A stretch of 64,000 bases of DNA, from positions 1 through 64,000 of the forward strand of contig DASUYB010000094.1 in the NCBI GenBank assembly GCA_036377595.1. Reading direction: 5' to 3'. This DNA comes from Longimicrobium sp. (GTDB taxonomy: Bacteria > Gemmatimonadota > Gemmatimonadetes > Longimicrobiales > Longimicrobiaceae). This document shows, piece by piece, positions 1 through 64,000 of the stretch (position 1 is the first letter of the stretch; each line of letters begins with the position of its first letter). The position numbers and the translations under genes were made by a program. A model generated the notes under the pieces. That model was not told the DNA's origin, made no database searches, and saw only the letters and a list, made by a program, of their open reading frames with translations.

Positions 1-244
1 CTGATCCCAAGCTGACGTCATCCTGAGGCCGGCCAGACCGTAATCAGCGTCTGCGCAAGCGTTTGCAGGCCGAAGGATCTATAATCGCGGCAGCACGAGA
101 TTCGGTGGGACGCACCTATACTTCACCCGGAGTTGGTATCACTCACATCCTCCAAAAGCAGTTGAAGCCTCGCGCGGTTTGCGAGGCTTTCCATTTTCCT
201 GTAGCCGCGGGTTTACCCGCCTGCGATCCCCCGGCGTCGCCGAC
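1..244. repeat. Intergenic repeats A1 and B1
   Basis: No gene is seen here. Bases 3-133 are a copy of a 131-bp dispersed repeat (A) that recurs at 13401-13531 in the same orientation. Bases 158-223 are a second repeat (B), found again at 3991-4054. Repeat B holds the hairpin AAGCCTCGC/GCGAGGCTT and a GCGGG/CCCGC mini-hairpin. Because it lies just past the stop of the minus-strand DHH gene, it may terminate that gene (inference). Confidence 0.75.
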
Positions 245-1423
245 TCACCGCTCCTCGTCGTCCTCCGCGTCGCTCGCGCGGGCGAGGACGTAGTCCAGGT
301 CCTCCACGCCCGCGGCGCGGAAGAGCTTGCGGCGGATGCGGCGGTCGTAGAGCTGCCACTTGAGCCGCTGCTGCTCGCCGTCGTCCTCGTCGCCCGTCAG
401 GAAACCGCAGTCGATCTCGAACCCGCCGGCGCGGGTCCGCCCCCCGCCGTACGGGCGGCCGCGCATGTCCTCGCCCAGCGCGTCCTTGAGGAAGCGGTCC
501 ACCCGCAGCGTCAGCTTGTTGGTGCGCAGGGAGCCGGAGATGGCCTCGCGCCCGTCGTCGCCCGCCAGCAGGCCGTAGACGATGGCGGTGTGAACCTGGT
601 CCTCGCTCAGCAGGAAGTCGGCGGCCTGGGGGATGGCGTCGCGGTCGGCCCAGCGCACCGCGCCCACGCCCGCGATGGAGAAGCCGTTGCGCACTGTCCG
701 CCCGCCCAGCGCCTTCTCGATCACCCGCAGCGTGGCATGCGACTTCTGCACGCACAGCACCTTCTCCAGCAGGTCGCTGTCCATGAAGCGGCTCAGGTAC
801 GCCGCCGCCTGGTACTCGGGCGGCCCCGCGCGCACGAAGCCGTCGCTTTCGCTGTGCAGCCCGTGCATCAGCGCCGTGGCCAGCCGCACGTGCGACTCGT
901 CGGCCGGGTCGAGCTTGAGGATGGCGCCGCTCTGCACGTACTCGGTGAAGATGGTGGCGGCCGCCCCCAGCGGCCGGATGTCGCTGAAGATGGGGTCGAG
1001 CAGGTCCTGCGGGTCGTGGTGGTCGATCACCGCCAGCGTGGGGATCCCCTTCGCCTTCAGCCGCTCGGTGAGGCGGGTGGTGCTCCCCTGGTTGTCGACG
1101 AACACCGCCGCCGCGTAGCGCTCCAGGTCGACGTCCGCGTCCAGCCGGTGGAGGTTGATCTCCAGCAGGTTGACCAGCGCCAGGTTCTCGGGATGGCTGA
1201 TCTGCCCGTCGTACACGATGTCGCTGGAGATGCCGAACATCTCCGCGATCTCCCGGTACGCCATGGCGCTGGAGATGGCGTCGGGATCGGGGAAGTCCTG
1301 GATGGCCACGATGTGGCGCTCGCCGCGGCGCGCGTCGAGGAGGCGGGCAAGCTGCTCCACCGGCGGCGCGGGCATGCCGCCCACCGGCGCATCCTGTACG
1401 GAAGATTGGGGTTCGACGGACAT
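245..1423 (-). CDS. DHH-family phosphoesterase (NrnA-like)
   Basis: This 392-residue protein has the two-domain layout of DHH/DHHA1 phosphoesterases, which hydrolyse short oligonucleotides such as pGpG or pAp in the cytoplasm. An FPDPDAIS motif near residue 44 gives metal-binding aspartates. VIDHHDP near residue 132 is the signature DHH motif, and GGGRTRAGG near residue 327 is the DHHA1 substrate loop. Two departures from the NrnA pattern stand out: the first motif lacks its usual leading His, and GGGH is read as GGGR. The ATG has GAGAGGAC just upstream. Two c-di-GMP-type genes lie upstream on the same strand, separated by a long palindrome. The exact substrate is not proven; an oligoribonuclease/pGpG role is the best guess. 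Confidence 0.85.
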   Translation of the reverse strand: MSVEPQSSVQDAPVGGMPAPPVEQLARLLDARRGERHIVAIQDFPDPDAISSAMAYREIAEMFGISSDIVYDGQISHPENLALVNLLEINLHRLDADVDLERYAAAVFVDNQGSTTRLTERLKAKGIPTLAVIDHHDPQDLLDPIFSDIRPLGAAATIFTEYVQSGAILKLDPADESHVRLATALMHGLHSESDGFVRAGPPEYQAAAYLSRFMDSDLLEKVLCVQKSHATLRVIEKALGGRTVRNGFSIAGVGAVRWADRDAIPQAADFLLSEDQVHTAIVYGLLAGDDGREAISGSLRTNKLTLRVDRFLKDALGEDMRGRPYGGGRTRAGGFEIDCGFLTGDEDDGEQQRLKWQLYDRRIRRKLFRAAGVEDLDYVLARASDAEDDEER

Positions 1424-1550
1424 GTCCTCTCAAGCGTCTGGATCGGGGCGCGGTCCTGACGAGACGATGCAGCGCGCGAGCCGCGTGCCAGCGCCGTAGC
1501 GACGGCGGGACGCGACTGCGGCTGTGTCCTCGAATGTCTGAACCACGGGC

Positions 1551-1618
1551 CTCACGCGGAGGCGCGGAGAAACCCATCCCGGCGATGAGTTCTCCGCGCC
1601 TCCGCGTCTCCGCGTGAG
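1551..1618. terminator. Long palindrome (family P), copy 1
   Basis: The left arm at 1551-1571 begins CTCACGCGGAGG and pairs with 1590-1618. The right arm carries one extra 8-base CTCCGCGT unit, so the arms differ by one repeat unit. It starts 12 bases past the stop of the EAL gene (minus strand). Five further palindromes of the same style occur in the window, all near stop codons. Confidence 0.65.
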
Positions 1619-1629
1619 ACTCTGGCTCG

Positions 1630-3288
1630 TCAGGCCTTCGCCGGCGGGGTGCGCGACTGGCCATCGTGGAAGAGGAAGCCCTGGGTCAGGTGCACGCCGA
1701 TCTGCTTGACCGTCTGGTACTCCTCCTCGCGCTCCACCCCCTCGGCGATGACCTTGATCCCGTGGTCGTTGGCGAACTGCACCATCGTCTCCACCAGGTT
1801 CTGCTTCATGAAGTTCGTGTCGATCCCGCTGATCAGCGAGATGTCGAGCTTGATGAAGTCGGGCGCCAGGTTGGCGATGCTCCCCAGCCCCGCGTAGCCG
1901 CTCCCCGCGTCGTCCACCGCGAAGCGGAAGCCGCGCTCGCGGAACTCCTGCAGGTAGCCCTGGAACGTCGGATAGTCCGTGATCGCCGTCCGCTCGGTGA
2001 TCTCCAGCACGATGCGGTCGGGATGGGGAACGTTCAGGTCCTCGTCGTCCAGGTAGCGGAAGGTGGGGTCGCGGAAGTCGTGCGGGTCGATGTTCAGGAA
2101 GAGGAACTGCCCCGGCGCCAGCGCGGTGTCGATCCCCTCCACGGCCTTGCGCCGGCACAGGCGCGAAAGCTCCCAGATGAGGTTGGCCTCCTCGGCCACG
2201 CCGAACAGCACCTCGGGCGAGCGCAGCCCCCGGTGCGTTCCCCGCGCGAGCGCCTCGTAGCCATAGACCTGCTTGGTCTCCGTCACCACGATGGGGTGAT
2301 AGACGATGTAGACCGCGCCCTCGCGGATGGTTTCCTTGAGGTCGGCCACCTTCCGGCTGCGCTCGCGGCTCTCCACCCCGCGCGCGGCGGCCGCCGCCTC
2401 GCGGATGCCGCGGTAGATGATGCGCTCGGGGCGGATCTTGGGGTTGCGGAAGAGGGTGGCGGAACCGACGTAGATCTCGAACAGCCCGGCCACGTCCTCG
2501 CCGTGCGCCGCCTCGAGCCGCCCGCGCACGTGCTCCTCCAGCTCGCGGGCGATCTCGTTGATGCGCCGCTCCGCCTCGCCCACCGCTTCGGGGAGATCGG
2601 TGAAGAAGATGAAGTCGTCGTCGCCGGTGTGCGAGACCATGAGCATGTTCTCCTCCTCGCCGCGGCGCGCGTCGTAGAAGTCGCGCACGGCCGCGGCGGT
2701 GGTCTGCAGCACCTCGTCCAGCTTCTCCCAGCCGTAGATCTCCTCGAGCTTGCTGTAGCGCACGAACTCGATGTACAGCACGGTCATCCGCCCGCGCCGC
2801 TCCAGCAGCTCGCGGCCGCGCTCCAGCATCACCGGCAGCGTGGGAAAGCCGGTGTAGCGGTCGTAGAGCAGCTCCTCGTAGCGGAGGTGGTCGGCCAGCT
2901 CGCCGGGCGGCTGGTCGCCCAGCGAGCGCGGGCGGAAGCCGAGCGACCACAGCCGGGCGTGCAGCTCGTCGGGCGTGGCGGGAAGGAGGAGCCACTCCTC
3001 CACGCCGCAGCGCACGGCGCGGCGCACGTCCTCCTCGCCGCGGCAGGCGGCGACGAGGGGGATGCCGCGGGCGCGGGTCTCGTCGCGCACGCTGGACAGC
3101 AGCTGCGCGCGCATCTCGAACACCACCGCGTCGGGGTGGGTGCGCAGCACGGGAACGAGCTGGTCGGCGTTGTCGGCGGCCGGCCACTCGCCCGCGTTCA
3201 CCGTCACCACCTCCGCCCCCAGCCGGGCCCCCGCCGCGGCCAGCGCCTCCTGCAGCCCGGCGTCGCCGGCGTATCCGACAATTCTCAC
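1630..3288 (-). CDS. Receiver-like/GGDEF-like/EAL c-di-GMP phosphodiesterase
   Basis: This 552-residue protein has three parts. Residues 1-125 are a degenerate receiver-like domain. Residues 140-300 are a GGDEF-like domain whose signature reads TGDDDF, so cyclase activity is unlikely. The C-terminal EAL domain keeps YEALAR (about 343), the metal-binding Asn in LFLNIDP, LEITERT, DDAGSGY, IKLD and IAEGVE. These residues fit an active c-di-GMP phosphodiesterase that yields pGpG. The GTG start at 3288 overlaps the upstream receiver stop in a GTGA arrangement, which fixes the start and implies translational coupling. The longer open frame upstream is only a shadow of the receiver gene. The degenerate GGDEF may serve as a GTP-sensing regulatory domain (inference). 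Confidence 0.88.
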   Translation of the reverse strand: MRIVGYAGDAGLQEALAAAGARLGAEVVTVNAGEWPAADNADQLVPVLRTHPDAVVFEMRAQLLSSVRDETRARGIPLVAACRGEEDVRRAVRCGVEEWLLLPATPDELHARLWSLGFRPRSLGDQPPGELADHLRYEELLYDRYTGFPTLPVMLERGRELLERRGRMTVLYIEFVRYSKLEEIYGWEKLDEVLQTTAAAVRDFYDARRGEEENMLMVSHTGDDDFIFFTDLPEAVGEAERRINEIARELEEHVRGRLEAAHGEDVAGLFEIYVGSATLFRNPKIRPERIIYRGIREAAAAARGVESRERSRKVADLKETIREGAVYIVYHPIVVTETKQVYGYEALARGTHRGLRSPEVLFGVAEEANLIWELSRLCRRKAVEGIDTALAPGQFLFLNIDPHDFRDPTFRYLDDEDLNVPHPDRIVLEITERTAITDYPTFQGYLQEFRERGFRFAVDDAGSGYAGLGSIANLAPDFIKLDISLISGIDTNFMKQNLVETMVQFANDHGIKVIAEGVEREEEYQTVKQIGVHLTQGFLFHDGQSRTPPAKA

Positions 3289-3686
3289 GCCGCGCTGCCC
3301 CGCGCCGCCAGGTTGCGCTCGACCTTCTCCAGCAGGTCCTTGAAGTCCACCGGCTTCACCACGTAGTCGTCGGCCCCGGAGCGCAGCCCCTCGAACTTGT
3401 CCTCGTAGGCGCCCTTGGCGGTCACCATCACCACGCGGGTGGTGGCGCCCAGCTCGGGGTGGTTCTTGATGGTGCGGCACACCTGCCAGCCGTCCATCCC
3501 GGGCATCATCACGTCCAGCAGCACCAGGTCGGGCCGCACCTGCTCCATGCGGGCCAGCGCGGCACGGCCGTCGGAGGCCAGGGTGACCGCGTAGCCGCGG
3601 GACTCCAGGAACGCGCGCAGGATCTCCACGTTGTCGGGATTGTCGTCCACGACCAGGATGGTGCCCTTCGATTCGTCGGCGGCCAA
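3285..3686 (-). CDS. Single-domain response regulator (CheY-like)
   Basis: This is a stand-alone receiver domain of 133 residues. Acidic pocket residues D14 and D15 (VVDDNPDN), phosphoacceptor D58 (LLDVMMPGMDG), the switch Thr in VMVTAKG and the Lys in VVKPVD are all present, so it should be phosphorylatable. I chose the TTG start at 3686 because GGGGGG lies about 7 bases upstream and the homologous core begins at once; a longer frame back to 3911 adds only unrelated sequence. It overlaps the EAL gene by 4 bases. A likely job is to control the coupled phosphodiesterase, possibly through its degenerate N-terminal receiver. No histidine kinase is adjacent. Confidence 0.87.
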   Translation of the reverse strand: MAADESKGTILVVDDNPDNVEILRAFLESRGYAVTLASDGRAALARMEQVRPDLVLLDVMMPGMDGWQVCRTIKNHPELGATTRVVMVTAKGAYEDKFEGLRSGADDYVVKPVDFKDLLEKVERNLAARGSAA

Positions 3687-4210
3687 GGTGATCCCCCCTC
3701 GCCCGTGATCGGGCCCGGCGGACGGTGGTGTCGGGTCGATGCGCCGCCCGCCTTTCCGGGCCCGCGCCAACCGTTCGCGGCGGGCAAGAAGTGAGCCACC
3801 TCCCCGCTCGCCGACACGGCGGAAGTGTAGTCGATACAGGCGTTTGTGCAAGGTAGATGTTCCGCGATTCGCCGAGTTTTCGACGGGCGGCTGAAGCCGC
3901 GGCTGGAACATTGGGAAGCCTGCTGCGCAGGCTGCGGCCGCGGGCTGCGGTGCGGGATGGCGGCCACCCGCGCGGCCGCATCGTCCGAGTGCAGTTGAAG
4001 CCTCGCGCGGTTTGCGAGGCTTTCCAACGTTCCAGCCGCGGGTTTACCCGCCTGTCCAAATCTCACCGCCACGTCCGGATCGCCCGCTCGTCCGGATCTC
4101 TCCCATGCGATGGGATGAAATTGGCTCGCTTGCGGGGTCTCGGGCGCGCGCGCAGGTTGATCTCCATCTCCTGGATACAATCCGCCGAACGCCCGTTGGG
4201 AGGAGCCTGC
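3687..4210. other. Divergent intergenic region with repeat B2
   Basis: This 524-base gap separates the minus-strand receiver gene from the plus-strand lipoprotein gene and must hold both promoters. No convincing ORF was found. Bases 3991-4054 are a second copy of repeat B, including the AAGCCTCGC/GCGAGGCTT hairpin. Bases near 3885-3910 carry a related fragment in the opposite orientation. Confidence 0.7.
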
Positions 4211-4627
4211 ATGCCCGAGGAACCTTCGCCCCTGGATCTCCCCACCACGCGCCGTCAGTTCGCGAAGGCGGCCGCCCTCGCCGTGGCGGCGCCGGTGCTG
4301 GCGCCGCTGGCCGGGTGCTCGTCGGCGCCCGGGCCGGCGCCATCGCCCGCGCCCGCCGCCGGTCCCGTCGCCGCGCCGGCGGCCCCGGTCGCGCCGTCGG
4401 CGCCGCCGCAGCAGGGGCAGCAGCAGGCGCCCGACCCCGTCTCCATCCACCTCACCGAGGCGCTCAAGGTGAAGTACCGCGACCGGCTGACCGAGGCGCA
4501 GTGGGAGGAGGTGCGCAGGGGGATCGAGGGGAATCTGCGCGCCGCCCGGGCGCTGCGGCAGTTCGAGATCCCCATCCAGACCGAGCCGGCGTTCACCTTC
4601 CGCGCGTACCGCGGGGGTGACCGATGA
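4211..4627 (+). CDS. Tat-exported lipoprotein, unknown function
   Basis: This 138-residue protein starts with a twin-arginine signal (TTRRQFAKAAALAV) followed by a lipobox, LAGC, near residue 37. It should be exported folded by Tat and then lipidated. Ala/Pro-rich linker sequence follows, then a short helical domain (about 80-138) containing RLTEAQWEEVRRGI. The ATG at 4211 has GGGAGGAG eight bases upstream. The stop overlaps the amidase ATG in an ATGA arrangement. Small twin-arginine proteins of this kind often sit before amidases or oxidoreductases as partner subunits; that role is inference only. Confidence 0.75.
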   Translation: MPEEPSPLDLPTTRRQFAKAAALAVAAPVLAPLAGCSSAPGPAPSPAPAAGPVAAPAAPVAPSAPPQQGQQQAPDPVSIHLTEALKVKYRDRLTEAQWEEVRRGIEGNLRAARALRQFEIPIQTEPAFTFRAYRGGDR

Positions 4628-6039
4628 TCCCCACGGAGACGCTGTTCCAGCCCGTCTCCGCGCTGGCGGAGGGGATCCGCGCGCGGCGGCTGGACCCGGT
4701 GGAGCTGGCGGAGGCGTACCTGCAGCGGCTGGAGACGCTGGGGCCGCGGCTGAACGCCGTCGTCACCGTCACCCGCGAGCGCGCGCTGGCCGAGGCGCGG
4801 GCCGCGAAGCGCGAGATCGCCGCCGGGCGCTGGCGCGGGCCGCTGCACGGCATGCCGTACGGGGCGAAGGATCTCATTGCGGCGGAAGGCTATCCCACCA
4901 CCTGGGGCGCACAGCCGTATCGCGAGCAGCGCTTCCCCGACGCGACCGTGGTGGCGAAGCTCAAGGCGGCGGGCGCCGTCCTCGTCGCCAAGCTCGCGTC
5001 CGTCGAGCTGGCCGGCGGGATGGGCTACGAGCAGGCGAACGCCAGCTTCACCGGGCCAGGGCGGACGCCCTGGAACCCGGAGTTCTGGAGCGGCGGCTCG
5101 TCCAGCGGCCCGGGCGCGGCCGTCGCCGCCGGGCTCGTCCCCTTCGCCATCGGCTCGGAGACGTGGGGATCGATCGTCACCCCGGCCGCGTTCTCGGGCG
5201 TCACCGGCCTGCGCCCCACGTACGGCCGCGTCAGCCGCGCGGGGGCGATGGCGCTCAGCTGGACGATGGACAAGATCGGCCCGCTCTGCCGCACCGCCGA
5301 GGACGCCGGGCTGATCCTGCAGGCCATCGCCGGGCCCGACCCGGCGGACCACAACTCGGCGGACCGGCCGTACCGCGCCTCGCTGGCGCTGCCGCGCGGG
5401 CGCCGGCCGCGCATCGGCGTGCTGAAGGGGCTGGCGGAGGGATCGCAGGCCGAGGTGAAGCGCAACTTCGAGCGCTCGGTGGAGGTGCTGTCGGGCTTCG
5501 CCGAGATCGTGCGCGACGTGACGCTGCCGCGGTTCCCCTACGGCGCCGCGGCGGGGGTGATCATCGACGCGGAGGCGGCCAGCATCTTCGAGGAGCTGGT
5601 GGACAGCGGGCGCGTGCACCAGCTCACCGCGCCCGAGGACCAGATCGGCGGCTACCCCGGCCAGGTGGTGTTCGCCAGGGACTACCTGCGCGCGCTGCGC
5701 ATCCGCACCCCCGCCGCGGTGGCGATGGACCGCTTCTTCGTGGAGGGGGGATTCGACGCGGTCGTCCATCCCACGCGCCCGACCGTCTCCTTCCCCGTGG
5801 GGAAGAAGTTCAGCGAGGCATACAGCGACCTGGCCGGCGGCGGCGAGCCGATCAGCGGCGCGGCGAACCTGCTCGGGCTCCCCGGCATCGCGCTCCCCAA
5901 CGGCTTCGGGCGCGACAACCTGCCGACGTCGCTGTCGCTCACCGGCCGCGCGTGGGACGAGCAGGTGCTGGTCGCGCTCGCGCACCAGGTCCAGCAGCGC
6001 ACCGACTTCCACAAGCGCACGCCGCCGGGCTTCGGGTAA
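4624..6039 (+). CDS. Amidase signature family hydrolase
   Basis: This 471-residue enzyme belongs to the amidase signature family (GatA/AmiE-like), which hydrolyses amide bonds with a Ser-cisSer-Lys triad. Visible residues are the Lys in PYGAKDLIA (about 83), the Gly/Ser loop GGSSSGPGAAVAAG (about 156-169) with the cis-Ser, and the nucleophilic Ser in GSETWGSIVTPAAF (about 178-191). The family's usual GSDTGGS loop is read as GSETWGS here. It is translationally coupled to the Tat lipoprotein. No gatB or gatC is present, so a Glu-tRNA amidotransferase role is unlikely. The substrate is unknown. Confidence 0.88.
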   Translation: MIPTETLFQPVSALAEGIRARRLDPVELAEAYLQRLETLGPRLNAVVTVTRERALAEARAAKREIAAGRWRGPLHGMPYGAKDLIAAEGYPTTWGAQPYREQRFPDATVVAKLKAAGAVLVAKLASVELAGGMGYEQANASFTGPGRTPWNPEFWSGGSSSGPGAAVAAGLVPFAIGSETWGSIVTPAAFSGVTGLRPTYGRVSRAGAMALSWTMDKIGPLCRTAEDAGLILQAIAGPDPADHNSADRPYRASLALPRGRRPRIGVLKGLAEGSQAEVKRNFERSVEVLSGFAEIVRDVTLPRFPYGAAAGVIIDAEAASIFEELVDSGRVHQLTAPEDQIGGYPGQVVFARDYLRALRIRTPAAVAMDRFFVEGGFDAVVHPTRPTVSFPVGKKFSEAYSDLAGGGEPISGAANLLGLPGIALPNGFGRDNLPTSLSLTGRAWDEQVLVALAHQVQQRTDFHKRTPPGFG

Positions 6040-6088
6040 TCACGCAGCGGGAAGGATTTCTGACGATGAACGATGCATTCAGGCCAGC

Positions 6089-6275
6089 ATGTCATTCCGA
6101 ACGGAGCCGCCGCACCGGCCTTTCCACCGCACCGGCGGTTGGCGGCTCCGTGAGGAATCTATGATCCGCACACGAGCGACAGGCGGCTTCCTGCTCGTAC
6201 GCAGGCCACAGATTCCTCGGGCTGCGGCCCACGGAGCGGACGCAGGATCGGCCTGGCCGCCCTCGGAATGACAGC
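6089..6275. repeat. Repeat A-related palindromic fragments
   Basis: Two fragments related to repeat A lie in opposite orientations. One begins with GTCATTCCGAACGGAGCC and ends near GAGGAATCT (6091-6160). The other is the reverse-strand version at about 6205-6271. Together with the terminator at 6315-6357 they fill the 337-base gap between the amidase and the next gene. Confidence 0.6.
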
Positions 6276-6314
6276 CTTCGCGGTGTGCACGGCCATCTTC
6301 CAAACCGGGATGAC

Positions 6315-6357
6315 ACAAGGACGGGGCGAGATCACCGCCGTCTCGCCCCGTCCTTGT
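6315..6357. terminator. Bidirectional terminator hairpin
   Basis: A perfect 17-bp stem pairs 6315-6331 (ACAAGGACGGGGCGAGA) with 6341-6357 around a 9-base loop. It sits between the 3' ends of the convergent amidase and the minus-strand gene at 6377. Confidence 0.8.
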
Positions 6358-6376
6358 CGTGGCATACGCCGCGGCG

Positions 6377-6661
6377 CTACTCGCGCGGCGGGTCGCCCCA
6401 CTGGTAGGGGAGCTGGTTCATCAGGTAGCGCACCACGCCGTCGACCTTCGAGGTGCGCAGCCGGTCGGTGCGGATGGTGACGACGGTGGACGGGCCGTGG
6501 CGGTGCGCCTCCAGCGTCACCGTGCCCTCGCCGCCGGTGTAGGTCACGCGGTGGGCCGTTTCCTCGCTGCGCTGCAGCTCGGCGCGCTCGGTCAGGATCT
6601 CGTGCGCCTTGGCGAGAACCTCGCGCGTGGGGAGCACGGTGCTCCGCTCGTAGTCGGACAT
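6377..6661 (-). CDS. Conserved-looking small protein, unknown
   Basis: This 94-residue soluble protein is not recognised. Its N-terminal third is helical (TREVLAKAHEILTERAEL). The rest looks like a beta sheet with alternating residues (HRVTYTGGEGTVTLEA, STVVTIRTDRLRTSKVDG). No signal peptide, membrane segment or metal motif is visible. The ATG has GGATAAC upstream. It lies 16 bases downstream of the DsbA-like gene on the same strand and probably shares its transcript. Confidence 0.65.
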   Translation of the reverse strand: MSDYERSTVLPTREVLAKAHEILTERAELQRSEETAHRVTYTGGEGTVTLEAHRHGPSTVVTIRTDRLRTSKVDGVVRYLMNQLPYQWGDPPRE

Positions 6662-6677
6662 CTGTCGTTATCCTCTG

Positions 6678-7292
6678 CTATCGTTCCGGAGAGGGACGAT
6701 CGCCCCCTCCCTGCTTCCGTTCCAGCAGCGCCCGCAGCTCGGCGTACGGCAACGCGCCGGTGACGAGCTCCGCGTCGGCCCCCGCGCCCACCACCAGCGC
6801 CGGCACCGCGGCGATCCCCAGCCGCCGCGCCAGCGCCTCGTCGGCCGCCACGGCGCCGCTCAGCGAATCGACGTCCAGCACCACCTTCAGCTCCGTGGCG
6901 TCGAGCCCCAGCGCCGCGCCCAGCTCCACCAGCACGTCGATGCGCCCCACGTCGCGCCCGTCGCGGAAGTACGCGGCGAAGACGGCCTCGCGCATCTCCC
7001 GCTCCACCCCGCGCGCGGCGGCGAACTTCGCGGCCTCGTGCGCCTTGCGCGTCCGCGGCATCGCCCCCGGCGCGGCGAGCGCGATCCCCAGCTCGTCAGC
7101 CAGCGGGCGCGCCGCCGCGATCTCGTCGGGCAACGGCGCGGCGGGGAGCGCGGCGCCGGCCGGGTACAGCTCGAAGGCGGCGTAGCGCGGCGCGGCCAGT
7201 CCCTCGCCCTCCAGGCGGCGCAGCGCGGCCTCGGCGACGTGGCAGAACGGGCTCGTGAAGTCCGTGAACACCAGCACCGGCACGGCCGCCAT
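6678..7292 (-). CDS. DsbA/FrnE-family thioredoxin-fold protein with a single active-site Cys
   Basis: This 204-residue protein has the DsbA/FrnE layout: a thioredoxin beta strand (VPVLVFTDFTSPFCHVAEAA), a long inserted helical domain, and a C-terminal thioredoxin part with the cis-Pro loop (LGIAAVPALVVG). The active site reads SPFC instead of CPWC/CxxC, so only one Cys remains. It may therefore act as an isomerase, a glutathione-S-transferase-like enzyme or a monothiol oxidoreductase rather than a classic disulfide oxidase. I chose the ATG at 7292; the frame upstream lacks family-like sequence. No signal peptide is seen, which suggests a cytoplasmic location. Confidence 0.8.
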   Translation of the reverse strand: MAAVPVLVFTDFTSPFCHVAEAALRRLEGEGLAAPRYAAFELYPAGAALPAAPLPDEIAAARPLADELGIALAAPGAMPRTRKAHEAAKFAAARGVEREMREAVFAAYFRDGRDVGRIDVLVELGAALGLDATELKVVLDVDSLSGAVAADEALARRLGIAAVPALVVGAGADAELVTGALPYAELRALLERKQGGGDRPSPER

Positions 7293-7444
7293 GCGCCACG
7301 TCAGCGGGATCGGGAGATCGGGTCTCGGGCGGCGCCCAATCTGCCGCCGCGCGCGGCGCGCACGCAAGCGGCGGCGCGGCCCCGCACTTGCCCCGCCCCG
7401 CATCTTCATCTCCATCTTGTCCTGTAGATGACGGGAGGCGGCGT

Positions 7445-8320
7445 ATGGCGGAGGCGTGGGCGCACCACGAGGCGGTGGTCAACAACGTGCGGCTGCACTG
7501 GGTGGAGCAGGGAGACGGCCCGCTGGTGGTGCTGCTGCACGGCTTCCCCGAGTTCTGGTGGGGATGGCGCCGGCAGATCCCCGCGCTGGCCGCGGCGGGC
7601 TTCCGCGTGGTCGCGCCGGACATGCGCGGCTACAACCTGAGCGCGAAGCCGCGCGGCGCCAGCAGCTACCGCGTCTCCATCCTGCTGGAGGACGTGGCCG
7701 CGCTGGTCCGCCATCTGGGCGCGGAGCGGGCGCATCTCACCGGCCACGACTGGGGCGGCGTGGTGGCGTGGCACGCGGCCATGCGCCGCCCGGAGATCGT
7801 CGGCCGGCTGGCGATCATCAACGCGCCGCACCCCACCATCTTCGCGAGAGAGATGCGCCGGCCGCGGCAGTTCCTGCGCGCCTGGTACGCCATGGCCATC
7901 CAGCTCCCCGCCCTTCCCGAGGCGGCCATCCGCGCGGGAAACTTCAGGGCCCTGGAGCGGCTCTTCCGCGGCACGGCCACCCCCGGCGCCTTCAGCGACG
8001 AGGACATCGCGCGCTACAAGGAGGCGCTGCGCCGCCCGGGCGCGCTGACCGCCGCGCTCAACTACTACCGCGCCTACCGCAGCAGCCTCGTGCGGCGGAT
8101 GGGGACGAAGAAGAAGCGCCCGCGGCGGATCGTCGAGTCCCCGACGCTGGTGATCTGGGGCGAGAAGGACCGGGCGCTCGACCTCCACAACCTCGACGGG
8201 CTGGAGCGTTACGTCCCCGATCTCCGCGTCGAGCGGCTCCCCCACGCCAGCCACTGGGTGATGGCGGACGATCCCGAGCGTGTAAATTCGCTGCTGATCG
8301 AGTTCTTCAGGGGAGATTGA
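7445..8320 (+). CDS. Alpha/beta hydrolase, epoxide-hydrolase-like
   Basis: This 291-residue enzyme shows the epoxide hydrolase/haloalkane dehalogenase pattern: oxyanion loop HGFPEFWWGWR (about 37), nucleophile Asp in TGHDWGGVV (about 103), acid Asp in WGEKDRAL (about 241) and His in HASHWV (about 271). HGFPE plus GHDWGG is typical of soluble epoxide hydrolases, which open epoxides to diols through an ester intermediate. A helical lid region lies between residues 130 and 220. GGGAGGCG precedes the ATG. The gene starts divergently from the DsbA-like gene and is followed 38 bases later by a lipid kinase gene. Confidence 0.87.
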   Translation: MAEAWAHHEAVVNNVRLHWVEQGDGPLVVLLHGFPEFWWGWRRQIPALAAAGFRVVAPDMRGYNLSAKPRGASSYRVSILLEDVAALVRHLGAERAHLTGHDWGGVVAWHAAMRRPEIVGRLAIINAPHPTIFAREMRRPRQFLRAWYAMAIQLPALPEAAIRAGNFRALERLFRGTATPGAFSDEDIARYKEALRRPGALTAALNYYRAYRSSLVRRMGTKKKRPRRIVESPTLVIWGEKDRALDLHNLDGLERYVPDLRVERLPHASHWVMADDPERVNSLLIEFFRGD

Positions 8321-8358
8321 CCCGCCGTGCATCCCCGCCGCACGCAATCGGCTCGACG

Positions 8359-9024
8359 ATGACAGAACCGACGGAGGAAGGCGATGCGATCCCGATGGGC
8401 GGGATGATGCCGGTCCCCGCGCCCGCACGGCCGCGGATCCGGCGCGAGCTGGCGCGCAAGGCGATCCACGTCTCCTCCGCCGTGCTGCCGCTGCTGGTGT
8501 GGGTCGCGCCGCGGTGGCTCGCCCTGGCCGTCCTCCTCCCCGCCGCCGCCGTGGCGATCGCGGTGGACTCGGCGCGGCTGCGCTGGCGGGCGCCCCGCTA
8601 CTGGTTCCTGCGCTACACCCGGCGGATGCTGCGCCACCACGAGCGCCGCCGCTTCGCCGGCGCCACGTACATGGCGGTGGCGTACGCGCTGGCCGTGCTC
8701 CTCTTCCCCCGCCCCATCGCGGTGATGGCCATGCTGTTCAACGGCTTCGGCGACGCGGCGGCGGCGCTGGCCGGCAAGCGGTGGGGCCGCCGGCGGACGC
8801 GCTGGGGAAAGAGCTGGGAGGGCTTCGCCGCGGGGCTGGCCGTTAACATCGGCGTGGCGGGACTTGTCACGTGGTTGGATGCTGGTGTGCCGCTCGCCGC
8901 GGCGGCCGCGGGCGCCGCGGCCGCGGCCACCCTCGAGTTCCTCGATCTTCCCGTCGACGACAACGTGCGCGTGACGCTGGGCGGCGGCGGGGTGGCGTAC
9001 CTCGCCGCGCGCCTACTCGGCTGA
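8359..9024 (+). CDS. Diacylglycerol/polyprenol (dolichol/phytol) kinase family membrane protein
   Basis: This 221-residue protein has several hydrophobic segments and the hallmark of the SEC59/DGK1/VTE5 family: NGFGDAAAALAGKRWGRRR followed by KSWEGFAAG, which form the nucleotide- and lipid-binding loops. Members phosphorylate polyprenols, phytol or diacylglycerol with CTP or ATP in the membrane. The N-terminal RRELARKAIHVSSAVLPL segment is also typical (RKxxH). The precise lipid cannot be told from sequence. It follows the hydrolase closely on the same strand. An in-frame upstream extension is rejected because it overlaps the hydrolase. Confidence 0.8.
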   Translation: MTEPTEEGDAIPMGGMMPVPAPARPRIRRELARKAIHVSSAVLPLLVWVAPRWLALAVLLPAAAVAIAVDSARLRWRAPRYWFLRYTRRMLRHHERRRFAGATYMAVAYALAVLLFPRPIAVMAMLFNGFGDAAAALAGKRWGRRRTRWGKSWEGFAAGLAVNIGVAGLVTWLDAGVPLAAAAAGAAAAATLEFLDLPVDDNVRVTLGGGGVAYLAARLLG

Positions 9025-9506
9025 GCCTCGTTGCGGCTCACGTTCAGAGAAGGGCGGGACTGTGAGAATCCGCCGATTTTCTCCATCTCCGATCTCCCTA
9101 CATCCGGCGCGGAAACGACGGTATGGACGCCGCTTCGCCGCGGCTGGCGCCCCGGGCGCGGCATCTCCGGTGGTAGCGTTTCCACCAGGACGAGGCGGAA
9201 CAGTTGTGGGGGATAAAACCGCGCGGCGTCAGGGAATCACGCAGTGGGGCGAGCCGGTGCACCCTGTAGCAGCGCCCCGCCGCGGGCGCATCGCCGCACG
9301 AACCTCTGGCGATACAGGAGCGCCAAGCACATTATTCATTCACACGCGTAAATAGCCACTTCCCCGCCAGCGCTCCCTTTGCGCCGGGCGTGGAGCACGA
9401 TGCACATCGGTGTGCATCGTGGCGGTATCTCAGCCTCTACGCGGGTCCGGCGTACCCCCAGGGCGGGCGCGCCGGCAGCATCCACATCCTGTCGGAGCCC
9501 CGTCGA
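9025..9506. other. Intergenic region without identified gene
   Basis: This 482-base stretch lies between the lipid kinase and the TPR gene. No plausible ORF, hairpin terminator or recognised repeat was found. Local composition is less GC-rich near 9325-9360 (attattcattcacacg), which could be promoter DNA for the downstream gene. Confidence 0.5.
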
Positions 9507-10805
9507 ATGGCCGTACCACAACCGGGAACGCCCGCGCGCAAGCCGCGCCGCCGCTGGCGGTGGCACGTTCCGCCCGCGCTGGTGCACGGCAACGAGACGC
9601 TGGAAGGCACGGAGATGCTGGACGAGTTCTCCGGGGCCGTCGGTCTGGCGCTGTGGCAGTCCATGCGCGACGTGACGCTGTGGGCGGGCGGCCGCGAGCC
9701 GGCCGAGCGCGCCGAGCTGTTCCAGGAGGGCGCGCACGAGCAGCGCCTGCGGCAGCTGGACCAGGCGGGGGTGGACGCCGCCATCGACGCGCCGCTCAGG
9801 GTGCTGGCGCGCATCTCGGCCGAGCCGGACAGGATCACCGAGGAGGAGATCCTGTCCGCCTGCCGCGACGTGTCGACCTGGGCCGACGCGCAGGAGAAGC
9901 TGGCCACCGCCATCGCCTTCTCGCAGGCGGGCGCGCTGGCGGCGCCGACCAACGCCGCGGCGGGGTTCCGCGTGGGGCAGCTGGCGCGGCGCAAGGCGGA
10001 GTACGCGCGCGCCGAGAGCTGGTTCCGGCGGGTGATCGGGCTGGGGCGGCAGGCCAAGGACTGGGCCAGCTACTCCGAGGCCTTCCTGGGGCTGGGCGAG
10101 CTGTACGCCCAGCGCGGCAACTTCCCGGCGGCGCGCCGCTTCTACATCCGGGGCCTGCGCGCCGCGCGGCGCCACGGGATGCGCGACATCCAGGGGCGGG
10201 CGCTGCACGCGCTGTTCATGACCGTGGTCGACACCCGCCCCGAGGAGGCGCTGGAGTTCGCGCGGGCGGCGTTCAAGGCGTACGGGCCCACGCACTCGCG
10301 GCTGCCCACGCTGGCGCGCGACCTGGCGTACTTCTGGATGACCCGCGGCCGCTTCGCGCAGGCGCTGGCCGTGTTCCAGGCGCTGGCGCCGCACCTGGCC
10401 ACGCCGGGCGAGCGGATGCTGAACACCTCCGAGCTGGGCCGCGCGGCGGGCGGCGCCGGCAGCCGCCCCGACTTCGACCGCGCGTGGGACGAGATCTGGA
10501 GCTACGCGGGCGAGTGGCACTCGCGCCCCAGCGCCTCGCAGGCGCTGCTCGACCTGGCGCGCGGCGCGGCCAGCCTGAAGGACTGGAGCCGGGCCGAGCG
10601 CGCCGCCAGCACCGCGCGCGACGTGGCCACGCGGCGCGAGGAGAGCAAGGTGGCCATGGAGGCCGAGACGGTGCTCGACCAGGTCTCGCGCAAGCGCGGC
10701 CTGGAGACGGCCACCGAGCCCGCCGGCGGCGAGCAGGAGGAAGCCGACACCGAGGGCCTGGCCGCCGACCTCCTCCGCACCCTCACCTCCGTCGGCCGCC
10801 GCTAG
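9507..10805 (+). CDS. TPR-repeat protein, unknown role
   Basis: This 432-residue soluble protein is largely alpha helical. Tandem TPR-like helix pairs run from about residue 120 to 400, for example RKAEYARAESWFRRVIGLGR, YSEAFLGLGELYAQRGNFPA and TRGRFAQALAVFQALAPHL. Such repeats act as scaffolds for protein binding. The basic N-terminal 20 residues (RKPRRRWRWH) are unusual, but there is no signal peptide. I chose the ATG at 9507; a longer frame to 9390 is not supported. A strong terminator follows 20 bases after the stop. It stands alone and no partner is apparent. Confidence 0.8.
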   Translation: MAVPQPGTPARKPRRRWRWHVPPALVHGNETLEGTEMLDEFSGAVGLALWQSMRDVTLWAGGREPAERAELFQEGAHEQRLRQLDQAGVDAAIDAPLRVLARISAEPDRITEEEILSACRDVSTWADAQEKLATAIAFSQAGALAAPTNAAAGFRVGQLARRKAEYARAESWFRRVIGLGRQAKDWASYSEAFLGLGELYAQRGNFPAARRFYIRGLRAARRHGMRDIQGRALHALFMTVVDTRPEEALEFARAAFKAYGPTHSRLPTLARDLAYFWMTRGRFAQALAVFQALAPHLATPGERMLNTSELGRAAGGAGSRPDFDRAWDEIWSYAGEWHSRPSASQALLDLARGAASLKDWSRAERAASTARDVATRREESKVAMEAETVLDQVSRKRGLETATEPAGGEQEEADTEGLAADLLRTLTSVGRR

Positions 10806-10823
10806 GATTCGGTCGGTCTACAT

Positions 10824-10873
10824 CGAACGAGCCGCCGCTCCGGGATGCGAATCCGGAGCGGCGGTTCGGTTTT
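10824..10873 (+). terminator. Intrinsic terminator of the TPR gene
   Basis: A 13-bp GC-rich stem (10831-10843 with 10853-10865) is followed by TTTT at 10870-10873, 20 bases past the stop codon. Confidence 0.85.
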
Positions 10874-10887
10874 CTAGAAGAGCAGAA

Positions 10888-10986
10888 TTTGGGCGTGTTG
10901 GGCGCTGAGACGCCCAAACGGGCTGCGCGCGCCGTAGGGCACGATACGACTGTGCCCAACCGCGCCGGGCGCGCATCCCTCACGCA
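10888..10986. repeat. Structured dispersed repeat D, copy 1
   Basis: This block recurs at 29608-29690 plus 29760-29779. It contains two hairpins: TTTGGGCG/CGCCCAAA (10888-10895 with 10911-10918) and GGGCAC/GTGCCC (10937-10942 with 10952-10957). In the second copy the latter stem reads GGCCAC/GTGGCC, a compensatory change. Confidence 0.75.
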
Positions 10987-10999
10987 AGGTATGTCGCCG

Positions 11000-11052
11000 C
11001 GCTGAGTTCTCCCCTCCCCTGCGCAGCGGGGGAGGGGCCGGGGGAGGGGGCC
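11000..11052. repeat. Dispersed repeat C, copy 1
   Basis: A G-rich palindromic element of about 53 bp (CGCTGAGTTCTCCCCTCCCC then GCAGCGGGGGAGGGG). Near-identical copies lie at 32259-32311 in the same orientation and 39329-39381 in the reverse. Confidence 0.75.
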
Positions 11053-11113
11053 AGCCGGCGGCCGCGCGAACCTGTCGCTCATCCGCACCGTCGTCACCCA
11101 GACACTGAGTTCC

Positions 11114-11204
11114 GGGCACTGGGCACTGGGCACTGGGCACTGGGCACTGGGCACTGGGCACTGGGCACTGGGCACTGGGCACTCAGCACTCAGCACCCAG
11201 CACT
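11114..11204. repeat. 7-bp tandem repeat array (GGGCACT)n
   Basis: Ten perfect GGGCACT units (11114-11183) are followed by three degenerate CAGCACT/CAGCACC units (11184-11204). The array sits in the 553-base gap upstream of the acyl-CoA dehydrogenase gene, after repeats D and C. No coding function is apparent. A short related run (gcactccagcactcagcact) occurs near 36067-36088. Confidence 0.9.
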
Positions 11205-11358
11205 CCACACACTCCTCCCGAACACCGTAAACCCCTTGGCACGATTGCAGCTATTGCGTGAGTGGGGCTCACTTCTACGTTTCATCATGGAGCATCCGGC
11301 GGGTGCCGGAAATCCGCGTGGCGAGTACCCACAACCCATTGGCCAGGAACGGTTTTCG

Positions 11359-13311
11359 ATGAGTGACCAGAACGCCCGGAACGCGCCGAGCGAACAGGAG
11401 TCGCGCGAAGTCGCCGAGGCCGCGCGCGAAACCGAGTGGACCGCGCCGAGCTTCGTCCGCGAGCTGTTCCTCGGCAACTTCCGGCTTGACCTGATCCACC
11501 CCTATCCCCGCCAGGCTCCCGAGGACAAGGCCAAAACCGACGCCTACATGGCCAGGCTCCGCGCCTTCCTCGACGAGAACGTCGACTCCGACGAGATCGA
11601 CCGCACCGGCGAGCTCCCGCCCGAGGTGGTGCAGGGGCTGCGCGACCTGGGCGCGTTCGGCCTCAAGATCCCCGAGGAGTACGGCGGGATCGGGCTCAGC
11701 CAGGTGGGCTACGGCCGCACCATCGGCATGGTCACCAGCAAGGACGGCAACCTCACCGCCCTCCTCTCGGCGCACCAGTCGATCGGCGTCCCCCAGCCGC
11801 TGAAGATGTTCGGGACGCCCGAGCAGAAGAAGAAGTACCTCCCCCGCCTGGCCAAGGGGGCCATCTCCGCCTTCGCGCTCACCGAGCCGGGCGTGGGCTC
11901 CGACCCCGCCGCGCTCTCCACGACGGCGACGCCGACGGAGGACGGCGAGGCCTTCATCCTCAACGGCGAGAAGCTGTGGTGCACCAACGGCACCGTGGCC
12001 GAGCTGCTGGTGGTGATGGCGCGCACCCCCAACAAGGTGAAGAACGGCAAGGAGATCCCCCAGATCACCGCCTTCATCGTGGAGACCGACACGCCCGGGG
12101 TGGAGATCACCCACCGCTGCCGCTTCATGGGCCTGAAGGCGCTGCAGAACGCGGTGATCAGGTTCGACAACGTGCGCGTCCCCCGCGAGAACATCCTCTG
12201 GGGCGAGGGGAAGGGGCTCAAGCTGGCGCTGATCACGCTGAACACCGGCCGGCTGACGCTGCCGATGAGCGCGGCGTACGGGGCCAAGGTGGCGGTGGAG
12301 GTGGCGCGGAAGTGGGCCGCCGAGCGCGTGCAGTGGGGCGCGCCCATCGGCAAGCACGACGCCGTGGCGCAGATGCTGGGCGCGATGGCGGCCGACGCGT
12401 TCGCCATCGAAAGCATGGCCGAGCTCTCCAGCGCGCTGGCCGACCAGGCGCGCAACGACATCCGCCTCGAGGCGGCCATCGCCAAGCTGTGGACGACGGA
12501 GATCAGCTGGCGGATCATGGACGACCTGCTGCAGATCCGCGGCGGGCGCGGCTACGAGACCGCCGACTCGCTGGCCGCGCGCGGCGAGGTGCCCATCGCG
12601 GTGGAGCGCGCGTTCCGCGACTCGCGCATCAACCGCATCTTCGAGGGCTCGTCGGAGATCATGCGCCTGTTCATCGCCCGCGAGGCGGTCGACACGCACC
12701 TGAGCGTGGCGGGCGACCTGATCAAGCCCGGCATCTCCACCGGCCAGAAGCTCGGCGCGATGGCCAGGGCGGGCGCCTGGTACGCCGGCTGGCTGCCGAA
12801 GCGCTTCTTCGGCGGGGGACAGATCCCCGGCCACTACGGCGAGTTCGGGCGCAACGCGAAGCACGTGCGCTACGTCGAGCGCACCTCGCGCAAGCTGGCG
12901 CGCAACATGTTCTACGCCATGGGCAAGTACCAGGCGAAGCTGGAGCGCAAGGGCCACCTGCTGGGCCGCTTCGTGGACATCGGCGCCGAGCTGTACGCCA
13001 TGAGTTGCGCCTGCGTGCGCGCCCAGGACATGCGCGACGGGCCCAACGGCAAGGAGGCGGCGATGCTGGCGGACGTGTTCTGCCGCCGCTCGCGCCTGCG
13101 CATCCGCGAGCTGTTCGGGCAGCTGTGGGACAACGCCGACGACCCTACCTACAAGCTGGCGCAGGACGTGATGAAGGGCCGCTACGCCTTCATCGAGGAG
13201 GGGGCGATGGCCACCATCCCCGAGCACACGCTGGCGCCCAGCGCGCAGCCGCCGGTGGAGCGCAAGGTGACGGCCGGCTCGCCGCCCGAGCGCGTCGGCG
13301 CGAGCGGCTGA
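11359..13311 (+). CDS. Acyl-CoA dehydrogenase, large (VLCAD/ACAD9-like) form
   Basis: This 650-residue FAD enzyme catalyses alpha,beta-dehydrogenation of acyl-CoA in fatty-acid beta-oxidation. Family motifs are present: FALTEPGVGSDPAAL (about 176) for flavin and substrate contacts, LNGEKLWCTNG (about 205), and RIFEGSSEIMRLF (about 422) near the active site. A GGRGYETADS segment (about 395) may supply the catalytic Glu. The C-terminal extension of about 180 residues is typical of VLCAD/ACAD9-like proteins that work as dimers. I chose the ATG at 11359 (AGGAACGG upstream). No electron-transfer flavoprotein or thiolase genes are adjacent, and it has its own terminator. Confidence 0.92.
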   Translation: MSDQNARNAPSEQESREVAEAARETEWTAPSFVRELFLGNFRLDLIHPYPRQAPEDKAKTDAYMARLRAFLDENVDSDEIDRTGELPPEVVQGLRDLGAFGLKIPEEYGGIGLSQVGYGRTIGMVTSKDGNLTALLSAHQSIGVPQPLKMFGTPEQKKKYLPRLAKGAISAFALTEPGVGSDPAALSTTATPTEDGEAFILNGEKLWCTNGTVAELLVVMARTPNKVKNGKEIPQITAFIVETDTPGVEITHRCRFMGLKALQNAVIRFDNVRVPRENILWGEGKGLKLALITLNTGRLTLPMSAAYGAKVAVEVARKWAAERVQWGAPIGKHDAVAQMLGAMAADAFAIESMAELSSALADQARNDIRLEAAIAKLWTTEISWRIMDDLLQIRGGRGYETADSLAARGEVPIAVERAFRDSRINRIFEGSSEIMRLFIAREAVDTHLSVAGDLIKPGISTGQKLGAMARAGAWYAGWLPKRFFGGGQIPGHYGEFGRNAKHVRYVERTSRKLARNMFYAMGKYQAKLERKGHLLGRFVDIGAELYAMSCACVRAQDMRDGPNGKEAAMLADVFCRRSRLRIRELFGQLWDNADDPTYKLAQDVMKGRYAFIEEGAMATIPEHTLAPSAQPPVERKVTAGSPPERVGASG

Positions 13312-13331
13312 CCGCCTTCGACGGACGACGG

Positions 13332-13366
13332 ACGGCCCCGCGGCGGATGGATCGCCGCGGGGCCGT
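13332..13366 (+). terminator. Terminator of the acyl-CoA dehydrogenase gene
   Basis: A perfect 14-bp stem pairs 13332-13345 with 13353-13366 across a 7-base loop, 20 bases after the stop, and is followed by TCTCGTT. Confidence 0.75.
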
Positions 13367-13400
13367 TCTCGTTCCGGGGATTGGTTGACGCATCCATCCC

Positions 13401-13531
13401 GATCCCAGGCTGACGTCATCCTGAGGCCGGCCAGACCGTAAGCAGCGTCTGCGCAATCACTTGCAGGCCGAAGGATCTATAACCGCGGCGGCACGCGATT
13501 CGGTCGGACGCACCGATTCTCCACCCGGAGT
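13401..13531. repeat. Dispersed repeat A, copy 2
   Basis: This 131-bp block is a close copy of bases 3-133, in the same orientation and of equal length. It lies just upstream of the ribbon-helix-helix gene. A partial reverse copy occurs at about 35964-36030. Confidence 0.85.
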
Positions 13532-13570
13532 CAATATTACCTACCTTTCGGCTGCCCATGGAGAGGCGAG

Positions 13571-13789
13571 ATGAGCGAGACCCTATTCCTTACCCTGACC
13601 GACCAGCTCGCGGCCGACCTGGAGTCGTTCGCGAGAGCCGATGGGATGACGCGCGAGGAACTCCTCCTTAGCGCGATTCAGCAGTACGTCGCCGAGCGCA
13701 AGTTCGACGCGTTGCGGTCTCGCGTGATGCCGCAGGCCCGCAGGGCGGGATTCTCGACGGACGACGACGTCTTCCGCTCGATCTCGTAA
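13571..13789 (+). CDS. Ribbon-helix-helix (CopG-like) antitoxin-type protein
   Basis: This 72-residue protein has a ribbon-helix-helix fold: a beta strand (TLFLTLTDQLAADLESF) followed by two helices (MTREELLLSAIQQYVAERK). Such dimers bind DNA and often repress toxin-antitoxin operons. The C-terminal tail (PQARRAGFSTDDDVFRSI) resembles the toxin-binding tails of antitoxins. No toxin gene follows: the next gene is a disordered protein beyond a terminator. It is either an orphan antitoxin or a stand-alone regulator. GGAGAGGCGAG is a good ribosome-binding site. Confidence 0.75.
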   Translation: MSETLFLTLTDQLAADLESFARADGMTREELLLSAIQQYVAERKFDALRSRVMPQARRAGFSTDDDVFRSIS

Positions 13790-13811
13790 ACCTGGCGCTC
13801 GACAACACACA

Positions 13812-13842
13812 GCGGCCCCGGCGATTCGTTCGCCGGGGCCGC
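13812..13842 (+). terminator. Terminator after the RHH gene
   Basis: A perfect 13-bp stem (GCGGCCCCGGCGA with its complement) spans 13812-13824 and 13830-13842, 22 bases past the stop. Confidence 0.75.
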
Positions 13843-13937
13843 CGTGCTGCTCCACGTGCGATCCCGCCCCGGCACGGATCGTGAAGCCACGCATTGCCGC
13901 AACTGTAGTGCGGGCAAGCACATCCAGAGGAGGAGCG

Positions 13938-14270
13938 ATGGCTGGGAAGCGACCGGACCAGTACCAGATCGCGCCGGGCGAGGCGGGCGCGTCGGACTAC
14001 AAGAACCTCCCCGAGGTCGGTAAGGGGAAGTCGGGCGAGGACGACACCGTGACCCGCGACAAGCAGCGGGTGGCCGGCAGCGTGGGCGGGGGCGGCGGGC
14101 CCGGACAGCACTTCTTCGACCCCGACCACCCGCAGCCCAGCCACGACTCCGGCGTCCACGCGCGCGAGGGCCACGGCGAGCACGGCGGCGGGATGCAGGC
14201 CTCCGAATCGCCGAGGGAGCGCGAGGAGCAGGGGAGCGAGGACCCGCGCGACCGCGGGGTGGGCGCATGA
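13938..14270 (+). CDS. Disordered Gly/Asp/His-rich small protein, unknown
   Basis: This 110-residue hydrophilic protein has no predicted fold. It is rich in Gly, Asp, Glu, His and Pro, for example GQHFFDPDHPQPSHDSGVHA. There is no signal peptide. The start is secured by a strong GAGGAGGAG ribosome-binding site. It overlaps the next gene by 4 bases (ATGA). Similar charged, disordered small proteins recur at 43940 and 53482, so this may be a lineage-specific, stress- or desiccation-type group (inference). Confidence 0.65.
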   Translation: MAGKRPDQYQIAPGEAGASDYKNLPEVGKGKSGEDDTVTRDKQRVAGSVGGGGGPGQHFFDPDHPQPSHDSGVHAREGHGEHGGGMQASESPREREEQGSEDPRDRGVGA

Positions 14271-14527
14271 GCCCCGGCGGCCCCGGTCCGCGCGAGGAGC
14301 GCGGCACGGCGGAGGGCTCCCGCCGCCACCCGCCGCACGTGGACGTGAACGCGCAGGGGCAGCCCGTCCAGCAGTCGTCGCAGAACCCCGACGACGTGCC
14401 GACCATGCCCGCCAACGCGCACGGCCGCGACCACGCGCCCGGCGGCGAGCAGCCGCACACCATCGACGAGGCCAGCATGTACGACCGGCGCCCCGAGGAG
14501 GACAAGGACCACCGCGCCGGAACGTGA
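14267..14527 (+). CDS. Disordered His/Pro-rich small protein, unknown
   Basis: This 86-residue protein is coupled to the gene before it by an ATGA overlap. It is hydrophilic and apparently disordered, with segments such as EGSRRHPPHVDVNAQGQPVQ and DEASMYDRRPEEDKDHRAGT. No domain is recognised. It ends before a strong terminator. The pair is probably co-transcribed and co-functional. Confidence 0.62.
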   Translation: MSPGGPGPREERGTAEGSRRHPPHVDVNAQGQPVQQSSQNPDDVPTMPANAHGRDHAPGGEQPHTIDEASMYDRRPEEDKDHRAGT

Positions 14528-14556
14528 TCGGCTGGATACAGTCTGTTGACCTCTTT

Positions 14557-14588
14557 CACGCGGCCCCGTGACACTCCGGGGCCGCGTG
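14557..14588 (+). terminator. Terminator after the disordered-protein pair
   Basis: A perfect 12-bp stem (CACGCGGCCCCG, 14557-14568) pairs with 14577-14588 around an 8-base loop, 29 bases past the stop. Confidence 0.75.
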
Positions 14589-14739
14589 GCCGTTCTCATC
14601 GCTCTCTTGTATCACTCTGCGGTGGGGCGATCTCCCGCGCGCGGGGCGGGTTTTCGCCGCCGGAAGCGGCCGGTGTGGTGTATCAGGAGATGGAGATCCG
14701 TGGCCGCAGGTACAACGTTTGCGGAGCCTACAAAGACCC

Positions 14740-14768
14740 TTGACCCCTATATCTTGGGGTACTACCTT
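14740..14768 (+). promoter_or_regulatory. Candidate sigma-70-type promoter of nrdJ
   Basis: TTGACC (14740-14745) and TACCTT (14763-14768) are separated by 17 bases. The first candidate NrdR box lies between and over these elements, which fits a repressible promoter. Transcription would leave a leader of about 140 bases before the nrdJ ATG. Confidence 0.55.
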
Positions 14769-14792
14769 GCTGCTCCCGCTACAGATAGTACT
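14743..14792 (+). promoter_or_regulatory. Two candidate NrdR boxes
   Basis: Box 1 is the palindrome ACCCCTATATCTTGGGGT (14743-14760). Box 2 is a weaker palindrome around CTACAGATAG (14779-14788). Their centres are 32 bases apart, three helical turns, matching the known tandem spacing of NrdR operators before ribonucleotide reductase genes. No nrdR gene is in the window. Confidence 0.65.
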
Positions 14793-14916
14793 TCCCCGAG
14801 AGTTTTCCACAGCGTAATCGTAGGCGCCGCAAGGCGTTTTGAGCTTTTTCCACAGCGCGTAGCGCGCCGGCAGCAGAACCCGCGGTCCAGTGCCCGCAAC
14901 CAGAGAGGACGCTTCG

Positions 14917-17900
14917 ATGAACCCTCCCACCGCCGTTCCGTCCGTGGCCGACACCCCCGTGGCCGCACCCCCCGCCGACCTGCCGCGGGCCGAGCTCTCC
15001 GACAACGCGCGGATCGTGCTCGCCAAGCGGTATCTCAAGAAGGACGAGTCGGGGAAGCCGACGGAAGAGCCGGAGGAGATGTTCTGGCGCGTGGCCTACA
15101 CCATCGCCAGCGCCGACCGCGGCTACGGCGCGGCCGAGGACGAGATCGTCGCCCTCGCGCGCGAGTTCTACGGGCTGATGACGCGGCGGCTGTTCGAGCC
15201 CAACTCGCCCACGCTGATGAACGCGGGGCGCCCGCTGGGCCAGCTCTCCGCCTGCTTCGTGCTGCCGGTGGAAGACGAGCTGTCGAACGGGCAGAGCGGG
15301 ATCTACGACACGCTCACGTCGATGGCCATGGTGCACCAGTCGGGCGGCGGCACCGGCTTCTCGTTCAGCCGCATCCGCCCCGAGGGCGACCACGTGCGCA
15401 GCACCACGGGCGTGGCCAGCGGCCCCGTGTCGTTCATGTCGCTCTACGACGCGTCGACGGAGGTGGTGAAGCAGGGCGGCACCCGGCGCGGCGCCAACAT
15501 GGGGATCCTGCGCGTCGACCATCCCGACATCGAGAAGTTCATCGACTGCAAGCAGGACATCACCAAGATCACCAACTTCAACATCTCCGTGGCCATCACC
15601 GACGCGTTCATGAACGCGGTGGAGCGCGGCGAGGCGTACGAGCTGGTCAATCCCCACGACAACCAGGTGGTGGGGACGAAGGACGCGCGCGCCATCTTCG
15701 ACAAGATCGTGGAGAACGCGTGGCGCACCGGCGAGCCGGGCGTGTTCTTCATCGACCGCGCGAACTTCTACAACCCCGTCCCCCACCTGGGCGCGTACGA
15801 GGCGACGAACCCCTGCCTCACCGGCGACACCCGCGTGCTCACCGTCGAGGGTCCCCGCCGCTTCGACGAGCTGGCCGCCAGCGGCGACGACGTCCTGGTC
15901 TACGCCTTCGACCGCCTGGCGCAGGCGCCGGTGATCCGCTGGATGCGCCGTCCCCGCCTGACGCGGCGCGACGTGGAGGTGATCGAGATCGAGTTCGACA
16001 GCGGGCTGACCGTGCGCTGCACCCCCGACCACAACTGGATCGGGCTGAACGGCGAGAAGATCCCCGCCGGCGAGCTGCGCGGCGGCGTGAGCGTGCGCGC
16101 CTACTCGGTGGCCCGCCTGCAGGAGCGCGCGGCCGCGGGGGTGGGGAACCACAAGGTCGTGGCCGTCCGCCTGGCGGGCCGCGCGGACGTGTACAACGGC
16201 ACCGTCGACGACGTGCACACCTACGTCGTCGCGGACCCGCAGGCGGTGGAGGCGGGCGCGGCCTTCACCGGCGTCGTCTCCGCCAACTGCGGCGAGCAGC
16301 CGCTGCTGCCGTACGACGTGTGCAACCTGGGCTCGGTGAACGTGGGCGCCTTCGTGCGCGACGACGTGCCCGCCGACAGCCCGTGGTACGAGCGGGTGGA
16401 CTGGAAGGAGTACCGGCGGGTCACGCGGCTGTCCACGCACTTCCTGGACAACGTGATCGACGCCAACCAGTACCCGCTGCCGGAGATCCACGACCTGGCG
16501 CACCGCATCCGCCGCATCGGGCTGGGGGTGATGGGCTTCGCCGACCTCCTCGTCCGTCTCGGCGTCCCCTACAACAGCGAGGAGGGGGTGGAGATCGGGC
16601 GGCGGATCATGGAGTTCCTGGACGAGGAGGGGAAGAAGGAGAGCGAGGCGCTGGCCGAGAAGCGCGGCACCTTCCCCGAGTGGGAGCAGTCGATCTGGGG
16701 GCCCGACGAGACGTGCGCCCGCGCACCCAACGGCGACCGCATCCGCCCGCTGCGCCGGCTGCGCAACTGCAACGTGACGACGGTGGCGCCCACGGGGACC
16801 ATCTCCATCTTCGCCGGCTGCAGCTCGGGGATCGAGCCGCTCTTCGCCGTGGCCTTCATGCGCAACCAGGCCGGCGCCATGATGCCCGACGTGAACGAGG
16901 ACTTCGTGGCGGCCGCGCAGGCGGGGGGGTGGTACAGCGAGGCGCTGATGGAGCGGATCGCCCGCGAGGGGCACATCCACTTCCCCGAGGTGCCGCCGGC
17001 CGTGCAGAAGGCGTTCGTCACCGCGCACGACACCACCCCCGAGTGGCACGTGCGGATGCAGGGCGGCTTCCAGGAGTACTGCGACAGCGCCATCAGCAAG
17101 ACGACGAACTTCCCGCACGACGCCACCGTCGAGGACGTGCGCGAGATCTACGAGCTCGCGTTCCGGCTGGGGGCCAAGGGAATCACCGTGTACCGCGACG
17201 GCAGCCGCGACAACCAGGTGCTGTCGACGGGGGCCACCAAGACGCCGGCGCAGCAGCAGGCCGAGGCCGCCGAGATCGCCGAGGTGCGCGCGAAGGCGGC
17301 CGAGGCGTTCGAGCGGAGCGCCAAGCTGGAGCGCGAGGTGGCGCGGCTGCGCGAGGAGCTGAAGCAGGCCGAGTTCCGCGAGACGCAGATCCGCCGGCAC
17401 AAGCGCAAGCGGCCGGGCGTGCTGCGCGGCACCACGCGCAAGATGACCTCGCCGCTGGGCGACGTGTTCGTCACCATCAACGAGGACGACCAGAACCATC
17501 CGTTCGAGGTGTTCGCCACCCTGGGCAAGGCGGGCTCGGTGGCCATGGCCGACGTGGAGGCCATCGGACGGCTGATCTCGCTGGCGCTGCGCTTTGGCAT
17601 CCCGGTGAACGAGGTCTACACGCAGCTGCGCGGCATCAGCTCCGACAAGGCGATCGGCTTCGGCGCCAACAAGGTGCACTCGGTGCCCGACGCCATCGCG
17701 CAGGCCATCGGGCTGCGCGAGCAGGAGAAGGCGGGGATCCAGCAGGAGGCCTTCCCCGAGGCCATCGTGCAGACGGAGAATGCCGCGGACCTGGCGATGG
17801 GCGTGGCGCCGCTGACGGAGGCCGCCGGCCCGCCGCAGCTGACGCTCGACTACCACGGCGGCGAGACCTTCATGGGCACCTGCCCCGAGTGCAAGAGCCA

Positions 17901-17961
17901 GCTCGAGTTCGCCGAAGGCTGCATGAAGTGCCACGTCTGCGGCTTCAGCGAGTGCGGGTGA
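14917..17961 (+). CDS. nrdJ: B12-dependent (class II) ribonucleotide reductase with mini-intein
   Basis: This 1014-residue precursor makes the adenosylcobalamin-dependent enzyme that reduces ribonucleotides to deoxyribonucleotides under any oxygen level. The N-terminal part carries NSPTLMNAG and QLSACFVLP. The catalytic cysteine motif NPCGEQPL is split by an intein (residues 300-457). APTGTISIFAGCSSGIEP, a coiled-coil segment (about 790-830), a TSCPD-type domain and a C-terminal Zn-ribbon (CPECK and CHVCGFSEC) follow, as is usual in NrdJ. The spliced host is about 856 residues. The ATG at 14917 follows GAGAGGACG. Two NrdR-type boxes and a terminator frame the gene as a single transcription unit. 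Confidence 0.95.
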   Translation: MNPPTAVPSVADTPVAAPPADLPRAELSDNARIVLAKRYLKKDESGKPTEEPEEMFWRVAYTIASADRGYGAAEDEIVALAREFYGLMTRRLFEPNSPTLMNAGRPLGQLSACFVLPVEDELSNGQSGIYDTLTSMAMVHQSGGGTGFSFSRIRPEGDHVRSTTGVASGPVSFMSLYDASTEVVKQGGTRRGANMGILRVDHPDIEKFIDCKQDITKITNFNISVAITDAFMNAVERGEAYELVNPHDNQVVGTKDARAIFDKIVENAWRTGEPGVFFIDRANFYNPVPHLGAYEATNPCLTGDTRVLTVEGPRRFDELAASGDDVLVYAFDRLAQAPVIRWMRRPRLTRRDVEVIEIEFDSGLTVRCTPDHNWIGLNGEKIPAGELRGGVSVRAYSVARLQERAAAGVGNHKVVAVRLAGRADVYNGTVDDVHTYVVADPQAVEAGAAFTGVVSANCGEQPLLPYDVCNLGSVNVGAFVRDDVPADSPWYERVDWKEYRRVTRLSTHFLDNVIDANQYPLPEIHDLAHRIRRIGLGVMGFADLLVRLGVPYNSEEGVEIGRRIMEFLDEEGKKESEALAEKRGTFPEWEQSIWGPDETCARAPNGDRIRPLRRLRNCNVTTVAPTGTISIFAGCSSGIEPLFAVAFMRNQAGAMMPDVNEDFVAAAQAGGWYSEALMERIAREGHIHFPEVPPAVQKAFVTAHDTTPEWHVRMQGGFQEYCDSAISKTTNFPHDATVEDVREIYELAFRLGAKGITVYRDGSRDNQVLSTGATKTPAQQQAEAAEIAEVRAKAAEAFERSAKLEREVARLREELKQAEFRETQIRRHKRKRPGVLRGTTRKMTSPLGDVFVTINEDDQNHPFEVFATLGKAGSVAMADVEAIGRLISLALRFGIPVNEVYTQLRGISSDKAIGFGANKVHSVPDAIAQAIGLREQEKAGIQQEAFPEAIVQTENAADLAMGVAPLTEAAGPPQLTLDYHGGETFMGTCPECKSQLEFAEGCMKCHVCGFSECG
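15814..16287 (+). other. Mini-intein within nrdJ (158 residues)
   Basis: The in-frame insert interrupts NP|CGEQPL. It starts with Cys300 (block A, CLTGDTRVLT), has a block B TxxH motif (VRCTPDHNW), a block F motif (VYNGTVDDVHTYVV) and ends in Asn457 (VVSAN) before Cys458 of the host. No LAGLIDADG or HNH endonuclease domain fits within 158 residues, so it cannot home by itself. The residue before the terminal Asn is Ala instead of the usual His. Splicing should use Cys1, Asn158 and Cys+1. The +1 cysteine is the host's catalytic-site cysteine, so removal is essential for activity. Confidence 0.92.
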
Positions 17962-17997
17962 AGCGGGAATCACCAGACATGACGAGGTACTGACAGG

Positions 17998-18025
17998 CGG
18001 GCCTCCGGCGACTGCCGGAGGCCCG
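17998..18025 (+). terminator. Terminator of nrdJ
   Basis: A perfect 12-bp stem (17998-18009 with 18014-18025) closes a 4-base loop, 36 bases past the stop. Confidence 0.75.
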
Positions 18026-18050
18026 TGGTTGTTCAGCGAAGGGAGCGAAG

Positions 18051-19118
18051 ATGGACCTGGCGCTGGATCTCGGGCTGGATGCCACCGCGGCGCTGCTGGC
18101 ATCGACACCCCGTACGCAACGTTATCCGCGGCTGCGTTACATGGGATCGAAGTACCGCGTGGTCCCCCACCTCGCGGGGATCTTTGCGGACCTGCAGTTC
18201 GATCGCGCGCTCGATTCATTCAGTGGAAGCGGCGTGGTCGCGTACGCGCTGAAGGAGATGGGGAAGGAAGTCGTCGCGAACGATTTCCTGAGCTTCCCCT
18301 CCACCGTGGCCCGCGCCCTGGTGGAGAACAGCCACGTGCGCCTGGAGCGGGAGGATCTGGAGTACCTGCTTTCACCGAGCGAGGATGGCCGCGACTTCAT
18401 CACCCGTACCTTCGAGGGACTCTACTTTCCTGCAGAAGATCATGCATTCCTGGATGCCGCGTGGTCGCACATCGACGCTCTGCCCCCATACAAGCGCGAC
18501 CTCGCCATCTCCGCGCTCTGCCTTGCTGCGGCACGGAAGCAGCCGCGCGGCGTGTTCACCATCACCGACTTCCGTTACGACGACGGCCGTAGAAACCTGC
18601 GCACGCCGCTGCGAGACCTCTTCGTCGAAGCCGTTCGCGATCTGAATAATGCCGTGTTCGACAACGGGCGGGACAACCGCGTGATTTGCGGGGATGCCGC
18701 CGGGCTGGACCCGAAGGGCTTCGATCTGGTGTATTTCGATCCGCCGTACGCGCCGCCGAGAGACGACAGCGACTACATCAAGCGCTACCACTTCCTCGAA
18801 GGGCTCTCGGTCTACTGGCGCGGGCTCAAGATCATGGAGCGCACCGCCACGAAGAAGATCGAGAAGCGATTTACTCCGTTCGCCTACAAGCGCACGATCC
18901 GGAGCGCACTCACCGATCTGTTCCATCGTTTCCGCGACAGCATCATCGTACTGTCGTACAGCTCCAATTCCGTTCCGGGGCAGGACGAGGTCCATGAGCT
19001 TCTCGCGGCAGAGAAGCAGAGGGTGGATGTCCATACGATCCCGCATCGCTACTCGTTTGGTACGCACGCCGCGGCCAAGCGCAGGGTCGTCCAGGAATTC
19101 GTCTTCGTGGGAAGGTAG
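18051..19118 (+). CDS. D12-class DNA adenine-N6 methyltransferase
   Basis: This 355-residue enzyme transfers a methyl group from S-adenosylmethionine to adenine in a DNA target. LRYMGSKYRVVPHL (about 28) is the N-terminal D12-class motif, DSFSGSGVVAYALK (about 55) is the SAM-binding motif, and LVYFDPPYAPP (about 226) is the catalytic DPPY motif. AAGGGAGCGAAG precedes the ATG. The next gene starts within 10 bases of its stop and looks like a restriction enzyme, so the pair probably protects host DNA against cleavage. Codon use is less GC-skewed than in neighbours (many AAT, GTA, TTT), consistent with transfer. Confidence 0.9.
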   Translation: MDLALDLGLDATAALLASTPRTQRYPRLRYMGSKYRVVPHLAGIFADLQFDRALDSFSGSGVVAYALKEMGKEVVANDFLSFPSTVARALVENSHVRLEREDLEYLLSPSEDGRDFITRTFEGLYFPAEDHAFLDAAWSHIDALPPYKRDLAISALCLAAARKQPRGVFTITDFRYDDGRRNLRTPLRDLFVEAVRDLNNAVFDNGRDNRVICGDAAGLDPKGFDLVYFDPPYAPPRDDSDYIKRYHFLEGLSVYWRGLKIMERTATKKIEKRFTPFAYKRTIRSALTDLFHRFRDSIIVLSYSSNSVPGQDEVHELLAAEKQRVDVHTIPHRYSFGTHAAAKRRVVQEFVFVGR

Positions 19119-19124
19119 CCGTTG

Positions 19125-19976
19125 GTGAGCTCCGCCATCTCGTTTTCCGATCTGCTTTCATCGCTCGCCGATCTGGGGCGAGTGGTACGGGAAAACCCCG
19201 AGCTCCAGGAACGGATCCATTCGCTCGTCGAGGAGCTGCGGGTCGCGGGAGAACCGACCCGCGATTCGATCGCGGAGTTCATGTCGAGACATCCGGACTC
19301 GGTACCTGTACTCGCTACGGTCGCCGGACTCACGCGAGAGATGTTGAAGAATCAGCTGAGACACCGGATGGGAACCAGTAGCTGGAGCAAGCTGGCGCGG
19401 ACGAATCCCTCAGAACTGGTCGACACCCTCGACGCGTTCGGGCTGGTCGCGCGGCTCGGGGAGCAGATGCAGCGAAGCTGGACGTTCGAGGATGTTCTGC
19501 TCGAGCGCTACCTGTGGTCGCAGCGCGGCGCATCCGGCGCCATCGGCAGAGGGAGGGGATTGGAAGATCAGGTGGAGGCCGTCGTCCGGCGCCTTGGCCT
19601 GCCCATGCAGTTGCGGACGCAGTTCAATGGACGGGGTGGCGCATCCGCCCCCTGTGACCTGGCGGTTCCCGCCGGGGGAGATCAGGCGCAGATCGTCGTC
19701 GCGATGAAAGGCTTCAACTCGACGGGAAGCAAGCTCAGCGACGCGGTGCGAGAGATCGTGGCGATGGCAGACGCCCGGCTACCGCATCAGTTTGTGTTCG
19801 CCGTGATCGATGGGATCGGCTGGAAGAGCCGCCAATCCGATCTGCGCCGCATCTACGCTCTGTGGGAACGCCGTTCCATCGACGGCCTCTACACCCTCGC
19901 CCATCTCGACCGCTTCGAGCAGGATCTCCGCTCGGCCGCCGCTCGCCTGTCGATTCACGCCGACGCACCTGCCTGA
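19125..19976 (+). CDS. Putative type II restriction endonuclease
   Basis: This protein of about 283 residues is the likely cleavage partner of the preceding methyltransferase. The N-terminal half is helical. The C-terminal half resembles a PD-(D/E)xK nuclease core: GRGLEDQVEAVVRRLGL, then APCDLAVP with an Asp on a strand, then QIVVAMKGFNSTGSKLSDAV with a candidate catalytic Lys, and FVFAVIDGIGWKSR. The expected acidic residue two before the Lys is Ala, so the acid may come from elsewhere or the enzyme may be inactive. GTG at 19125 or TTG at 19122 could be the start; GGGAAGG sits upstream of both. The recognition sequence is unknown. Confidence 0.72.
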   Translation: MSSAISFSDLLSSLADLGRVVRENPELQERIHSLVEELRVAGEPTRDSIAEFMSRHPDSVPVLATVAGLTREMLKNQLRHRMGTSSWSKLARTNPSELVDTLDAFGLVARLGEQMQRSWTFEDVLLERYLWSQRGASGAIGRGRGLEDQVEAVVRRLGLPMQLRTQFNGRGGASAPCDLAVPAGGDQAQIVVAMKGFNSTGSKLSDAVREIVAMADARLPHQFVFAVIDGIGWKSRQSDLRRIYALWERRSIDGLYTLAHLDRFEQDLRSAAARLSIHADAPA

Positions 19977-20083
19977 CAGCGGCCACCATCGTCGTGCTTG
20001 ACCCAGCCGAGGCAGGAATACACACTGGGATCACGCCGTCTGCAAGACCTCCCCCCTGCCACACCTGCTCCCGAGACACCCCC

Positions 20084-20659
20084 ATGCAACAGATCAAGGG
20101 CACCATCCTGAAGTCGCGGCTCGGGTTCGTGGAGCAGCACTGGGGGCGCGAGGGGGTGGAGCGCGTGGTGGGCTCGCTCCCGGACGAGGACCAGAAGGCG
20201 CTGCGTACGGTGCTCACCGTCAAGTGGTACCCGTTCGAGATCGGCGAGCGGCTGGACGCGGCCATCGTGGAGGTGCTGGCCGGCGGGCGCAGCGAGGTGT
20301 TCGAGCGGCTGGGCGCCGCCTCGGCCGACGCGAACCTGACCACGCTCCACAAGCAGTTCCTCAGCCCCGGCCGGCCGCACGTGTTCCTGGGCAAGGCGCC
20401 GCAGATCTACGGCTTCTACTACGAGACCGGCCGGCGCACCTACGAGCAGACCGGCGACCATTCGGGGGTGATGACCACGTACGAAGCCGAGACCTTCAGC
20501 GTGCCCGACTGCCTGACGGTGGTCGGCTGGTACCGCCGCGCGCTGGAGATGTGCGGCGCGGAAGGCGTCTACATCGTCGAGGACGAGTGCCGCGCAAAGG
20601 GCGGCCAGGTGTGCCGCTACCGCATCGAGTGGAAGGACGTGGCAGGCGCGAGCGCGTAA
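20084..20659 (+). CDS. DUF2378/TIGR02265-like protein
   Basis: This 191-residue soluble protein resembles the TIGR02265/DUF2378 family described mainly from myxobacteria. It opens with IKGTILKSRLGFVEQHWG and contains WYPFEIGERLDAAIVEVLA. The C-terminal end (VYIVEDECRAKGGQVCRYRI) resembles the last strands of V4R/heme-NO-type domains that bind small molecules. No signal peptide is seen. It stands alone between the restriction pair and sodC. Function is unknown. Family assignment is from pattern memory only. Confidence 0.6.
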   Translation: MQQIKGTILKSRLGFVEQHWGREGVERVVGSLPDEDQKALRTVLTVKWYPFEIGERLDAAIVEVLAGGRSEVFERLGAASADANLTTLHKQFLSPGRPHVFLGKAPQIYGFYYETGRRTYEQTGDHSGVMTTYEAETFSVPDCLTVVGWYRRALEMCGAEGVYIVEDECRAKGGQVCRYRIEWKDVAGASA

Positions 20660-20773
20660 GCCACGCGTAGCCTCCGGTACAATCCTCGCATCCCGGCGTG
20701 CGCGCCGGGGCGCCCGCGGTGGGCGCCGCGGCGCGCGTTGCTTACCGGCAACCTCGAGGATCGGGAGGGGGAG

Positions 20774-21376
20774 ATGCGCTACGCGAGCGCGATCGTCTGC
20801 TGCTGCCTGGCGGCGGCGGCGTGCAGGGGGGATGACAGGCCGGACGAGACGGCCGCCGCGCCGGCCATCGACTCGGCCGTGGCGGGGATCACGGGCGACA
20901 CCGTGCGCGACACCACCAACGCGGTCGGCGACACCACAGTCACCGCCACGGCCGTGATGCAGGACGCGGCGGGGAAGGAGCTCGGCACGGTGACGCTGAC
21001 CGACGCCGCCGACGGAATCGCCGTGAGCGGCGCGATCACCGGACTGCCACCGGGCGAGCACGGCTTCCACGTGCACGCGGTCGGACAGTGCGCGCCGCCG
21101 TTCGAGTCCGCCGGGCCGCACTGGAACCCGTCGAGCAAGCAGCACGGCACGCTGAACCCCGCCGGCCCGCACGCGGGCGACCTGGGGAACCTGAACGTGG
21201 GCCCCGCGGGAACGGTGACCGCGGCCGGCACCACGCGTGGCGGCAGGCTGTCCGAGCTGCTGGACGCCGACGGCGCCGCGCTGGTGGTGCACGAAAAGGT
21301 CGACGACTACCGGACCGACCCGTCGGGCAACTCCGGCGCCCGCATCGCCTGCGGCGTGATCCAGCGCGCGCCCTGA
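20774..21376 (+). CDS. sodC: Cu/Zn superoxide dismutase, lipoprotein form
   Basis: This 200-residue enzyme dismutates superoxide outside the cytoplasm. It starts with a lipoprotein signal peptide (lipobox AAAC near residue 17) and a Thr/Asp/Ala-rich linker. The SodC fold follows: HGFHVHAVGQCAPPF gives Cu ligands and the disulfide Cys, GPHWNPSSKQHG and HAGDLGNLNV give Zn and Cu ligands, and ALVVHEKVDDY and ARIACGVI complete the site. GGGAGGGGG is a strong ribosome-binding site. It is monocistronic, with a perfect hairpin terminator 25 bases downstream. Confidence 0.92.
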   Translation: MRYASAIVCCCLAAAACRGDDRPDETAAAPAIDSAVAGITGDTVRDTTNAVGDTTVTATAVMQDAAGKELGTVTLTDAADGIAVSGAITGLPPGEHGFHVHAVGQCAPPFESAGPHWNPSSKQHGTLNPAGPHAGDLGNLNVGPAGTVTAAGTTRGGRLSELLDADGAALVVHEKVDDYRTDPSGNSGARIACGVIQRAP

Positions 21377-21401
21377 CGGATCGCCATCACCGAACGGTCG
21401 G

Positions 21402-21435
21402 GCGGCCGCCGCGGAGCGATCTCCGCGGCGGCCGC
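21402..21435 (+). terminator. Terminator of sodC
   Basis: A perfect 15-bp stem (21402-21416 with 21421-21435) closes the loop CGAT and is followed by ATCGTTT. Almost the same hairpin recurs at about 26523-26555. Confidence 0.8.
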
Positions 21436-21493
21436 ATCGTTTCCCGCACCTCCGTCGCCACCCCGATGACGGGGAAGGCTTTCCGTCATGGTT

Positions 21494-21516
21494 CCTTTAC
21501 GTCGGCGGTCCGGGGG
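21494..21516 (+). promoter_or_regulatory. Possible promoter of the CHAT gene
   Basis: TTTACG followed after 17 bases by TTATCA lies about 95 bases upstream of the chosen CHAT start. It supports the start at 21611 over the in-frame ATG at 21488, which would lie upstream of the promoter. Confidence 0.4.
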
Positions 21517-21610
21517 CATTATCATCAGTTTCCATCCATCCTTCCGGCTGGCTCCTGTCCGTGCGGAGCTGGCGGCCGGTCGTTCGCGCGGCGGTCCATC
21601 CCCCCTCCCG

Positions 21611-24600
21611 ATGCGCTCCCGTTCCCTGCAGCTCGCCGGAATCGTCGCTGCGCTCCTGCTCGCCGCAGGCGGCGCCGCGATGTGGCTGCACGGCTCCACG
21701 CGGCCGCCCGCGCCGGCCGAGCTTATGGAGGCGCTCTCGCGCGCAGGGGTCACGCGTGGCTTCGGGCCGCGGCTTTCCATCCAGGTGGAATACCGGACGT
21801 GCCGCCAGGTGTACGGGCCTGATCCGGGCGTCCCGATGACGGAATGCCCCGCCGACACCCCTTCCGCGCGGCTGCGCCGAACCGTGGGCCGCGCCAAGGC
21901 GCGGGTACGGCAGGGTGCCGACCCCACGGCCATGCACGTGGTCGCGCTCGGCGACCTTCTCTCCGCGGGCGACCCTGCGCTCGAGCGCGCCATCTCCGTG
22001 CTGCAGTCGGTGGCGCTCCTCACCGACGCCCCGGCCGATGCGCTGTCCGACCTCGCCGCGGCCCATCTGGTGCGCGCCGAGCGGAGGCAGTCTCCGCGCA
22101 ACCTCCTGGAGGCGGTGGAGGCGGCCTCGCGCGCGCTGGAGGCGGACTCCGGGCACCCTGCGGCCCGGTGGAACCTGGCCTACGCGCTCACACGCCTCGG
22201 CGTCGACGGAGAGGCGTCGCGAGCGTGGGCCGCCTATCGCGCCGTCGACTCCGTCTCCGGGTGGGGCCGCGAATCGGGTCGGTGGGCCGGCGGGCTCGCC
22301 GCCGCCCGCACATCGGGTCGCGGCGTATCGCCCCAGGAGGAGGCGGCACGAGGGTGGATCGGCGAGCTGGGAGCCTGGGCAGACGCCGTGCAGCGCGGCG
22401 ATTACGCTGGCGCCGAGGCGCACCTTCGCGCCGCGGAGATGATCGGCAGCGCCCTCGAGCGCGGCGGGCGTGACGCGACCCTGGCCGACGCCGTGCGCTT
22501 CATCCGGGTCCACGAACACAGTCGTCAGCAACTGCGCCCGCTTGCGGAGGCACACCGCGACTACGCGCGCGGCCGCGCGCTCTATGACGCGGGAAACCGC
22601 AGGGAAGCCGCACCCTGGCTGGAACGAGCCGCCTCGTCGCCGGCCGCTTCGCCGGCATTGCGGGAGTGGGCCTCGCTCTTCCACGCCGCCACCCTCGTCT
22701 ACGGCGGCCGCAAGGCGGCGGGCGAACGGGTGATGCGCGGGGTTGCGGCCGGCTGCGACACCCTTCGCGCGGCCGCCCTGGCCGGGCGAGCGTACTGGAT
22801 GCTCGGCACGACGCTGAACCAGGCGGGCCACCTGGAGGGCGCGCGGGCAGCCTACGAGACCGCGGCGCGCTTCCTCGCCCGCGCGGGTGAGTCGGAGAAC
22901 GAAGGCACGGTCCAGTACCTCAAGGGCGAGGTAGAATTCGCGGCCGGCAATGCCCTCGGCGGATACGAGCAAGCCTACCGCGCACTTCGAACGCTGCGGC
23001 CGTACCGCGCTTCGAGGTGGCTGCACAACCAGCTGCAGGTGGCGGCAACCGCTTCCGCGGCCGCCGGACTGCCGCGCACCGCCATCCTGCTGCAGAACGA
23101 GAGCCTGGAGGTGGGACGAAGGACGGGAATCCCCATCTACGCCGTGGAGGCCCTGCTCGCCCGCGCGCAGTTGCTGTCGGCGGCGGGAAGGACGGTCGAG
23201 GCCCGGGCCGACGTGGATTCTGCCAGGACCCGGATCGCCGGGCTCGCACCGGAAGAGAAGGCCTGGGCCGAGGCCGACCTTCGCCTTGCCGAGGCGCGCC
23301 TGGTGGGAGAAACCGCACCGCGCAGGGCAGCCGACGCGCTGGATCGGGTGGTGGCGTCGCCCGCATCGACCCAGACGGTGCAGCGAGAGGCCGCCGCCCG
23401 GCTCGCCCGCGCGGACGCGCTGCTCCGCATTGGCGATCCCACCGCGGCGGCGGCGGATCTGGAGCGCGTGATCTACCTCGTCGACAGCTTGCGTGCCGTG
23501 GCCCGGAGCGGCTCGCTCCGCGCGTCCCTTGCCGACCTCGCCCGCGGTGTCTTCGACCGCATGGTGATGCTGCAGGTGAACACGTCGAGCCCTGAGCGGG
23601 CGCTCGCCTACCTGGAGCGTGGGCGCGAGGCGTTCGCGCCCCTCGGCCGCGGCGCGGGAACGGCCGCGACCCTGCCCTTGCCACGAGGCGGCGAGGCCGG
23701 GATCGAGTACGCGCTGATCGGTGACACGCTCCTGTCCTGGGTGGTGGATCGTACCGGAGTGCGGCTGACGCGGACGTCGGTCGATCGCGAACGGCTCCTG
23801 CAAACCACCCGGCGCGTGAGCGCGGCCTTGCAGGCGGAAGCCGACGAGGAGAGCGTCGCGGAGGACCTGGCGTTCCTGTACGGCTTGCTCATGCGCCCGC
23901 TGCGCGGTCTGCCAGACGGACCCGGCGCCGAGATCGTCATCGTGGCTGACGGGGAGATCGCCGCCATACCGTTCGCGGCGCTGCGTGATGGGCCGAAAGG
24001 ACGATACCTGGTGCAGGATCGAACGCTTCGCTTCGCCGCGACGCTTCACGATGCTTTCGGTACGGTCGCGCGCTCCGATGCGCCCCGGTGGCGGACGCTG
24101 GTGATCGAGCCGGGCGACGCGGCGGCTCGCGCAGCCGACCTGTCACCGCTGCCGACCGCCGCGCGAGAGGCCGCTTCGATCGCGGCGGCCTATCCCGTCG
24201 CCCGCATCATCTCGGGCGACTCGGCCACTCCCGAGGCAGTGACCTCCGCGATGGGTCAGGCTGCGGTGGTGCACTACGCCGGGCACGCGGTGTTCGACGA
24301 CGAGCGCCCCGAGCAGTCGTTCCTGGCGCTCGCACCGGGAGCGGGAATGGGCGGCGGACGGCTGACCGCCACGGACATCGAGATGCTGCGGCTCGACGCG
24401 GTGCGCCTGGTGGTGCTCTCCGCCTGCGAGACGCAGCGCGCGCAGGACCGCCGGTCCGGAGGCTTCTCCGGCCTCACCGCCGCGCTGATGCGGGCCGGGG
24501 CCGGCGGCGTGATCGGCACGCTGTGGAAGGTGGACGACCGGCTGGCGAGCCCGCTCGTGACGGAGTTCCACCGCGCCTACCGCACCAGTGGAGACGCGTC

Positions 24601-24700
24601 GCAGGCACTCAGGACCGCGCAGCTGCGAATGCTGGCGAGCCCCGACGCCGCGCTCCGCTCGCCCGCGGCCTGGGCGGCGTTCCGGTACTCGGGTTCGTGA
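21611..24700 (+). CDS. Membrane-anchored TPR-CHAT protease
   Basis: This protein of about 1029 residues has an N-terminal transmembrane anchor (residues 7-28, LQLAGIVAALLLAAGGAAMW), a long alpha-helical TPR-like region (about 110-690) and a C-terminal CHAT caspase-like domain. The catalytic dyad is visible: His892 in VHYAGHAVFD and Cys939 in VLSACETQ. GGVIGTLWKVDD is also typical. CHAT domains are clan CD cysteine proteases activated by partner binding. N-terminal positive charge predicts an extracytoplasmic body. ATG at 21488, with GGGGAAGG before it, is an alternative start. Two paralogous unknown genes follow 132 bases downstream on the same strand. Confidence 0.88.
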   Translation: MRSRSLQLAGIVAALLLAAGGAAMWLHGSTRPPAPAELMEALSRAGVTRGFGPRLSIQVEYRTCRQVYGPDPGVPMTECPADTPSARLRRTVGRAKARVRQGADPTAMHVVALGDLLSAGDPALERAISVLQSVALLTDAPADALSDLAAAHLVRAERRQSPRNLLEAVEAASRALEADSGHPAARWNLAYALTRLGVDGEASRAWAAYRAVDSVSGWGRESGRWAGGLAAARTSGRGVSPQEEAARGWIGELGAWADAVQRGDYAGAEAHLRAAEMIGSALERGGRDATLADAVRFIRVHEHSRQQLRPLAEAHRDYARGRALYDAGNRREAAPWLERAASSPAASPALREWASLFHAATLVYGGRKAAGERVMRGVAAGCDTLRAAALAGRAYWMLGTTLNQAGHLEGARAAYETAARFLARAGESENEGTVQYLKGEVEFAAGNALGGYEQAYRALRTLRPYRASRWLHNQLQVAATASAAAGLPRTAILLQNESLEVGRRTGIPIYAVEALLARAQLLSAAGRTVEARADVDSARTRIAGLAPEEKAWAEADLRLAEARLVGETAPRRAADALDRVVASPASTQTVQREAAARLARADALLRIGDPTAAAADLERVIYLVDSLRAVARSGSLRASLADLARGVFDRMVMLQVNTSSPERALAYLERGREAFAPLGRGAGTAATLPLPRGGEAGIEYALIGDTLLSWVVDRTGVRLTRTSVDRERLLQTTRRVSAALQAEADEESVAEDLAFLYGLLMRPLRGLPDGPGAEIVIVADGEIAAIPFAALRDGPKGRYLVQDRTLRFAATLHDAFGTVARSDAPRWRTLVIEPGDAAARAADLSPLPTAAREAASIAAAYPVARIISGDSATPEAVTSAMGQAAVVHYAGHAVFDDERPEQSFLALAPGAGMGGGRLTATDIEMLRLDAVRLVVLSACETQRAQDRRSGGFSGLTAALMRAGAGGVIGTLWKVDDRLASPLVTEFHRAYRTSGDASQALRTAQLRMLASPDAALRSPAAWAAFRYSGS

Positions 24701-24832
24701 CGCCTGGTACGCGAAGGATTCGAACCCGCACATGCCAGGGCGCGGCCAGTCACATCCCACCCCGTGTCCCTCTATATCGATTGCCCGTCTCCTGAAGGAT
24801 TTGGTCCCTTCCCTTCTCGAAAGGACTGTACG

Positions 24833-25612
24833 ATGCCAAGCCTGAAGATCACCTTTCACGGCCTCTGCATGTTCGCCCCTCAAGGCAACGACGTTGTACA
24901 CGTCCTGATGCCGGCGACTGGCGGCGGTCCGCATGAGCACCACGCATTCATGCGCTATGATCGCAAGCAGGAAGATCCTCCGAAGCTCGGCGGCCGGATC
25001 GTCCCTCTGGTGAAGCACGACCTGCTGTTCGACGGCGTAACGAACGGCCTCGCGGTCCTGACGTTCGGCGACGGGGTCCCCAAAATCACCGACCCCGCCA
25101 AGAAGCTCGTCCCCAAGGACCATGTCGGGAACACGCCGGACAAGCTGAAGCTCCAGGCGCGCGTGGCCCTTCTGGCAGGGGAGGTCACCGACATCGGAGA
25201 GCTTGCCTGTTGGAGCATCAAGTACATGGAAGATGGGGAGGAGAAGGAGAAACGGGTCACCATGACGGACTACGTCGAGTGGACCTGGGATCTCATCGGA
25301 AGCACCGTACAATGGTCCACTTCCGACCTTGGTTCAGGCGTTCCGAACGGCTGGACGAAGCTTGTGGCCGACGGCAGCGGAGTCATTTCCGTTGATGTTC
25401 ACCACGTGCACTTCATGCCGGACAAGCCACCATTCCCCGGTCTTCCGGCCCCGCATTTCGATTTTTTCTACAAGCTGATCGGCAGCAACAACGCAAAAAC
25501 TCCTACGCTCGTGGGTTCGGGTCATTGCGACGAGCAGTTGAAGGGCTTTGTTCCCGCACTCAGTGCCACGCTTTATTCCTGCATGATCGCGGCGGGGGAA
25601 TTGGAGCCGTGA
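24833..25612 (+). CDS. Unknown protein, FHGLC/LYSCM family, paralog 1
   Basis: This 259-residue protein has no recognised domain or signal peptide. It begins MPSLKITFHGLCMF and ends with LYSCMIAAGELEP. Both ends match the next gene's product, as do internal blocks: LQAR/LRAR followed by CWSI/CWRI, MTDYVEW/MTDHVLW, DVHHVH/INHHDP and HFDFFYKL/HFAAYLAL. Conserved Cys (one in FHGLC, one in YSCM) and a His-His pair may form a metal or thiol site (inference). GAAAGGAC precedes the ATG. Codon use is less GC-biased than average. The position after a CHAT protease gene makes a substrate or partner role possible but unproven. Confidence 0.75.
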   Translation: MPSLKITFHGLCMFAPQGNDVVHVLMPATGGGPHEHHAFMRYDRKQEDPPKLGGRIVPLVKHDLLFDGVTNGLAVLTFGDGVPKITDPAKKLVPKDHVGNTPDKLKLQARVALLAGEVTDIGELACWSIKYMEDGEEKEKRVTMTDYVEWTWDLIGSTVQWSTSDLGSGVPNGWTKLVADGSGVISVDVHHVHFMPDKPPFPGLPAPHFDFFYKLIGSNNAKTPTLVGSGHCDEQLKGFVPALSATLYSCMIAAGELEP

Positions 25613-25724
25613 CCCCAGCGTCCGCCTGCACTTTCTCGGCGCTTTTTCCGGGCTGGCCAAACGCAGACCGTGTTCCTGGCTGAGGATGCCCGTTTTTCTG
25701 ACATGGTTTCCAGAGGAGTTGGAC

Positions 25725-26450
25725 ATGCCGCAGTTTACGCTGAACGTGACCTTTCACGGCCTGTGTCTCTTCGTCCGGCCGTCGCCAGGCCACCCGGAGA
25801 TGTTCGTGCTCTTTCCCAAAACGCCCCGTCCTGATGTCCCAAAACACGACCTGGACATCAGGTTCAACGGAACGCCCGAGACGCTGAAGCAGGGCGAGGA
25901 GCTCCGGTTCCTCAATCTGCCGGGAAACGGCGGTCCGACCACACTTCCAGCGGGAGTTGCGAACCTGAAGGCGGGCTACGTCAGGCCGGTCCACGGCAGC
26001 CATGTCGGGCCCAATCCGAATTCGAACCTGCGCGCGCGAGCCCTGCTTCCCGATGGAAGCCTCACCCCGGGAGCGGAACGGGATTGCTGGAGGATCGGGA
26101 CGAGGGAGGAGGCGATGACGGACCACGTCCTGTGGTCGGCAACCGTTCCCGATGCCAGCGAGCTCAGGTGGGCCGTGCACCGCTTCAACGGGTCGTTCGT
26201 GCGCGAGCTCCCCCCCGTGCCCGCCACCGGCGGCGAAGTCCGGATCGCCATCAACCATCACGACCCGGAGAGCGAACCCATCCCTCGGCCCGACCCAGGA
26301 TACGAACCACGCCATTTCGCAGCCTACCTTGCGCTGCTGCATCAGGGCACCGGCCTCCCGCTTCCGCGCCTGCTCGACGAGTGCCCCTCGCTGCGGCCCC
26401 CCGAGAGCGCGTCGCTCTACTCGTGCATGGTTGCGGGGGGAGAACTCTAG
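25725..26450 (+). CDS. Unknown protein, FHGLC/LYSCM family, paralog 2
   Basis: This 241-residue protein is a diverged paralog of the preceding one. It opens FTLNVTFHGLCLFVRP and ends SASLYSCMVAGGEL. Shared landmarks in the same order are an Arg-Ala block, CWRI, MTDHVLW, INHHDPES and HFAAYLALLHQ. No signal peptide or membrane segment is seen. AGAGGAG lies before the ATG at 25725. A 112-base spacer separates the two copies, and no terminator is visible between them, so they are probably co-transcribed. The duplication plus conserved termini suggest that both ends are functional interfaces. Confidence 0.75.
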   Translation: MPQFTLNVTFHGLCLFVRPSPGHPEMFVLFPKTPRPDVPKHDLDIRFNGTPETLKQGEELRFLNLPGNGGPTTLPAGVANLKAGYVRPVHGSHVGPNPNSNLRARALLPDGSLTPGAERDCWRIGTREEAMTDHVLWSATVPDASELRWAVHRFNGSFVRELPPVPATGGEVRIAINHHDPESEPIPRPDPGYEPRHFAAYLALLHQGTGLPLPRLLDECPSLRPPESASLYSCMVAGGEL

Positions 26451-26995
26451 CTGCCTTTCCGGTCCCGGAAGCGAGGTCGTTGCCTCGAAATGCGAAGGCG
26501 ATGCAGTTCCGTTTGACTCGCGGGCCGCCGCGGAGCGATCTCCGCGGCGGCCGTTTTCGTTTGATCCCCATACGTCACCGGCCGCGACAACTTGCTGTCG
26601 GGCAACGGGTTGGCGAAAACGCGGGGCGGTGTTATCTTTTACGGACCCAATTGGCTCCGGCCGTCGATCCGCGCGAGCGGCGACGGCCGGAGTCGCGTTC
26701 TTCCGGGCGGAGGACGCTCGCACCGCGCGGAGCGCCGTTCGTCCCACGCGTCCCGCCGTTCGTGCCACGCGCAGTGGCACCGCGGCGAAATCCTTAGAGA
26801 ATTCTAACGCGCCGGGGGAAACCCGGCCGTCCGGCACCGCGTACACGGGGCCGGCGGCCATGCAACCATCCCCGCCGGACACGTATCTGAAAGGAGCGTT
26901 CCGGCACGCATCGCCCGGCCGCATCGGGACACGCTCCCGGGCGGAACGCGCACCGGCGCCTGGACCTTCTTCTCGAATCCCCTGACACCGATCTG
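26451..26995. other. Intergenic region before the TonB-linked barrel
   Basis: This 545-base gap has no supported gene. It holds a perfect hairpin at about 26523-26555 (GGCCGCCGCGGAG/CTCCGCGGCGGCC, loop CGAT, then TTTTCG), nearly identical to the sodC terminator. A strong candidate promoter follows at 26610-26638. The remaining 350 bases would be a long leader for the receptor gene. Confidence 0.7.
26610..26638 (+). promoter_or_regulatory. Candidate promoter upstream of the TonB-linked barrel gene
   Basis: TTGGCG (26610-26615) and TATCTT (26633-26638) are spaced by exactly 17 bases. The distance to the receptor ATG is about 358 bases, so the transcript would carry an unusually long 5' leader. 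Confidence 0.55.
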
Positions 26996-29527
26996 ATGAT
27001 GAACCGCTTCGGTGGTACCCTGATGACCCTGGCGCTGGTGGCGGTCTCGACCGCCGCGCAGGCGCAGCAGACCGGCGCGCCCGCGGGCCCGCCGCCGTCG
27101 GGCGCGCGCCCCGGCGGAGCCGGGATGATGGCGGCCGGCGCGCAGCAGGCCGGCGGCACCATCCACGGCACCGTGCGCGACGCGTCGAGCGGCGCGGCGC
27201 TGGGCGGCGCCAGCATCGCCGTGCGCAGCGCGGCGGACTCGTCGCTGGTCACCGGCGCGGTGGCGCGCGCGGACGGCTCGTTCCGCATCGAGGGGGTGCG
27301 GCCGGGCACGTACTACCTGCGCGTCAGCCGCCTGGGCTACAACACGGCCACCGTCAGCCGCGTGGCCGTCACCGGTCCGCAGGCCGTGGCCGACGCGGGA
27401 ACGGTGCGGCTGGCCGCCGGCGCCGTGGGGCTGGCCGGCGTCACCGCCACGGCGGAGCGCGCGGCCGTGGTCTCCACCCCCGACCGCACCGTGGTTTCCA
27501 CCCGCGACATGCCGGCGGTGAGTGGCGGCAACGCGACCGACGTGCTGCGCAACGTTCCCGGCGTGGACGTGGACGGCGACGGCAAGGTCAGCCTGCGCGG
27601 CAACCAGAACGTGGCCATCCAGATCAACGGCCGCCCCGCGCCGCTCACCGGCGACGCGCTGACCAACTTCATCAAGCAGCTTCCCGCCAACCTGGTCGAC
27701 CGCGTGGAGGTGGTCCCCAACCCCTCGGCCAAGTACGACCCCGACGGGATGGGCGGCATCCTGAACATCGTCCTCAAGCAGAACACCGACCTGGGCACCA
27801 GCGGCGGGCTCACGCTGGGCGGGGGCACGGGCGGCCGCTACAACGCGTCGGGCAACCTGGGCACGCAGCGCGGGCCGCTGACGCTGTTCGGCAGCTACGG
27901 CTTCAACCGCGAGGCGCGCGACGCCGAAGGGTACAGCCTGCGCTCGGCGCTGGTCGGCGGCGTGCCGCAGAACTACATCGAGCAGGTGATGACGGGCGAC
28001 TTCCTCAACCAGTCGCACACCTTCAACGGCAACGGCGAGCTGAAGCTGGGCTCGCGCAACGTCCTCTCCTCGGCGTTCATGCTGAACAAGCGCCTGGGGA
28101 ACCAGGAGAGCGGCAGCGGCGTGCGCTGGATGGACGCCGACCAGGTGACCACGGGCGACTACGACCTGCTGACCACCGGCCGCGCGCGCGGGCTGTCGAC
28201 GGACTACCTGCTGGCGTTCAAGCGCACGCTGCAGCCCCAGCGCAACGAGTGGACGGCGCAGGCGCACTTCAACCGCTCGCGTGACCACTTCCTGAACGCC
28301 TTCCAGACGATGCCGGGCACGATCGCGCCCGCGCTGCTCGCGGGCGACTCGCGCAACGACCTGAACAGCGTCAACCGCCAGCTCGACTGGCAGGCCGACG
28401 TCACCCGGCAGCTGTCCACGGGAACGCGGCTGGAGGCGGGGTACAAGGGGATCCTGCGCCGGCTGGCCAACGACTACACGGTCGACTCGATCTTCGGCGG
28501 CGTGCCCGACCTGTCGCTGCGGCTGGAGAACGACTTCACCTACGACGAGAACGTGCAGGCGGGCTACGGGCTGCTGACGCAGACCATCACCCCGAAGCTG
28601 TCGGTGCAGGGCGGGCTGCGGCTGGAGCGGGCCTGGACCACCTTCCGGCTGGCCTCGGGCGAGTCGTTCGACAACGACTACACCAGCCTCTTCCCCAGCG
28701 CGGCGGCCACGCTGCAGGTGGGGCAGAAGGACCAGGTGCGGTTCAGCTACAGCAAGCGCATCAACCGCCCGGCCACGTTCCAGCTGAACCCGTTCCCCTT
28801 CGTGCAGGACCGGAACAACATCTTCGTGGGCAACCCCGGCCTGAAGCCCGAGTACACGCACGCCTACGAGGCGTCGTTCACGCACGCCACGTCGATGGGC
28901 AGCCTCACGGTGACGCCCTTCTACCGCCACACGGTGAACGCGGTACGCCGCTACCAGGCGTTCGGCAGCGACGGCGTCGACACCGCCACCTTCGCCAACC
29001 TGGCCACGGCCAACAGCTACGGCACCGACGCCAACCTGCAGCTGCGGCTGGGGCGGCTGAGCGGCTTCGTGGGGGCCAGCGCGTTCAAGATGGTCACCGA
29101 CGGCAGCAACGTGTCCAGCGGGCTGGGCGCCGACGTGTTCACCTGGACGGCGCGGGCCAGCCTGAACTTCAAGCTGAGCCCCAGCACCGACGTGCAGTGG
29201 TTCCAGTTCTACCGTCCCGCGACGAACACCGAGCAGGGGCGCCTGGGGTCGATGGGGATGGCCAACGTGGCGGTGCGGCAGAAGCTGAGCGACAAGGCGT
29301 CGCTGAACCTGCGCGTGGCCGACCCGTTCGACGCCATGCGGTTCTCCTTCACCGCCAGCTCGTCGTCGTACTCGCAGGAGCAGCTGCGGCGGTTCAACGC
29401 GCGGGCGGTGTACCTGTCGTTCAGCTACAACTTCGGCCGGCCTCCGCGGCTGCGGATGCCGCAGCAGCAGCCGGAGCAGCCCGCCGGCGGCGACCAGCCC
29501 GGGATGCCGGGCGGTCCGGGGCAGTGA
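26996..29527 (+). CDS. TonB-dependent receptor-like outer-membrane barrel with carboxypeptidase-regulatory-like domain
   Basis: This 843-residue protein has a signal peptide (cleavage near AQA-QQ, residue 24) and an Ala/Gly/Pro-rich linker. A CarboxypepD_reg-like beta domain (about 55-140, GTIHGTVRDASSGAALGGAS) follows. Then comes a plug domain (about 150-260) with DVLRNVPGVDVDGDG and GMGGILNIVLKQ, and a C-terminal barrel ending RAVYLSFSYNF. It is probably an OMP_b-brl_3-type member of the SusC-like group, importing a ligand across the outer membrane with TonB energy. The Gln/Pro-rich tail (QQQPEQPAGG) extends beyond the last strand. The ligand is unknown. A terminator follows. Confidence 0.87.
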   Translation: MMNRFGGTLMTLALVAVSTAAQAQQTGAPAGPPPSGARPGGAGMMAAGAQQAGGTIHGTVRDASSGAALGGASIAVRSAADSSLVTGAVARADGSFRIEGVRPGTYYLRVSRLGYNTATVSRVAVTGPQAVADAGTVRLAAGAVGLAGVTATAERAAVVSTPDRTVVSTRDMPAVSGGNATDVLRNVPGVDVDGDGKVSLRGNQNVAIQINGRPAPLTGDALTNFIKQLPANLVDRVEVVPNPSAKYDPDGMGGILNIVLKQNTDLGTSGGLTLGGGTGGRYNASGNLGTQRGPLTLFGSYGFNREARDAEGYSLRSALVGGVPQNYIEQVMTGDFLNQSHTFNGNGELKLGSRNVLSSAFMLNKRLGNQESGSGVRWMDADQVTTGDYDLLTTGRARGLSTDYLLAFKRTLQPQRNEWTAQAHFNRSRDHFLNAFQTMPGTIAPALLAGDSRNDLNSVNRQLDWQADVTRQLSTGTRLEAGYKGILRRLANDYTVDSIFGGVPDLSLRLENDFTYDENVQAGYGLLTQTITPKLSVQGGLRLERAWTTFRLASGESFDNDYTSLFPSAAATLQVGQKDQVRFSYSKRINRPATFQLNPFPFVQDRNNIFVGNPGLKPEYTHAYEASFTHATSMGSLTVTPFYRHTVNAVRRYQAFGSDGVDTATFANLATANSYGTDANLQLRLGRLSGFVGASAFKMVTDGSNVSSGLGADVFTWTARASLNFKLSPSTDVQWFQFYRPATNTEQGRLGSMGMANVAVRQKLSDKASLNLRVADPFDAMRFSFTASSSSYSQEQLRRFNARAVYLSFSYNFGRPPRLRMPQQQPEQPAGGDQPGMPGGPGQ

Positions 29528-29551
29528 TGGTTCGCTGAACGATGGGATGAT

Positions 29552-29596
29552 CGAGGGGCCGCTCTCCAGGCTGGGGAGCGGCCCCTCGCTTTCTTT
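29552..29596 (+). terminator. Terminator of the TonB-linked barrel gene
   Basis: A 13-bp stem pairs 29552-29564 with 29576-29588 and is followed by CTTTCTTT. Confidence 0.8.
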
Positions 29597-29607
29597 GCAC
29601 CGCGGGG

Positions 29608-29779
29608 TTTGGGCGTGTTGGGCGCTGAGACGCCCAAACGGGCTGCGCGCGCCGTAGGCCACGATACGACTGTGGCCAACGGCGCCGGGCCCCCGCCGCG
29701 CCGATCATCCGCGCGATCCGCGGGCGAGGGGTGCACGCGCGGCGGCGTCCCGGCCCTCCGGGCGCGCATCCCTCACGCA
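29608..29779. repeat. Structured dispersed repeat D, copy 2 (interrupted)
   Basis: Bases 29608-29690 match 10888-10970. The final GGGCGCGCATCCCTCACGCA block reappears at 29760-29779 after about 70 bases of inserted sequence. The internal stem reads GGCCAC/GTGGCC instead of GGGCAC/GTGCCC, so pairing is conserved despite two base changes. Confidence 0.7.
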
Positions 29780-29828
29780 GTATCGAGCCGTACCGACCCC
29801 AATCGGCCGTCACTCGACAACGAAACGA

Positions 29829-29854
29829 CCCGCGCGGCATCCGTGCCGCGCGGG
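29829..29854 (-). terminator. Terminator of the RiPP precursor gene
   Basis: A perfect 11-bp stem (CCCGCGCGGCA, 29829-29839, with 29844-29854) lies about 30 bases past the precursor stop on the minus strand. TCGTTTCGTT follows on that strand. Confidence 0.7.
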
Positions 29855-29884
29855 CTTCGTTCTCCTGCAATCCCGCCGGTCCGC

Positions 29885-30055
29885 TCAGCAGAGGTTGGTC
29901 GAGCAGGTCAGCCGCGTGTTGCACCCGGGAACGCAGCCGGGCAGCTGCGTGATGAATACGTTGGCATTCACCGTGCCGACCTGCGCCTCCGTCTCGCTCG
30001 TCTCGAACGTCTTCACCTCGAGTTCTTCCACCGTGAGCTTGAGCTTGCGGTCCAT
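29885..30055 (-). CDS. RiPP precursor peptide, pinensin-type lanthipeptide-like
   Basis: This 56-residue peptide begins MDRKLKLTVEELEVKTFET, the LxLxxLxVxTF leader pattern of pinensin-family lanthipeptide precursors. The C-terminal core from about residue 39 is Cys/Thr/Ser-rich (PGCVPGCNTRLTCSTNLC), with four Cys and several Thr/Ser available for thioether rings. I chose the ATG at 30055 because GGGAGGCG lies just upstream; the longer frame to 30094 adds no leader. No LanB, LanC, protease or transporter gene is in the window, so modification enzymes would have to act in trans or lie elsewhere. It is divergent from dapD. Confidence 0.75.
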   Translation of the reverse strand: MDRKLKLTVEELEVKTFETSETEAQVGTVNANVFITQLPGCVPGCNTRLTCSTNLC

Positions 30056-30267
30056 CGACGCCTCCCGCGAAAGGGTGTGATACAGGCCCGCCATCCAGCG
30101 GGTTGCATCACAATATCAGACACAATATGAAATTGCAACAACTCCGCGTGTCGGTCTCGGGACGTGGAGTTCAAGGGTGGAATCGCTTGTCTCCCCTCCC
30201 TGGTCCGGCTACGTTCCGCCGCCTTCATCACGGGGCGGAACCTACAGTCGCAAGGCGGAGACGAGGC

Positions 30268-31092
30268 ATGCTGGAGCGGACGGAGCTGGAGCGCATCATC
30301 GGCAAGGCGTACCGCGACCGGTCGCTGCTGGACCGGCACGAGGCGCGCGAGGCCGTCGACACCGTCATCAACCTTCTCGACCGCGGCGAGCTGCGCGTGG
30401 CCGAGAAGACGGACGGAGGGTGGACGGTGAACGCGTGGGCCAAGGAAGCCATCCTCCTCTACTTCGCCATGCGGCCGCTGGAGCCGGTGGACGCGGGCGA
30501 CCTGCGCTTCTTCGACAAGGTCCCCACCAAGACGAACCTCGAGGAGCAGGGGATCCGCGTCGTCCCGCCGGGCGTGGCGCGCTACGGCTCGTTCCTGGAG
30601 CCGGGGTGCGTGCTGATGCCCGGCTACGTCAACATCGGCGCGTACGTCGGCAGCGGCACGATGGTGGACACCTGGGCGACCGTCGGCTCGTGCGCGCAGA
30701 TCGGGCGCAACGTGCACCTCTCCGGCGGCGTGGGGATCGGCGGGGTGCTGGAGCCGCCCGGCGCGTCGCCCGTGATCGTCGAGGACGGCTGCTTCATCGG
30801 CTCGCGCTCCATCGTCGTCGAGGGCGTGGTGGTGGAGGAGGAGGCGGTGCTCGGCGCGAACGTCGTCCTCACCGCGTCCACCCCCATCGTCGACGTCACG
30901 GGCGAGGAGCCGGTGGTGACGAAGGGCCGCATCCCCGCGCGCTCGGTGGTGATCCCGGGATCGATGCCGAAGGAGTTCCCCGCGGGCACCTTCCACGTCC
31001 CCTGCGCGCTGCTGATCGGCCAGCGCAAGGAGTCCACCGACCGCAAGACGTCGCTGAACGACGTGCTGCGCACCTTCAGCGTGCAGGTGTAG
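30268..31092 (+). CDS. dapD: Tetrahydrodipicolinate N-succinyltransferase
   Basis: This 274-residue enzyme transfers succinyl from succinyl-CoA to tetrahydrodipicolinate in the diaminopimelate/lysine pathway. It shows the left-handed beta-helix hexapeptide repeats (VLMPGYVNIGAYVGSGTMVD, TWATVGSCAQIGRNVHLSGG) and the signature GVGIGGVLEP. Length equals E. coli DapD. The N-terminal helical domain (LERIIGKAYRDRSLLDRHEA) is present. The ATG at 30268 follows GGCGGAGACGAGGC. dapE starts two bases after its stop, so the two are translationally linked. Confidence 0.95.
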   Translation: MLERTELERIIGKAYRDRSLLDRHEAREAVDTVINLLDRGELRVAEKTDGGWTVNAWAKEAILLYFAMRPLEPVDAGDLRFFDKVPTKTNLEEQGIRVVPPGVARYGSFLEPGCVLMPGYVNIGAYVGSGTMVDTWATVGSCAQIGRNVHLSGGVGIGGVLEPPGASPVIVEDGCFIGSRSIVVEGVVVEEEAVLGANVVLTASTPIVDVTGEEPVVTKGRIPARSVVIPGSMPKEFPAGTFHVPCALLIGQRKESTDRKTSLNDVLRTFSVQV

Positions 31093-31093
31093 G

Positions 31094-32203
31094 GTGAGCG
31101 AGACCATCGCCGCGCCGGCATCGTCCGCCATCGCCGACGAGCTGGCGAGCCTGACCCTCGAGCTCTGCCGCATCCCCAGCGAGACCAGGCACGAGGCGGA
31201 GATCGCCACCTGGGTGCAGCACCGCTGCGTGGCTGCGGCGGGCGCCGACGCGGTGAAGCGCATCGGCAACTCCATCGTCTGCGATCCCTGCGTCGGCGCG
31301 GACGAGCGGCAGTCGCTCCCGGCCGTGGTCCTGGTCGGCCACCTCGACACGGTGAAATGCGCCGAGCTGCAGGACTACGCGGTGCGTGACGGGCGGGTGT
31401 ACGGCTGCGGCGCCAGCGACATGAAGGCCGGGTGCGCGGTGATGCTGGTGCTGCTGGAGCGCTGGCGCGAGCTGAAGGGCGTGCGCCCGGTGTGGATCTT
31501 CTACGACGCCGAGGAGGGGCCCAGCGAGGAGAACGGGCTGCAGCCGGTGCTGGACAGCGGCGTGCTGCCGCCGCTGGACTTCGCGTTCATCCTGGAGCCC
31601 ACCGACATGGGGCTGCAGCCGGGGTGCATGGGAACGATGCACGCGTCCATCACCGTCGCCGGCGTGCGGGCGCACAGCGCGCGGCCCTGGCAGGGCGAGA
31701 ACGCCGTCTACCGGGCGATCCCGCTGCTGCAGAGCTTCGCGGCGCTCGAGCGGCGCCCCGTCACCTTCGGCGAGCTCACCTTCTACGAGGTGATGGTGGT
31801 GACGCAGGTGCTGACGGCGAACTCCAAGAACGTCGTCCCCGACGCGGTGACGCTGAACGTGAACGTCCGCTTCGCGCCGGGCACGACCGCGGAGGAGGCC
31901 GAGGCCGAGCTGCGCGCGATCGTGGGCGGCGACGGGGTGGTGGAGATCGACGACTGCGCGCCGTCGGGCGAGGTGCACCTGGACCACCCGCTGATCCGCG
32001 ATTGGCGCCTGAGCGAGGGGCTGACGGTGCGCCCCAAGCAGGCGTGGACCGACGTGGCGCGCTTCACCTCGAACGGCATCCCCGCGGTGAACTTCGGCCC
32101 CGGCGAGACCTCGCAGGCGCACCAGGCCAACGAGTGGTGCTCCGTCGCGTCGCTGGAGTTCTGCTACGGCGCGCTGCGCAGGTTCTTCGAAGTGCAGGGG
32201 TGA
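31094..32203 (+). CDS. dapE: Succinyl-diaminopimelate desuccinylase
   Basis: This 369-residue M20-family metallohydrolase removes succinate from N-succinyl-LL-diaminopimelate. Visible metal and catalytic residues are the His in VGHLDTV (about 79), the Asp in GCGASDMKAG (about 112), the Glu pair in YDAEEGPSEENG (about 140), the Glu in LEPTD and the C-terminal His in QAHQANEW. VRAHSARPWQGENA is the dimerisation-domain His motif. A GTG start lies immediately after the dapD stop. Membership in a dap operon makes the DapE assignment stronger than a generic M20 peptidase call. Confidence 0.92.
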   Translation: MSETIAAPASSAIADELASLTLELCRIPSETRHEAEIATWVQHRCVAAAGADAVKRIGNSIVCDPCVGADERQSLPAVVLVGHLDTVKCAELQDYAVRDGRVYGCGASDMKAGCAVMLVLLERWRELKGVRPVWIFYDAEEGPSEENGLQPVLDSGVLPPLDFAFILEPTDMGLQPGCMGTMHASITVAGVRAHSARPWQGENAVYRAIPLLQSFAALERRPVTFGELTFYEVMVVTQVLTANSKNVVPDAVTLNVNVRFAPGTTAEEAEAELRAIVGGDGVVEIDDCAPSGEVHLDHPLIRDWRLSEGLTVRPKQAWTDVARFTSNGIPAVNFGPGETSQAHQANEWCSVASLEFCYGALRRFFEVQG

Positions 32204-32258
32204 TCGCCCGCGAGCAAATGAAACGTGGGCGCGCCGCTACCACCGACATACATCCCCA

Positions 32259-32311
32259 CGCTGAGTGCTCCCCGCCCCTGCGCAGCGGGGGAGGGGCCGG
32301 GGGAGGGGGCC
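32259..32311. repeat. Dispersed repeat C, copy 2
   Basis: A near-identical copy of 11000-11052 in the same orientation, inserted in the dapE-aminotransferase gap. A smaller hairpin (ctctcccggtacgggagag) follows at about 32363-32381. Confidence 0.75.
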
Positions 32312-32449
32312 ACCGCGCGCAGCACGAATGCCCGCCGCCGTCGACGATGTCCTCACCCCTACCTCTCCCGGTACGGGAGAGGTGGACGGCCTGAGCCGGC
32401 CGGAGAGGGCGCGATCCCGCGTCGAGCACCAAATCCAATCACCGCGTAG

Positions 32450-33583
32450 ATGAATCCCCTCCTCGCCGGCATCGCCCCGTCGCTCATTCGCGCGATCAAC
32501 GCACGCAAGCGCCCCGGCGACATCGACCTGGGGCTGGGCGAGCCGACGCTGCGGCCCGATCCCGCGCCGTTCGAAGCCGCCCTGGCCCGCGTGCGCGACG
32601 AGGGCCTCCCCTACACCGCCAACGCCGGCGACCTCGCGCTCCGCGAGGCAATCGCGCGCTACTTCGCGTTCCCCGGCATGGACGCGGCGGCCAACGTCTG
32701 CGTGGCGATCGGCTCGGAGGAGGCGCTGTACCTCGCGATCAAGGCGGTGCTCGACCCCGCGCGCGACGAGGCGCTGATCGTGGAGCCGTGCTACCTCGCG
32801 TATCCCAAGCTCTGCGCGCTGGAAGGCATCCGCCATCGCACCGTACCGCTCGATGCGGCGGACGGCTTCCGCCCGCGCGCGGACCTCGTGCTCGGCGCGC
32901 TGGGCCCTCACACGCGGATGATCATCCTCAACACCCCGTGCAATCCCACCGGCCGCGTCTGGGCCGAGGGCGAGCTCCGCGCGCTGGCGGACGGGCTCGC
33001 CACGCGTCCCGGCGATCCGGTCTGGGTGCTCACCGACGAGGTCTACCGCGAGCTCCACTACACGCCCAAACGGCCGGCATCGATCGCGGAGCTGTATCCC
33101 CACGCGCTCGTCGCCGGCTCGCTGTCGAAGAGCAACGCGCTGACGGGGCTGCGGCTCGGGTGGCTGATCGGCGCCGCGGACGCCATCGCCGCGGCGACGA
33201 AGGTGCACCAGCTGGTGAACACCGCCGCCAGCACCTTTTCCAGCCACGTCGCGCTGGAGATCTTCCGCCGCCCGGAGACGCTGGCCGCGCACCGCCCGCT
33301 CTACGGCGAGCAGCGCGCGCTCCTGCTCGACGCGCTCGCGAGGAACGGCATCGCGCACGCGCCGGTGGAGGGCGCGTTCTACTGCTTCGTGCGGCTGCCG
33401 GAGCGCTGGGCGGGGGACTCGCTCGGCGCGGCGGAGCGGCTGCTGGACGAGCACCGCGTCGTCACCATCCCCGGGATCGCGTTCGGCGGCGCGGGCGAGG
33501 GGTGGCTGCGCCTCTCCTGGGTCGCCACGCCCGATGCGCTCACCGAGGGCATCGAGCGCATCGCCCGCTTCTTCGCGGCGTGA
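32450..33583 (+). CDS. dapC: PLP-dependent aminotransferase, probably N-succinyl-diaminopimelate aminotransferase
   Basis: This 377-residue fold-type I class I/II aminotransferase has TPCNPTGRVW (about 160), TDEVYRELHY (about 195) for the cofactor-ring Asp/Tyr, the Schiff-base Lys in GSLSKSNALTGLRLGW (about 226) and the substrate-carboxylate Arg in WLRLSWV near the C-terminus. It lies downstream of dapD and dapE on the same strand, and the one missing step of the succinylase branch is the DapC aminotransferase; hence the symbol. A 246-base repeat-bearing gap separates it from dapE, so it may have its own promoter. Other amino-acid substrates remain possible. Confidence 0.75.
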   Translation: MNPLLAGIAPSLIRAINARKRPGDIDLGLGEPTLRPDPAPFEAALARVRDEGLPYTANAGDLALREAIARYFAFPGMDAAANVCVAIGSEEALYLAIKAVLDPARDEALIVEPCYLAYPKLCALEGIRHRTVPLDAADGFRPRADLVLGALGPHTRMIILNTPCNPTGRVWAEGELRALADGLATRPGDPVWVLTDEVYRELHYTPKRPASIAELYPHALVAGSLSKSNALTGLRLGWLIGAADAIAAATKVHQLVNTAASTFSSHVALEIFRRPETLAAHRPLYGEQRALLLDALARNGIAHAPVEGAFYCFVRLPERWAGDSLGAAERLLDEHRVVTIPGIAFGGAGEGWLRLSWVATPDALTEGIERIARFFAA

Positions 33584-33606
33584 TCATCCCCAAAAGAATT
33601 GGATAA

Positions 33607-33671
33607 CACGGAGGGAACGGAGGAAACGGAGGAACTCATCGCGGTCCTCCGTTTCCTCCGTTCCCTCTGTG
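33607..33671. terminator. Long palindrome (family P), copy 2
   Basis: A 27-bp perfect stem pairs 33607-33633 with 33645-33671. It fills the gap between convergent genes, 24 bases past the aminotransferase stop and 6 bases from the stop of the minus-strand lipoprotein gene. Confidence 0.85.
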
Positions 33672-33676
33672 TGATT

Positions 33677-34396
33677 TCATCTCTTTCGTTTTTGAGGATC
33701 TTTCCTGGTCTCGCCGATGGGGACGGGTTTGGGCAGCGGCGGGATGGTCTCCTCGACGAAGACGATGGGGCCGGTGAAGCGCGGGACGCGGCGCACCTCG
33801 GCCGCGGAGAACGCCTCCGCCGCGAGCACCGCGCCCGGCGGCGGCGACTGGTTGCCGACGAAGGCCCACATCGTGTCGCGGCGGATCACGACGCTGTCGA
33901 AGCGCACGTCGTAGCCGCCGCTGGTCCTGGCGCCGGTGCCGGCCAGCAGGATCATCTCGCGGCCGAAGTCGAGCAGCACGGTCTTGTCCACCGTCAGCCG
34001 GCCGAGCACGGAGATCTCCGTCCAGTCGTCCTCGTCGCGGATGGCGCAGCGGAAGGCGGGCTGCAGCAGCGTGGCCGTGTCGCGGTAGAAGAGCGTGGTG
34101 CGGATGGGCGGCGGGAACGGCCCCGCGAGCGGCACCGGCGTGCGGTCGCGGCCGCCCTCGGGCGGCTGGCAGTAGTCGAGCATGTAGGCCTGCGGCTCCT
34201 GCTCCTCGGGCCGCTCCGGCTGCGGCGAGAACACCAGCCCCGACGTCGGCACCGCGGGCTTGCGCTGGGCCTGCGCGGCCAGCTTCTCGGCCACCTTGTC
34301 CGGCTTCTCAGGCTTCTGCGCCGCCTGCGAATCTCCGCACGCCAGCGCGGCCGCCGCCATCGCCGCCATCGCCATCGCCCATCCGATCCTTCGCAT
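33677..34396 (-). CDS. Lipoprotein with PrcB C-terminal-like domain
   Basis: This 239-residue protein has a lipoprotein signal peptide (lipobox LAC near residue 20) and a charged linker. The domain at about 105-225 resembles the PrcB C-terminal domain: FRCAIRDEDDWTEI, then VDKTVLLDFGREMILL, then ARTSGGYDVRFDSVVI, then PRFTGPIVFVE. In spirochetes PrcB assists the PrcA surface protease, but no PrcA is adjacent here. The domain is widespread in lipoproteins of unknown role. Its 3' end abuts a long palindrome. Probably an envelope protein; function unknown. Confidence 0.72.
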   Translation of the reverse strand: MRRIGWAMAMAAMAAAALACGDSQAAQKPEKPDKVAEKLAAQAQRKPAVPTSGLVFSPQPERPEEQEPQAYMLDYCQPPEGGRDRTPVPLAGPFPPPIRTTLFYRDTATLLQPAFRCAIRDEDDWTEISVLGRLTVDKTVLLDFGREMILLAGTGARTSGGYDVRFDSVVIRRDTMWAFVGNQSPPPGAVLAAEAFSAAEVRRVPRFTGPIVFVEETIPPLPKPVPIGETRKDPQKRKR

Positions 34397-34470
34397 CGCG
34401 CCCCACCGGCAGGTCCGTCTCCATTGATCGCATCAACGCGGACGGACCCATCCCCGCACGCCCGGTGCCG

Positions 34471-35832
34471 TCACTGCTTCGCGGTCGTGGGTGGAGAGGG
34501 AGATTTCGCTGCCGTGTCCGTCTGCCGGCGCGCGGCGGCCTCGCGGCGGAGGATGGCGCGGCTCAGGCGGTCGTGCGGCACCTGCCAGCGCATCGGCCGC
34601 CAGCCGCCCCGCTCGAGGGCCGACGGGCCGCCGCGCTCCGGGCGCAGGGCGGAGACGTAGGGCTGGTAGTTCGAGCCGGGGTTCCAGAGGATCCACCCTT
34701 TCAGCCCCGCGTCGTTCGTCGCCTGGATCTGGTTGCGCACGCTGCCGGCGGTGTAGGTGATGCCGTCGTGCAGGTAGTCGGCGGTGAAGGCCTGCAGCCA
34801 GGGCGCGATCTCCGCCGTCCGCCGCCCCGGCCCGGCGACGAAGCCCGCACGCCGCACCCCATCCTCCAGCGCGATCCGCACCACCTCGTACGGGTGCGCG
34901 TTGGGGGCGCGGAAGCCGTAGTATCCCGCGTAGTAGTGCGACGGATAGACCATCGGGTGCAGGTTGTCGGCGGCCTGGACCACCTCCTCCCAGAGCTGCC
35001 CGATCCCCATGTCGTCCTCCACGTTCGTCATCACCCCGAAGATGTCGGCGCTGACGGGCACGCGGTACGGCGCCAGCCGCTCGCGCGAGTAGCGGATGAA
35101 GTCGCGGATGTTCTCCCACCGCGACTTTCCGCCGGAGCCGGGGAACGCCATGGTCGCGCGCACCGCGTCGGTAACGTCGGGAAAGCGCACGTAGTCCCAC
35201 TGCACCTCGTGGAACCCCATGTCCAGCGCCTCGCGCGCGATGGCCAGGTTGTAGTCCCACACGCGCCGGTCGTACGGGTTCACCCACGGCTTCCCCTTGT
35301 TGTCCTTCCACACCGCGCCGCCGGTGGTGCGGATGGCCAGCTCGGGCTTCCGCTCCGCCAGCATGCGGTCCTTGAAGACGACGATGCGGGCGATGGGGTA
35401 GATGCCGTGCGCGCGCAGGGTGTCGAGCAGCGCGGGCATCCACTTCGACGCGGGGCGCTGGTCGGCGCCGATCTCGCGCGCCAGGGCGATGCCGGTGGAA
35501 TCGTAGGTCAGATAGGTGTCGGACTCCTTCACGTCCACCACGAAGGCGTTGATCTCGGTGGTGTCGGCGATGGCGATGAGGTCGCGCATGCGCGAGCGCG
35601 AGCCGGCCGCCCAGCCGTTCACGTACAGCGCGCGCAGCGAGTCCGGCCGCGGGATGCGCGGCCCGCCGCGGACGCCGCCGCCCGCCGCCGCGCTGTCGCC
35701 ATGCGCCGCCGCCTTCGCGGACGAGTCGGCGCGCGCGGGCGCCTTCGCGTCGCGCCGGGGCTGGCCGTCCGCGCCGCACGCCGCGGCGAGCACGAGCAGG
35801 AGGACGCGCGCGGTTCTGCCGGTTCCGGGCAT
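34471..35832 (-). CDS. Putative glycoside hydrolase (DUF4015-type TIM barrel), lipoprotein
   Basis: This 453-residue protein starts with a lipoprotein signal (VLLLVLAAACG) and an Ala/Asp/Gly-rich linker. A TIM-barrel-like domain follows: RALYVNGWAAGSRSRMRDLI, NAFVVDVKESDTYLTYDS, ARIVVFKDRM, MGFHEVQWDYVRFPDV, SADIFGVMTN and WILWNPGSNYQPY. These match the putative glycosyl hydrolase family formerly called DUF4015. The acidic residues on strand ends (VDVKE, QWDYVRFPD) are candidate catalytic groups. I chose the ATG at 35832 from the signal peptide; the frame upstream is spurious. The substrate is unknown, perhaps a cell-wall or extracellular polysaccharide. Confidence 0.8.
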   Translation of the reverse strand: MPGTGRTARVLLLVLAAACGADGQPRRDAKAPARADSSAKAAAHGDSAAAGGGVRGGPRIPRPDSLRALYVNGWAAGSRSRMRDLIAIADTTEINAFVVDVKESDTYLTYDSTGIALAREIGADQRPASKWMPALLDTLRAHGIYPIARIVVFKDRMLAERKPELAIRTTGGAVWKDNKGKPWVNPYDRRVWDYNLAIAREALDMGFHEVQWDYVRFPDVTDAVRATMAFPGSGGKSRWENIRDFIRYSRERLAPYRVPVSADIFGVMTNVEDDMGIGQLWEEVVQAADNLHPMVYPSHYYAGYYGFRAPNAHPYEVVRIALEDGVRRAGFVAGPGRRTAEIAPWLQAFTADYLHDGITYTAGSVRNQIQATNDAGLKGWILWNPGSNYQPYVSALRPERGGPSALERGGWRPMRWQVPHDRLSRAILRREAAARRQTDTAAKSPSPPTTAKQ

Positions 35833-36156
35833 GGGAGATGGGCCGCTGGTGGGGTGGGTGATGGGGATGGGAAAGCATACGCGGCCGAGGCGCGCGCCGC
35901 ATCCCCCGTGAAGCGAACGCAGCCCGCCCGGACGTCCGTCAGACTGTGTGCCGGGGGAGATGATGGATCCTTCGGGCTTGCAGCCGGCGGCGCATGCCGC
36001 GAGGACGGTCTGGCCGCCCTCAGGATGACGTTGTTCGCGATCGCGAGCCGTCGCTTCGTCATCCCGCACTCCAGCACTCAGCACTATCCCCAAACGAAAA
36101 CGGGCCCGGAACCGAATCCAGACCCGCCCACGCACCGACGCGACAGAGAAGCACCC
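35833..36156. repeat. Intergenic region with reverse partial repeat A
   Basis: No gene is seen. Bases 35964-36030 are a partial, reverse-oriented relative of repeat A (GGATCCTTCGGGCTTGCAGC to GTCTGGCCGCCCTCAGGATG). Bases 36067-36088 hold a short CAGCACT-type run like the tail of the array at 11184-11204. Confidence 0.65.
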
Positions 36157-36414
36157 TCACATCCCGGTGCTGTCCTTCTTCATCGTGTCGTGCGTCATGG
36201 TGTCGGAGCCCATGTTGTGCCCGGCCATGGCCGTGTCGGCGCCGGTGGGCGCGGACGGCGGGGTGGCGGGGGCGGTCACGGGGGCCGGCGGCGGCGCGGG
36301 CACGGCGTTGCCCACCGCGGTGGTGTCGGCGCCGGTGTCGTTCTGGCCGCTGTTGCCGCAGGCGCCCAGCGCCAGCGCGCAGGCCGCGGCGGTGACCGGG
36401 ACGCGGAGCTTCAT
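36157..36414 (-). CDS. Small Thr/Pro-rich lipoprotein
   Basis: This 85-residue protein has a signal peptide with lipobox LGAC (Cys19). The mature part is low-complexity Ala/Pro/Thr/Asp sequence ending in a Met/His/Asp-rich tail (TAMAGHNMGSDTMTHDTMKK). The Met/His pattern could bind copper (inference). It lies downstream of two similar lipoprotein genes on the same strand. Confidence 0.75.
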   Translation of the reverse strand: MKLRVPVTAAACALALGACGNSGQNDTGADTTAVGNAVPAPPPAPVTAPATPPSAPTGADTAMAGHNMGSDTMTHDTMKKDSTGM

Positions 36415-36446
36415 CTTCCGCTCGTGCTGCAGGGGGTGAAACGAAG

Positions 36447-36470
36447 CGGGGGCCGCTCGCGCGGCCCCCG
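36447..36470 (-). terminator. Hairpin between lipoprotein genes
   Basis: A perfect 10-bp stem (36447-36456 with 36461-36470) closes a TCGC loop just past the stop of the gene ending at 36478. Confidence 0.7.
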
Positions 36471-36477
36471 GTCCGGA

Positions 36478-36714
36478 TTACATCTTCTTCGTGGTGTCCG
36501 TCGCCGTCGTGTCCGTCATCGTCGAATCCATCGGCGCGGGCGGAGCGGCCATCGTGGTGTCCGTCGTCGTCGGGGCCGGCATGGTGGTCGGCGCCGGGGC
36601 GGTGGCGGTGGTGTCGGTGGTCACGGCGGTGGTGTCGCTGTCGCCGGCGTCGTCCTTCTTGCAGGCCGACAGCGCGGCCACGGCGGCCAGCGCGAAGATC
36701 GCGAGCTTCTTCAT
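36478..36714 (-). CDS. Small Thr/Asp-rich lipoprotein ending TDTTKKM
   Basis: This 78-residue protein has a signal peptide with lipobox LSAC (Cys18), then KKDD and an almost pure Thr/Asp/Ala/Pro mature region. The last 12 residues (DTTATDTTKKM) match the end of the next upstream gene's product, so the two are paralogs. Such chains would be extended and disordered. Perhaps they act as surface spacers or abundant envelope lipoproteins; the function is unknown. Confidence 0.78.
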   Translation of the reverse strand: MKKLAIFALAAVAALSACKKDDAGDSDTTAVTTDTTATAPAPTTMPAPTTTDTTMAAPPAPMDSTMTDTTATDTTKKM

Positions 36715-36793
36715 CGTACGGTTCCCTTGTGCACAGGGGGTGAAAAAACGGCCCCCGCGCCCAGCGCGCGGAGGCCGGTTGCCCGCTGGGGGC

Positions 36794-37030
36794 TTACATC
36801 TTCTTGGTGGTGTCCGTCGCCGTCGAATCCACGTGCGTGCTGTCGCCCGACGGATGCACGGTGTCGGTGTCGGTCGTCGTGGTGGTCGTGGTGGTGGTCG
36901 CCACGGTGTCCGGGTTGTTCACGACGGTGGTGTCGGTCGTGGTCTTCTCCGTCTCGCTGTCGCCCTTGCTGCAGGCGGCGGTCGCGGCGAAGGCGGCCAG
37001 GGCCAGGATGCTGAGGGTACGGATCTTCAT
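36794..37030 (-). CDS. Small Thr-rich lipoprotein ending TDTTKKM
   Basis: This 78-residue paralog of the preceding gene has a signal peptide with lipobox TAAC (Cys20), then SKGDSETEK, a run of nine Thr and the tail STATDTTKKM. I chose the ATG at 37030 from the signal peptide. The array of three short lipoproteins appears to have arisen by duplication. The conserved KKM end contrasts with the freely drifting middle, which suggests the C-terminus matters. Confidence 0.78.
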   Translation of the reverse strand: MKIRTLSILALAAFAATAACSKGDSETEKTTTDTTVVNNPDTVATTTTTTTTTDTDTVHPSGDSTHVDSTATDTTKKM

Positions 37031-37241
37031 CTCTTGTCTTCCTTGCGCAGAAGGGTCGTCTCTCCTCATCCCGCGGCTCCGCTTTCGCATCGGCTCGCGG
37101 TGTGCCCCGGGAAAGGGCAACGGGTGTGCCGGGGCCCGGCGCGCGCCCGCGAGGTGGCGAAAACCCGCGCCACGACTTAACTTCCACCCATTCCGGAGCC
37201 GCCCGCGGGGAAACGTTCGGAACGTCCCGAGCCCCGCGCGC

Positions 37242-37275
37242 TGTTCAGTGAACGCGCCGAAGGTGTTCAGTGAAC
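37242..37275. promoter_or_regulatory. Paired GTTCAGTGAAC palindromes
   Basis: The 11-base palindrome GTTCAGTGAAC occurs at 37243-37253 and 37265-37275, each preceded by T. The centres are 22 bases apart, about two helical turns. The second overlaps the GTG start of the kinase gene. This looks like a tandem operator, possibly for autoregulation; the binding protein is unknown. Confidence 0.5.
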
Positions 37276-39165
37276 ACCCGGCGCCACCACCCGTCACCCC
37301 GGATGCCGCACCTGTTCCGACCGCTGCGGGGGCTGTCGCTCCGCGCCAAGGTGTTCTTCCTGTTCGCGGGGGCCGCGCTGGCCATCGTGGTGCCGGCGCT
37401 GCTGCTGATCGCCGACGCGGTGGAAGAGCGCGCCTACGCCAGCGCCACCGAGGCGCTCTCGGGCGCGCGCGAGGCGCTGGACAGCTGGAACGCGCGCGGC
37501 GAGAGCCAGGCGGCGGCGGCGCAGCGGCAGGCCGGCTTCCCGGACGTGGTGGCGGCCTGGCGCACGCGCCGCCACGCGGGGCTGGCGCAGGCCATCCGCG
37601 CCGGGCTCGAGGACGACGAGGCGGTCGTCGCCACGGATTCGCTCTTCCGGCCGATCCTGGCCGGCCCGGCCGTCGATTCGGCCACGCTGCGCGCCGCGGT
37701 GGGACAGGGAACGGTGGTGGTGCTGCCGCGCGCGGGACCGCCGCTGCGGCTGGGCGTGGCGCGGGTGTTCCGCGACACCGCCCGCCTGGAGCAGGCGGGC
37801 GAGGACTCGGCGCTGGTGGAGACGGGGCGCGACACCGTGACCCTGGGCTACCTGGCGCTGGGAACGCCGCTGGTGGCCGCGCAGATCCGGCGCGAGGCGG
37901 CCACGCCGGGCTCCGAGGTGGCGCTGGTGGTGGGCGACTCGCTGGCCAGCACCACCTTCGCCGACAGCGTGGTTCCCGAGGTGCGCCGGTTCCTGCGCCA
38001 GGGCGGCAACGTGCAGCAGCCCGCCTTCCGCGGCGAGACGTACCTGACCAGCCGCTACCGCATCCCCGCCGGCGGGGTGCCGACGACGGTCGTGCTCTTC
38101 CGCCGGGTGACGGCCGAGCTGACCATCGCCACGGGAATCAAGCAGAGCCTGTTCGGGATCGGGTTCGCGGCGCTGGCGCTGGCGCTGGTGCTGGCCGCGA
38201 TCGTCGCGCGCATCGTCGCCCGTCCCACGCAGGCGCTGGCCGAGGCCAGCGTGCGCCTGGCGCGGGGCGACTACGCGGCGCCGCTCCCGCGCGACTCGGG
38301 CGACGAGATCGGCCAGCTGGCGCGCGCCTTCGGCGAGATGCGCGCGGCCATCGGCGAGCGCGAGCAGCGGCTGCGCAGCGCGCAGGCGGAGATGATCCAC
38401 CGCGAGAAGCTGGCGGCGATGGGGCGGCTGGTCGCCCAGCTCTCGCACGAGATCAACAACCCCATCTACAACATCCAGAACTGCCTGGAGGCGCTGGAGC
38501 GCCGCGGCGACCCCAGCGACCCCAACCGCGAGTTCCTGGTGCTGGCGCAGGAGGAGCTGGCGCGGATGGCCACGCTCACCCGCCAGCTGCTGGACCAGAG
38601 CCGCCCGCTCTCCGACGCGGCGCAGCCGGTGGGGCTGAACTCGCTGGTGCACCGGGTGATGACGCTGGCCGCGCCCGAGCTCAAGTCGCGCGGGATCCGC
38701 ATCTCCGCGCAGCTGGCCATCGACCTGCCGCAGGTCGTCGTCCACCCCGAGGGGATCCAGCAGGTGCTGGCGAACCTGGTGAACAACGCCTGCGACGCCA
38801 TGCCCGGCGGCGGCACGCTCACGCTCACCACGCGCGCCGACGCGGACGCGGTGGAGGTCGTCGTCGAGGACACGGGGACGGGGATCGCGGAGCACGACCT
38901 GCCGCACATCTTCGAGGCGTTCTACACCACCAAGCCGGGGGTGGCGGGGATCGGGCTGGGATTGTTCGTGAGCGAGGGGATCATCCGCGGGCACCGCGGG
39001 CGGCTGTCGGTGGAGAGCCGCCTGGGCGAGGGAAGCCGCTTCACCGTGCGCCTCCCCCGCGAGACGCTGGACGAGGCCATGGGCGAGCCGGTGGACGGGG
39101 AGACGGCCGGCGGCGCGGAATCGAGCGGCGGCGAGCGCGCGGACGAGGTGGTGGGAGTGGGGTGA
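37270..39165 (+). CDS. Membrane sensor histidine kinase (HAMP-HisKA-HATPase)
   Basis: This protein of about 631 residues has TM1 (about 29-48), an extracytoplasmic sensor region (about 50-290), TM2 (about 297-319), a HAMP linker, a dimerisation/phosphoacceptor helix with His393 in QLSHEINNPIYN, and an ATPase domain with NLVNNACDAM (N box), EDTGTGIAEHD (G1), IFEAFYTTKPG (F box) and GIGLGLFVSEG (G2). The NtrB-like HEINNP motif suits an NtrC-type partner, which is encoded 434 bases downstream. The start is GTG at 37270 (GAAGGTG upstream) or ATG at 37303. The signal is unknown. Confidence 0.9.
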   Translation: MNTRRHHPSPRMPHLFRPLRGLSLRAKVFFLFAGAALAIVVPALLLIADAVEERAYASATEALSGAREALDSWNARGESQAAAAQRQAGFPDVVAAWRTRRHAGLAQAIRAGLEDDEAVVATDSLFRPILAGPAVDSATLRAAVGQGTVVVLPRAGPPLRLGVARVFRDTARLEQAGEDSALVETGRDTVTLGYLALGTPLVAAQIRREAATPGSEVALVVGDSLASTTFADSVVPEVRRFLRQGGNVQQPAFRGETYLTSRYRIPAGGVPTTVVLFRRVTAELTIATGIKQSLFGIGFAALALALVLAAIVARIVARPTQALAEASVRLARGDYAAPLPRDSGDEIGQLARAFGEMRAAIGEREQRLRSAQAEMIHREKLAAMGRLVAQLSHEINNPIYNIQNCLEALERRGDPSDPNREFLVLAQEELARMATLTRQLLDQSRPLSDAAQPVGLNSLVHRVMTLAAPELKSRGIRISAQLAIDLPQVVVHPEGIQQVLANLVNNACDAMPGGGTLTLTTRADADAVEVVVEDTGTGIAEHDLPHIFEAFYTTKPGVAGIGLGLFVSEGIIRGHRGRLSVESRLGEGSRFTVRLPRETLDEAMGEPVDGETAGGAESSGGERADEVVGVG

Positions 39166-39599
39166 GCTGAGTCGCCGCAGCGGAGACGCGTGGAAGAAGG
39201 TTTGGCGCGGCCGCGGCGCGGGGCCCTCTCCCCCCGGCCCCCTCCCCCAAAACCGACTGGGGGAGGGGGAGACCTCAGCGCGACGAGAGGTTTCGGCGCG
39301 GGTGGGGAGGCATCCTGCCCGCCCGGCTGGCCCCCTCCCCCGGCCCCTCCCCCGCTCCGCAGGGGAGGGGAGAACTCAGCGCGGCACTTGCGGTGGCGTG
39401 GAGCACGGGACAAGTCGCCACGATCGCGTCGCACGTGAGGCGGGGCGTGCGAAAATGGCTGCGCCGTGCGCTCGAAGTTACCCCCTCCCGTTATCGGGAG
39501 GGGGTACGCGGCCCCAGCCGCGGGGGGAGGGTCTCACGGGCCCGCGGCGCGAGCCGGGCTGTGAGTAGCATCGATCCGAATCACCAGGACTGAACACAC
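39166..39599. repeat. Intergenic region with repeat C copy 3 and related G/C-rich hairpins
   Basis: Bases 39329-39381 are a reverse copy of repeat C. A diverged element with CCCTCCCCCAAAACCGACTG and its GGGGGAGGG partner lies at about 39237-39271. A CCCCTCCCGTTATCGGGAGG hairpin lies at about 39481-39504. No gene is seen. Any of these may stop read-through from the kinase gene and act as a leader for the regulator gene. Confidence 0.7.
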
Positions 39600-40979
39600 A
39601 TGGCTGTTGCCGAGAAGCCGCGCATCCTGATCATCGACGACGACCGCGCCTTCCGCGTGGGCACCGGCGCGCTGCTGGCCGACGAGGGCTACGAGGTCGA
39701 CGCCGAGCCCGGCGGCGACCCCGGGCTGGAGCGACTGCGCCGCGAGCGCTACGACATGGTGCTGCTCGACCTCAAGATGCAGGGACGCACCGGCCTGTCC
39801 GTGCTCGAGGAGCTGCGCGGCGGCGGGAACGACGTCCCCGTGCTGATGCTGACCGGCTACGCCACCGTCGACAGCGCGGTGCAGGCGCTCAAGCTCGGCG
39901 CCGACGACTACATCACCAAGCCGTGCGACAACGCGGTGCTGCGCAGCAAGATCAAGTCGGTGCTGGCGCGCCGCGAGCCCGTCCTGGGCGCCGGCGCGTC
40001 CCGTCTCGTCGGCAACACCACGCGCATGCGCGACGTGCTGCGCGCCATCGCCCGGGTGGCGCCGACCGAGTCCACCGTGCTCCTGCGCGGGGCGACGGGG
40101 ACGGGAAAGGAGCTGATCGCGCGCGCCATCCACGAGGAAAGCCCGCGCCGCTCGCGGCCGTTCGTGGCCGTCAACTGCTCCGCGCTGGCCGAGGGGATCC
40201 TGGAGAGCGAGCTGTTCGGGCACGCGCGCGGCGCCTTCACCGGCGCGGTGGTCGACCGCAAGGGGATGTTCGAGGAAGCCAACGGCGGCACCCTCTTCCT
40301 CGACGAGATCGGCGACGTCTCGCCGGCCATGCAGGCGCGGCTGCTGCGCGTGCTGCAGGAGCGCGAGGTGGTGCGCGTGGGCACCTCGCGGCCGATCCAG
40401 GTGGACGTGCGCGTGGTGGCCGCCACGCACAGGGACCTCGAGGCGATGGTCGAGGACGGGCGCTTCCGCAAGGACCTGTACTTCCGCCTGAAGGTGTTCC
40501 AGGTCCGCGTTCCCGAGCTGAAGGAGCGCACGGAAGACATCCCGCCGCTGGCCGCCGCGGCGGTGGCGCGGTGGAACGAGCGGGTGGAGCCCACGCGGCG
40601 CGTGGGCGGCATCAGCGAGGACGCCATCGAGGTGCTGCAGGCGTACGACTGGCCCGGCAACGTGCGCGAGCTGATGGCCGCCATCGAGTACGCCTGCATC
40701 GTCTGCGACGGCAAGCGCATCCTCCCCTGCCACCTTCCCGAGGAGGTGCGCGAGGGCCCGCAGCCCGCCGCCGCGCACGCCAACGGCGACGGCGCCGCGA
40801 AGAAGGGGATCGAGGCGAAGGCGGAGCCGCGGCGCTACCAGGCCCCCGACGCCAACGCCGAGCGCGAGGCCATCAAGACCGCGCTGGAGGAGGCCAACGG
40901 CAACCGCACCCGCGCCGCCGCCCGGCTCGGCATGGGCCGCACCACCCTCTGGCAGAAGCTCAAGGAATACGGTCTGTAG
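39600..40979 (+). CDS. NtrC-family sigma-54-dependent response regulator
   Basis: This 459-residue regulator has a receiver domain with phosphoacceptor Asp57 (MVLLDLKMQ), an AAA+ domain with Walker A GATGTGKE (about 164), the sigma-54-contacting GAFTGA loop (about 210), Walker [12 protein letters not shown] and the Arg-finger region, and a Fis-type HTH at the C-terminus ([20 protein letters not shown]). It should activate sigma-54 promoters when phosphorylated, probably by the kinase encoded upstream. Its targets are not evident in the window. A long palindrome separates it from the convergent BON gene. Confidence 0.93.
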
Positions 40980-40995
40980 GGAGATTCAAGGAAAG

Positions 40996-41068
40996 GGCCT
41001 CACGCAGAGGAGCAGAGGCAGCAGAGAACCACGTCGTCTCTGCTGCCTCTGCTCCTCTGCGTGAGGCC
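40996..41068. terminator. Long palindrome (family P), copy 3
   Basis: A perfect 32-bp stem pairs 40996-41027 with 41037-41068 around a 9-base loop, between convergent genes (17 and 21 bases from their stops). Confidence 0.88.
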
Positions 41069-41088
41069 AGGCTTTTGAGGCTTTCGAT

Positions 41089-41709
41089 TCAGCCGTGACC
41101 GGCCTCTCCGCGCGACTGGCTGGGGCGGCCGACGCCGTCGAGCGGCTTGCGGCGGGCGGAGCTCACGCGCAGCTCGCTGCGGACGCCGCGCACGCCCTCC
41201 ACGTCCCACGCGTCATCCGTCGCGTAGCGCACCTCGTCGTGATCGGGAAGCTCGCCGCGCAGCGTCACCACGCCGTCGCGGACCTCCACCGAGATGGCCT
41301 CGGCGTCGACCCAGGTGTCGTAGAAGAGCGCCTCCTCCACGTCGTGCCGCAGCTCGTCGTCCGGCCGGCGGCGCTGCTCCAGGCGGCGGTAGTACGGGCC
41401 CAGGCCGTAGCGCGCGGGCCCGTTCAGCGTCTCTTCCTCCTCGCCCCAGGGCGCGCCCACGCCGCCGGGGTCGGCGTCGCGCCGGCCGCCGCCCAGCCCG
41501 TGCGGCGGGCGGAAGTCGGCGTCGTAGCCCACGCGCCCGCGCCGCTGCCACTCGGGCCCGAAGCCGCCGGGGGTGTACGCCTCGCGCGCCGCCCGGCCGC
41601 GGTCGTAGTCCGCGCCGCCCGGCATCACCTCGCCGCGTCCGCGATCTCCCCCGTCGCGCGGCGTGCGGCCGCCGCGCCACCCCTCGTCGTAGCGCGCCAT
41701 CGTCCCCAT
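41089..41709 (-). CDS. BON-domain protein
   Basis: This 206-residue protein has a long disordered, Gly/Arg/Tyr-rich N-terminal part (1-130, for example GGRTPRDGGDRGRGEVMPGG). A C-terminal BON domain (about 135-195) follows: DDELRHDVEEALFYDTWVDA, ISVEVRDGVVTLRGELP and VEGVRGVRSELRV. BON domains bind lipids or other envelope components and occur in OsmY-type stress proteins. No signal peptide is evident here, which is unusual for OsmY relatives. AGGAGAGGGG precedes the ATG at 41709; an ATG three codons later is also possible. Confidence 0.8.
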   Translation of the reverse strand: MGTMARYDEGWRGGRTPRDGGDRGRGEVMPGGADYDRGRAAREAYTPGGFGPEWQRRGRVGYDADFRPPHGLGGGRRDADPGGVGAPWGEEEETLNGPARYGLGPYYRRLEQRRRPDDELRHDVEEALFYDTWVDAEAISVEVRDGVVTLRGELPDHDEVRYATDDAWDVEGVRGVRSELRVSSARRKPLDGVGRPSQSRGEAGHG

Positions 41710-41786
41710 CCCCTCTCCTGAAACGCCGTGGGATCGCACCGCTCCGGCGCCGCGTCTCCCCGACAGAATGGAGCGCGCCGGCTGGC

Positions 41787-42683
41787 TCAACCGGCGCGCA
41801 ACAAGCGTTCCAGCCACGGCTCCGCCTCGTCCGGCGGCGGGCCGGGGGGAAGCGGGCGCCCGCGCATCTCGTGCAGCAGCCGCGCCAGCCGGTCGGGGCG
41901 GTCGGTGACGATCCCGTCGACCCCCCACTCCAGCAGCCGCCGCATGTCGCGCGTCTCGTCGATCGTCCACACGTGCACGGCCACGCTGCGCGACTGGAGA
42001 TCGGCCAGCATGCGCGGGGTCAGCACCTGCCGCCCGCCGCGCTCCTCGGGCATCTGGAAGGCGTCGACCGTCGGCGACCAGAGCGCGCTCGCCCGGGCCA
42101 GGTGGAGGCCGTAGAAGGCGTACATGTCCTGCGCGCCCGCGCTCACCGGGCCGGCGTAGCTGCGGAAGCGCGCGCGGTTGTTCCGGTCGCCCGCGGCGAT
42201 GAGCACGCGATGGACGGCGTGCAGCTCATGCACGGTGTCCCACACGGCCTGCTGCGCGCGCGCGTCCTTGATCTCCACGTTCACCCGCGCGTGCGGCAGC
42301 GCCTCGAGCACCTCGCGCAGGGTGGAGAGGTGGACGCCGCGGCCGCGGAAGGGGAAGGTGGCGCCGCCGTCGGGGGTGAAGCGGAACCCCGCGTCCAGCC
42401 GCCGCAGCTCGCCGGCGGTGAAGGAGGAGACGTGCCCCTGGCCGTCGGTGGTGCGGTCGACGGTGGGGTCGTGGATGACCACCGCGTCGCCGTCGCGGGT
42501 GGGCTGCACGTCGATCTCCAGCAGGTCGGCGCGCCACCAGCCCAGCGCGCGGCGGAAGGCGGCCAGCGTGTTCTCGGGCGCCAGCGCCGAGCCGCCGCGG
42601 TGGGCGATCAGGAGCGGCGCGCCGGCCAGGTAGCGGTGCCCGGGGCGCGACCCGCCGCGGCGGAGGATGCGGGAGAGCGGCAC
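41787..42683 (-). CDS. Glycerophosphodiester phosphodiesterase
   Basis: This 298-residue TIM-barrel enzyme hydrolyses glycerophosphodiesters to glycerol-3-phosphate and an alcohol. The GDPD motifs are HRGGSALAPENT (His28-Arg29), LLEIDVQPTRDGD (Glu56, Asp58), VVIHDPTVDRTTDG (His71), VNVEIKD and VHVWTIDE. No signal peptide is seen, which suggests a cytoplasmic UgpQ-like form. The GTG start at 42683 sits behind a weak ribosome-binding site. No phosphate transporter genes lie nearby. Confidence 0.9.
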   Translation of the reverse strand: MPLSRILRRGGSRPGHRYLAGAPLLIAHRGGSALAPENTLAAFRRALGWWRADLLEIDVQPTRDGDAVVIHDPTVDRTTDGQGHVSSFTAGELRRLDAGFRFTPDGGATFPFRGRGVHLSTLREVLEALPHARVNVEIKDARAQQAVWDTVHELHAVHRVLIAAGDRNNRARFRSYAGPVSAGAQDMYAFYGLHLARASALWSPTVDAFQMPEERGGRQVLTPRMLADLQSRSVAVHVWTIDETRDMRRLLEWGVDGIVTDRPDRLARLLHEMRGRPLPPGPPPDEAEPWLERLLRAG

Positions 42684-42710
42684 GAATCGGTCAGGTGATG
42701 AAACGAAAAA

Positions 42711-42740
42711 GGCGCCGGGGCGGCGGGCCGCCCCGGCGCC
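42711..42740 (-). terminator. Terminator of the gene at 42751
   Basis: A perfect 13-bp stem (42711-42723 with 42728-42740) lies 11 bases past the stop on the minus strand, followed there by TTTTTCGTTT. Confidence 0.82.
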
Positions 42741-42750
42741 CGGCGGCGCG

Positions 42751-43266
42751 TCAGTCGCGTTCGAGCAATTCCTGCTCGGCGGGATCCAGCCGGTAGAGCC
42801 TGGCCAGGACGAGGTCCACCAGGTGCCGCGCCATCAGCCGCGCCCAGACGACTTTCTGCGAGTCGCAGCCGTTCTCCAGGTCGGCCGTGGCCTCGGCGTA
42901 GCGCTCGCCCAGGAAGACGAGGATCTCCTCCACCGCGTCGGGGTGCGGCCACGCGGGCACGCGCGAGTCGGGCGCAACGCGGTCCACCAGCAGCCCGTCC
43001 ACGAAGGCCAGGAACGCGGGGAACACCATCTCCGTCAGGTGCCCGCCGGTAATGGCCTCCTCGTCGGTCAGCTCCTCCCACACCAGCTCGTTCCAGTACA
43101 GCTCCTCGCCCTCGCGGCGGAGGTACGCCAGCCGCTCGGGCGCCAGGGGCTCGGCGTCGCGGCCCACCGGCTGGGGGGTGCGGCCCAGGATCGCGAACAG
43201 GCGCGCCCTGCGCTGCTCGACGAATGCCTGCGCGGCGCCCGGATCGGCGGTGTTCCTGATCGTCAC
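42751..43266 (-). CDS. Acidic helical protein, unknown
   Basis: This 171-residue acidic protein is mostly alpha helical and soluble. It contains ERLAYLRREGEELYWNELVW, EEAITGGHLTEMVFPAFLAF and CDSQKVVWARLMARHLVDLV. No domain is recognised. It starts with GTG. It sits behind the glycerophosphodiesterase gene's promoter region, with its own terminator, so it is probably a single-gene unit. Confidence 0.65.
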   Translation of the reverse strand: MTIRNTADPGAAQAFVEQRRARLFAILGRTPQPVGRDAEPLAPERLAYLRREGEELYWNELVWEELTDEEAITGGHLTEMVFPAFLAFVDGLLVDRVAPDSRVPAWPHPDAVEEILVFLGERYAEATADLENGCDSQKVVWARLMARHLVDLVLARLYRLDPAEQELLERD

Positions 43267-43513
43267 GTGCTGCTTCGCTGCTCTGCTGCGGTGTGGAGGG
43301 GGCGAGCGGTGAACTTAGACCGGCGGGAGACGGGCCGCAACGGGGCGCGGAAACAGGCGTCAGCGGACGATGTCAGATGTGTGTAAAAGCATGGGGATAA
43401 TGAATCTAGCCGCGCACGCCGTATACAGTATGCGGGCTCCCCGGATGCGAAGAAGGACGGTCCGCGGACCGTCCCTCGCCGATATCATCAAATCACCCGA
43501 TGGGATCGGCCGG

Positions 43514-43783
43514 TCATCCCCGGGTGCCGCGGGCGCGCTCGTGGGCCAGGCGCCAGCGCATCCGCCCGGCCCAGCCGCAGCGGCCGCAATGGCGCACGGG
43601 CGTGGCGGCCAGGAGGGCGCAGACGCGGTCGAGCACCCCGTGCGCGGGCGCCTGCGCGGTGACGGCGCGGCAGCACGGGCACTCGGGCGCGTACGGCAGC
43701 CGGTGGACGTAGTGGCTCAGCGTCCACGGGACCGTCGTCACGATCCCCAGCACCACGATCAGCACCGCCAGCATCGCCATCAT
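43514..43783 (-). CDS. Small membrane protein with zinc-ribbon-like Cys pairs
   Basis: This 89-residue protein has one N-terminal transmembrane helix (MLAVLIVVLGIVTTVPWTL) followed by CPCCR and HCGRCGW, two Cys pairs spaced about 30 residues apart that could bind Zn. The tail is Arg-rich. The ATG at 43783 follows GGAGAGA on the minus strand. The function is unknown; it may be a small membrane-tethered redox or nucleic-acid-binding protein. Confidence 0.6.
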   Translation of the reverse strand: MMAMLAVLIVVLGIVTTVPWTLSHYVHRLPYAPECPCCRAVTAQAPAHGVLDRVCALLAATPVRHCGRCGWAGRMRWRLAHERARGTRG

Positions 43784-43939
43784 GCGCGTCTCTCCACGTC
43801 GGTTCGGTCCCCCGCGGCGGAGTGCAACACGCGTTCCCGGACCGGCGCACGTCTTGCGGGCCCGCATCCCTCCCGCACGGCGGCAAGACGGGCGGCCGCA
43901 ACAGCTTGCGGTGAGATGGGAACCACGCGAGGAGGGACG

Positions 43940-44260
43940 ATGACCAGACGGAGGCAGGACCCGGAATTCGATCGCGAGGAGATCGAGAACGACGACCCGC
44001 TGGGCGAGCAGGCGTTCGCCGAGGGCGGATTCCAGGACGCGCCCGACGGCGGGCCGGACTTCTCGGCGCCGGGGCTGGACGACGATCCGTCGAAGCGGCC
44101 GGGCGGGCGCGGGCAGAAGGTGGCCGGCGTCCCCGAGTCGCGGCAGCACGAGACGAACACGGCCAGCGAGCAGCGCCCCGACACCACCCTGGGCGTCATC
44201 AAGGAGCGCGGCGGCGAGGGCAAGGGCGACCCCGCGGTCGGCGGCACGCGCCCGGACTGA
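43940..44260 (+). CDS. Disordered acidic small protein, unknown
   Basis: This 106-residue hydrophilic protein has no predicted fold: DREEIENDDPLGEQAFAEGG, DGGPDFSAPGLDDDPSKRPG, and a Gly-rich tail. GCGAGGAGGGACG gives a strong ribosome-binding site. It resembles the disordered proteins at 13938 and 14267 in composition. A long palindrome follows its stop by 31 bases. Confidence 0.62.
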   Translation: MTRRRQDPEFDREEIENDDPLGEQAFAEGGFQDAPDGGPDFSAPGLDDDPSKRPGGRGQKVAGVPESRQHETNTASEQRPDTTLGVIKERGGEGKGDPAVGGTRPD

Positions 44261-44291
44261 CGCCGCGGCCCGGTCTCGAAAAAGAAGAAAT

Positions 44292-44363
44292 CTCTCACGG
44301 AGGGCACAGAGGTCACGGAGGATGAGGTTCTGTTCTCCGTGACCTCTGTGCCCTCCGTGAGAG
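44292..44363. terminator. Long palindrome (family P), copy 4
   Basis: A perfect 29-bp stem pairs 44292-44320 with 44335-44363, with A-rich runs on both sides, as expected for a bidirectional terminator. Confidence 0.85.
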
Positions 44364-44489
44364 CCAAAAAGATCGCCAACGTACGAGCGGGGCTACGTCG
44401 CGCGACGCTCCGTTCATCTCACGGCCTGCAAGTTGCCCGCGGCGCGTACGGGGATCTTCCGTTCACTTGGGGATCAGGGTCTCCGTCCC

Positions 44490-45155
44490 GTGCCCAGGCG
44501 TCCGTTCGACATCCACGCGGTGATGCGCCGCATCCGCCCGGCGGTGAAGCCGTATCCCCGCGCGGCGCTGTTCGAGCTGCGCGACGAGGGGTTCCGCAGC
44601 GCGTTCGAGCAGTTGGCGGCCTGCCTCATCTCCATCCGCACGCGCGACGAGGTGACGCTGCCGACCGCGCGCCGCCTCTTCGCCCGCGCGCGCACGCCGA
44701 AGCAGGTGGCCGCGCTCACCGTCGGCCAGGTGGACGAGCTGATCGGCACCTGCGCGTTCCACGAGGCCAAGGCGCGGCAGATCCACGCGATCGCGAAGAC
44801 GTGCGTCGCGGAGCACGGCGGCGAGGTGCCGTGCGACGAGGAGACGATCCTCGGCTTTTCGGGCGTGGGGCCGAAGTGCGCGAACCTCGTGCTGGGGATC
44901 GCCTGCGGCGTGCCGAAGATCGGGGTGGACGTGCACGTGCACCGCGTCACCAACCGCTGGGGCTACGTCTCCGCGGCCACGCCCGAGGCCACGATGGCGG
45001 CGCTGTACGAGGTTCTTCCCCCGAAGTACCACGTGGAGATCAACGAGCTGCTCGTGCCCTTCGGCAAGCACGTCTGCACCGGCCGCGCGCCGAGGTGCTC
45101 CACCTGTCCCGTGCTCGAGTACTGCCGCCAGGTCGGCGTGACGGAGCACCGCTGA
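44490..45155 (+). CDS. nth: Endonuclease III (DNA glycosylase/AP lyase)
   Basis: This 221-residue base-excision repair enzyme removes oxidised pyrimidines and nicks abasic sites. The helix-hairpin-helix ILGFSGVGPKCANLVLG holds the catalytic Lys (about 130). The catalytic Asp (about 147) is in IGVDVHVHRV. A C-terminal [4Fe-4S] motif, CTGRAPRCSTCPVLEYC, has C-x6-C-x2-C-x5-C spacing. I chose the GTG at 44490 because the frame before it lacks family sequence. The isolated context gives no operon information. Confidence 0.93.
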   Translation: MPRRPFDIHAVMRRIRPAVKPYPRAALFELRDEGFRSAFEQLAACLISIRTRDEVTLPTARRLFARARTPKQVAALTVGQVDELIGTCAFHEAKARQIHAIAKTCVAEHGGEVPCDEETILGFSGVGPKCANLVLGIACGVPKIGVDVHVHRVTNRWGYVSAATPEATMAALYEVLPPKYHVEINELLVPFGKHVCTGRAPRCSTCPVLEYCRQVGVTEHR

Positions 45156-45381
45156 GCCCGGGCACCCGGTTTGTCGCTGAACATTTGAAGTGGTACCGGC
45201 ACGGCCTGCGGCTTGCGACCGCCCCCGCGCCCTGGATCACGTTGCGCCGCAAGCAGATGGCCGCGGCGCGACGCCGCGGGGGGGGGACGCGGAGATCCTG
45301 CCGTGGCGCGCTGGCGATCCGTGCTGGGACGGAACGCGGTCCGTCGCGGCGGCTTGCCCTCGAGAAGGGGGTGATAGGGGT

Positions 45382-46527
45382 ATGGCAAGATGGTGGGTTC
45401 TCGCGGCCGCCGTCGTCACGCTCGCCGGCTGCGACTCGATCTTCGGCTCGGACGACGAGGACACGGGCGCCGTCTACACCATGAACAACAACGCGGCGGC
45501 GAACCATGTGCTCATCTACGCCCGAGCCGAAGACGGCACGCTGACGCGGATGGACTCGATCGCGACCGGCGGCCGGGGGAGCGGCCCGGATCCGGTGTTC
45601 GGCACGGACCCGCTGACCTCGCAGGACGCGGTGATCCTCAGCAACGACAACCGCTTCCTGTTCGTGGTGAACGCGGGGAGCAACGAGATCAGCTCGTTCC
45701 GCGTGAACGGCAACGGCTCGCTGACGCTGGCCGGCCGGGTGAGCTCGGGCGGCACCTTCCCGGTGAGCCTGGCGCAGCGCGGCAACCTGCTCTACGTCGT
45801 CAACGCGAACGGCGGCGGCAACATCAGCGGCTTCACCGTGGGCAACGACGGGTCGCTCACCGCGCTGGCCAACTCCACGCGCACGCTGAGCGGCGCGGCC
45901 GTGCCCAGCCCCGGCTCCATCCGCATCAGCCCCGACAGCCGGGTGCTGATCGTCACCGAGAAGCCCACCAACCTGCTCGACGTGTACACGCTGGGCACCG
46001 ACGGCCTGGCCACCGCCAAGACCGTGGTGACGTCGCCGGGGATGACGCCGTTCGGCGCGGACTACGACGCGAGCGGGAACTACATCCTGTCCGAGGGCCA
46101 CATCGGCCCCAACCGGATGGCGGTGCCCGACGCCAGCACCGTGTCGTCGCTGGACATCTCCAGCGCCGCCGGCATCACGGCCAGCACCGTCTCGGCGCCG
46201 ACCACGGAGACGGCGGCGTGCTGGGTCCAGATCACCGACAACGGGCGGTTCGCGTACACCACCAACACGGCCAGCGGCTCCATCACCGGCTTCGCCATCA
46301 GCGCCGAGGGCACGCTCACGCGGCTGACGGCCGACGGGAAGACGGGGGTGACCGGCGCCAACACCCAGCCGCTGGACATGGCCTTCGCCGACGGCTACCT
46401 GTACGCGCTGACGCCGGGCGACGGCGGGATCCACGTCTTCAAGGTGAACAACGACGGCTCGCTGACCGCGCAGCCCGGCATCACCGGCCAGCTGCCGATC
46501 AGCGTCACCGGCCTGGCGGCGTACTGA
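45382..46527 (+). CDS. Lactonase-like seven-bladed beta-propeller lipoprotein
   Basis: This 381-residue protein has a lipoprotein signal (TLAGC, Cys17) and a repeat structure of beta-propeller blades, each with patterns such as NRFLFVVNAGSNEISSFRVN, GNLLYVVNANGGGNISGFTV and GRFAYTTNTASGSITGFAIS. These match the 6-phosphogluconolactonase-like (YbhE/lactonase) family. The envelope location makes a role in sugar metabolism uncertain; many such lipoproteins have unknown substrates. GGGGGTGATAGGGG precedes the ATG. A perfect terminator follows. Confidence 0.82.
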   Translation: MARWWVLAAAVVTLAGCDSIFGSDDEDTGAVYTMNNNAAANHVLIYARAEDGTLTRMDSIATGGRGSGPDPVFGTDPLTSQDAVILSNDNRFLFVVNAGSNEISSFRVNGNGSLTLAGRVSSGGTFPVSLAQRGNLLYVVNANGGGNISGFTVGNDGSLTALANSTRTLSGAAVPSPGSIRISPDSRVLIVTEKPTNLLDVYTLGTDGLATAKTVVTSPGMTPFGADYDASGNYILSEGHIGPNRMAVPDASTVSSLDISSAAGITASTVSAPTTETAACWVQITDNGRFAYTTNTASGSITGFAISAEGTLTRLTADGKTGVTGANTQPLDMAFADGYLYALTPGDGGIHVFKVNNDGSLTAQPGITGQLPISVTGLAAY

Positions 46528-46554
46528 GGCAGGACGGGGGATCACTCGAAAGAA

Positions 46555-46590
46555 GCGAGGCCGGCATCGACGCATCGATGCCGGCCTCGC
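46555..46590 (+). terminator. Terminator of the propeller lipoprotein gene
   Basis: A perfect 16-bp stem pairs 46555-46570 with 46575-46590 around CGCA and is followed by TCCTTCCT. Confidence 0.8.
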
Positions 46591-46610
46591 TCCTTCCTCC
46601 ACCCCCCGCG

Positions 46611-46751
46611 TCACGGCTGTGGGGGAGGGCCGCCGGGGCCGCGCCGCTGCGGCATCATCGCCCGCGCCTTCTCCTGCTGGTCGGGGGTGAGAACAGCCAT
46701 CGCGCGCTCGATGAAGGAGTTATCCCCCAGCATCCGATCGTCGGCGACCAT
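46611..46751 (-). pseudogene. Short LTxxQ-containing ORF, probable remnant
   Basis: A 46-codon frame reads MVADDRMLGDNSFIERAMAV then LTPDQQEKARAMM and a Pro/Gly/Arg tail. The LTPDQQ motif is the Spy/CpxP-type LTxxQ motif, also present in the next gene upstream and in the receptor's C-terminal domain. It has no signal peptide and only half a domain, so it is probably the 3' end of a decayed copy cut by the palindrome at 46761. AAAGGG before the ATG leaves open that it is still expressed. Confidence 0.5.
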
Positions 46752-46760
46752 CCCTTTGAT

Positions 46761-46833
46761 CTCTCACAGAGGGCACAGAGGTCACGGAGGAACTGCAACG
46801 AATCCTCCGTGACTTCTGTGCCCTCTGTGAGAG
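46761..46833. terminator. Long palindrome (family P), copy 5
   Basis: A 31-bp stem pairs 46761-46791 with 46803-46833. There is one non-Watson-Crick position, which is a possible G-U pair. It lies 51 bases past the stop of the LTxxQ sensor gene. Confidence 0.82.
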
Positions 46834-46883
46834 ACTTCTTTAGTTTTCCGCGTCTCCGCGTCTCCGCGTGAGGCAATCCCTCG

Positions 46884-47312
46884 CTACGGCCGCGCCGAGG
46901 GCGGGGATCCGCGCTGCGAGCCGTTCCCGGTCATGCGGTCGAGCCCGCGGCGCCGGCGCTCGAGGTTCGCGTCGAACTTCTTTCGCTGCGCGGGGGTGAG
47001 GACCACGCGGATCTCGCCGTTCGTCGAATCCATCGCGGCGCGCAGCTGCGGGCGCACCGACGCCAGCAGCGAGTCCACGCGCGGCCGGCGGCGCTGCATG
47101 ATGGCGTCGATGCGCCGCCTCTGGTCGTCGGTCAGCCCGTAGCGGCGCTGCATCGACTCGGCCACCGCCCGCGGGCCGCGGTGGCGCCGGGGCTGGTCGC
47201 CGCGCACGCGCTCCCACGCGGCGCCCGCCAGCGCGCCGGCCACGAAGGTCAGCACCAGCGCCAGCGTGGCCAGCAGCCACACGCGGCGCGCGGAAAGGGG
47301 GCGAGCGCTCAC
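46884..47312 (-). CDS. Periplasmic LTxxQ (Spy/CnrX-like) sensor, membrane-anchored
   Basis: This 142-residue protein has an N-terminal transmembrane helix (about 11-31, WLLATLALVLTFVAGALAGA). A helical periplasmic domain with two LTxxQ motifs follows, YGLTDDQRRRIDAI (about 60) and VVLTPAQRKKFDANL (about 104), the hallmark of Spy/CpxP chaperones and of metal sensors such as CnrX and ZraP. The GTG start overlaps the stop of the upstream anti-sigma candidate by 4 bases. With the ECF sigma gene two genes upstream, this resembles the CnrYXH-type layout. Metal binding is not shown; the mature part has no obvious His/Met/Cys cluster. Confidence 0.8.
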   Translation of the reverse strand: MSARPLSARRVWLLATLALVLTFVAGALAGAAWERVRGDQPRRHRGPRAVAESMQRRYGLTDDQRRRIDAIMQRRRPRVDSLLASVRPQLRAAMDSTNGEIRVVLTPAQRKKFDANLERRRRGLDRMTGNGSQRGSPPSARP

Positions 47313-47680
47313 CGGCCCTCCGGATCGGGAACCAGCAGCTGGTCGGCGCGCGAGCCGCCGCCGGCCTCCACCCAGCTGGCCAGCTCGGCGGGCACGCCGA
47401 TCCCCTCACCCACGCCGGGTTCGGCCGCGGAGGCCAGGGGCTGCGCCGCCGGGGGCTCGCCGGCCAGCGCCAGCACCCCCCCGAAGGCCAGCACCAGCGC
47501 GGCGGCCATCGCCAGCGCCGGGCGCACCCAGCGGGCGAGCGGCGCCACCGGCCCCGCGGCAAAGCGGCGGCGCGCCAGCTCGGACGCCGCGGCGGCGCGG
47601 GTGCGGCGCAGCAGCGCCTCCCAGCGCTCGGCGTCGTGCCGCGGGTCCAGCGGGCCCAGGTCCCTGAAGTCGTGGCTCAT
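47309..47680 (-). CDS. Single-pass membrane protein, candidate anti-sigma factor
   Basis: This 123-residue protein has a cytoplasmic helical N-terminus (ERWEALLRRTRAAAASELAR), one transmembrane helix (about 53-73) and a short extracytoplasmic tail. The layout matches minimal anti-sigma factors of the CnrY kind. No ZAS HxxxCxxC motif is present. The ATG at 47680 overlaps the sigma stop, and its own stop overlaps the LTxxQ sensor start, so all three are translationally coupled. The anti-sigma role is inferred from position and topology. Confidence 0.65.
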   Translation of the reverse strand: MSHDFRDLGPLDPRHDAERWEALLRRTRAAAASELARRRFAAGPVAPLARWVRPALAMAAALVLAFGGVLALAGEPPAAQPLASAAEPGVGEGIGVPAELASWVEAGGGSRADQLLVPDPEGR

Positions 47681-48237
47681 GGCGGTGTCTCTTCGCGATA
47701 GGTCGGCCCCAGCAGCGCGCGCAGCGCCCGCCGGGCATGGTGCAGGTGCACGCGCGCGGCGCCCTCGCTGGTGCCCACGGCGTCCGCGATCTCGCGGTGG
47801 CTCCACCCCTGCACGTCGTACAGCAGCACCACCTCGCGCTGGGTGGGGCTCAGGTGCTTCAGCGCCTCGGCCAGCCGCTCGCGCAGCTCGGCGTCCTCGG
47901 CCTCGCCGGCGGGGCCGCGGCCGCGCGCCGGCGCCTCGCCCGCGGCGTCCAGCGGCAGCGCGCGGCGCACGCGCTCGCGGCGGCGCAGGTTGTGGGCGCG
48001 GTTGCGCACGATCTGCAGCAGCCATCCCACGAACGCCTCGGGGCGCCGGACCTCGTCCAGCCGCTCCAGCGCGGTCACGAAGGCGTCCTGGCACACGTCC
48101 TCGGCGTCGTGCCGCTCGCCCGTGTGGGCCAGCGCCACGGCGTAGGCCGCGCGCATGTGGCGGCGCATCAGCACGTCGAACGCGTCGCCGTCGCCGCGGC
48201 GCACCCGCTCGATCAACAGGGCGTCGGATTCCGTCAT
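47677..48237 (-). CDS. ECF-type RNA polymerase sigma factor
   Basis: This 186-residue sigma factor has region 2 (about 8-80: ALLIERVRRGDGDAFDVLMR, HDAEDVCQDAFVTALERL) and region 4 (about 120-175: LKHLSPTQREVVLLYDVQGW, SHREIADAVGTSEGAARVHL), with an acidic linker. I chose the ATG at 48237; the frame extends to 48291 without homology. It heads a coupled sigma, anti-sigma, LTxxQ-sensor set, and starts 85 bases past the stop of a receptor gene that also carries an LTxxQ domain. It probably autoregulates the cassette. Confidence 0.9.
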   Translation of the reverse strand: MTESDALLIERVRRGDGDAFDVLMRRHMRAAYAVALAHTGERHDAEDVCQDAFVTALERLDEVRRPEAFVGWLLQIVRNRAHNLRRRERVRRALPLDAAGEAPARGRGPAGEAEDAELRERLAEALKHLSPTQREVVLLYDVQGWSHREIADAVGTSEGAARVHLHHARRALRALLGPTYREETPP

Positions 48238-48321
48238 GCGGTGCGGGCGCGGCACGGCCCGTAGCCGCCCCGGAGCCTCAACGGTATGCACCGGGGTCCG
48301 GCCGGTCCATCCCCCCGGCCC

Positions 48322-51300
48322 TCACCGCGGGGCGCCGAACTGCTGCCGCACCGCGTTGCGCAGCGCCGGCGGCACCCGCCGCCACTGCTCCGGCGTCAGG
48401 ATCCGCTCCGCCTGGTCCAGCGCCTTCTGCACGTTCTGCCGCCCCTCGTTCAGCCGCGGGCCCACGCGGCGGAACACGGCCTGCGGGTCGGCGCTTCCCC
48501 CCTGCTGCGCCTGCTGGAACGCGTTCGCCAGCGCCTCGCCCACCTCGGCGCGGATCGGCGCGTTGACGGCCTTCAGCGTGTCGTTCACCGCCGTCAGCCG
48601 CGCCACCTGCTCGTCCGTCAGCCGCAGCGTGTCCTTCAGCAGGAGGATGGCGTCGATCGGCTGCGGCAGCAGGCGGTCGACGAAGGCCGACGGGTCGGGC
48701 CCACCCTGCCCCCGCTGTCCGCCGCCGCGGTCGAATCCCCCGCGCTCTCCCCCGCCCCGCTCGCCGCCCGGCCCGCCGGCGCCGGCGAACGCGATCCCCA
48801 GCAGCCCCGCGTTCGGCTGCTGCCGGCCCAGCGCGATCCGCGCGGACAGCTGCACGCCGAAGGGCGATCCCGCGGCGGAGCGGAAGACGCGCGTCTGCCC
48901 GAACCCCTCATTGACGCGGTAGCGGTACTCCCGCGTCACAGGATCGAATCCCGTCGGGTAGAGGAGCACGTTGTCGGGCCGCCCGCCCTGCCCCCACCCG
49001 TGCAGGCCGCCGCCGCCGTGCAGCAGCAGGTCCAGCCCCGCGGGAAGGTTGAAGGCGTCCAGGCTCACCGTCACCCGGCGCTGCAGGCGGGCCCCCTGCG
49101 GCGTGTACGCGGCGCGGAAGTCCAGCGACTCCGTCCACGGCCCGCGGCAGCTGTTCCGCCTGGCGATGTCGCCCGTCTGGGAGCGGAGGCACGAAGTGAT
49201 GCGGTTCGAACCGGAGAGGACGCGCCCCAGCGCCGCCGACATCGCCGTGTCGGCCACGGCGGAGGGGTCGAAGACGAAGGCCGCGTCGTTGCGCGCGCCG
49301 TCGCCGTTGACGTCGCCGCCGACGATGGGCGTGTAGGGCTGGCCCGAGCTGGCGCGGCCGATCAGGCTGGTCTCCAGCGAGCGGCCGAAGGTCTTCCCCA
49401 GCACCAGGGTGAAGGAGTGGCGGCGGTCCTGGTCGCTCGGCGCCCACTCGTTCGCGTTCGGGTTCCCGCGCGTGGGGGTGAACTGGAAGCCCGCCGACGG
49501 CCCGCCGAAGCCGAACGACGTCTGGTCGCGCGAGTGCGTGAGCGTGTAGCTGGCCTGCGCCGAGACGGCCCGCGGCAGCAGCCCGTTCACGCTCAGCACC
49601 AGCTGCTCCGTCTGCGACGCCAGCTCCGAGTTCAGCTCGTACACCCGCGCGAACGCCGGGTCGTTGCGGCTGGCGTACAGCGACGCCTGCCCCGTCGCGG
49701 GGACGATCGCCGCCGCGGGGACGAAGACGGGGCGGCCGTCCTCGCCCGCCAGGGTGAAGGCGGGCGTCTGGCGCAGGTTCAGGTCGCGCACGCCGTACTG
49801 CGCCACGCCGCGCGAGATGGTCGCGTCGATGCTCCCCGTCACCCGCTGGAAGAGCTGCGCCTGGAAGCCCAGCGATCCCCGCCACGACCGCGGCGCCTGG
49901 AAGCCGCCGCGGAAGAGGGTGACGTTGGGCGTCTGCGCCGTCGTCCCGCTCCCCAGCGTGCCGTCGGTGCAGGTGGCGGGGATGGTGGACGGGTCGCCCT
50001 CGTACGCCATCCAGTCGGGCGTGGGAACGTTGCCGCCGACGCAGGAGACCTCGATCTCCCCGCCCGCGCCCGTTCCCGCCAGCGTGGCCGCGTACAGCTC
50101 GTACGGCGTGCGCCCGCGGAACTCGCCGAAGCCGCCGCGCAGCAGCCGCAGCGGCGCGCCCGTCTCGTTGATCCGCCAGCTGAACCCGAAGCGCGGGCTC
50201 ACGTGCACCTCGCTCGGCGCGAAGTCCGTCCGCCGGCCGAAGGAGGCCTGCACGGCGGGGTTCGCGTCCGGCGCGCGGTCGAAGCGCGAGCCCTCCACCC
50301 GCACGCCGAAGGTGAACTGCAGCCCTTCGCTCGTACGGAAGGCGTCGCCCAGGTAGCCCGCCAGGTTCCATCCCCCGCCGTCGATCTCGCCGGAAGAAAG
50401 GGTGCGCGTGAACGCGGCCGGCGTGCGCGCCTGGAAATCTTCCAGCGAGTTGAAGACGAAGGTGCCCAGGCGGTTGCCGGCGTTCTGCTGCGTGAACCCG
50501 GAGTGGTTGGCCAGGATGCCCAGCTTGACGCGATGGCGGTCGCCGACGAGGAGCGACAGCTCGTCGGCCACCTCCAGCGTCCGCTCGTCCGACGCGGAGG
50601 AGAGCGACGGGTCGCCGCCGAAGACGAGGTTCGAGACGGCGCGCCCCCCCGCGGCCACGGTGGCCGGGTCCGCGCCCACGCGCACGATCCCCTGCGGCAC
50701 CCGCAGCGTGGGCGAGCCGTCGCGCGAGTCCAGCGTGTAGCTGGCGCGCAGGTCGTTGATCCAGGTCTGCCGGAAGCGCGAGGTCACGCTGGCCAGCACC
50801 GCGCCGCCCTTCGTGTCGACCGAGCCGCCGCTCTGCTGCGTCTCCAGCGTGCCGATGCGCGAGTGGTCCTGCGAGTAGACGCTGCCGTAGCCGCGCAGGG
50901 TGAAGGTGTGCTCCTGCGTGACCACCCAGTCGAAGCGCCCCAGCGCGCTCAAGGCGTCGCCGGTGCGGCTGTACGGCCCGGCCAGCCCCGCCGTGCTGAA
51001 CCCGTACTGGCCGGAGAGGCCGGTGAGGAACTGGTCGACGGTCTCCGAGGTCAGACCCAGCTGGCCGAGGCCCTCGCCGTTGCGCGGCTCCAGCGCGTAC
51101 AGCTGGTCGGAGCGGCGCTGCGCGGCGAAGCTCAGGTTGTAGAACAGCTTGTCCTTCACGATGGGCCCGCCCAGGCCGCCGCTGCCGCGGAACTGGTTCC
51201 AGCCGTTGTTCCACGGCGTCCGGCCCGTGCCGCCCTGCAGCGCGTCGCCGCGGAACTGCGTCTGCAGCGACCCCTGCACGCGGTTGGTGCCGCCGCGGGT

Positions 51301-52044
51301 GGTGCTGGCCACCTGCCCGCCCGAGAACTGCCCGCGTGCCACGTCGTAGGTGTTGGTGATGACCTGCGTGGAGCGGACGCCCTCCTGCGGCAGCCCCAGC
51401 GGACTGCCGCCGCCCAGCTGCCCGCCCGAAAGCGCGGAGGCGAACGAGGCGCCGTCCAGCGTCACCTGGTTCTGCGACGCGCGCTGCCCGGCCACGGAGA
51501 ATCCGCCGCGCCCGCTCAGCGAATCCGCGCCGTCGGTGGCGACGACGCCGGGGGTGAGGGTGGCGATGGCGGCGGGGTCGGTCTGGTTCTCCAGCGGCAG
51601 CCGCTGGGCGAGCTCGGAGGTGACCGCGCGGCCGGTGCTCCCCGACTCGCCGCGGCCGGGGGCGGGGCGCGGCGCGCGCGCGGTCACGCCCTGCAGCTGC
51701 ACCGCCTGCGTGCCCAGCTGCACGTTCGCGGTCAGCACGTCCTCGTCGGCCACGCGGGCCACGTTCAGCGTCCGCGGCGCCTGCCCCAGCCGCGCCACGC
51801 GCACCTGGTAGCGCCCGCCGCCGTCGGGGAAGACCACGGTGTAGCGGCCGTCCGCGGCGGTCGTCGCCGTGCGGCTGGTGCCCGTCTCGACGGACGTCAC
51901 CTGCACGCTGGCGCCGGCCACCGGCTCGCCGCGCTCGTCGGTCACCCGGCCGCGGATCACGTCGGTGGTGGACCCCACCTGCGCCCCCAGCCGCGCGGCC
52001 GGCAGCAACAGCAGGGCGATGAGAAGAACAGCGAGTCGCCGCAT
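48322..52044 (-). CDS. Oar-like TonB-dependent receptor fused to a C-terminal LTxxQ domain
   Basis: This 1240-residue protein has a signal peptide (to about residue 22). A CarboxypepD_reg-like domain (about 28-105, IRGRVTDERGEPVAGASVQV) follows, then a plug with RGGFSVAGQRASQNQVTLDG and a large barrel that ends near GVQLSARIALG (about 1070). Past the barrel there is a Gly/Arg-rich linker (about 1080-1115) and a helical domain with RLTDEQVARL (about 1145) and ILTPEQWRRV (about 1215), the paired LTxxQ motif of Spy/CpxP proteins. A C-terminal extension after the last strand should lie in the periplasm. It precedes the sigma/anti-sigma/LTxxQ-sensor genes on the same strand. Confidence 0.88.
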   Translation of the reverse strand: MRRLAVLLIALLLLPAARLGAQVGSTTDVIRGRVTDERGEPVAGASVQVTSVETGTSRTATTAADGRYTVVFPDGGGRYQVRVARLGQAPRTLNVARVADEDVLTANVQLGTQAVQLQGVTARAPRPAPGRGESGSTGRAVTSELAQRLPLENQTDPAAIATLTPGVVATDGADSLSGRGGFSVAGQRASQNQVTLDGASFASALSGGQLGGGSPLGLPQEGVRSTQVITNTYDVARGQFSGGQVASTTRGGTNRVQGSLQTQFRGDALQGGTGRTPWNNGWNQFRGSGGLGGPIVKDKLFYNLSFAAQRRSDQLYALEPRNGEGLGQLGLTSETVDQFLTGLSGQYGFSTAGLAGPYSRTGDALSALGRFDWVVTQEHTFTLRGYGSVYSQDHSRIGTLETQQSGGSVDTKGGAVLASVTSRFRQTWINDLRASYTLDSRDGSPTLRVPQGIVRVGADPATVAAGGRAVSNLVFGGDPSLSSASDERTLEVADELSLLVGDRHRVKLGILANHSGFTQQNAGNRLGTFVFNSLEDFQARTPAAFTRTLSSGEIDGGGWNLAGYLGDAFRTSEGLQFTFGVRVEGSRFDRAPDANPAVQASFGRRTDFAPSEVHVSPRFGFSWRINETGAPLRLLRGGFGEFRGRTPYELYAATLAGTGAGGEIEVSCVGGNVPTPDWMAYEGDPSTIPATCTDGTLGSGTTAQTPNVTLFRGGFQAPRSWRGSLGFQAQLFQRVTGSIDATISRGVAQYGVRDLNLRQTPAFTLAGEDGRPVFVPAAAIVPATGQASLYASRNDPAFARVYELNSELASQTEQLVLSVNGLLPRAVSAQASYTLTHSRDQTSFGFGGPSAGFQFTPTRGNPNANEWAPSDQDRRHSFTLVLGKTFGRSLETSLIGRASSGQPYTPIVGGDVNGDGARNDAAFVFDPSAVADTAMSAALGRVLSGSNRITSCLRSQTGDIARRNSCRGPWTESLDFRAAYTPQGARLQRRVTVSLDAFNLPAGLDLLLHGGGGLHGWGQGGRPDNVLLYPTGFDPVTREYRYRVNEGFGQTRVFRSAAGSPFGVQLSARIALGRQQPNAGLLGIAFAGAGGPGGERGGGERGGFDRGGGQRGQGGPDPSAFVDRLLPQPIDAILLLKDTLRLTDEQVARLTAVNDTLKAVNAPIRAEVGEALANAFQQAQQGGSADPQAVFRRVGPRLNEGRQNVQKALDQAERILTPEQWRRVPPALRNAVRQQFGAPR

Positions 52045-52258
52045 GCGTCCCTCGAAAGGCGTCCGTCAACGGTGTCGGAAGCGGGAGATCGGCAGCAAGC
52101 GCCGCACCCGGTCCGCCGGCACAGGGACACGCGCAAACGGGGTGATGTTAAAGGAGATGGGGCTTCACGGCGGGAAGATGGACGCGGCGGACGGCCGCAC
52201 CCGCGCGCTCCGCGTCCTCCGCGTCCTCCGCGTGAGATCCTTCCGGGCCGCGGACGCG

Positions 52259-52624
52259 CTACTTCGCGGCGGGCTCGCCCTCGTCCTTCGCCTTGCGGCG
52301 GCGCGGCTGGCGCGGGGGCGTGGCCTGGGCGCGGAGGTCGCGCACCAGCCCGCCCACCGCGGCGATGATCTCCGGGTCGCCCTCGCGCAGGAGCGCGGCC
52401 ATGATGTGCTTGCAGACCCGTTCGCGCCACAGGTGGTCGCCGCAGTCGCAGCGCGGCTGGTTGACCGTCGTCAGGTCCACCCAGTGCTCCTCGGCGCCGC
52501 CGGTCACGTGGTAGCGGCCCCTGCCGATCTTCCTCGCCACCAGCCCCACGCCCCGTTCCAGCCGCCCCGATTCCAGTCCGCCCGCCGCTTCGATGTCGAT
52601 CAGCGCATCCATGACGTCCCCCAT
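52259..52624 (-). CDS. SWIM zinc-finger small protein
   Basis: This 121-residue protein contains a SWIM finger, CDCGDHLWRERVCKHIMAAL (CxC-x8-CxH), that should bind one Zn and mediate DNA or protein contacts. Before it is a beta-rich stretch (GRYHVTGGAEEHWVDLTTV). The C-terminus is basic (RQPRRRKAKDEGE), consistent with nucleic-acid binding. SWIM fingers usually sit in larger ATPases or nucleases, so a stand-alone form is notable. A second small SWIM protein lies at 54160. Confidence 0.82.
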   Translation of the reverse strand: MGDVMDALIDIEAAGGLESGRLERGVGLVARKIGRGRYHVTGGAEEHWVDLTTVNQPRCDCGDHLWRERVCKHIMAALLREGDPEIIAAVGGLVRDLRAQATPPRQPRRRKAKDEGEPAAK

Positions 52625-52778
52625 GGGAAGGGTGAAAACCCTACGCTACACGGGAGATGATACACCCGGCGCGGATTCCGGTTTCGGCAAATCTTCGGAT
52701 TGGATGAAGATGCGAAGCGTGGACGCGCGCCCGCGGCGGGAGAGGAGCGCGCGTCTCGAATCGCCGGCGATGCGATGC

Positions 52779-53312
52779 TCAGCGGTCCATCACCGGGAGG
52801 TACACACGCCAGGGGCCGATGGCCTCGCGGTACTGCTTGGCCATCACCCGCGCCGCCTGCGCGATGTGGCCGAGGTCGTGCGCCACCCAGGTGGCCAGCA
52901 GCTGGCGCAGCGTCACCGCGCCGAACTCGGGGTGCTCGCCCTCGAGCCCGAGCTCGTCGTCCGTCAGGCGCCACCCCGCGAGCGTCTCCAGGTTCTCCGC
53001 GCGCAGCCGCTCGAACTCGTCGAGCAGCTGCGCCAGCGACTTCCCCTCGCTCTCGCGGAACTGGGCGAAGCGGTCGAACGGCTCGAAGCGGCGGTTCGGC
53101 CCCTGCGCCAGGATGATCCTGGCGCGGCCGATCCAGTCGGTGCGCTCGCCGTGGATCAGGTGGCCGAGGATCACGTACGGGCTCCACGTCTCCGGCCCCT
53201 CGTCCGCGTGCGTCCACGCGGGCGGCAGTCCGGCGAGCATCGCCCGCAGCGTGGCCGGCGTGCGCTCCAGCACCGCCACCCCCGTGGCGAGATCGAAGTC
53301 CATCGTGCTCAT
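52779..53312 (-). CDS. DinB-family four-helix protein
   Basis: This 177-residue protein has the DinB/YfiT four-helix bundle with metal-ligand His residues: HLIHGERTDW (about 53) and WVAHDLGHIAQAARVMAKQY (about 147). RFQ/REFE-like blocks (FDRFAQFRESEGKSLAQLLD) lie between. Members are often thiol transferases that use bacillithiol or mycothiol; many have unknown substrates. I chose the ATG at 53312; an ATG three codons on is also possible. No redox partner gene is adjacent. Confidence 0.85.
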   Translation of the reverse strand: MSTMDFDLATGVAVLERTPATLRAMLAGLPPAWTHADEGPETWSPYVILGHLIHGERTDWIGRARIILAQGPNRRFEPFDRFAQFRESEGKSLAQLLDEFERLRAENLETLAGWRLTDDELGLEGEHPEFGAVTLRQLLATWVAHDLGHIAQAARVMAKQYREAIGPWRVYLPVMDR

Positions 53313-53481
53313 CTTGATTCCGGAGTTGGGGATCGAGGCGCCGCGCGATCGGTCGATTGTCCGGACGCGGCGTGATGCGAATGTAGGAGCGCGTGGAATG
53401 CGGCGCATGGTCCAAATCGCATCACCCCCGCGCCGGTCGTGTGCACCGAGCGCGGGGGCGACGTGTCCGCGGCGAGGCGGC

Positions 53482-53694
53482 TCAGTCGTGGCTGGCGCCG
53501 CGCTCCTCGCGGGGGTGGCCGTGGCCCTGGTTGATGGAGGTGCCGCTGCGGTCCAGGTCGCGGTCGGTGCCCGCCGTCCCCGGCTCGCGCGCGCCGAACT
53601 CGCTGCCGCGGTTGTGCTCGCCCTCGTCGCCCTCCGGCGTCATCCCCGTGGTGGCGCCGCCCGGCATCTGCGTCGTCTTCTTCAGGTCGCCCAT
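53482..53694 (-). CDS. Disordered small protein, unknown
   Basis: This 70-residue hydrophilic protein (MGDLKKTTQMPGGATTGMTP and EHNRGSEFGAREPGTAGTD) has no predicted fold. GACGGAGGGAGC before the ATG is a strong ribosome-binding site. It belongs by composition to the same group as 13938, 14267 and 43940. Confidence 0.62.
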   Translation of the reverse strand: MGDLKKTTQMPGGATTGMTPEGDEGEHNRGSEFGAREPGTAGTDRDLDRSGTSINQGHGHPREERGASHD

Positions 53695-54044
53695 GCTCCC
53701 TCCGTCGTGAGTCCATCTCCCCGGATCAGGATCGCCCGGGAGCCGCAAGACGTGTTCCGGCAACGGGATGCGCGGGAAGCATACGGAGCCGGGCCGTGTG
53801 CTTGCGCCACGAATCCGCCACGTCGAGTGATATCCGAGCAGCGACGCGGAGGTCACGGATCTTGCATCCGTCACGGAGTGGTTTCGAACGGACGTACGCG
53901 CTGTTGCGTGCGCGTTGCGGACGCGTTAGCTTGGCCAGTACAGCAGTGAAGGACACGACGTGGACGGAGGCAGGGTGCCTCCGGCCGCCCGCGGATTCGC
54001 GGCGCACGGCCGTGCGATGGCCGGCGAGGGAGAGGAGGTGGGTT
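53695..54044. other. Divergent intergenic region
   Basis: No gene is supported. A candidate promoter (TTGCGT at 53904-53909, 17 bases, TAGCTT at 53927-53932) points toward the tiny ORF and SWIM gene downstream. Confidence 0.5.
53904..53932 (+). promoter_or_regulatory. Candidate promoter for the tiny ORF/SWIM unit
   Basis: TTGCGT and TAGCTT are spaced by 17 bases, about 110 bases upstream of the 16-codon ORF. Confidence 0.4.
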
Positions 54045-54095
54045 ATGAAAATTCCCAGCTTCAGCAGCGAGTCCGCCCCCGGCGACGCTCCATGA
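54045..54095 (+). CDS. 16-residue ORF followed by terminator (possible leader peptide)
   Basis: The frame reads MKIPSFSSESAPGDAP and stops. It has one of the best ribosome-binding sites in the window (GAGAGGAGGTG, spacing 4-7). The stop lies three bases before an intrinsic terminator, and the SWIM gene starts 65 bases downstream. Four of 16 residues are Ser. The layout fits either an attenuation leader peptide or an independent microprotein gene. Confidence 0.5.
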   Translation: MKIPSFSSESAPGDAP

Positions 54096-54098
54096 GGA

Positions 54099-54137
54099 AC
54101 GCCTGCGCAGCGTTTGGCTGCGCGGGCGTTTTTGTTT
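54099..54137 (+). terminator. Intrinsic terminator/possible attenuator
   Basis: A 13-bp stem with one possible G-U pair (54099-54111 with 54117-54129), a 5-base loop and TTTTTGTTT. It sits between the 16-codon ORF and the SWIM gene, so read-through would be needed unless the SWIM gene has its own promoter. Confidence 0.85.
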
Positions 54138-54159
54138 CCCACACCTGAGGGAGGGTGAG

Positions 54160-54414
54160 ATGCTCGATTCCGGAATGATCAACAAGATCCAGAAGGCGAG
54201 AGAATACGCCTCGGAGCCCGAGCGCATCCATTTCCGGAGCCTGGAAGTCGATTTCGACGGCAAGAACGGCGAGCACCACGTGGACTTCCGCGAGGGACAC
54301 TGGCACTGCGACTGCGACTACTTCCGCGGCCACCACACCTGCAGCCACACGATGGCGATGGAGCGGGTGCTGGGAGTGATGGCCCCGGCCGAGGAAGCCG
54401 AGGCGCTGGCGTAA
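54160..54414 (+). CDS. Small SWIM-like zinc-finger protein
   Basis: This 84-residue protein carries HWHCDCDYFRGHHTCSHTMA, a CxC-x7-CxH SWIM-type finger, preceded by two beta strands (IHFRSLEVDFDGKNGEHHVD). The N-terminal helix (MINKIQKAREYASEPER) is typical of this short family. It is likely a Zn-binding nucleic-acid or protein adaptor. GAGGGAGGGTGAG precedes the ATG. An upstream terminator may attenuate its expression. Confidence 0.82.
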   Translation: MLDSGMINKIQKAREYASEPERIHFRSLEVDFDGKNGEHHVDFREGHWHCDCDYFRGHHTCSHTMAMERVLGVMAPAEEAEALA

Positions 54415-54467
54415 GGACGCCCCCGCCCTGCCGCGCCGCCGGACGGCGCGGCCTCCGATCGATCCGT

Positions 54468-54499
54468 GATCGCCGCGAGGGAAAGGCCTCGCGGCGATC
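54468..54499 (+). terminator. Terminator of the SWIM gene
   Basis: A perfect 13-bp stem (54468-54480 with 54487-54499) around GAAAGG, followed by CGTGTTTGG. Confidence 0.78.
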
Positions 54500-54653
54500 C
54501 GTGTTTGGGAAGTCCCAAGTCCTGGGTCCTGAGTCCCAGGTCCTAAGTTTCCACCCTGGGGGAAACAGGCCTTTGGACGGGTCCTGGAGAGGACCCCGGG
54601 ACCCAAGTCGTGCAGCCCCAATTCCTTCCAGAACGGACGTCTCTCCGGCTCGG

Positions 54654-54682
54654 TTGCCCGGCCCCGCGACCCGGTCTATATT
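54654..54682 (+). promoter_or_regulatory. Promoter of tRNA-Leu
   Basis: TTGCCC (54654-54659) and TATATT (54677-54682) are spaced 17 bases apart. The mature tRNA begins 17 bases after the -10 element. It may also drive tig-clpP-clpX. Confidence 0.75.
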
Positions 54683-54698
54683 CAGCGGTTGTTTCCGG

Positions 54699-54781
54699 GC
54701 GAAAGTGGCGGAATGGTAGACGCGCCGGACTTAGGATCCGGTGGCCTCGGCCGTGGGGGTTCGAGTCCCCCCTTTCGCACC
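54699..54781 (+). tRNA. tRNA-Leu (anticodon TAG)
   Basis: The acceptor arm GCGAAAG (54699-54705) pairs with CTTTCGC (54772-54778). The anticodon stem CCGGA/TCCGG encloses CTTAGGA, giving TAG for CUA leucine codons. A long variable arm (GGTGGCCTCGGCCGT region) and the T arm GGGGGTTCGAGTCCCCC complete a class II tRNA. CCA is not fully encoded. It lies 40 bases before the trigger-factor gene. Confidence 0.95.
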
Positions 54782-54819
54782 TTCCTTCAAGAACATCGCA
54801 AATGGACAAGCGGGAATAG

Positions 54820-56127
54820 ATGGCGGACCAGAGCACCACCACCGGCGGCCTGCAGGTGAGCGTCGAAGAGCAGTCGTCCTACGGGCGCCGCATCTCCGTG
54901 ACCGTGCCGCCCGAGCGCGTGCGGCGCATCCGGCAGAGCGTCACCGCGCAGATCACGCGCAACGTGCGCCTCCCCGGCTTCCGCAAGGGCAAGCTCCCCG
55001 ACAGCCTGGTCCAAAAACAGTTCGGCCAGGCCATCGAGCAGGAGACGGTGGACCGGGTGATCCAGGAGACCTACCGCGAGGCGCTGGAGCAGGAGGGGAT
55101 CCGCCCCATCAACCAGGGCGCCGTCAGCGACGTGCACTACCACGGCGACGGCGGCGAGCTGCACTACCACGTGGAGCTCGAGGTGCAGCCCAGCGTGGAG
55201 CTGGCCCGCACCGGCGGCTTCGTGATCGCCCGCCCGAGCGACGCCGTGGCCGACGCGGAGATCGACTCCATCCTCGAGCGGCTGCGCTCCGAGCGCGCCA
55301 CGTTCCACACCGTGGACGACCGCAAGCCGGACCAGGGCGACGAGGTGCAGGTGCGCATCACCCCCCAGGCGGCCGACGACGCGGAGGAGGAGCCGCAGCC
55401 CGAGGAGTACAAGTTCGTGCTCGGCGAGGGGCAGGCCATCCAGCCCATCGAAGAGGCGATCATGTCGCTGATGCCCGGCGAGGAGGGCGAGTTCGACATC
55501 GCCTTCCCCGAGGAGTTCGGCGACCCCGCGATGGCCGGGCAGACGAAGCACATGAAGATCGGGGTGGTGGAGCTGCGCCGCCGCGAGTTTCCCGAACTCG
55601 ACGACGAGTTCGCCCAGTCGATGGGCGGCGGCTTCGACACCCTCGAGGCGCTGCGCGAGCGCATCGGCGGCGACCTGCGCGAGGAGGCCCGTGGCCGCGC
55701 CGATTCGGCCTTCCGCGACGCGCTGCTGGACCAGGTGGTCGAGGCCAACAGCGTCGAGGCCCCGCGCTCGATGGTCGACAACTACCTGGAGTACATGACC
55801 GGCGGCGCCACGCCGGCCGGTCGGGCGCGGCAGCGCACGCCCGAGCAGGAGGAACGCTTCTCGCAGTTCCGCGAGATGATGCGCCCGCAGGCCGAAGCCG
55901 CCATCAAGCGCATGCTGGTGGTGGAGACGCTGGCCGACCGCGAGGGGCTGCGCGCCACCTCCGACGACCTCGACGCGCGGGTGGAGGCGCTGGCCCAGCA
56001 GCACGGCCGGCAGCCCGGCGACGTGTGGCTGGAGCTGGAGAAGAGCGGGCAGCTGCAGCAGCTCGAGGCGCAGCTCACCGAGGAGAAGGTGCTCGGGTGG
56101 CTGCAGCAGCAGAACACCGCGGGCTGA
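54820..56127 (+). CDS. tig: Trigger factor
   Basis: This 435-residue ribosome-associated chaperone and peptidyl-prolyl isomerase helps nascent chains fold at the exit tunnel. The ribosome-docking signature is LPGFRKGKLP (about 47-56). An FKBP-like PPIase domain covers about 155-245 (GDEVQVRITP, YKFVLGEGQAIQPIEEAIMS, GEFDIAFPEEFG), with an acidic insert. The C-terminal helical arms follow (about 270-430). It is the first gene of the conserved tig-clpP-clpX order and follows tRNA-Leu closely. Confidence 0.95.
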   Translation: MADQSTTTGGLQVSVEEQSSYGRRISVTVPPERVRRIRQSVTAQITRNVRLPGFRKGKLPDSLVQKQFGQAIEQETVDRVIQETYREALEQEGIRPINQGAVSDVHYHGDGGELHYHVELEVQPSVELARTGGFVIARPSDAVADAEIDSILERLRSERATFHTVDDRKPDQGDEVQVRITPQAADDAEEEPQPEEYKFVLGEGQAIQPIEEAIMSLMPGEEGEFDIAFPEEFGDPAMAGQTKHMKIGVVELRRREFPELDDEFAQSMGGGFDTLEALRERIGGDLREEARGRADSAFRDALLDQVVEANSVEAPRSMVDNYLEYMTGGATPAGRARQRTPEQEERFSQFREMMRPQAEAAIKRMLVVETLADREGLRATSDDLDARVEALAQQHGRQPGDVWLELEKSGQLQQLEAQLTEEKVLGWLQQQNTAG

Positions 56128-56223
56128 CGCGGAGAACCCGCGGCGCCGGCCGGTGTACGGGCGCATCGGAGACGAACCGCGCGGGACAGCAATCCACCTG
56201 TACGGACGGTACGGAACAGAACC

Positions 56224-56856
56224 ATGCCGATATACGCGCCCTACGTGATCGAGCGCTCCTCCCGGGGCGAGCGCAGCTACGACATCTTCTCGCGGCTGCT
56301 GATGGACCGGATCGTGTTCCTGGGTAGCGGGATCAACGACGACGTGGCCAACGTGATCATCGCCCAGCTGCTCTTTCTCCAGAGCGACAACCCGGAGAAG
56401 GACGTGTACCTGTACATCAACTCGCCCGGCGGGTCGGTGTACGCGGGGATGGCGATCTACGACACCATGAAGTTCCTCTCCTGCGACGTGAACACGTACT
56501 GCATGGGAATCGCCGCCAGCATGGGCTCGTTCCTGCTGTCGGCGGGGACCAAGGGGAAGCGTTACGCGCTCCCCAACTCGCGCATCATGCTGCACCAGCC
56601 CAGCGGCGGCAGCCAGGGGACCGCGGCCGACATCGAGATCCAGGCGCGCGAGCTCCTGTTCATCCGCGAGCGGATGAACCTGATCTACGCCGAGAACACC
56701 GGGCAGACGCCCGAGAAGATCGCCGAGGACCTGGACCGCGACCGCTTCATGAGTCCCGACGAAGCCAGGACGTACGGGCTGATCGACCACGTGATCGCCC
56801 ACAAGGAGGCGGCGGACATGGTTCCCGTCGCCGCCGAGACGGGCATCACCCGCTAG
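56224..56856 (+). CDS. clpP: ATP-dependent Clp protease proteolytic subunit
   Basis: This 210-residue serine peptidase forms the 14-mer chamber that degrades proteins fed by ClpX. The catalytic triad is visible: Ser in [14 protein letters not shown] (about 100), His in [10 protein letters not shown] (about 125) and Asp in [12 protein letters not shown] (about 174). The N-terminal [18 protein letters not shown] is typical of ClpP. It sits between tig and clpX, as in many bacteria. Confidence 0.96.
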
Positions 56857-56932
56857 CCGGCACCCGCTGCGCCTCCGCCGCCCGAGCCGCGGCGGGGGCG
56901 CGTCCCCCGGAAATCTCCGTCAGCAGGACCTC

Positions 56933-58180
56933 ATGCCCAGCGACAAGCACCTCCGCTGCTCATTCTGCGGAAAGTCCAAGGACTCGGTGAAGCGGTTCAT
57001 CTCCGGGCCCTCGGTCTACATCTGCAACGAGTGCATCTCGCTCTGCAACGAGATCCTGGCCGAGGAGGAGATCAAGGAGGCCGCCACCGCGGCCACCCCG
57101 GTCCCCACCCCCACGGAGATCAAGGAGGTGCTCGACCAGTACGTGGTGGGGCAGGAGGCGGCCAAGAAGGCGCTCTCCGTCTCGGTCTACAACCACTACA
57201 AGCGGGTGAACCACCAGGGGGTGATGGACGAGGTCGAGCTCGACAAGTCCAACATCCTGCTGATCGGCTCCACCGGCGTGGGGAAGACGCTGCTGGCGCA
57301 GACGCTCGCCCGCGTCCTGCACGTCCCCTTCACCATCGTCGACGCCACCACGCTGACCGAGGCCGGCTACGTGGGCGAGGACGTGGAGAACATCCTCGTC
57401 CGCCTGCTGCAGGCCGCCGACTTCAACGTGGCCGAATGCGAGCGGGGGATCATCTACATCGACGAGATCGACAAGATCGCACGCAAGAGCGAGAACCCGT
57501 CGATCACCCGCGACGTCAGCGGCGAGGGGGTGCAGCAGGCGCTGCTGAAGATCCTGGAGGGAACCACCGCCTCGGTGCCGCCGCAGGGCGGGCGGAAGCA
57601 TCCCCAGCAGGAGTACATCCAGATCAACACGCGCCACATTCTGTTCATCTGCGGCGGCGCGTTCGACGGGCTGGAGAAGATCATCGAGGGGCGCACCGGC
57701 AAGCGGCAGATCGGCTTCGCGGGCGAGCGCCCGGCCGAGCGCACGCCGCTGGAGAAGGCCGACCCCTTCCGCGACGTGGAGCCCGAGGACCTGCTGCGCT
57801 TCGGCCTCATCCCCGAGCTGGTGGGCCGCCTCCCCGTCACCGTGACGCTGGAGAACCTGGACGAGGACGCGCTGGTGCGCATCCTGACCGAGCCGAAGAA
57901 CGCGCTGGTCAAGCAGTACCAGAAGATCTTCCAGATGGACGGCGTGGGGATCACCTTCGACCCCGGCGCCATCCGCGCCATCGCCTGCCAGGCCATCGAG
58001 CGCGGCACCGGCGCCCGCGGCCTGCGCGCGGTGATCGAGAACCTGATGCGCGACATCATGTTCGACATCCCCAGCCGGCAGGACGTGCGCGAGGTCGTGG
58101 TCACCCCCGAGTGCGTGACCGACTCCGTGCCGCCGCTGCTCGTGCTGGCCGCGGAGCCGCGGAAGAAGAAGGAAGCATAG
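56933..58180 (+). CDS. clpX: ClpX ATP-dependent unfoldase
   Basis: This 415-residue AAA+ unfoldase recognises tagged substrates and threads them into ClpP. A four-Cys zinc-binding domain (CSFCGKS and CNECI) begins the protein. The AAA+ core has Walker [13 protein letters not shown], Walker [11 protein letters not shown], the pore loop GYVGED, the IGF-type ClpP-binding loop QIGFAGE, and the sensor-2 motif [10 protein letters not shown]. Length is typical. It closes the tig-clpP-clpX cluster. Confidence 0.97.
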
Positions 58181-58278
58181 GGGGCTGGAGACGAGGATCG
58201 AGGGGGGCGCCGGGCATACCGGCGCCCCCGCTGGTTTTGCGTCACGGATTCGCTCTTCGTCGGTCCCCGGATAATGAT

Positions 58279-58350
58279 TTCTCACGCGGAGACGCGGAGC
58301 CGCGGAGGGGATGACGTGCTCCTCCGCGGCTCCGCGTCTCCGCGTGAGAA
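58279..58350. terminator. Long palindrome (family P), copy 6
   Basis: A perfect 30-bp stem pairs 58279-58308 with 58321-58350, 98 bases past the clpX stop. The rest of the 352-base gap holds only a candidate promoter for the next gene. Confidence 0.87.
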
Positions 58351-58449
58351 TCACCCAGCCTGGACCAGACACCGGCGCTTGGCCAAGGACGATGTAGACA
58401 CCCTCAACGGGATGGAGTGATCATCACGGATGCGCCGTAAGGAGCGCTC

Positions 58450-58478
58450 TTGTTGATCCGCCACCGGACCTGTATCCT
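58450..58478 (+). promoter_or_regulatory. Candidate promoter of the HTH-like gene
   Basis: TTGTTG (58450-58455), 17 bases, TATCCT (58473-58478), about 55 bases upstream of the ATG at 58533. Confidence 0.5.
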
Positions 58479-58532
58479 GTGCATGTTTCCATGGTGCACG
58501 ATCCTGCTTCCCGCCCGGAGGGCAATCCCACA

Positions 58533-58937
58533 ATGACCACCACCACTCGCGGTCCGTCCGTTCCCGTCATCCGCTACGCCGCCAAGCGCGCGGTCGCCCG
58601 CAAGTCGCTCCGCAAGGTCGCCGCCGAGATGGGGATGGCCGTCTCGTGGCTCAACGGCTTCGTCGACGGCAAGGAGCGCACGCTCCGCGCGAAGACCATG
58701 CGCATGCTGCGCGAATGGTACATGCGCGAGGGGATCGGCCTGGCCGACCAGGACGCCGACACCGCCACCTCGGCCATCGACTTCCTGACCGGCGGCATCC
58801 TCGACAACGACGACCGCGACCGGCTGCGCGACCGGCTGGTCGACACGATCGAGAAGGCCTACGCCTCCCAGGGCCCCGTCCCCGACTGGATCAAGTCGCT
58901 CCAGGGAGATGGAGGGGAGAGGAAGGACCAGAGTTGA
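58533..58937 (+). CDS. Helix-turn-helix-like protein, unknown targets
   Basis: This 134-residue protein has a predicted DNA-binding HTH near the N-terminus (RKSLRKVAAEMGMAVSWLNG, about 24-43) reminiscent of XRE-type domains. Two helical regions follow (MLREWYMREGIGLADQDADT and RDRLRDRLVDTIEKAY). No ligand domain is recognised. I chose the ATG at 58533 with GGAGGG upstream over an in-frame start 18 codons earlier. It may be a small regulator, and it precedes the engB gene by about 120 bases. Confidence 0.65.
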   Translation: MTTTTRGPSVPVIRYAAKRAVARKSLRKVAAEMGMAVSWLNGFVDGKERTLRAKTMRMLREWYMREGIGLADQDADTATSAIDFLTGGILDNDDRDRLRDRLVDTIEKAYASQGPVPDWIKSLQGDGGERKDQS

Positions 58938-59060
58938 GCGAAGCGGGGCGCCCGGCGAGGCGCCCCGCGGCCGTTTCTCCCCGCCCCGCCTTGCGCCCGC
59001 CCGCCTCCGGTGCCAACCTCCCCGCCGTCCCGTACTTCCGTTCTCCCGCGCTACCGGACC

Positions 59061-59717
59061 GTGCGCATCAAATCCGTGGAGTTCGCCGGCGCCATCGGGC
59101 AGATCGGGCAGGCCCAGCCCGAGGCGGCGCGCGGCATGAAGCAGGTGGCGTTCTCGGGCCGCTCCAACGTCGGCAAGTCGTCGCTCATCAACCGGCTCCT
59201 GGGCCGCACGCGCACGGCCATCGCCCGCGTGAGCGCCGCGCCGGGGAAGACGCAGGAGATCAACTTCTATCGGGTCCACGCCGACCCGGGCGACTTCTTC
59301 CTGGTCGACCTTCCCGGCTACGGCTTCGCGCGGGTGCCGAAGGAGCTGCGCGACAGGTGGCGGCCGCTGATCCACGGCTTCCTCTCGCGCTCCGAGGAGC
59401 TCGCCGGCGTGGTGCAGCTGGTCGACCTGCGCACCGGCCCCACGCCCGACGACCTGCAGTCGGTCGACTACCTGGCCGAGCTGGGCATCCCCGTGCTCTT
59501 CGCCTTCACCAAGGCCGACAAGCTGAGCAGGACCGAGCGCGAGAAGGCCTTCGCCAGGGCGGTGAAGAAGCTGGGGATCGACCCCGACCAGGCCATCGCC
59601 TTCTCGTCGCTCAAGGGCACCGGCCGCGAGGAGCTGCTCGAGACCCTCGGCGCCCTCCTCTTCCCCGACGCGGCCGACGACGGCGCGGAGGGGGATGAAG
59701 AGGGAGGAGACGAGTAG
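59061..59717 (+). CDS. engB: Ribosome-biogenesis GTPase EngB/YsxC (YihA)
   Basis: This GTPase of about 218 residues is needed for 50S subunit assembly. All G motifs are present: G1 GRSNVGKSSLIN (about 33), G2 Thr in GKTQEINFY, G3 DLPGYGFARV, G4 TKADKLS and G5 FSSLKGTG. The C-terminal acidic tail (DDGAEGDEEGGDE) is lineage-specific. The GTG at 59061 (VRIKSVEFAG) begins the family core; a GTG at 59010 is a longer alternative. The next gene's ATG directly follows the stop. Confidence 0.92.
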   Translation: MRIKSVEFAGAIGQIGQAQPEAARGMKQVAFSGRSNVGKSSLINRLLGRTRTAIARVSAAPGKTQEINFYRVHADPGDFFLVDLPGYGFARVPKELRDRWRPLIHGFLSRSEELAGVVQLVDLRTGPTPDDLQSVDYLAELGIPVLFAFTKADKLSRTEREKAFARAVKKLGIDPDQAIAFSSLKGTGREELLETLGALLFPDAADDGAEGDEEGGDE

Positions 59718-60110
59718 ATGCTGCGCTGGCTGAAGGAGAACCTGCGCCGCTCCGCCGAGGCGCGGCAGGCGAAGAGGGAGGGGAAGCTGTATCCCGAGTC
59801 CCTGACGGTGGTGACGTTCGACGAGGCGGGGATCCGCGGCGAGGCGCCGGGATCCGAGCCGTGGATGATCGCCTGGCCCGAGCTCGAGCGCGTGGAGATC
59901 CACACGACCGACGAGGGTCCCTGGGCGGCGGACGTGTTCTGGGTGCTGCGCACCGCGTCGGCCGCGTACGCGGTGCCGCAGGGCGCGACGGGAGAGAAGG
60001 AGCTGTTCGAGCGCTTCCAGCAGCTTCCCGGCTTCGACAACGAGTCGGTCGTCGCCGCGATGGGATCGGTGGAGAACCAATCCTGGGTGTGCTGGACGCG
60101 CGACGGGTGA
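59718..60110 (+). CDS. Conserved-looking small protein coupled to engB, unknown
   Basis: This 130-residue soluble protein starts directly at the base after the engB stop, so translation is coupled. The N-terminal helix is basic (MLRWLKENLRRSAEARQAKR). The rest is a mixed alpha/beta domain with Trp-rich strands: EPWMIAWPELERVEIHTTDE, PWAADVFWVLRTASAAYAVP, and SVENQSWVCWTRDG. It resembles small immunity- or PH-like sensor folds, but no family is claimed. Confidence 0.7.
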   Translation: MLRWLKENLRRSAEARQAKREGKLYPESLTVVTFDEAGIRGEAPGSEPWMIAWPELERVEIHTTDEGPWAADVFWVLRTASAAYAVPQGATGEKELFERFQQLPGFDNESVVAAMGSVENQSWVCWTRDG

Positions 60111-60193
60111 CGCGGCCCTCGCGCCATCCCCCGCGGCGGACTACCATTCTCCATCGATCCCCAACCCCTTCGTTCCCCACCCGGAGCAACCGC

Positions 60194-60559
60194 ATGCGCC
60201 GCGCGTTCCTTTCCATCGCCCTGATCCTGCTGGCGCTTCCGGCGCTCGGCGGGTGCTCGCTCCTGCGCGGCGGCTCGGTCGGCGAGGTGGTGACGCTGGA
60301 GGTCGACAACAACCTGGCCGTCCCCCAGCCGATCACCGTCTACGCGTACTCCGACGTGGGCGCGCGGCAGCTGGTCGGCAGCGTGTCGCCCGACCGGCAG
60401 GCGGTGCTGCGCTTCCGGTCGGCGCACATCGCCGGCAACTACCGCTTCGTGGCCATGGTCCGCCGCAACGCGCAGCTCGTTTCCACCCCCGTGAACCTCA
60501 ACGGCGGCGAGACGGTGACCTGGGAGCTGCGCAACAACACGCTGCTGGTGGCACGGTAG
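60194..60559 (+). CDS. Small beta-rich lipoprotein
   Basis: This 121-residue protein has a lipoprotein signal (LGGC, Cys21) and a single beta-sandwich-like domain (VTLEVDNNLAVPQPITVYAY to ETVTWELRNNTLLVAR). The pattern suggests an Ig-like or transthyretin-like fold. No family is recognised. The ATG at 60194 follows GGAGCAACCGC. A hairpin terminator lies at 60627-60664. Confidence 0.75.
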   Translation: MRRAFLSIALILLALPALGGCSLLRGGSVGEVVTLEVDNNLAVPQPITVYAYSDVGARQLVGSVSPDRQAVLRFRSAHIAGNYRFVAMVRRNAQLVSTPVNLNGGETVTWELRNNTLLVAR

Positions 60560-60626
60560 ACGGAGCAAACGGGCGTTCCGCCTCCCCTCGTGCGCTCCGC
60601 ACGACCGGTGGCCGGCGGCAAAACGG

Positions 60627-60664
60627 CGGCGGCGCATCTCCGCGAGGGGGATGCGCCGCCGTTT
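60627..60664 (+). terminator. Terminator of the small lipoprotein gene
   Basis: An 11-bp stem (60627-60637 with 60651-60661) is followed by TTTCTCCG. Confidence 0.7.
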
Positions 60665-60726
60665 CTCCGTCACCGACCCGCTTCAGCCGAAGCGGACCGG
60701 AGGCAATGCATGGGAACCAAAGTTGT

Positions 60727-60810
60727 TCAAGGACCACAGGTTACGACGAGACATCCAGGCAGGAAAAGGGTGAGCGCGATCACGGACAGGCGCACGAGCT
60801 TGCGCGACAT
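60727..60810 (-). CDS. 27-residue lipoprotein-signal ORF
   Basis: The frame reads MSRKLVRLSVIALTLFLPGC then LVVTCGP. It is an almost complete lipoprotein signal peptide with lipobox LPGC, leaving a predicted mature lipopeptide of only eight residues containing two Cys. GGAG lies about 8 bases before the ATG. It is 61 bases downstream of another lipoprotein gene on the same strand. It is either a genuine tiny lipopeptide or a truncated lipoprotein gene. Confidence 0.5.
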   Translation of the reverse strand: MSRKLVRLSVIALTLFLPGCLVVTCGP

Positions 60811-60871
60811 GGGCGTCTCCGACGGGGGGGATTCGGGTGTGGATGAGCCCATGAAGGCGCAAGAAGCACAC

Positions 60872-61372
60872 CTACTGCAACCCCACTGCAGATAGCGTGA
60901 TCTCGAACTCGGTCATGCTCCAGCCGAACTCCTCGTCGGCCACGTTCCGGGAGTAGTCGATCTCCACCCGCCTCGGCACCCCGAGCGTGCTGTACGTCGC
61001 CTGCAACTCCGCCGCGTCGCGGTCGATGGCGTCCTGGATCTTCGCGAACAGGTCCTCCACCGTGCCGAGCCCGGCGGCCAGACTCGCCGGCACCGGCTGC
61101 CCGTCGTCCGCCCACACGCGCGACGCCACCTCCCCGCCCGACACGGTCACCCGCATCGCCCGCACCCCGCAGAAGCAGATCGGCTGCACGGTGTACCGGT
61201 AGCTGCTGCTCCCCCTCTCCTCCCAGCGCGAGCGCGCCGCGCGCAGGTCTTCGCGTGCCTCGTCGAGGTGGTCGAGGCCGAACGGCCAGCGGCACCCGCC
61301 CGCGGCCAGCAGCAGGAGCGTCGCGACGGCGGCGCGGGAGCGGAGGCGGGCGAGTGTGCAATTCATGCGCAT
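60872..61372 (-). CDS. DUF6174-like lipoprotein
   Basis: This 166-residue protein has a lipoprotein signal (lipobox AGGC near residue 26), a helical segment (DEAREDLRAARSRWEERG) and a domain resembling DUF6174: SSYRYTVQPICFCGVRAMRV, SGGEVASRVWADDGQPVPA, TVEDLFAKIQDAIDRDAAEL, and GVPRRVEIDYSRNVADEEFG. The two Cys in ICFCG are typical. Function is unknown. ATGs at 61372 and 61366 are both possible starts. Confidence 0.78.
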   Translation of the reverse strand: MRMNCTLARLRSRAAVATLLLLAAGGCRWPFGLDHLDEAREDLRAARSRWEERGSSSYRYTVQPICFCGVRAMRVTVSGGEVASRVWADDGQPVPASLAAGLGTVEDLFAKIQDAIDRDAAELQATYSTLGVPRRVEIDYSRNVADEEFGWSMTEFEITLSAVGLQ

Positions 61373-61440
61373 GTCCCCGGTTCGAAGTGGTGAAGCCGAG
61401 AACGAGAACGCGCGGAGGCCGAAAAGGTAGGACAGGGAGA

Positions 61441-62007
61441 TCAGCCGCGTGCGATGCGGTTCAGCACGGCCTGCCACGCATCGGCCAGACCGTGCGCCTG
61501 CGCGAGCTCGGCAACGCGCTGATGATCGATGTCGCTGCCGGACGAGCGCAGCATGCTGGAGATGTCGCGGAGCTGCCGCTCGGAGCCGGAGAAGGCGAAG
61601 TATTCGAGCTTCTTGAAGATCAGCTCCTCGGGCGGCGAGAAATTGGCGAGACGGCCCGACGGAGCCTTGAGGCGCCGCGCACGCTCGATCTGGCTCAGCG
61701 AGACCGGATCGGCGGCGACGTAGACGTCGATCTTCAGCGCCTCCTTGAACAGCAGGATGTTGAACTGCCCGCCGGTGCGAACGGCTTCGATTGCCGCCTG
61801 CTGGTCGTGATAGTAGTCGGACGCGGGAAAGCGGCTGAGGAATCGCGGGACGTCCGCGGCGCGGAGCGAGACGACCACGTCGATGTCGGAGGTGACGCGG
61901 AACTCGCCGTACGCCATCGAAGCGATAGAGCCGCCGATCGCGTACGGCAGCCCGAGATCCTCGCATACGTCCGCGACCAGATCGATCAACTCCGTTTCAC
62001 TCTCCAA
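61441..62007 (-). CDS. Nucleotidyltransferase-fold protein (MNT/DUF6036-like)
   Basis: This protein of about 188 residues has the polymerase-beta-type nucleotidyltransferase signature: AIGGSIASMAYGEFRVTSDIDVVV holds the GGS-x-A-x10-DxD pattern (about 23-46), and KIDVYVA gives a third acidic residue. Such proteins transfer nucleotides to proteins, RNA or small molecules, and are common as antitoxins or toxins in MNT-type modules. The TTG start at 62007 has GGAGG just upstream and overlaps the preceding gene by 11 bases. The small upstream gene is its probable partner. Confidence 0.82.
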   Translation of the reverse strand: MESETELIDLVADVCEDLGLPYAIGGSIASMAYGEFRVTSDIDVVVSLRAADVPRFLSRFPASDYYHDQQAAIEAVRTGGQFNILLFKEALKIDVYVAADPVSLSQIERARRLKAPSGRLANFSPPEELIFKKLEYFAFSGSERQLRDISSMLRSSGSDIDHQRVAELAQAHGLADAWQAVLNRIARG

Positions 62008-62251
62008 GGTACCTCCGCGTAATCTCCTCCTGCAGGCGCTCGGGAGACCACTCCGGGTGCAGCGACTCGAGCTGGGAGCGCAGCGCACGGCGCATGTATC
62101 GCGAGTGGCGGGCGGCGGCCTGGAGCCGCTGCTCCGGCGTCCAGCCGCGCAGTACCGCGATCAACTCCTCGTCGGCGAGCTCCACTGCGATCTCTCGCAG
62201 CTCGCCGTCGATCACGCGGAAGACTCCGGTCCTGTTGTCGACGCGATCCAT
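61997..62251 (-). CDS. Small helical partner of the nucleotidyltransferase
   Basis: This 84-residue protein has a short beta N-terminus (TGVFRVIDGELREIAVELAD) followed by helices WTPEQRLQAAARHSRYMRRA and HPEWSPERLQEEITRRYLG. The HPxWSxExxxxEItRR ending is typical of small proteins encoded directly upstream of nucleotidyltransferases. It overlaps that gene by 11 bases. The pair may be a toxin-antitoxin-like module (inference). The ribosome-binding site is weak. Confidence 0.72.
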   Translation of the reverse strand: MDRVDNRTGVFRVIDGELREIAVELADEELIAVLRGWTPEQRLQAAARHSRYMRRALRSQLESLHPEWSPERLQEEITRRYLGE

Positions 62252-62262
62252 GACCGTTGCTT

Positions 62263-62697
62263 TCAGGAGCCGCTCACGTCGGACGTCAGCCGGCGCCAGG
62301 CGCGGAGGTACTTGTTGAGCCGCTCCACGTCCTTCTCGCTGAGGTTGCCGGTGCGGCGAACGTCCATGTTGTCCTCGAGGTCGGCGATCTTCACGCGGCG
62401 GGCAACGGGGTTCGCAGCGGAGCGGTCGACGAACGCGTCGTACGGCTCGCCCTCGCGCTTGGTGAGCGCGTCGACCGCCTCGACCACCTCCTCGGCGAAT
62501 CCCCGCGCGCGGAGGTCGTCCAGCGTCCACGGCGTGTCCTCCACCACGTCGTGGAGCACGGCGGCCATGCGCTCGGCCTCGGTCTGCACGCGGAACATCA
62601 CCCGCAGCGGGTGCAGGATGTACGGCGCGCCGGCGCGGTCCTTCTGCCCAGCGTGCGCCTCTACCGCGATGCGGATCGCCTCCTCGATGTTCGACAT
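62263..62697 (-). CDS. HD-domain hydrolase, MESH1/SpoT-like small alarmone hydrolase candidate
   Basis: This 144-residue protein matches the HD domain of (p)ppGpp hydrolases: AHAGQKDRAGAPYILHPLRV (His and RxGxPY-HP pattern), AVLHDVVEDTPWT (His-Asp of the HD motif) and VKIADLEDNMDVRR (distal Asp). No synthetase domain is present, so it is a stand-alone hydrolase like MESH1 that would remove ppGpp or, as in animals, NADPH phosphate. It lies directly upstream of the nucleotidyltransferase pair on the same strand, with an 11-base gap. Confidence 0.85.
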   Translation of the reverse strand: MSNIEEAIRIAVEAHAGQKDRAGAPYILHPLRVMFRVQTEAERMAAVLHDVVEDTPWTLDDLRARGFAEEVVEAVDALTKREGEPYDAFVDRSAANPVARRVKIADLEDNMDVRRTGNLSEKDVERLNKYLRAWRRLTSDVSGS

Positions 62698-62733
62698 GGG
62701 TCGAATCTAAGCCTGTGGCTCCGGAGATGAAAA

Positions 62734-62765
62734 CGCCCGCGCACCCCGGTCGGGATGCGCGGGCG
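62734..62765 (-). terminator. Terminator of the small helical gene
   Basis: A perfect 10-bp stem (62734-62743 with 62756-62765) lies past the stop at 62787 on the minus strand, followed there by GTTTTCATC. Confidence 0.7.
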
Positions 62766-62786
62766 ATCTCGCGTCCGCCATCACGC

Positions 62787-62975
62787 TCAGGAGCTGCCGA
62801 TCTGCTCCAGCAGCGCGTTCAGGCGGCGCTGCTTGTCGTGCAGCGCCTCGCGCAGGTCGTAGTCGTCGGTGTGCACGATCTCGTCATGCAGCTCGTTCAG
62901 GTAGTGGCTCAGCACCTCGCGCAGGAGGCCCGCGTCCTGGTCGGTCAGGTTCAGACTGGTTCCCATGGTCGGCAT
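62787..62975 (-). CDS. Small helical protein, unknown
   Basis: This 62-residue protein is one helical hairpin: LTDQDAGLLREVLSHYLNEL and DDYDLREALHDKQRRLNALL, probably a coiled coil. No family is claimed, though short proteins of this pattern are common near metabolic genes. GAGG lies nine bases before the ATG at 62975; ATG 62966 is an alternative. Confidence 0.65.
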   Translation of the reverse strand: MPTMGTSLNLTDQDAGLLREVLSHYLNELHDEIVHTDDYDLREALHDKQRRLNALLEQIGSS

Positions 62976-63114
62976 CGTAGAAGTCCTCGATTTCGCGGCG
63001 GAGGTTCCCGGGGTCGATCGGCGTCGCAGCTCGATCAACCGCTCGCCGCCCACCCATCCATCGGACGAAATCCCGCCCGCCCGTAAGGCAACCTCCGCGC
63101 CCGTCCCGTCGCCG

Positions 63115-64000
63115 CTAAATGTGGATGGCGCGCCCCGCCACCGCCAGCGCCGCCTCCTTCACCGCCTCGGGGAGCGTGGGATGCGCGTGCACCGTTCGCG
63201 CCACGTCTTCCGCCGCGCCCTGGAACTCCACCGCCAGCGCCGCCTCGGCGATCATGTCCGACGCGCGGGGCCCCAGGATGTGCAGCCCGAGGATGCGGTC
63301 GGTCTTCGCGTCGGCGATCACCTTCACGAAGCCGTCCTGCTCGGCCATCGCCTTCGCGCGCCCGTTGGCGGAGAAGGGAAACTTGCCGGTCTTGATCTCG
63401 TGCCCTGCGGCCTTCGCCTCTTCCTCGCTCATCCCCACCGACGCGATCTCGGGCCAGGTGTAGACGACGTTGGCGACGGCGTCGTAGTTGACGTGTCCGT
63501 GCTTCCCGGCGGCGAACTCCACGGCGGCCACGCCCTCTTCCTCCGCCTTGTGCGCCAGCATCCGCCCGCCGATCGCGTCGCCGATGGCGTAGATGCCGGC
63601 GACGCCGGTGTGGTAGCGCCCGTCCACCTTGATCACCCCGCGCTCCAGGCGGATCCCCTGCTCCTCGATGCCCATCCCCTCGGTGTACGCGCGCCGGCCG
63701 ACGGCCACGAGGAGATAGTCGCACTCGATCGGCTCCGCGCCCTCGACGGAGACGACCACCTTGTCACCCCGCCGCTCGGCGCCGGAGACGCGCTGGCCGG
63801 TGCGGATGTCGAAGCCCTGCTTGCGGAGGATGCGGTCGGCCGCCTTCACCACCTCGCCGTCCATCCCGGGGAGGATGCTGGGCATCGCCTCGAGCACCGT
63901 GACCTTCGCGCCCAGGCGCAGCCACACGCTTCCCAACTCCAGCCCGATCACCCCGCCGCCGACGACCACCAGGTGGCCGGGGACCTGGGGGATGGAGAGC
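63115..64000 (-). CDS. lpdA: Dihydrolipoyl dehydrogenase (E3), C-terminal part; runs off the window
   Basis: The visible 295 residues cover the NAD-binding domain (VVVGGGVIGLELGSVWLRLG), the second FAD segment (GIYAIGDAIGGRMLAHKAEE) and the dimerisation domain with the catalytic His-Glu pair in HAHPTLPEAV. The enzyme reoxidises dihydrolipoamide in the pyruvate and 2-oxoglutarate dehydrogenase complexes. The redox-active disulfide and first FAD motif lie beyond the window edge, so the gene is partial here, not truncated. Confidence 0.93.
   Translation of the reverse strand, partial: LSIPQVPGHLVVVGGGVIGLELGSVWLRLGAKVTVLEAMPSILPGMDGEVVKAADRILRKQGFDIRTGQRVSGAERRGDKVVVSVEGAEPIECDYLLVAVGRRAYTEGMGIEEQGIRLERGVIKVDGRYHTGVAGIYAIGDAIGGRMLAHKAEEEGVAAVEFAAGKHGHVNYDAVANVVYTWPEIASVGMSEEEAKAAGHEIKTGKFPFSANGRAKAMAEQDGFVKVIADAKTDRILGLHILGPRASDMIAEAALAVEFQGAAEDVARTVHAHPTLPEAVKEAALAVAGRAIHI

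Follow-up and report, generated by a model that had tools for sequence, protein, structure and literature searches.

Can an outer-membrane receptor report to an ECF sigma factor from its C-terminus? We asked this of five neighboring genes, all on one strand, in Longimicrobium sp. of the Gemmatimonadota (GenBank assembly GCA_036377595.1, contig DASUYB010000094.1). The genes lie in the first 64,000 nucleotides of the contig, the whole stretch analysed and referred to here as the window (Table 1). In known transducers, the signalling domain is at the N-terminus of the receptor and touches a FecR-type anti-sigma factor (PMC9249621, PMC11637429). The original prediction, made from the sequence of this locus, was that an Oar-like TonB-dependent receptor presents an LTxxQ domain from its C-terminus to an LTxxQ sensor encoded next to an ECF sigma factor and its anti-sigma factor.

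Table 1. Features of the receptor operon and its flanks, in positions of the window.
Feature	Positions	Strand	Details
Candidate ECF-type promoter, TTAAC-N16-GTGTC	52126..52151	-	105 bases before the receptor start
Oar-type TonB-dependent receptor with C-terminal LTxxQ domain	48322..52044	-	1240 aa
N-terminal CarboxypepD_reg domain	51715..51957	-	receptor residues 30-110; Pfam
Outer-membrane beta-barrel, OMP_b-brl_4	49045..50958	-	receptor residues 363-1000; Pfam and model
Gly-rich flexible linker past the last barrel strand	48700..48825	-	about residues 1074-1115; pLDDT <50
Helical LTxxQ domain	48385..48639	-	receptor residues 1136-1220; conserved LTPEQW-xxVP signature
ECF sigma factor	47677..48237	-	186 aa; start backed by homologues
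Anti-sigma candidate	47309..47680	-	123 aa; short cytosolic N-terminus, one TM segment
Membrane-anchored LTxxQ sensor	46884..47312	-	142 aa; Spy/CpxP/CnrX family, without metal ligands
Inverted repeat between sensor gene and remnant	46760..46834	+	32 bp, 97% complementary
C-terminal remnant of a secreted LTxxQ gene	46611..46751	-	

The C-terminal extension of the receptor belongs to the LTxxQ family, as predicted. PF07813 (LTXXQ) matched this tail above its curated cut-off of 24.3 bits, both in the whole receptor (E 3e-7, 31.5 bits) and with the tail alone (36.1 bits), and the tail contains two LTxxQ motifs (LTDEQ and LTPEQ). The predicted model is all-helical, with pLDDT >90 across the domain. 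In a structure comparison of the tail (VIA), CnrX, NccX, ZraP and VirG-like structures ranked with the best matches, but their Z of 7.3-8.5 is weak for helical bundles (Z <13) and no more than suggestive. A Foldseek search with the tail gave no match at E <0.001, and a profile of the tail returned mostly coiled-coil noise from the sequences of solved structures. A receptor in a distant relative also has an LTXXQ domain above the cut-off. We rejected a chance fusion or an annotation artefact, since dozens of genomes have such a fusion.

The rest of the receptor has the domain content of an Oar-type protein (CarboxypepD_reg, E 3e-16; OMP_b-brl_4, E 1e-42; Pfam), with about 22 strands in the modelled barrel. 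Oar likewise combines CarboxypepD_reg with an OMP_b-brl_4-type barrel. No LTxxQ tail is known to us on Oar, whereas the one on the window receptor belongs to a receptor family found across the phylum. The N-terminus of the window receptor is CarboxypepD_reg, and no STN signalling domain was found on the receptor by Pfam up to E 1. CarboxypepD_reg occupies the position at which Fec-type transducers have their signalling domain.

Downstream of the receptor, the same strand encodes an ECF sigma factor, then an anti-sigma candidate with a single membrane pass, then a membrane-anchored LTxxQ protein, and the 4-base overlaps expected among them are present at both junctions, ECF/anti-sigma and anti-sigma/sensor (ATGA, GTGA). 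The receptor and ECF genes do not overlap and are separated by a gap of 84 bases. Compared with solved structures only, the ECF matched SigE (E 3e-21) and CnrH (4cxf, E 5e-13). The anti-sigma candidate is kept beside the ECF gene in relatives and has one hydrophobic segment. At 123 aa and with no Pfam match, it lacks the large periplasmic domain of the FecR type; its aligned family matched no solved structure up to E 1, and its topology alone fits CnrY. The sensor has an N-terminal TM segment and matched Metal_resist (PF13801, E 6e-7) and the NCBIfam model for Spy (E 7e-8), and Spy is the closest to the sensor family among solved structures. The short LTxxQ remnant that had been predicted is real and decayed, because it can be aligned to the last part of a secreted LTxxQ gene (154 aa) that is intact at the same position in the sister genome, G003. 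The inverted repeat sits where this gene has decayed.

The receptor very probably belongs to the sigma regulon, as judged from the promoter sequence. TTAAC-N16-GTGTC has four exact copies in the 7.2 Mb window genome, including the one at the receptor, and none in the backward-read control. The shorter AAC-N16-GTGT was found upstream of 12/66 receptor-LTxxQ genes (p 1.6e-9) and 17/70 ECF genes (p 2.7e-14), compared with 11/951 other genes; the motif was first spotted in six ECF upstream alignments, the window and G003, and those loci are no independent test. Spacers of 12 and 20 in place of N16 gave no such enrichment before receptor or ECF genes. The exact AAC-N16-GTGT precedes fewer than one in five receptors. 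An ECF-type promoter common to receptors and ECF cassettes is thus borne out by enrichment before many of both. The more specific expectation, one motif before both the receptor (start at 52044) and the ECF (start at 48237), held in part: the motif precedes the receptor, but in the window none was found ahead of the ECF start. A search for sigma-70 promoters within the operon found none, and terminators scored no better than shuffles. It appears that all five genes are transcribed as a single unit from the receptor promoter.

The exact TTAAC-N16-GTGTC occurs three times in the G003 genome, with one copy at the receptor and another at the secreted LTxxQ gene, and in another genome (G017) one copy lies ahead of a protein whose anti-sigma-like N-terminus is fused to an LTxxQ domain. 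In the window genome, the motif also precedes a complete MacA-MacB-TolC-type efflux operon. The receptor keeps its ECF-type promoter even when it is beside a two-component pair rather than the cassette. The shared promoter sequence supports control of the receptor gene by its partner ECF sigma factor, which would be the sigma that reads it.

The predicted linkage of receptor and cassette recurs, but it is not general, and the cassette idea stands with that qualification. Receptor-LTxxQ fusions are widespread in Gemmatimonadota, and most do not adjoin a sigma cassette. On the receptor tree, linkage to the ECF/anti-sigma/LTxxQ genes was found in three separate lineages (3 changes of the linkage label needed; 0 of 500 shuffles as low). 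Because the partner ECFs come from different subclades, the linkage speaks for repeated association and against a neighborhood inherited once, and a single ancestral linkage is not supported. The order ECF-anti-sigma-sensor-receptor is found in one lineage, and six Gemmatimonadota MAG loci have this order with sensor and receptor overlapping or at most 86 bases apart. Receptors in nine Longimicrobiaceae loci are divergent from an OmpR-type two-component pair, and several relatives have the receptor beside an OmpR-type regulator and a HAMP histidine kinase. Receptors elsewhere carry two or more tandem LTxxQ domains. No match to the ECF was obtained at E 1e-25 in several receptor-bearing genomes (e.g. 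G018, G050, G068); G005, G006, G007 and G018 had no match to the window sensor. Among the matches listed, no non-LTxxQ receptor of the same barrel family was near these ECFs.

We favor, with a probability of about 55%, an autoregulated trans-envelope signalling operon comprising the receptor tail, LTxxQ sensor, anti-sigma factor and ECF sigma factor, a reading consistent with the domain content, gene order, recurrent linkage and shared promoter sequence that we observed. The small membrane anti-sigma would hold the ECF sigma factor, and the membrane-anchored sensor would set anti-sigma activity in the manner of CnrY and CnrX, without a metal site. Because the sigma would read the AAC-N16-GTGT promoter in front of the receptor, the receptor, sigma, anti-sigma, sensor and (where intact) the secreted LTxxQ protein would be made together. 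With the flexible linker as its tether to the outer membrane, the LTxxQ domain of the receptor tail would sit in the periplasm. Since proteins of the LTxxQ fold are known to dimerise, this domain would most likely pair with the sensor, and it is plausible that the tail reports in this way. If the receptor then changed state, through its cargo, occupancy or assembly, the complex of sensor and anti-sigma would be altered too. Both the relay from sensor to anti-sigma and the contact between receptor and sensor are what we infer from these arrangements.

The tail might instead be an output only, a Spy/CpxP-like chaperone or cargo-holding domain with no part in signalling. It could help a very large receptor to fold, or hold protein cargo for an Oar-type exporter, with the receptor made under an envelope-stress sigma factor as a stress-protection product. 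The position of Spy as the nearest solved structure to the sensor family fits this explanation, as do the tandem LTxxQ domains (suited to client binding), the motif before the secreted LTxxQ gene and the ECF-type promoter retained by receptors beside a two-component pair. Oar of Myxococcus xanthus, a TonB-dependent transporter, is required for PopC secretion (PMC6434023), which is also in keeping with it. Because regulon members can sit anywhere, however, an output alone does not explain the repeated linkage of one receptor family with the whole cassette, including the overlap of sensor and receptor. We consider this explanation possible, but doubtful. It is very improbable that the neighborhood arose by chance, through a rearrangement confined to the ancestor of G000 and G003. 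These were indeed the only Longimicrobiaceae searched that have the window arrangement, but linkage occurs in two further unrelated receptor lineages, and the shared promoter would need another explanation. Rough estimates of the chance of at least three independent neighbors among 57 contexts were about 1e-3 within 3.5 kb and about 4e-6 for direct same-strand neighbors.

Several matches suggested a metal-resistance switch, in which a CnrYXH homologue senses metal through the LTxxQ sensor and the receptor transports metal or a metallophore. These were the Metal_resist match of the sensor, the CnrX structures (weak Z) among the matches of the tail, CnrH among those of the ECF, and the TolC/HlyD/MacB-type efflux genes that adjoin relatives of the cassette. 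The metal ligands of CnrX are His, Glu and Met. But the window sensor domain lacks Cys altogether and has no His beyond its first few residues, no His, Met or Cys is conserved in 16 aligned sensors, and the receptor tail contains none of the three. In addition, the ECF matches SigE better than CnrH, and the relatives' efflux genes are MacAB-TolC-like ABC rather than RND. We rejected metal sensing as the main idea because the ligands are missing from the sensor, and find it very improbable.

The favored trans-envelope signalling operon resembles known systems in part. Like Fec, Fox and Pup, it combines an outer-membrane TonB-type receptor, a membrane anti-sigma and an ECF sigma in one regulatory unit, with an ECF-type promoter before the receptor gene and an extra periplasmic receptor domain outside the barrel. 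Unlike in those systems, the extra domain is C-terminal and of the LTxxQ family, and a separate LTxxQ sensor accompanies a small anti-sigma that has no FecR domain. CnrYXH and NccYXH of Cupriavidus metallidurans share the ECF, small single-pass anti-sigma and membrane-anchored LTxxQ sensor in overlapping genes, and TolC-type efflux genes adjoin relatives of the window cassette. The differences are the lack of metal ligands in the window sensor, the order sigma-anti-sigma-sensor, the outer-membrane receptor with its own LTxxQ domain in the operon, and the MacAB-like efflux of the relatives. CpxP/CpxAR and Spy also couple periplasmic LTxxQ proteins to envelope-stress signalling, and the relatives with a HAMP histidine kinase add to the likeness with CpxAR, whereas the window partner is an ECF/anti-sigma pair and one LTxxQ domain is within an outer-membrane receptor.

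Among the papers searched, those pairing LTXXQ with TonB-dependent proteins, or with ECF sigma and anti-sigma factors, proved unrelated in title and abstract, and searches joining Gemmatimonadetes, TonB-dependent and sigma factor found nothing related. The recurring pairing of receptor and cassette in distant relatives points to an undescribed route from the outer membrane to genes. More tentatively, and at somewhat less than even odds, Gemmatimonadota receptors may form an undescribed class that reports to ECF/anti-sigma cassettes through C-terminal LTxxQ/sensor pairing, a counterpart of Fec at the opposite receptor end and with a different fold, in which the partner sigma cassette (or two-component pair) has been repeatedly exchanged. 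In the sigma-linked receptors known so far, a single type of domain at the N-terminus does the signalling. If our reading is true, there would be a second, C-terminal solution that uses the CpxP/Spy/CnrX fold and unites cell-surface signalling with Cpx-type stress sensing and Cnr-type regulation, all three of them textbook themes. With the promoter motif, the regulon can be predicted. Gemmatimonadota are abundant soil bacteria with few genetic studies, and the operon would provide a first regulatory handle on their large receptor sets.

The receptor carries an LTxxQ domain at its C-terminus and heads a run of five same-direction genes (52044-46611, minus strand). Pfam assigns this protein a CarboxypepD_reg and an OMP_b-brl_4 domain and places LTXXQ at residues 1136-1220 (score 31.5 bits; cut-off 24.3), and the predicted structure of the tail was helical with pLDDT >90, bearing out the original observation of an LTxxQ domain in the C-terminal extension. 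Structural comparison of the tail model gave CnrX, NccX, ZraP and a Spy-like protein among its best matches, with Z values that, for helical folds, are no more than suggestive. In the whole-receptor model a plug and about 22 strands are followed by a flexible linker and the tail; because both termini of TonB-dependent barrels face the periplasm, the tail would be periplasmic. The sensor scored 30.1 bits against Pfam Metal_resist (cut-off 29.2) and E 7e-8 against the Spy model, under that model's cut-off, and its family profile matched E. coli Spy in a PDB search (E 1e-8). The 4-base overlaps originally noted exist between ECF and anti-sigma genes and between anti-sigma and sensor genes; an 84-base gap separates receptor from ECF.

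Positions of the operon genes, motif and repeats in the window, and of two loci elsewhere
Feature	Location	Position	Strand	Size
Receptor, gene 1	window	52044-48322	minus	1240 aa
ECF sigma factor, gene 2	window	48237-47677	minus	
Single-pass protein (anti-sigma candidate), gene 3	window	47680-47309	minus	123 aa
Membrane-anchored LTxxQ protein (sensor), gene 4	window	47312-46884	minus	142 aa
LTxxQ fragment, gene 5	window	46751-46611	minus	46 aa
TTAAC-N16-GTGTC before receptor	window	52151-52126		
Inverted repeat CTCACAGAGGGCACAGAGGTCACGGAGG, copy 1	window	46760-46834		
Inverted repeat CTCACAGAGGGCACAGAGGTCACGGAGG, copy 2	window	44294-44361		
MacA-MacB-TolC-type operon	L268 (G000:C23)	4096-9017		
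Anti-sigma-like/LTxxQ fusion protein	L277 (G017)	853-1377		174 aa

The fifth gene of the operon has decayed in the window. At the equivalent place in the sister genome G003, whose receptor is 87% identical to that of the window across the last 273 residues, receptor, ECF, anti-sigma and sensor genes are followed by an intact gene encoding a 154-aa LTxxQ protein that is secreted. The window fragment MAVLTPDQQEKARAMMPQRR aligned to the end of this gene MAVLTADQQEHARAMMPQRR and is thus the remnant it had been taken for, the remainder being decayed. A 32-bp inverted repeat separates sensor from fragment. The long, near-perfect inverted repeat present in two window copies is probably a palindromic element dispersed through this genome.

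The receptor is preceded by an ECF-type promoter motif common to ECF1 upstream regions. TAAC-N16-GTGT was conserved in an alignment of six such regions, and the G003 receptor also has the motif, at an offset differing from that in the window. Fifteen TAAC-N16-GTGT sites were found in 1.8 Mb of loci, and the next gene within 450 bases was an ECF, receptor-LTxxQ or LTxxQ gene in 13. The looser AAC-N16-GTGT was upstream of 12 of 66 receptor-LTxxQ genes, 17 of 70 ECF genes and 4 of 78 small LTxxQ genes, compared with 11 of 951 other genes; control spacers of 12 and 20 gave no comparable enrichment. Many motif-bearing receptors (e.g., L055, L056, L057, L061, L063, L067, L068, L070) were not used in motif discovery. 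The G003 genome contains TTAAC-N16-GTGTC three times, with two of the copies located at the receptor and at the fifth gene; eight other same-genus genomes searched have no copy, and the window genome has four. One of these four lies 166 bases upstream of a complete operon encoding MacA-, ABC ATPase-, MacB-permease- and TolC-like proteins, which probably also belongs to the regulon.

Two other arrangements involve the ECF-type motif. A protein of genome G017 joins an anti-sigma-like N-terminus, a hydrophobic membrane segment and an LTxxQ domain and is a natural link between those two functions; its gene has a good ribosome site, and a copy of the motif stands about 124 bases before it. In nine Longimicrobiaceae loci (L055, L056, L057, L059-L063, L067) the neighbors of the receptor are an OmpR-type regulator and a HAMP/PAS histidine kinase, in divergent orientation. 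Several of the intergenic regions between receptor and response regulator contain spaced GTAAC repeats (as in L061) together with the motif, a pattern that suggests dual control.

Receptors with LTxxQ tails are present in many genomes of the window's order and are not unique to the window. The named sources of such loci in a scan of 80 relatives, made with family-specific search patterns, were all Gemmatimonadota, and the tail profile matched 132 of 298 phylum genomes, mainly in frames >1,000 residues, a count that includes some free-standing LTxxQ proteins. Nearly all tails conserve the signature LTPEQW followed by VP. Some receptors have tandem domains, and those of L069, L070, L072, L076, L077 and L079 have two or more at the C-terminus.

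Linkage of receptor and sigma cassette recurs among relatives: it occurs at three places on the receptor tree, but the majority of LTxxQ-tailed receptors have no adjoining cassette. The linked lineages are the window with G003; L198 with L205; and L206, L216, L217, L219, L230 and L233. The third has the order ECF1, anti-sigma, sensor, receptor-LTxxQ, HD-domain gene, ECF2, anti-sigma, sensor, TolC, HlyD and MacB-like permease, and L192 has the downstream half, its locus being cut by a contig end. In L216 and L219 the sensor gene overlaps the receptor gene; in the other four, 18-86 bases lie between them (using the upstream start for L217). The HD-domain gene, of 169-193 aa, is conserved in all six. 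Partner ECFs of linked receptors belong to different subclades, indicating that the association arose, or was rewired, more than once. None of approximately 66 same-barrel receptors without the tail (counted by eye) lay closer than 10 kb to a listed ECF, the nearest being 18 kb away. Gene calls outside the window are our own predictions, with many loci from metagenome assemblies, and chance estimates for the linkage assume independence.

Cassettes themselves are common in the order, with ECF matches in 104 and sensor matches in 72 of 117 genomes, and several in relatives adjoin TolC and HlyD-type efflux genes. A second type, in which genes for a secreted LTxxQ protein, an ECF and a single-TM protein follow one another, is conserved in Longimicrobiaceae (L163, L150, L151, L156, L157, L164, L165), with one in the window genome at G000:C17; in most cases it lies divergent to another, more distant ECF pair.

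Domains, gene order, recurrence and promoter are observed, and from them we propose a signaling mechanism. The ECF sigma factor would read the shared promoter and so drive its own operon, the sensor would control the anti-sigma as CnrX controls CnrY, and the receptor tail would pair with the sensor, a natural pairing because LTxxQ proteins (Spy, CpxP, CnrX) dimerize. Since metal ligands are absent from the sensor, what is sensed is more likely to be the state of the receptor or protein stress in the envelope. In the main competing explanation, the tail acts as a Spy-like chaperone or holds cargo, and the receptor is a mere output of the sigma factor. Receptors also occur in genomes that lack any close relative of the ECF or of the sensor (e.g., G018), and the pairing is therefore not obligatory. 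The repeated physical linkage of receptor and cassette counts against an output-only role, and because of it the data modestly favor signaling.

No description of such a receptor-LTxxQ/sigma system was found among the papers searched. Fec-type transducers work through an N-terminal domain and with a FecR-type anti-sigma (PMC9249621, PMC11637429), both of which are absent here. CnrYXH has its cytosolic and inner-membrane parts in common with this system, but has no receptor and relies on the metal ligands that this sensor lacks. Based on the features tested, the window system works like Fec-type and CnrYXH systems and is a member of neither.
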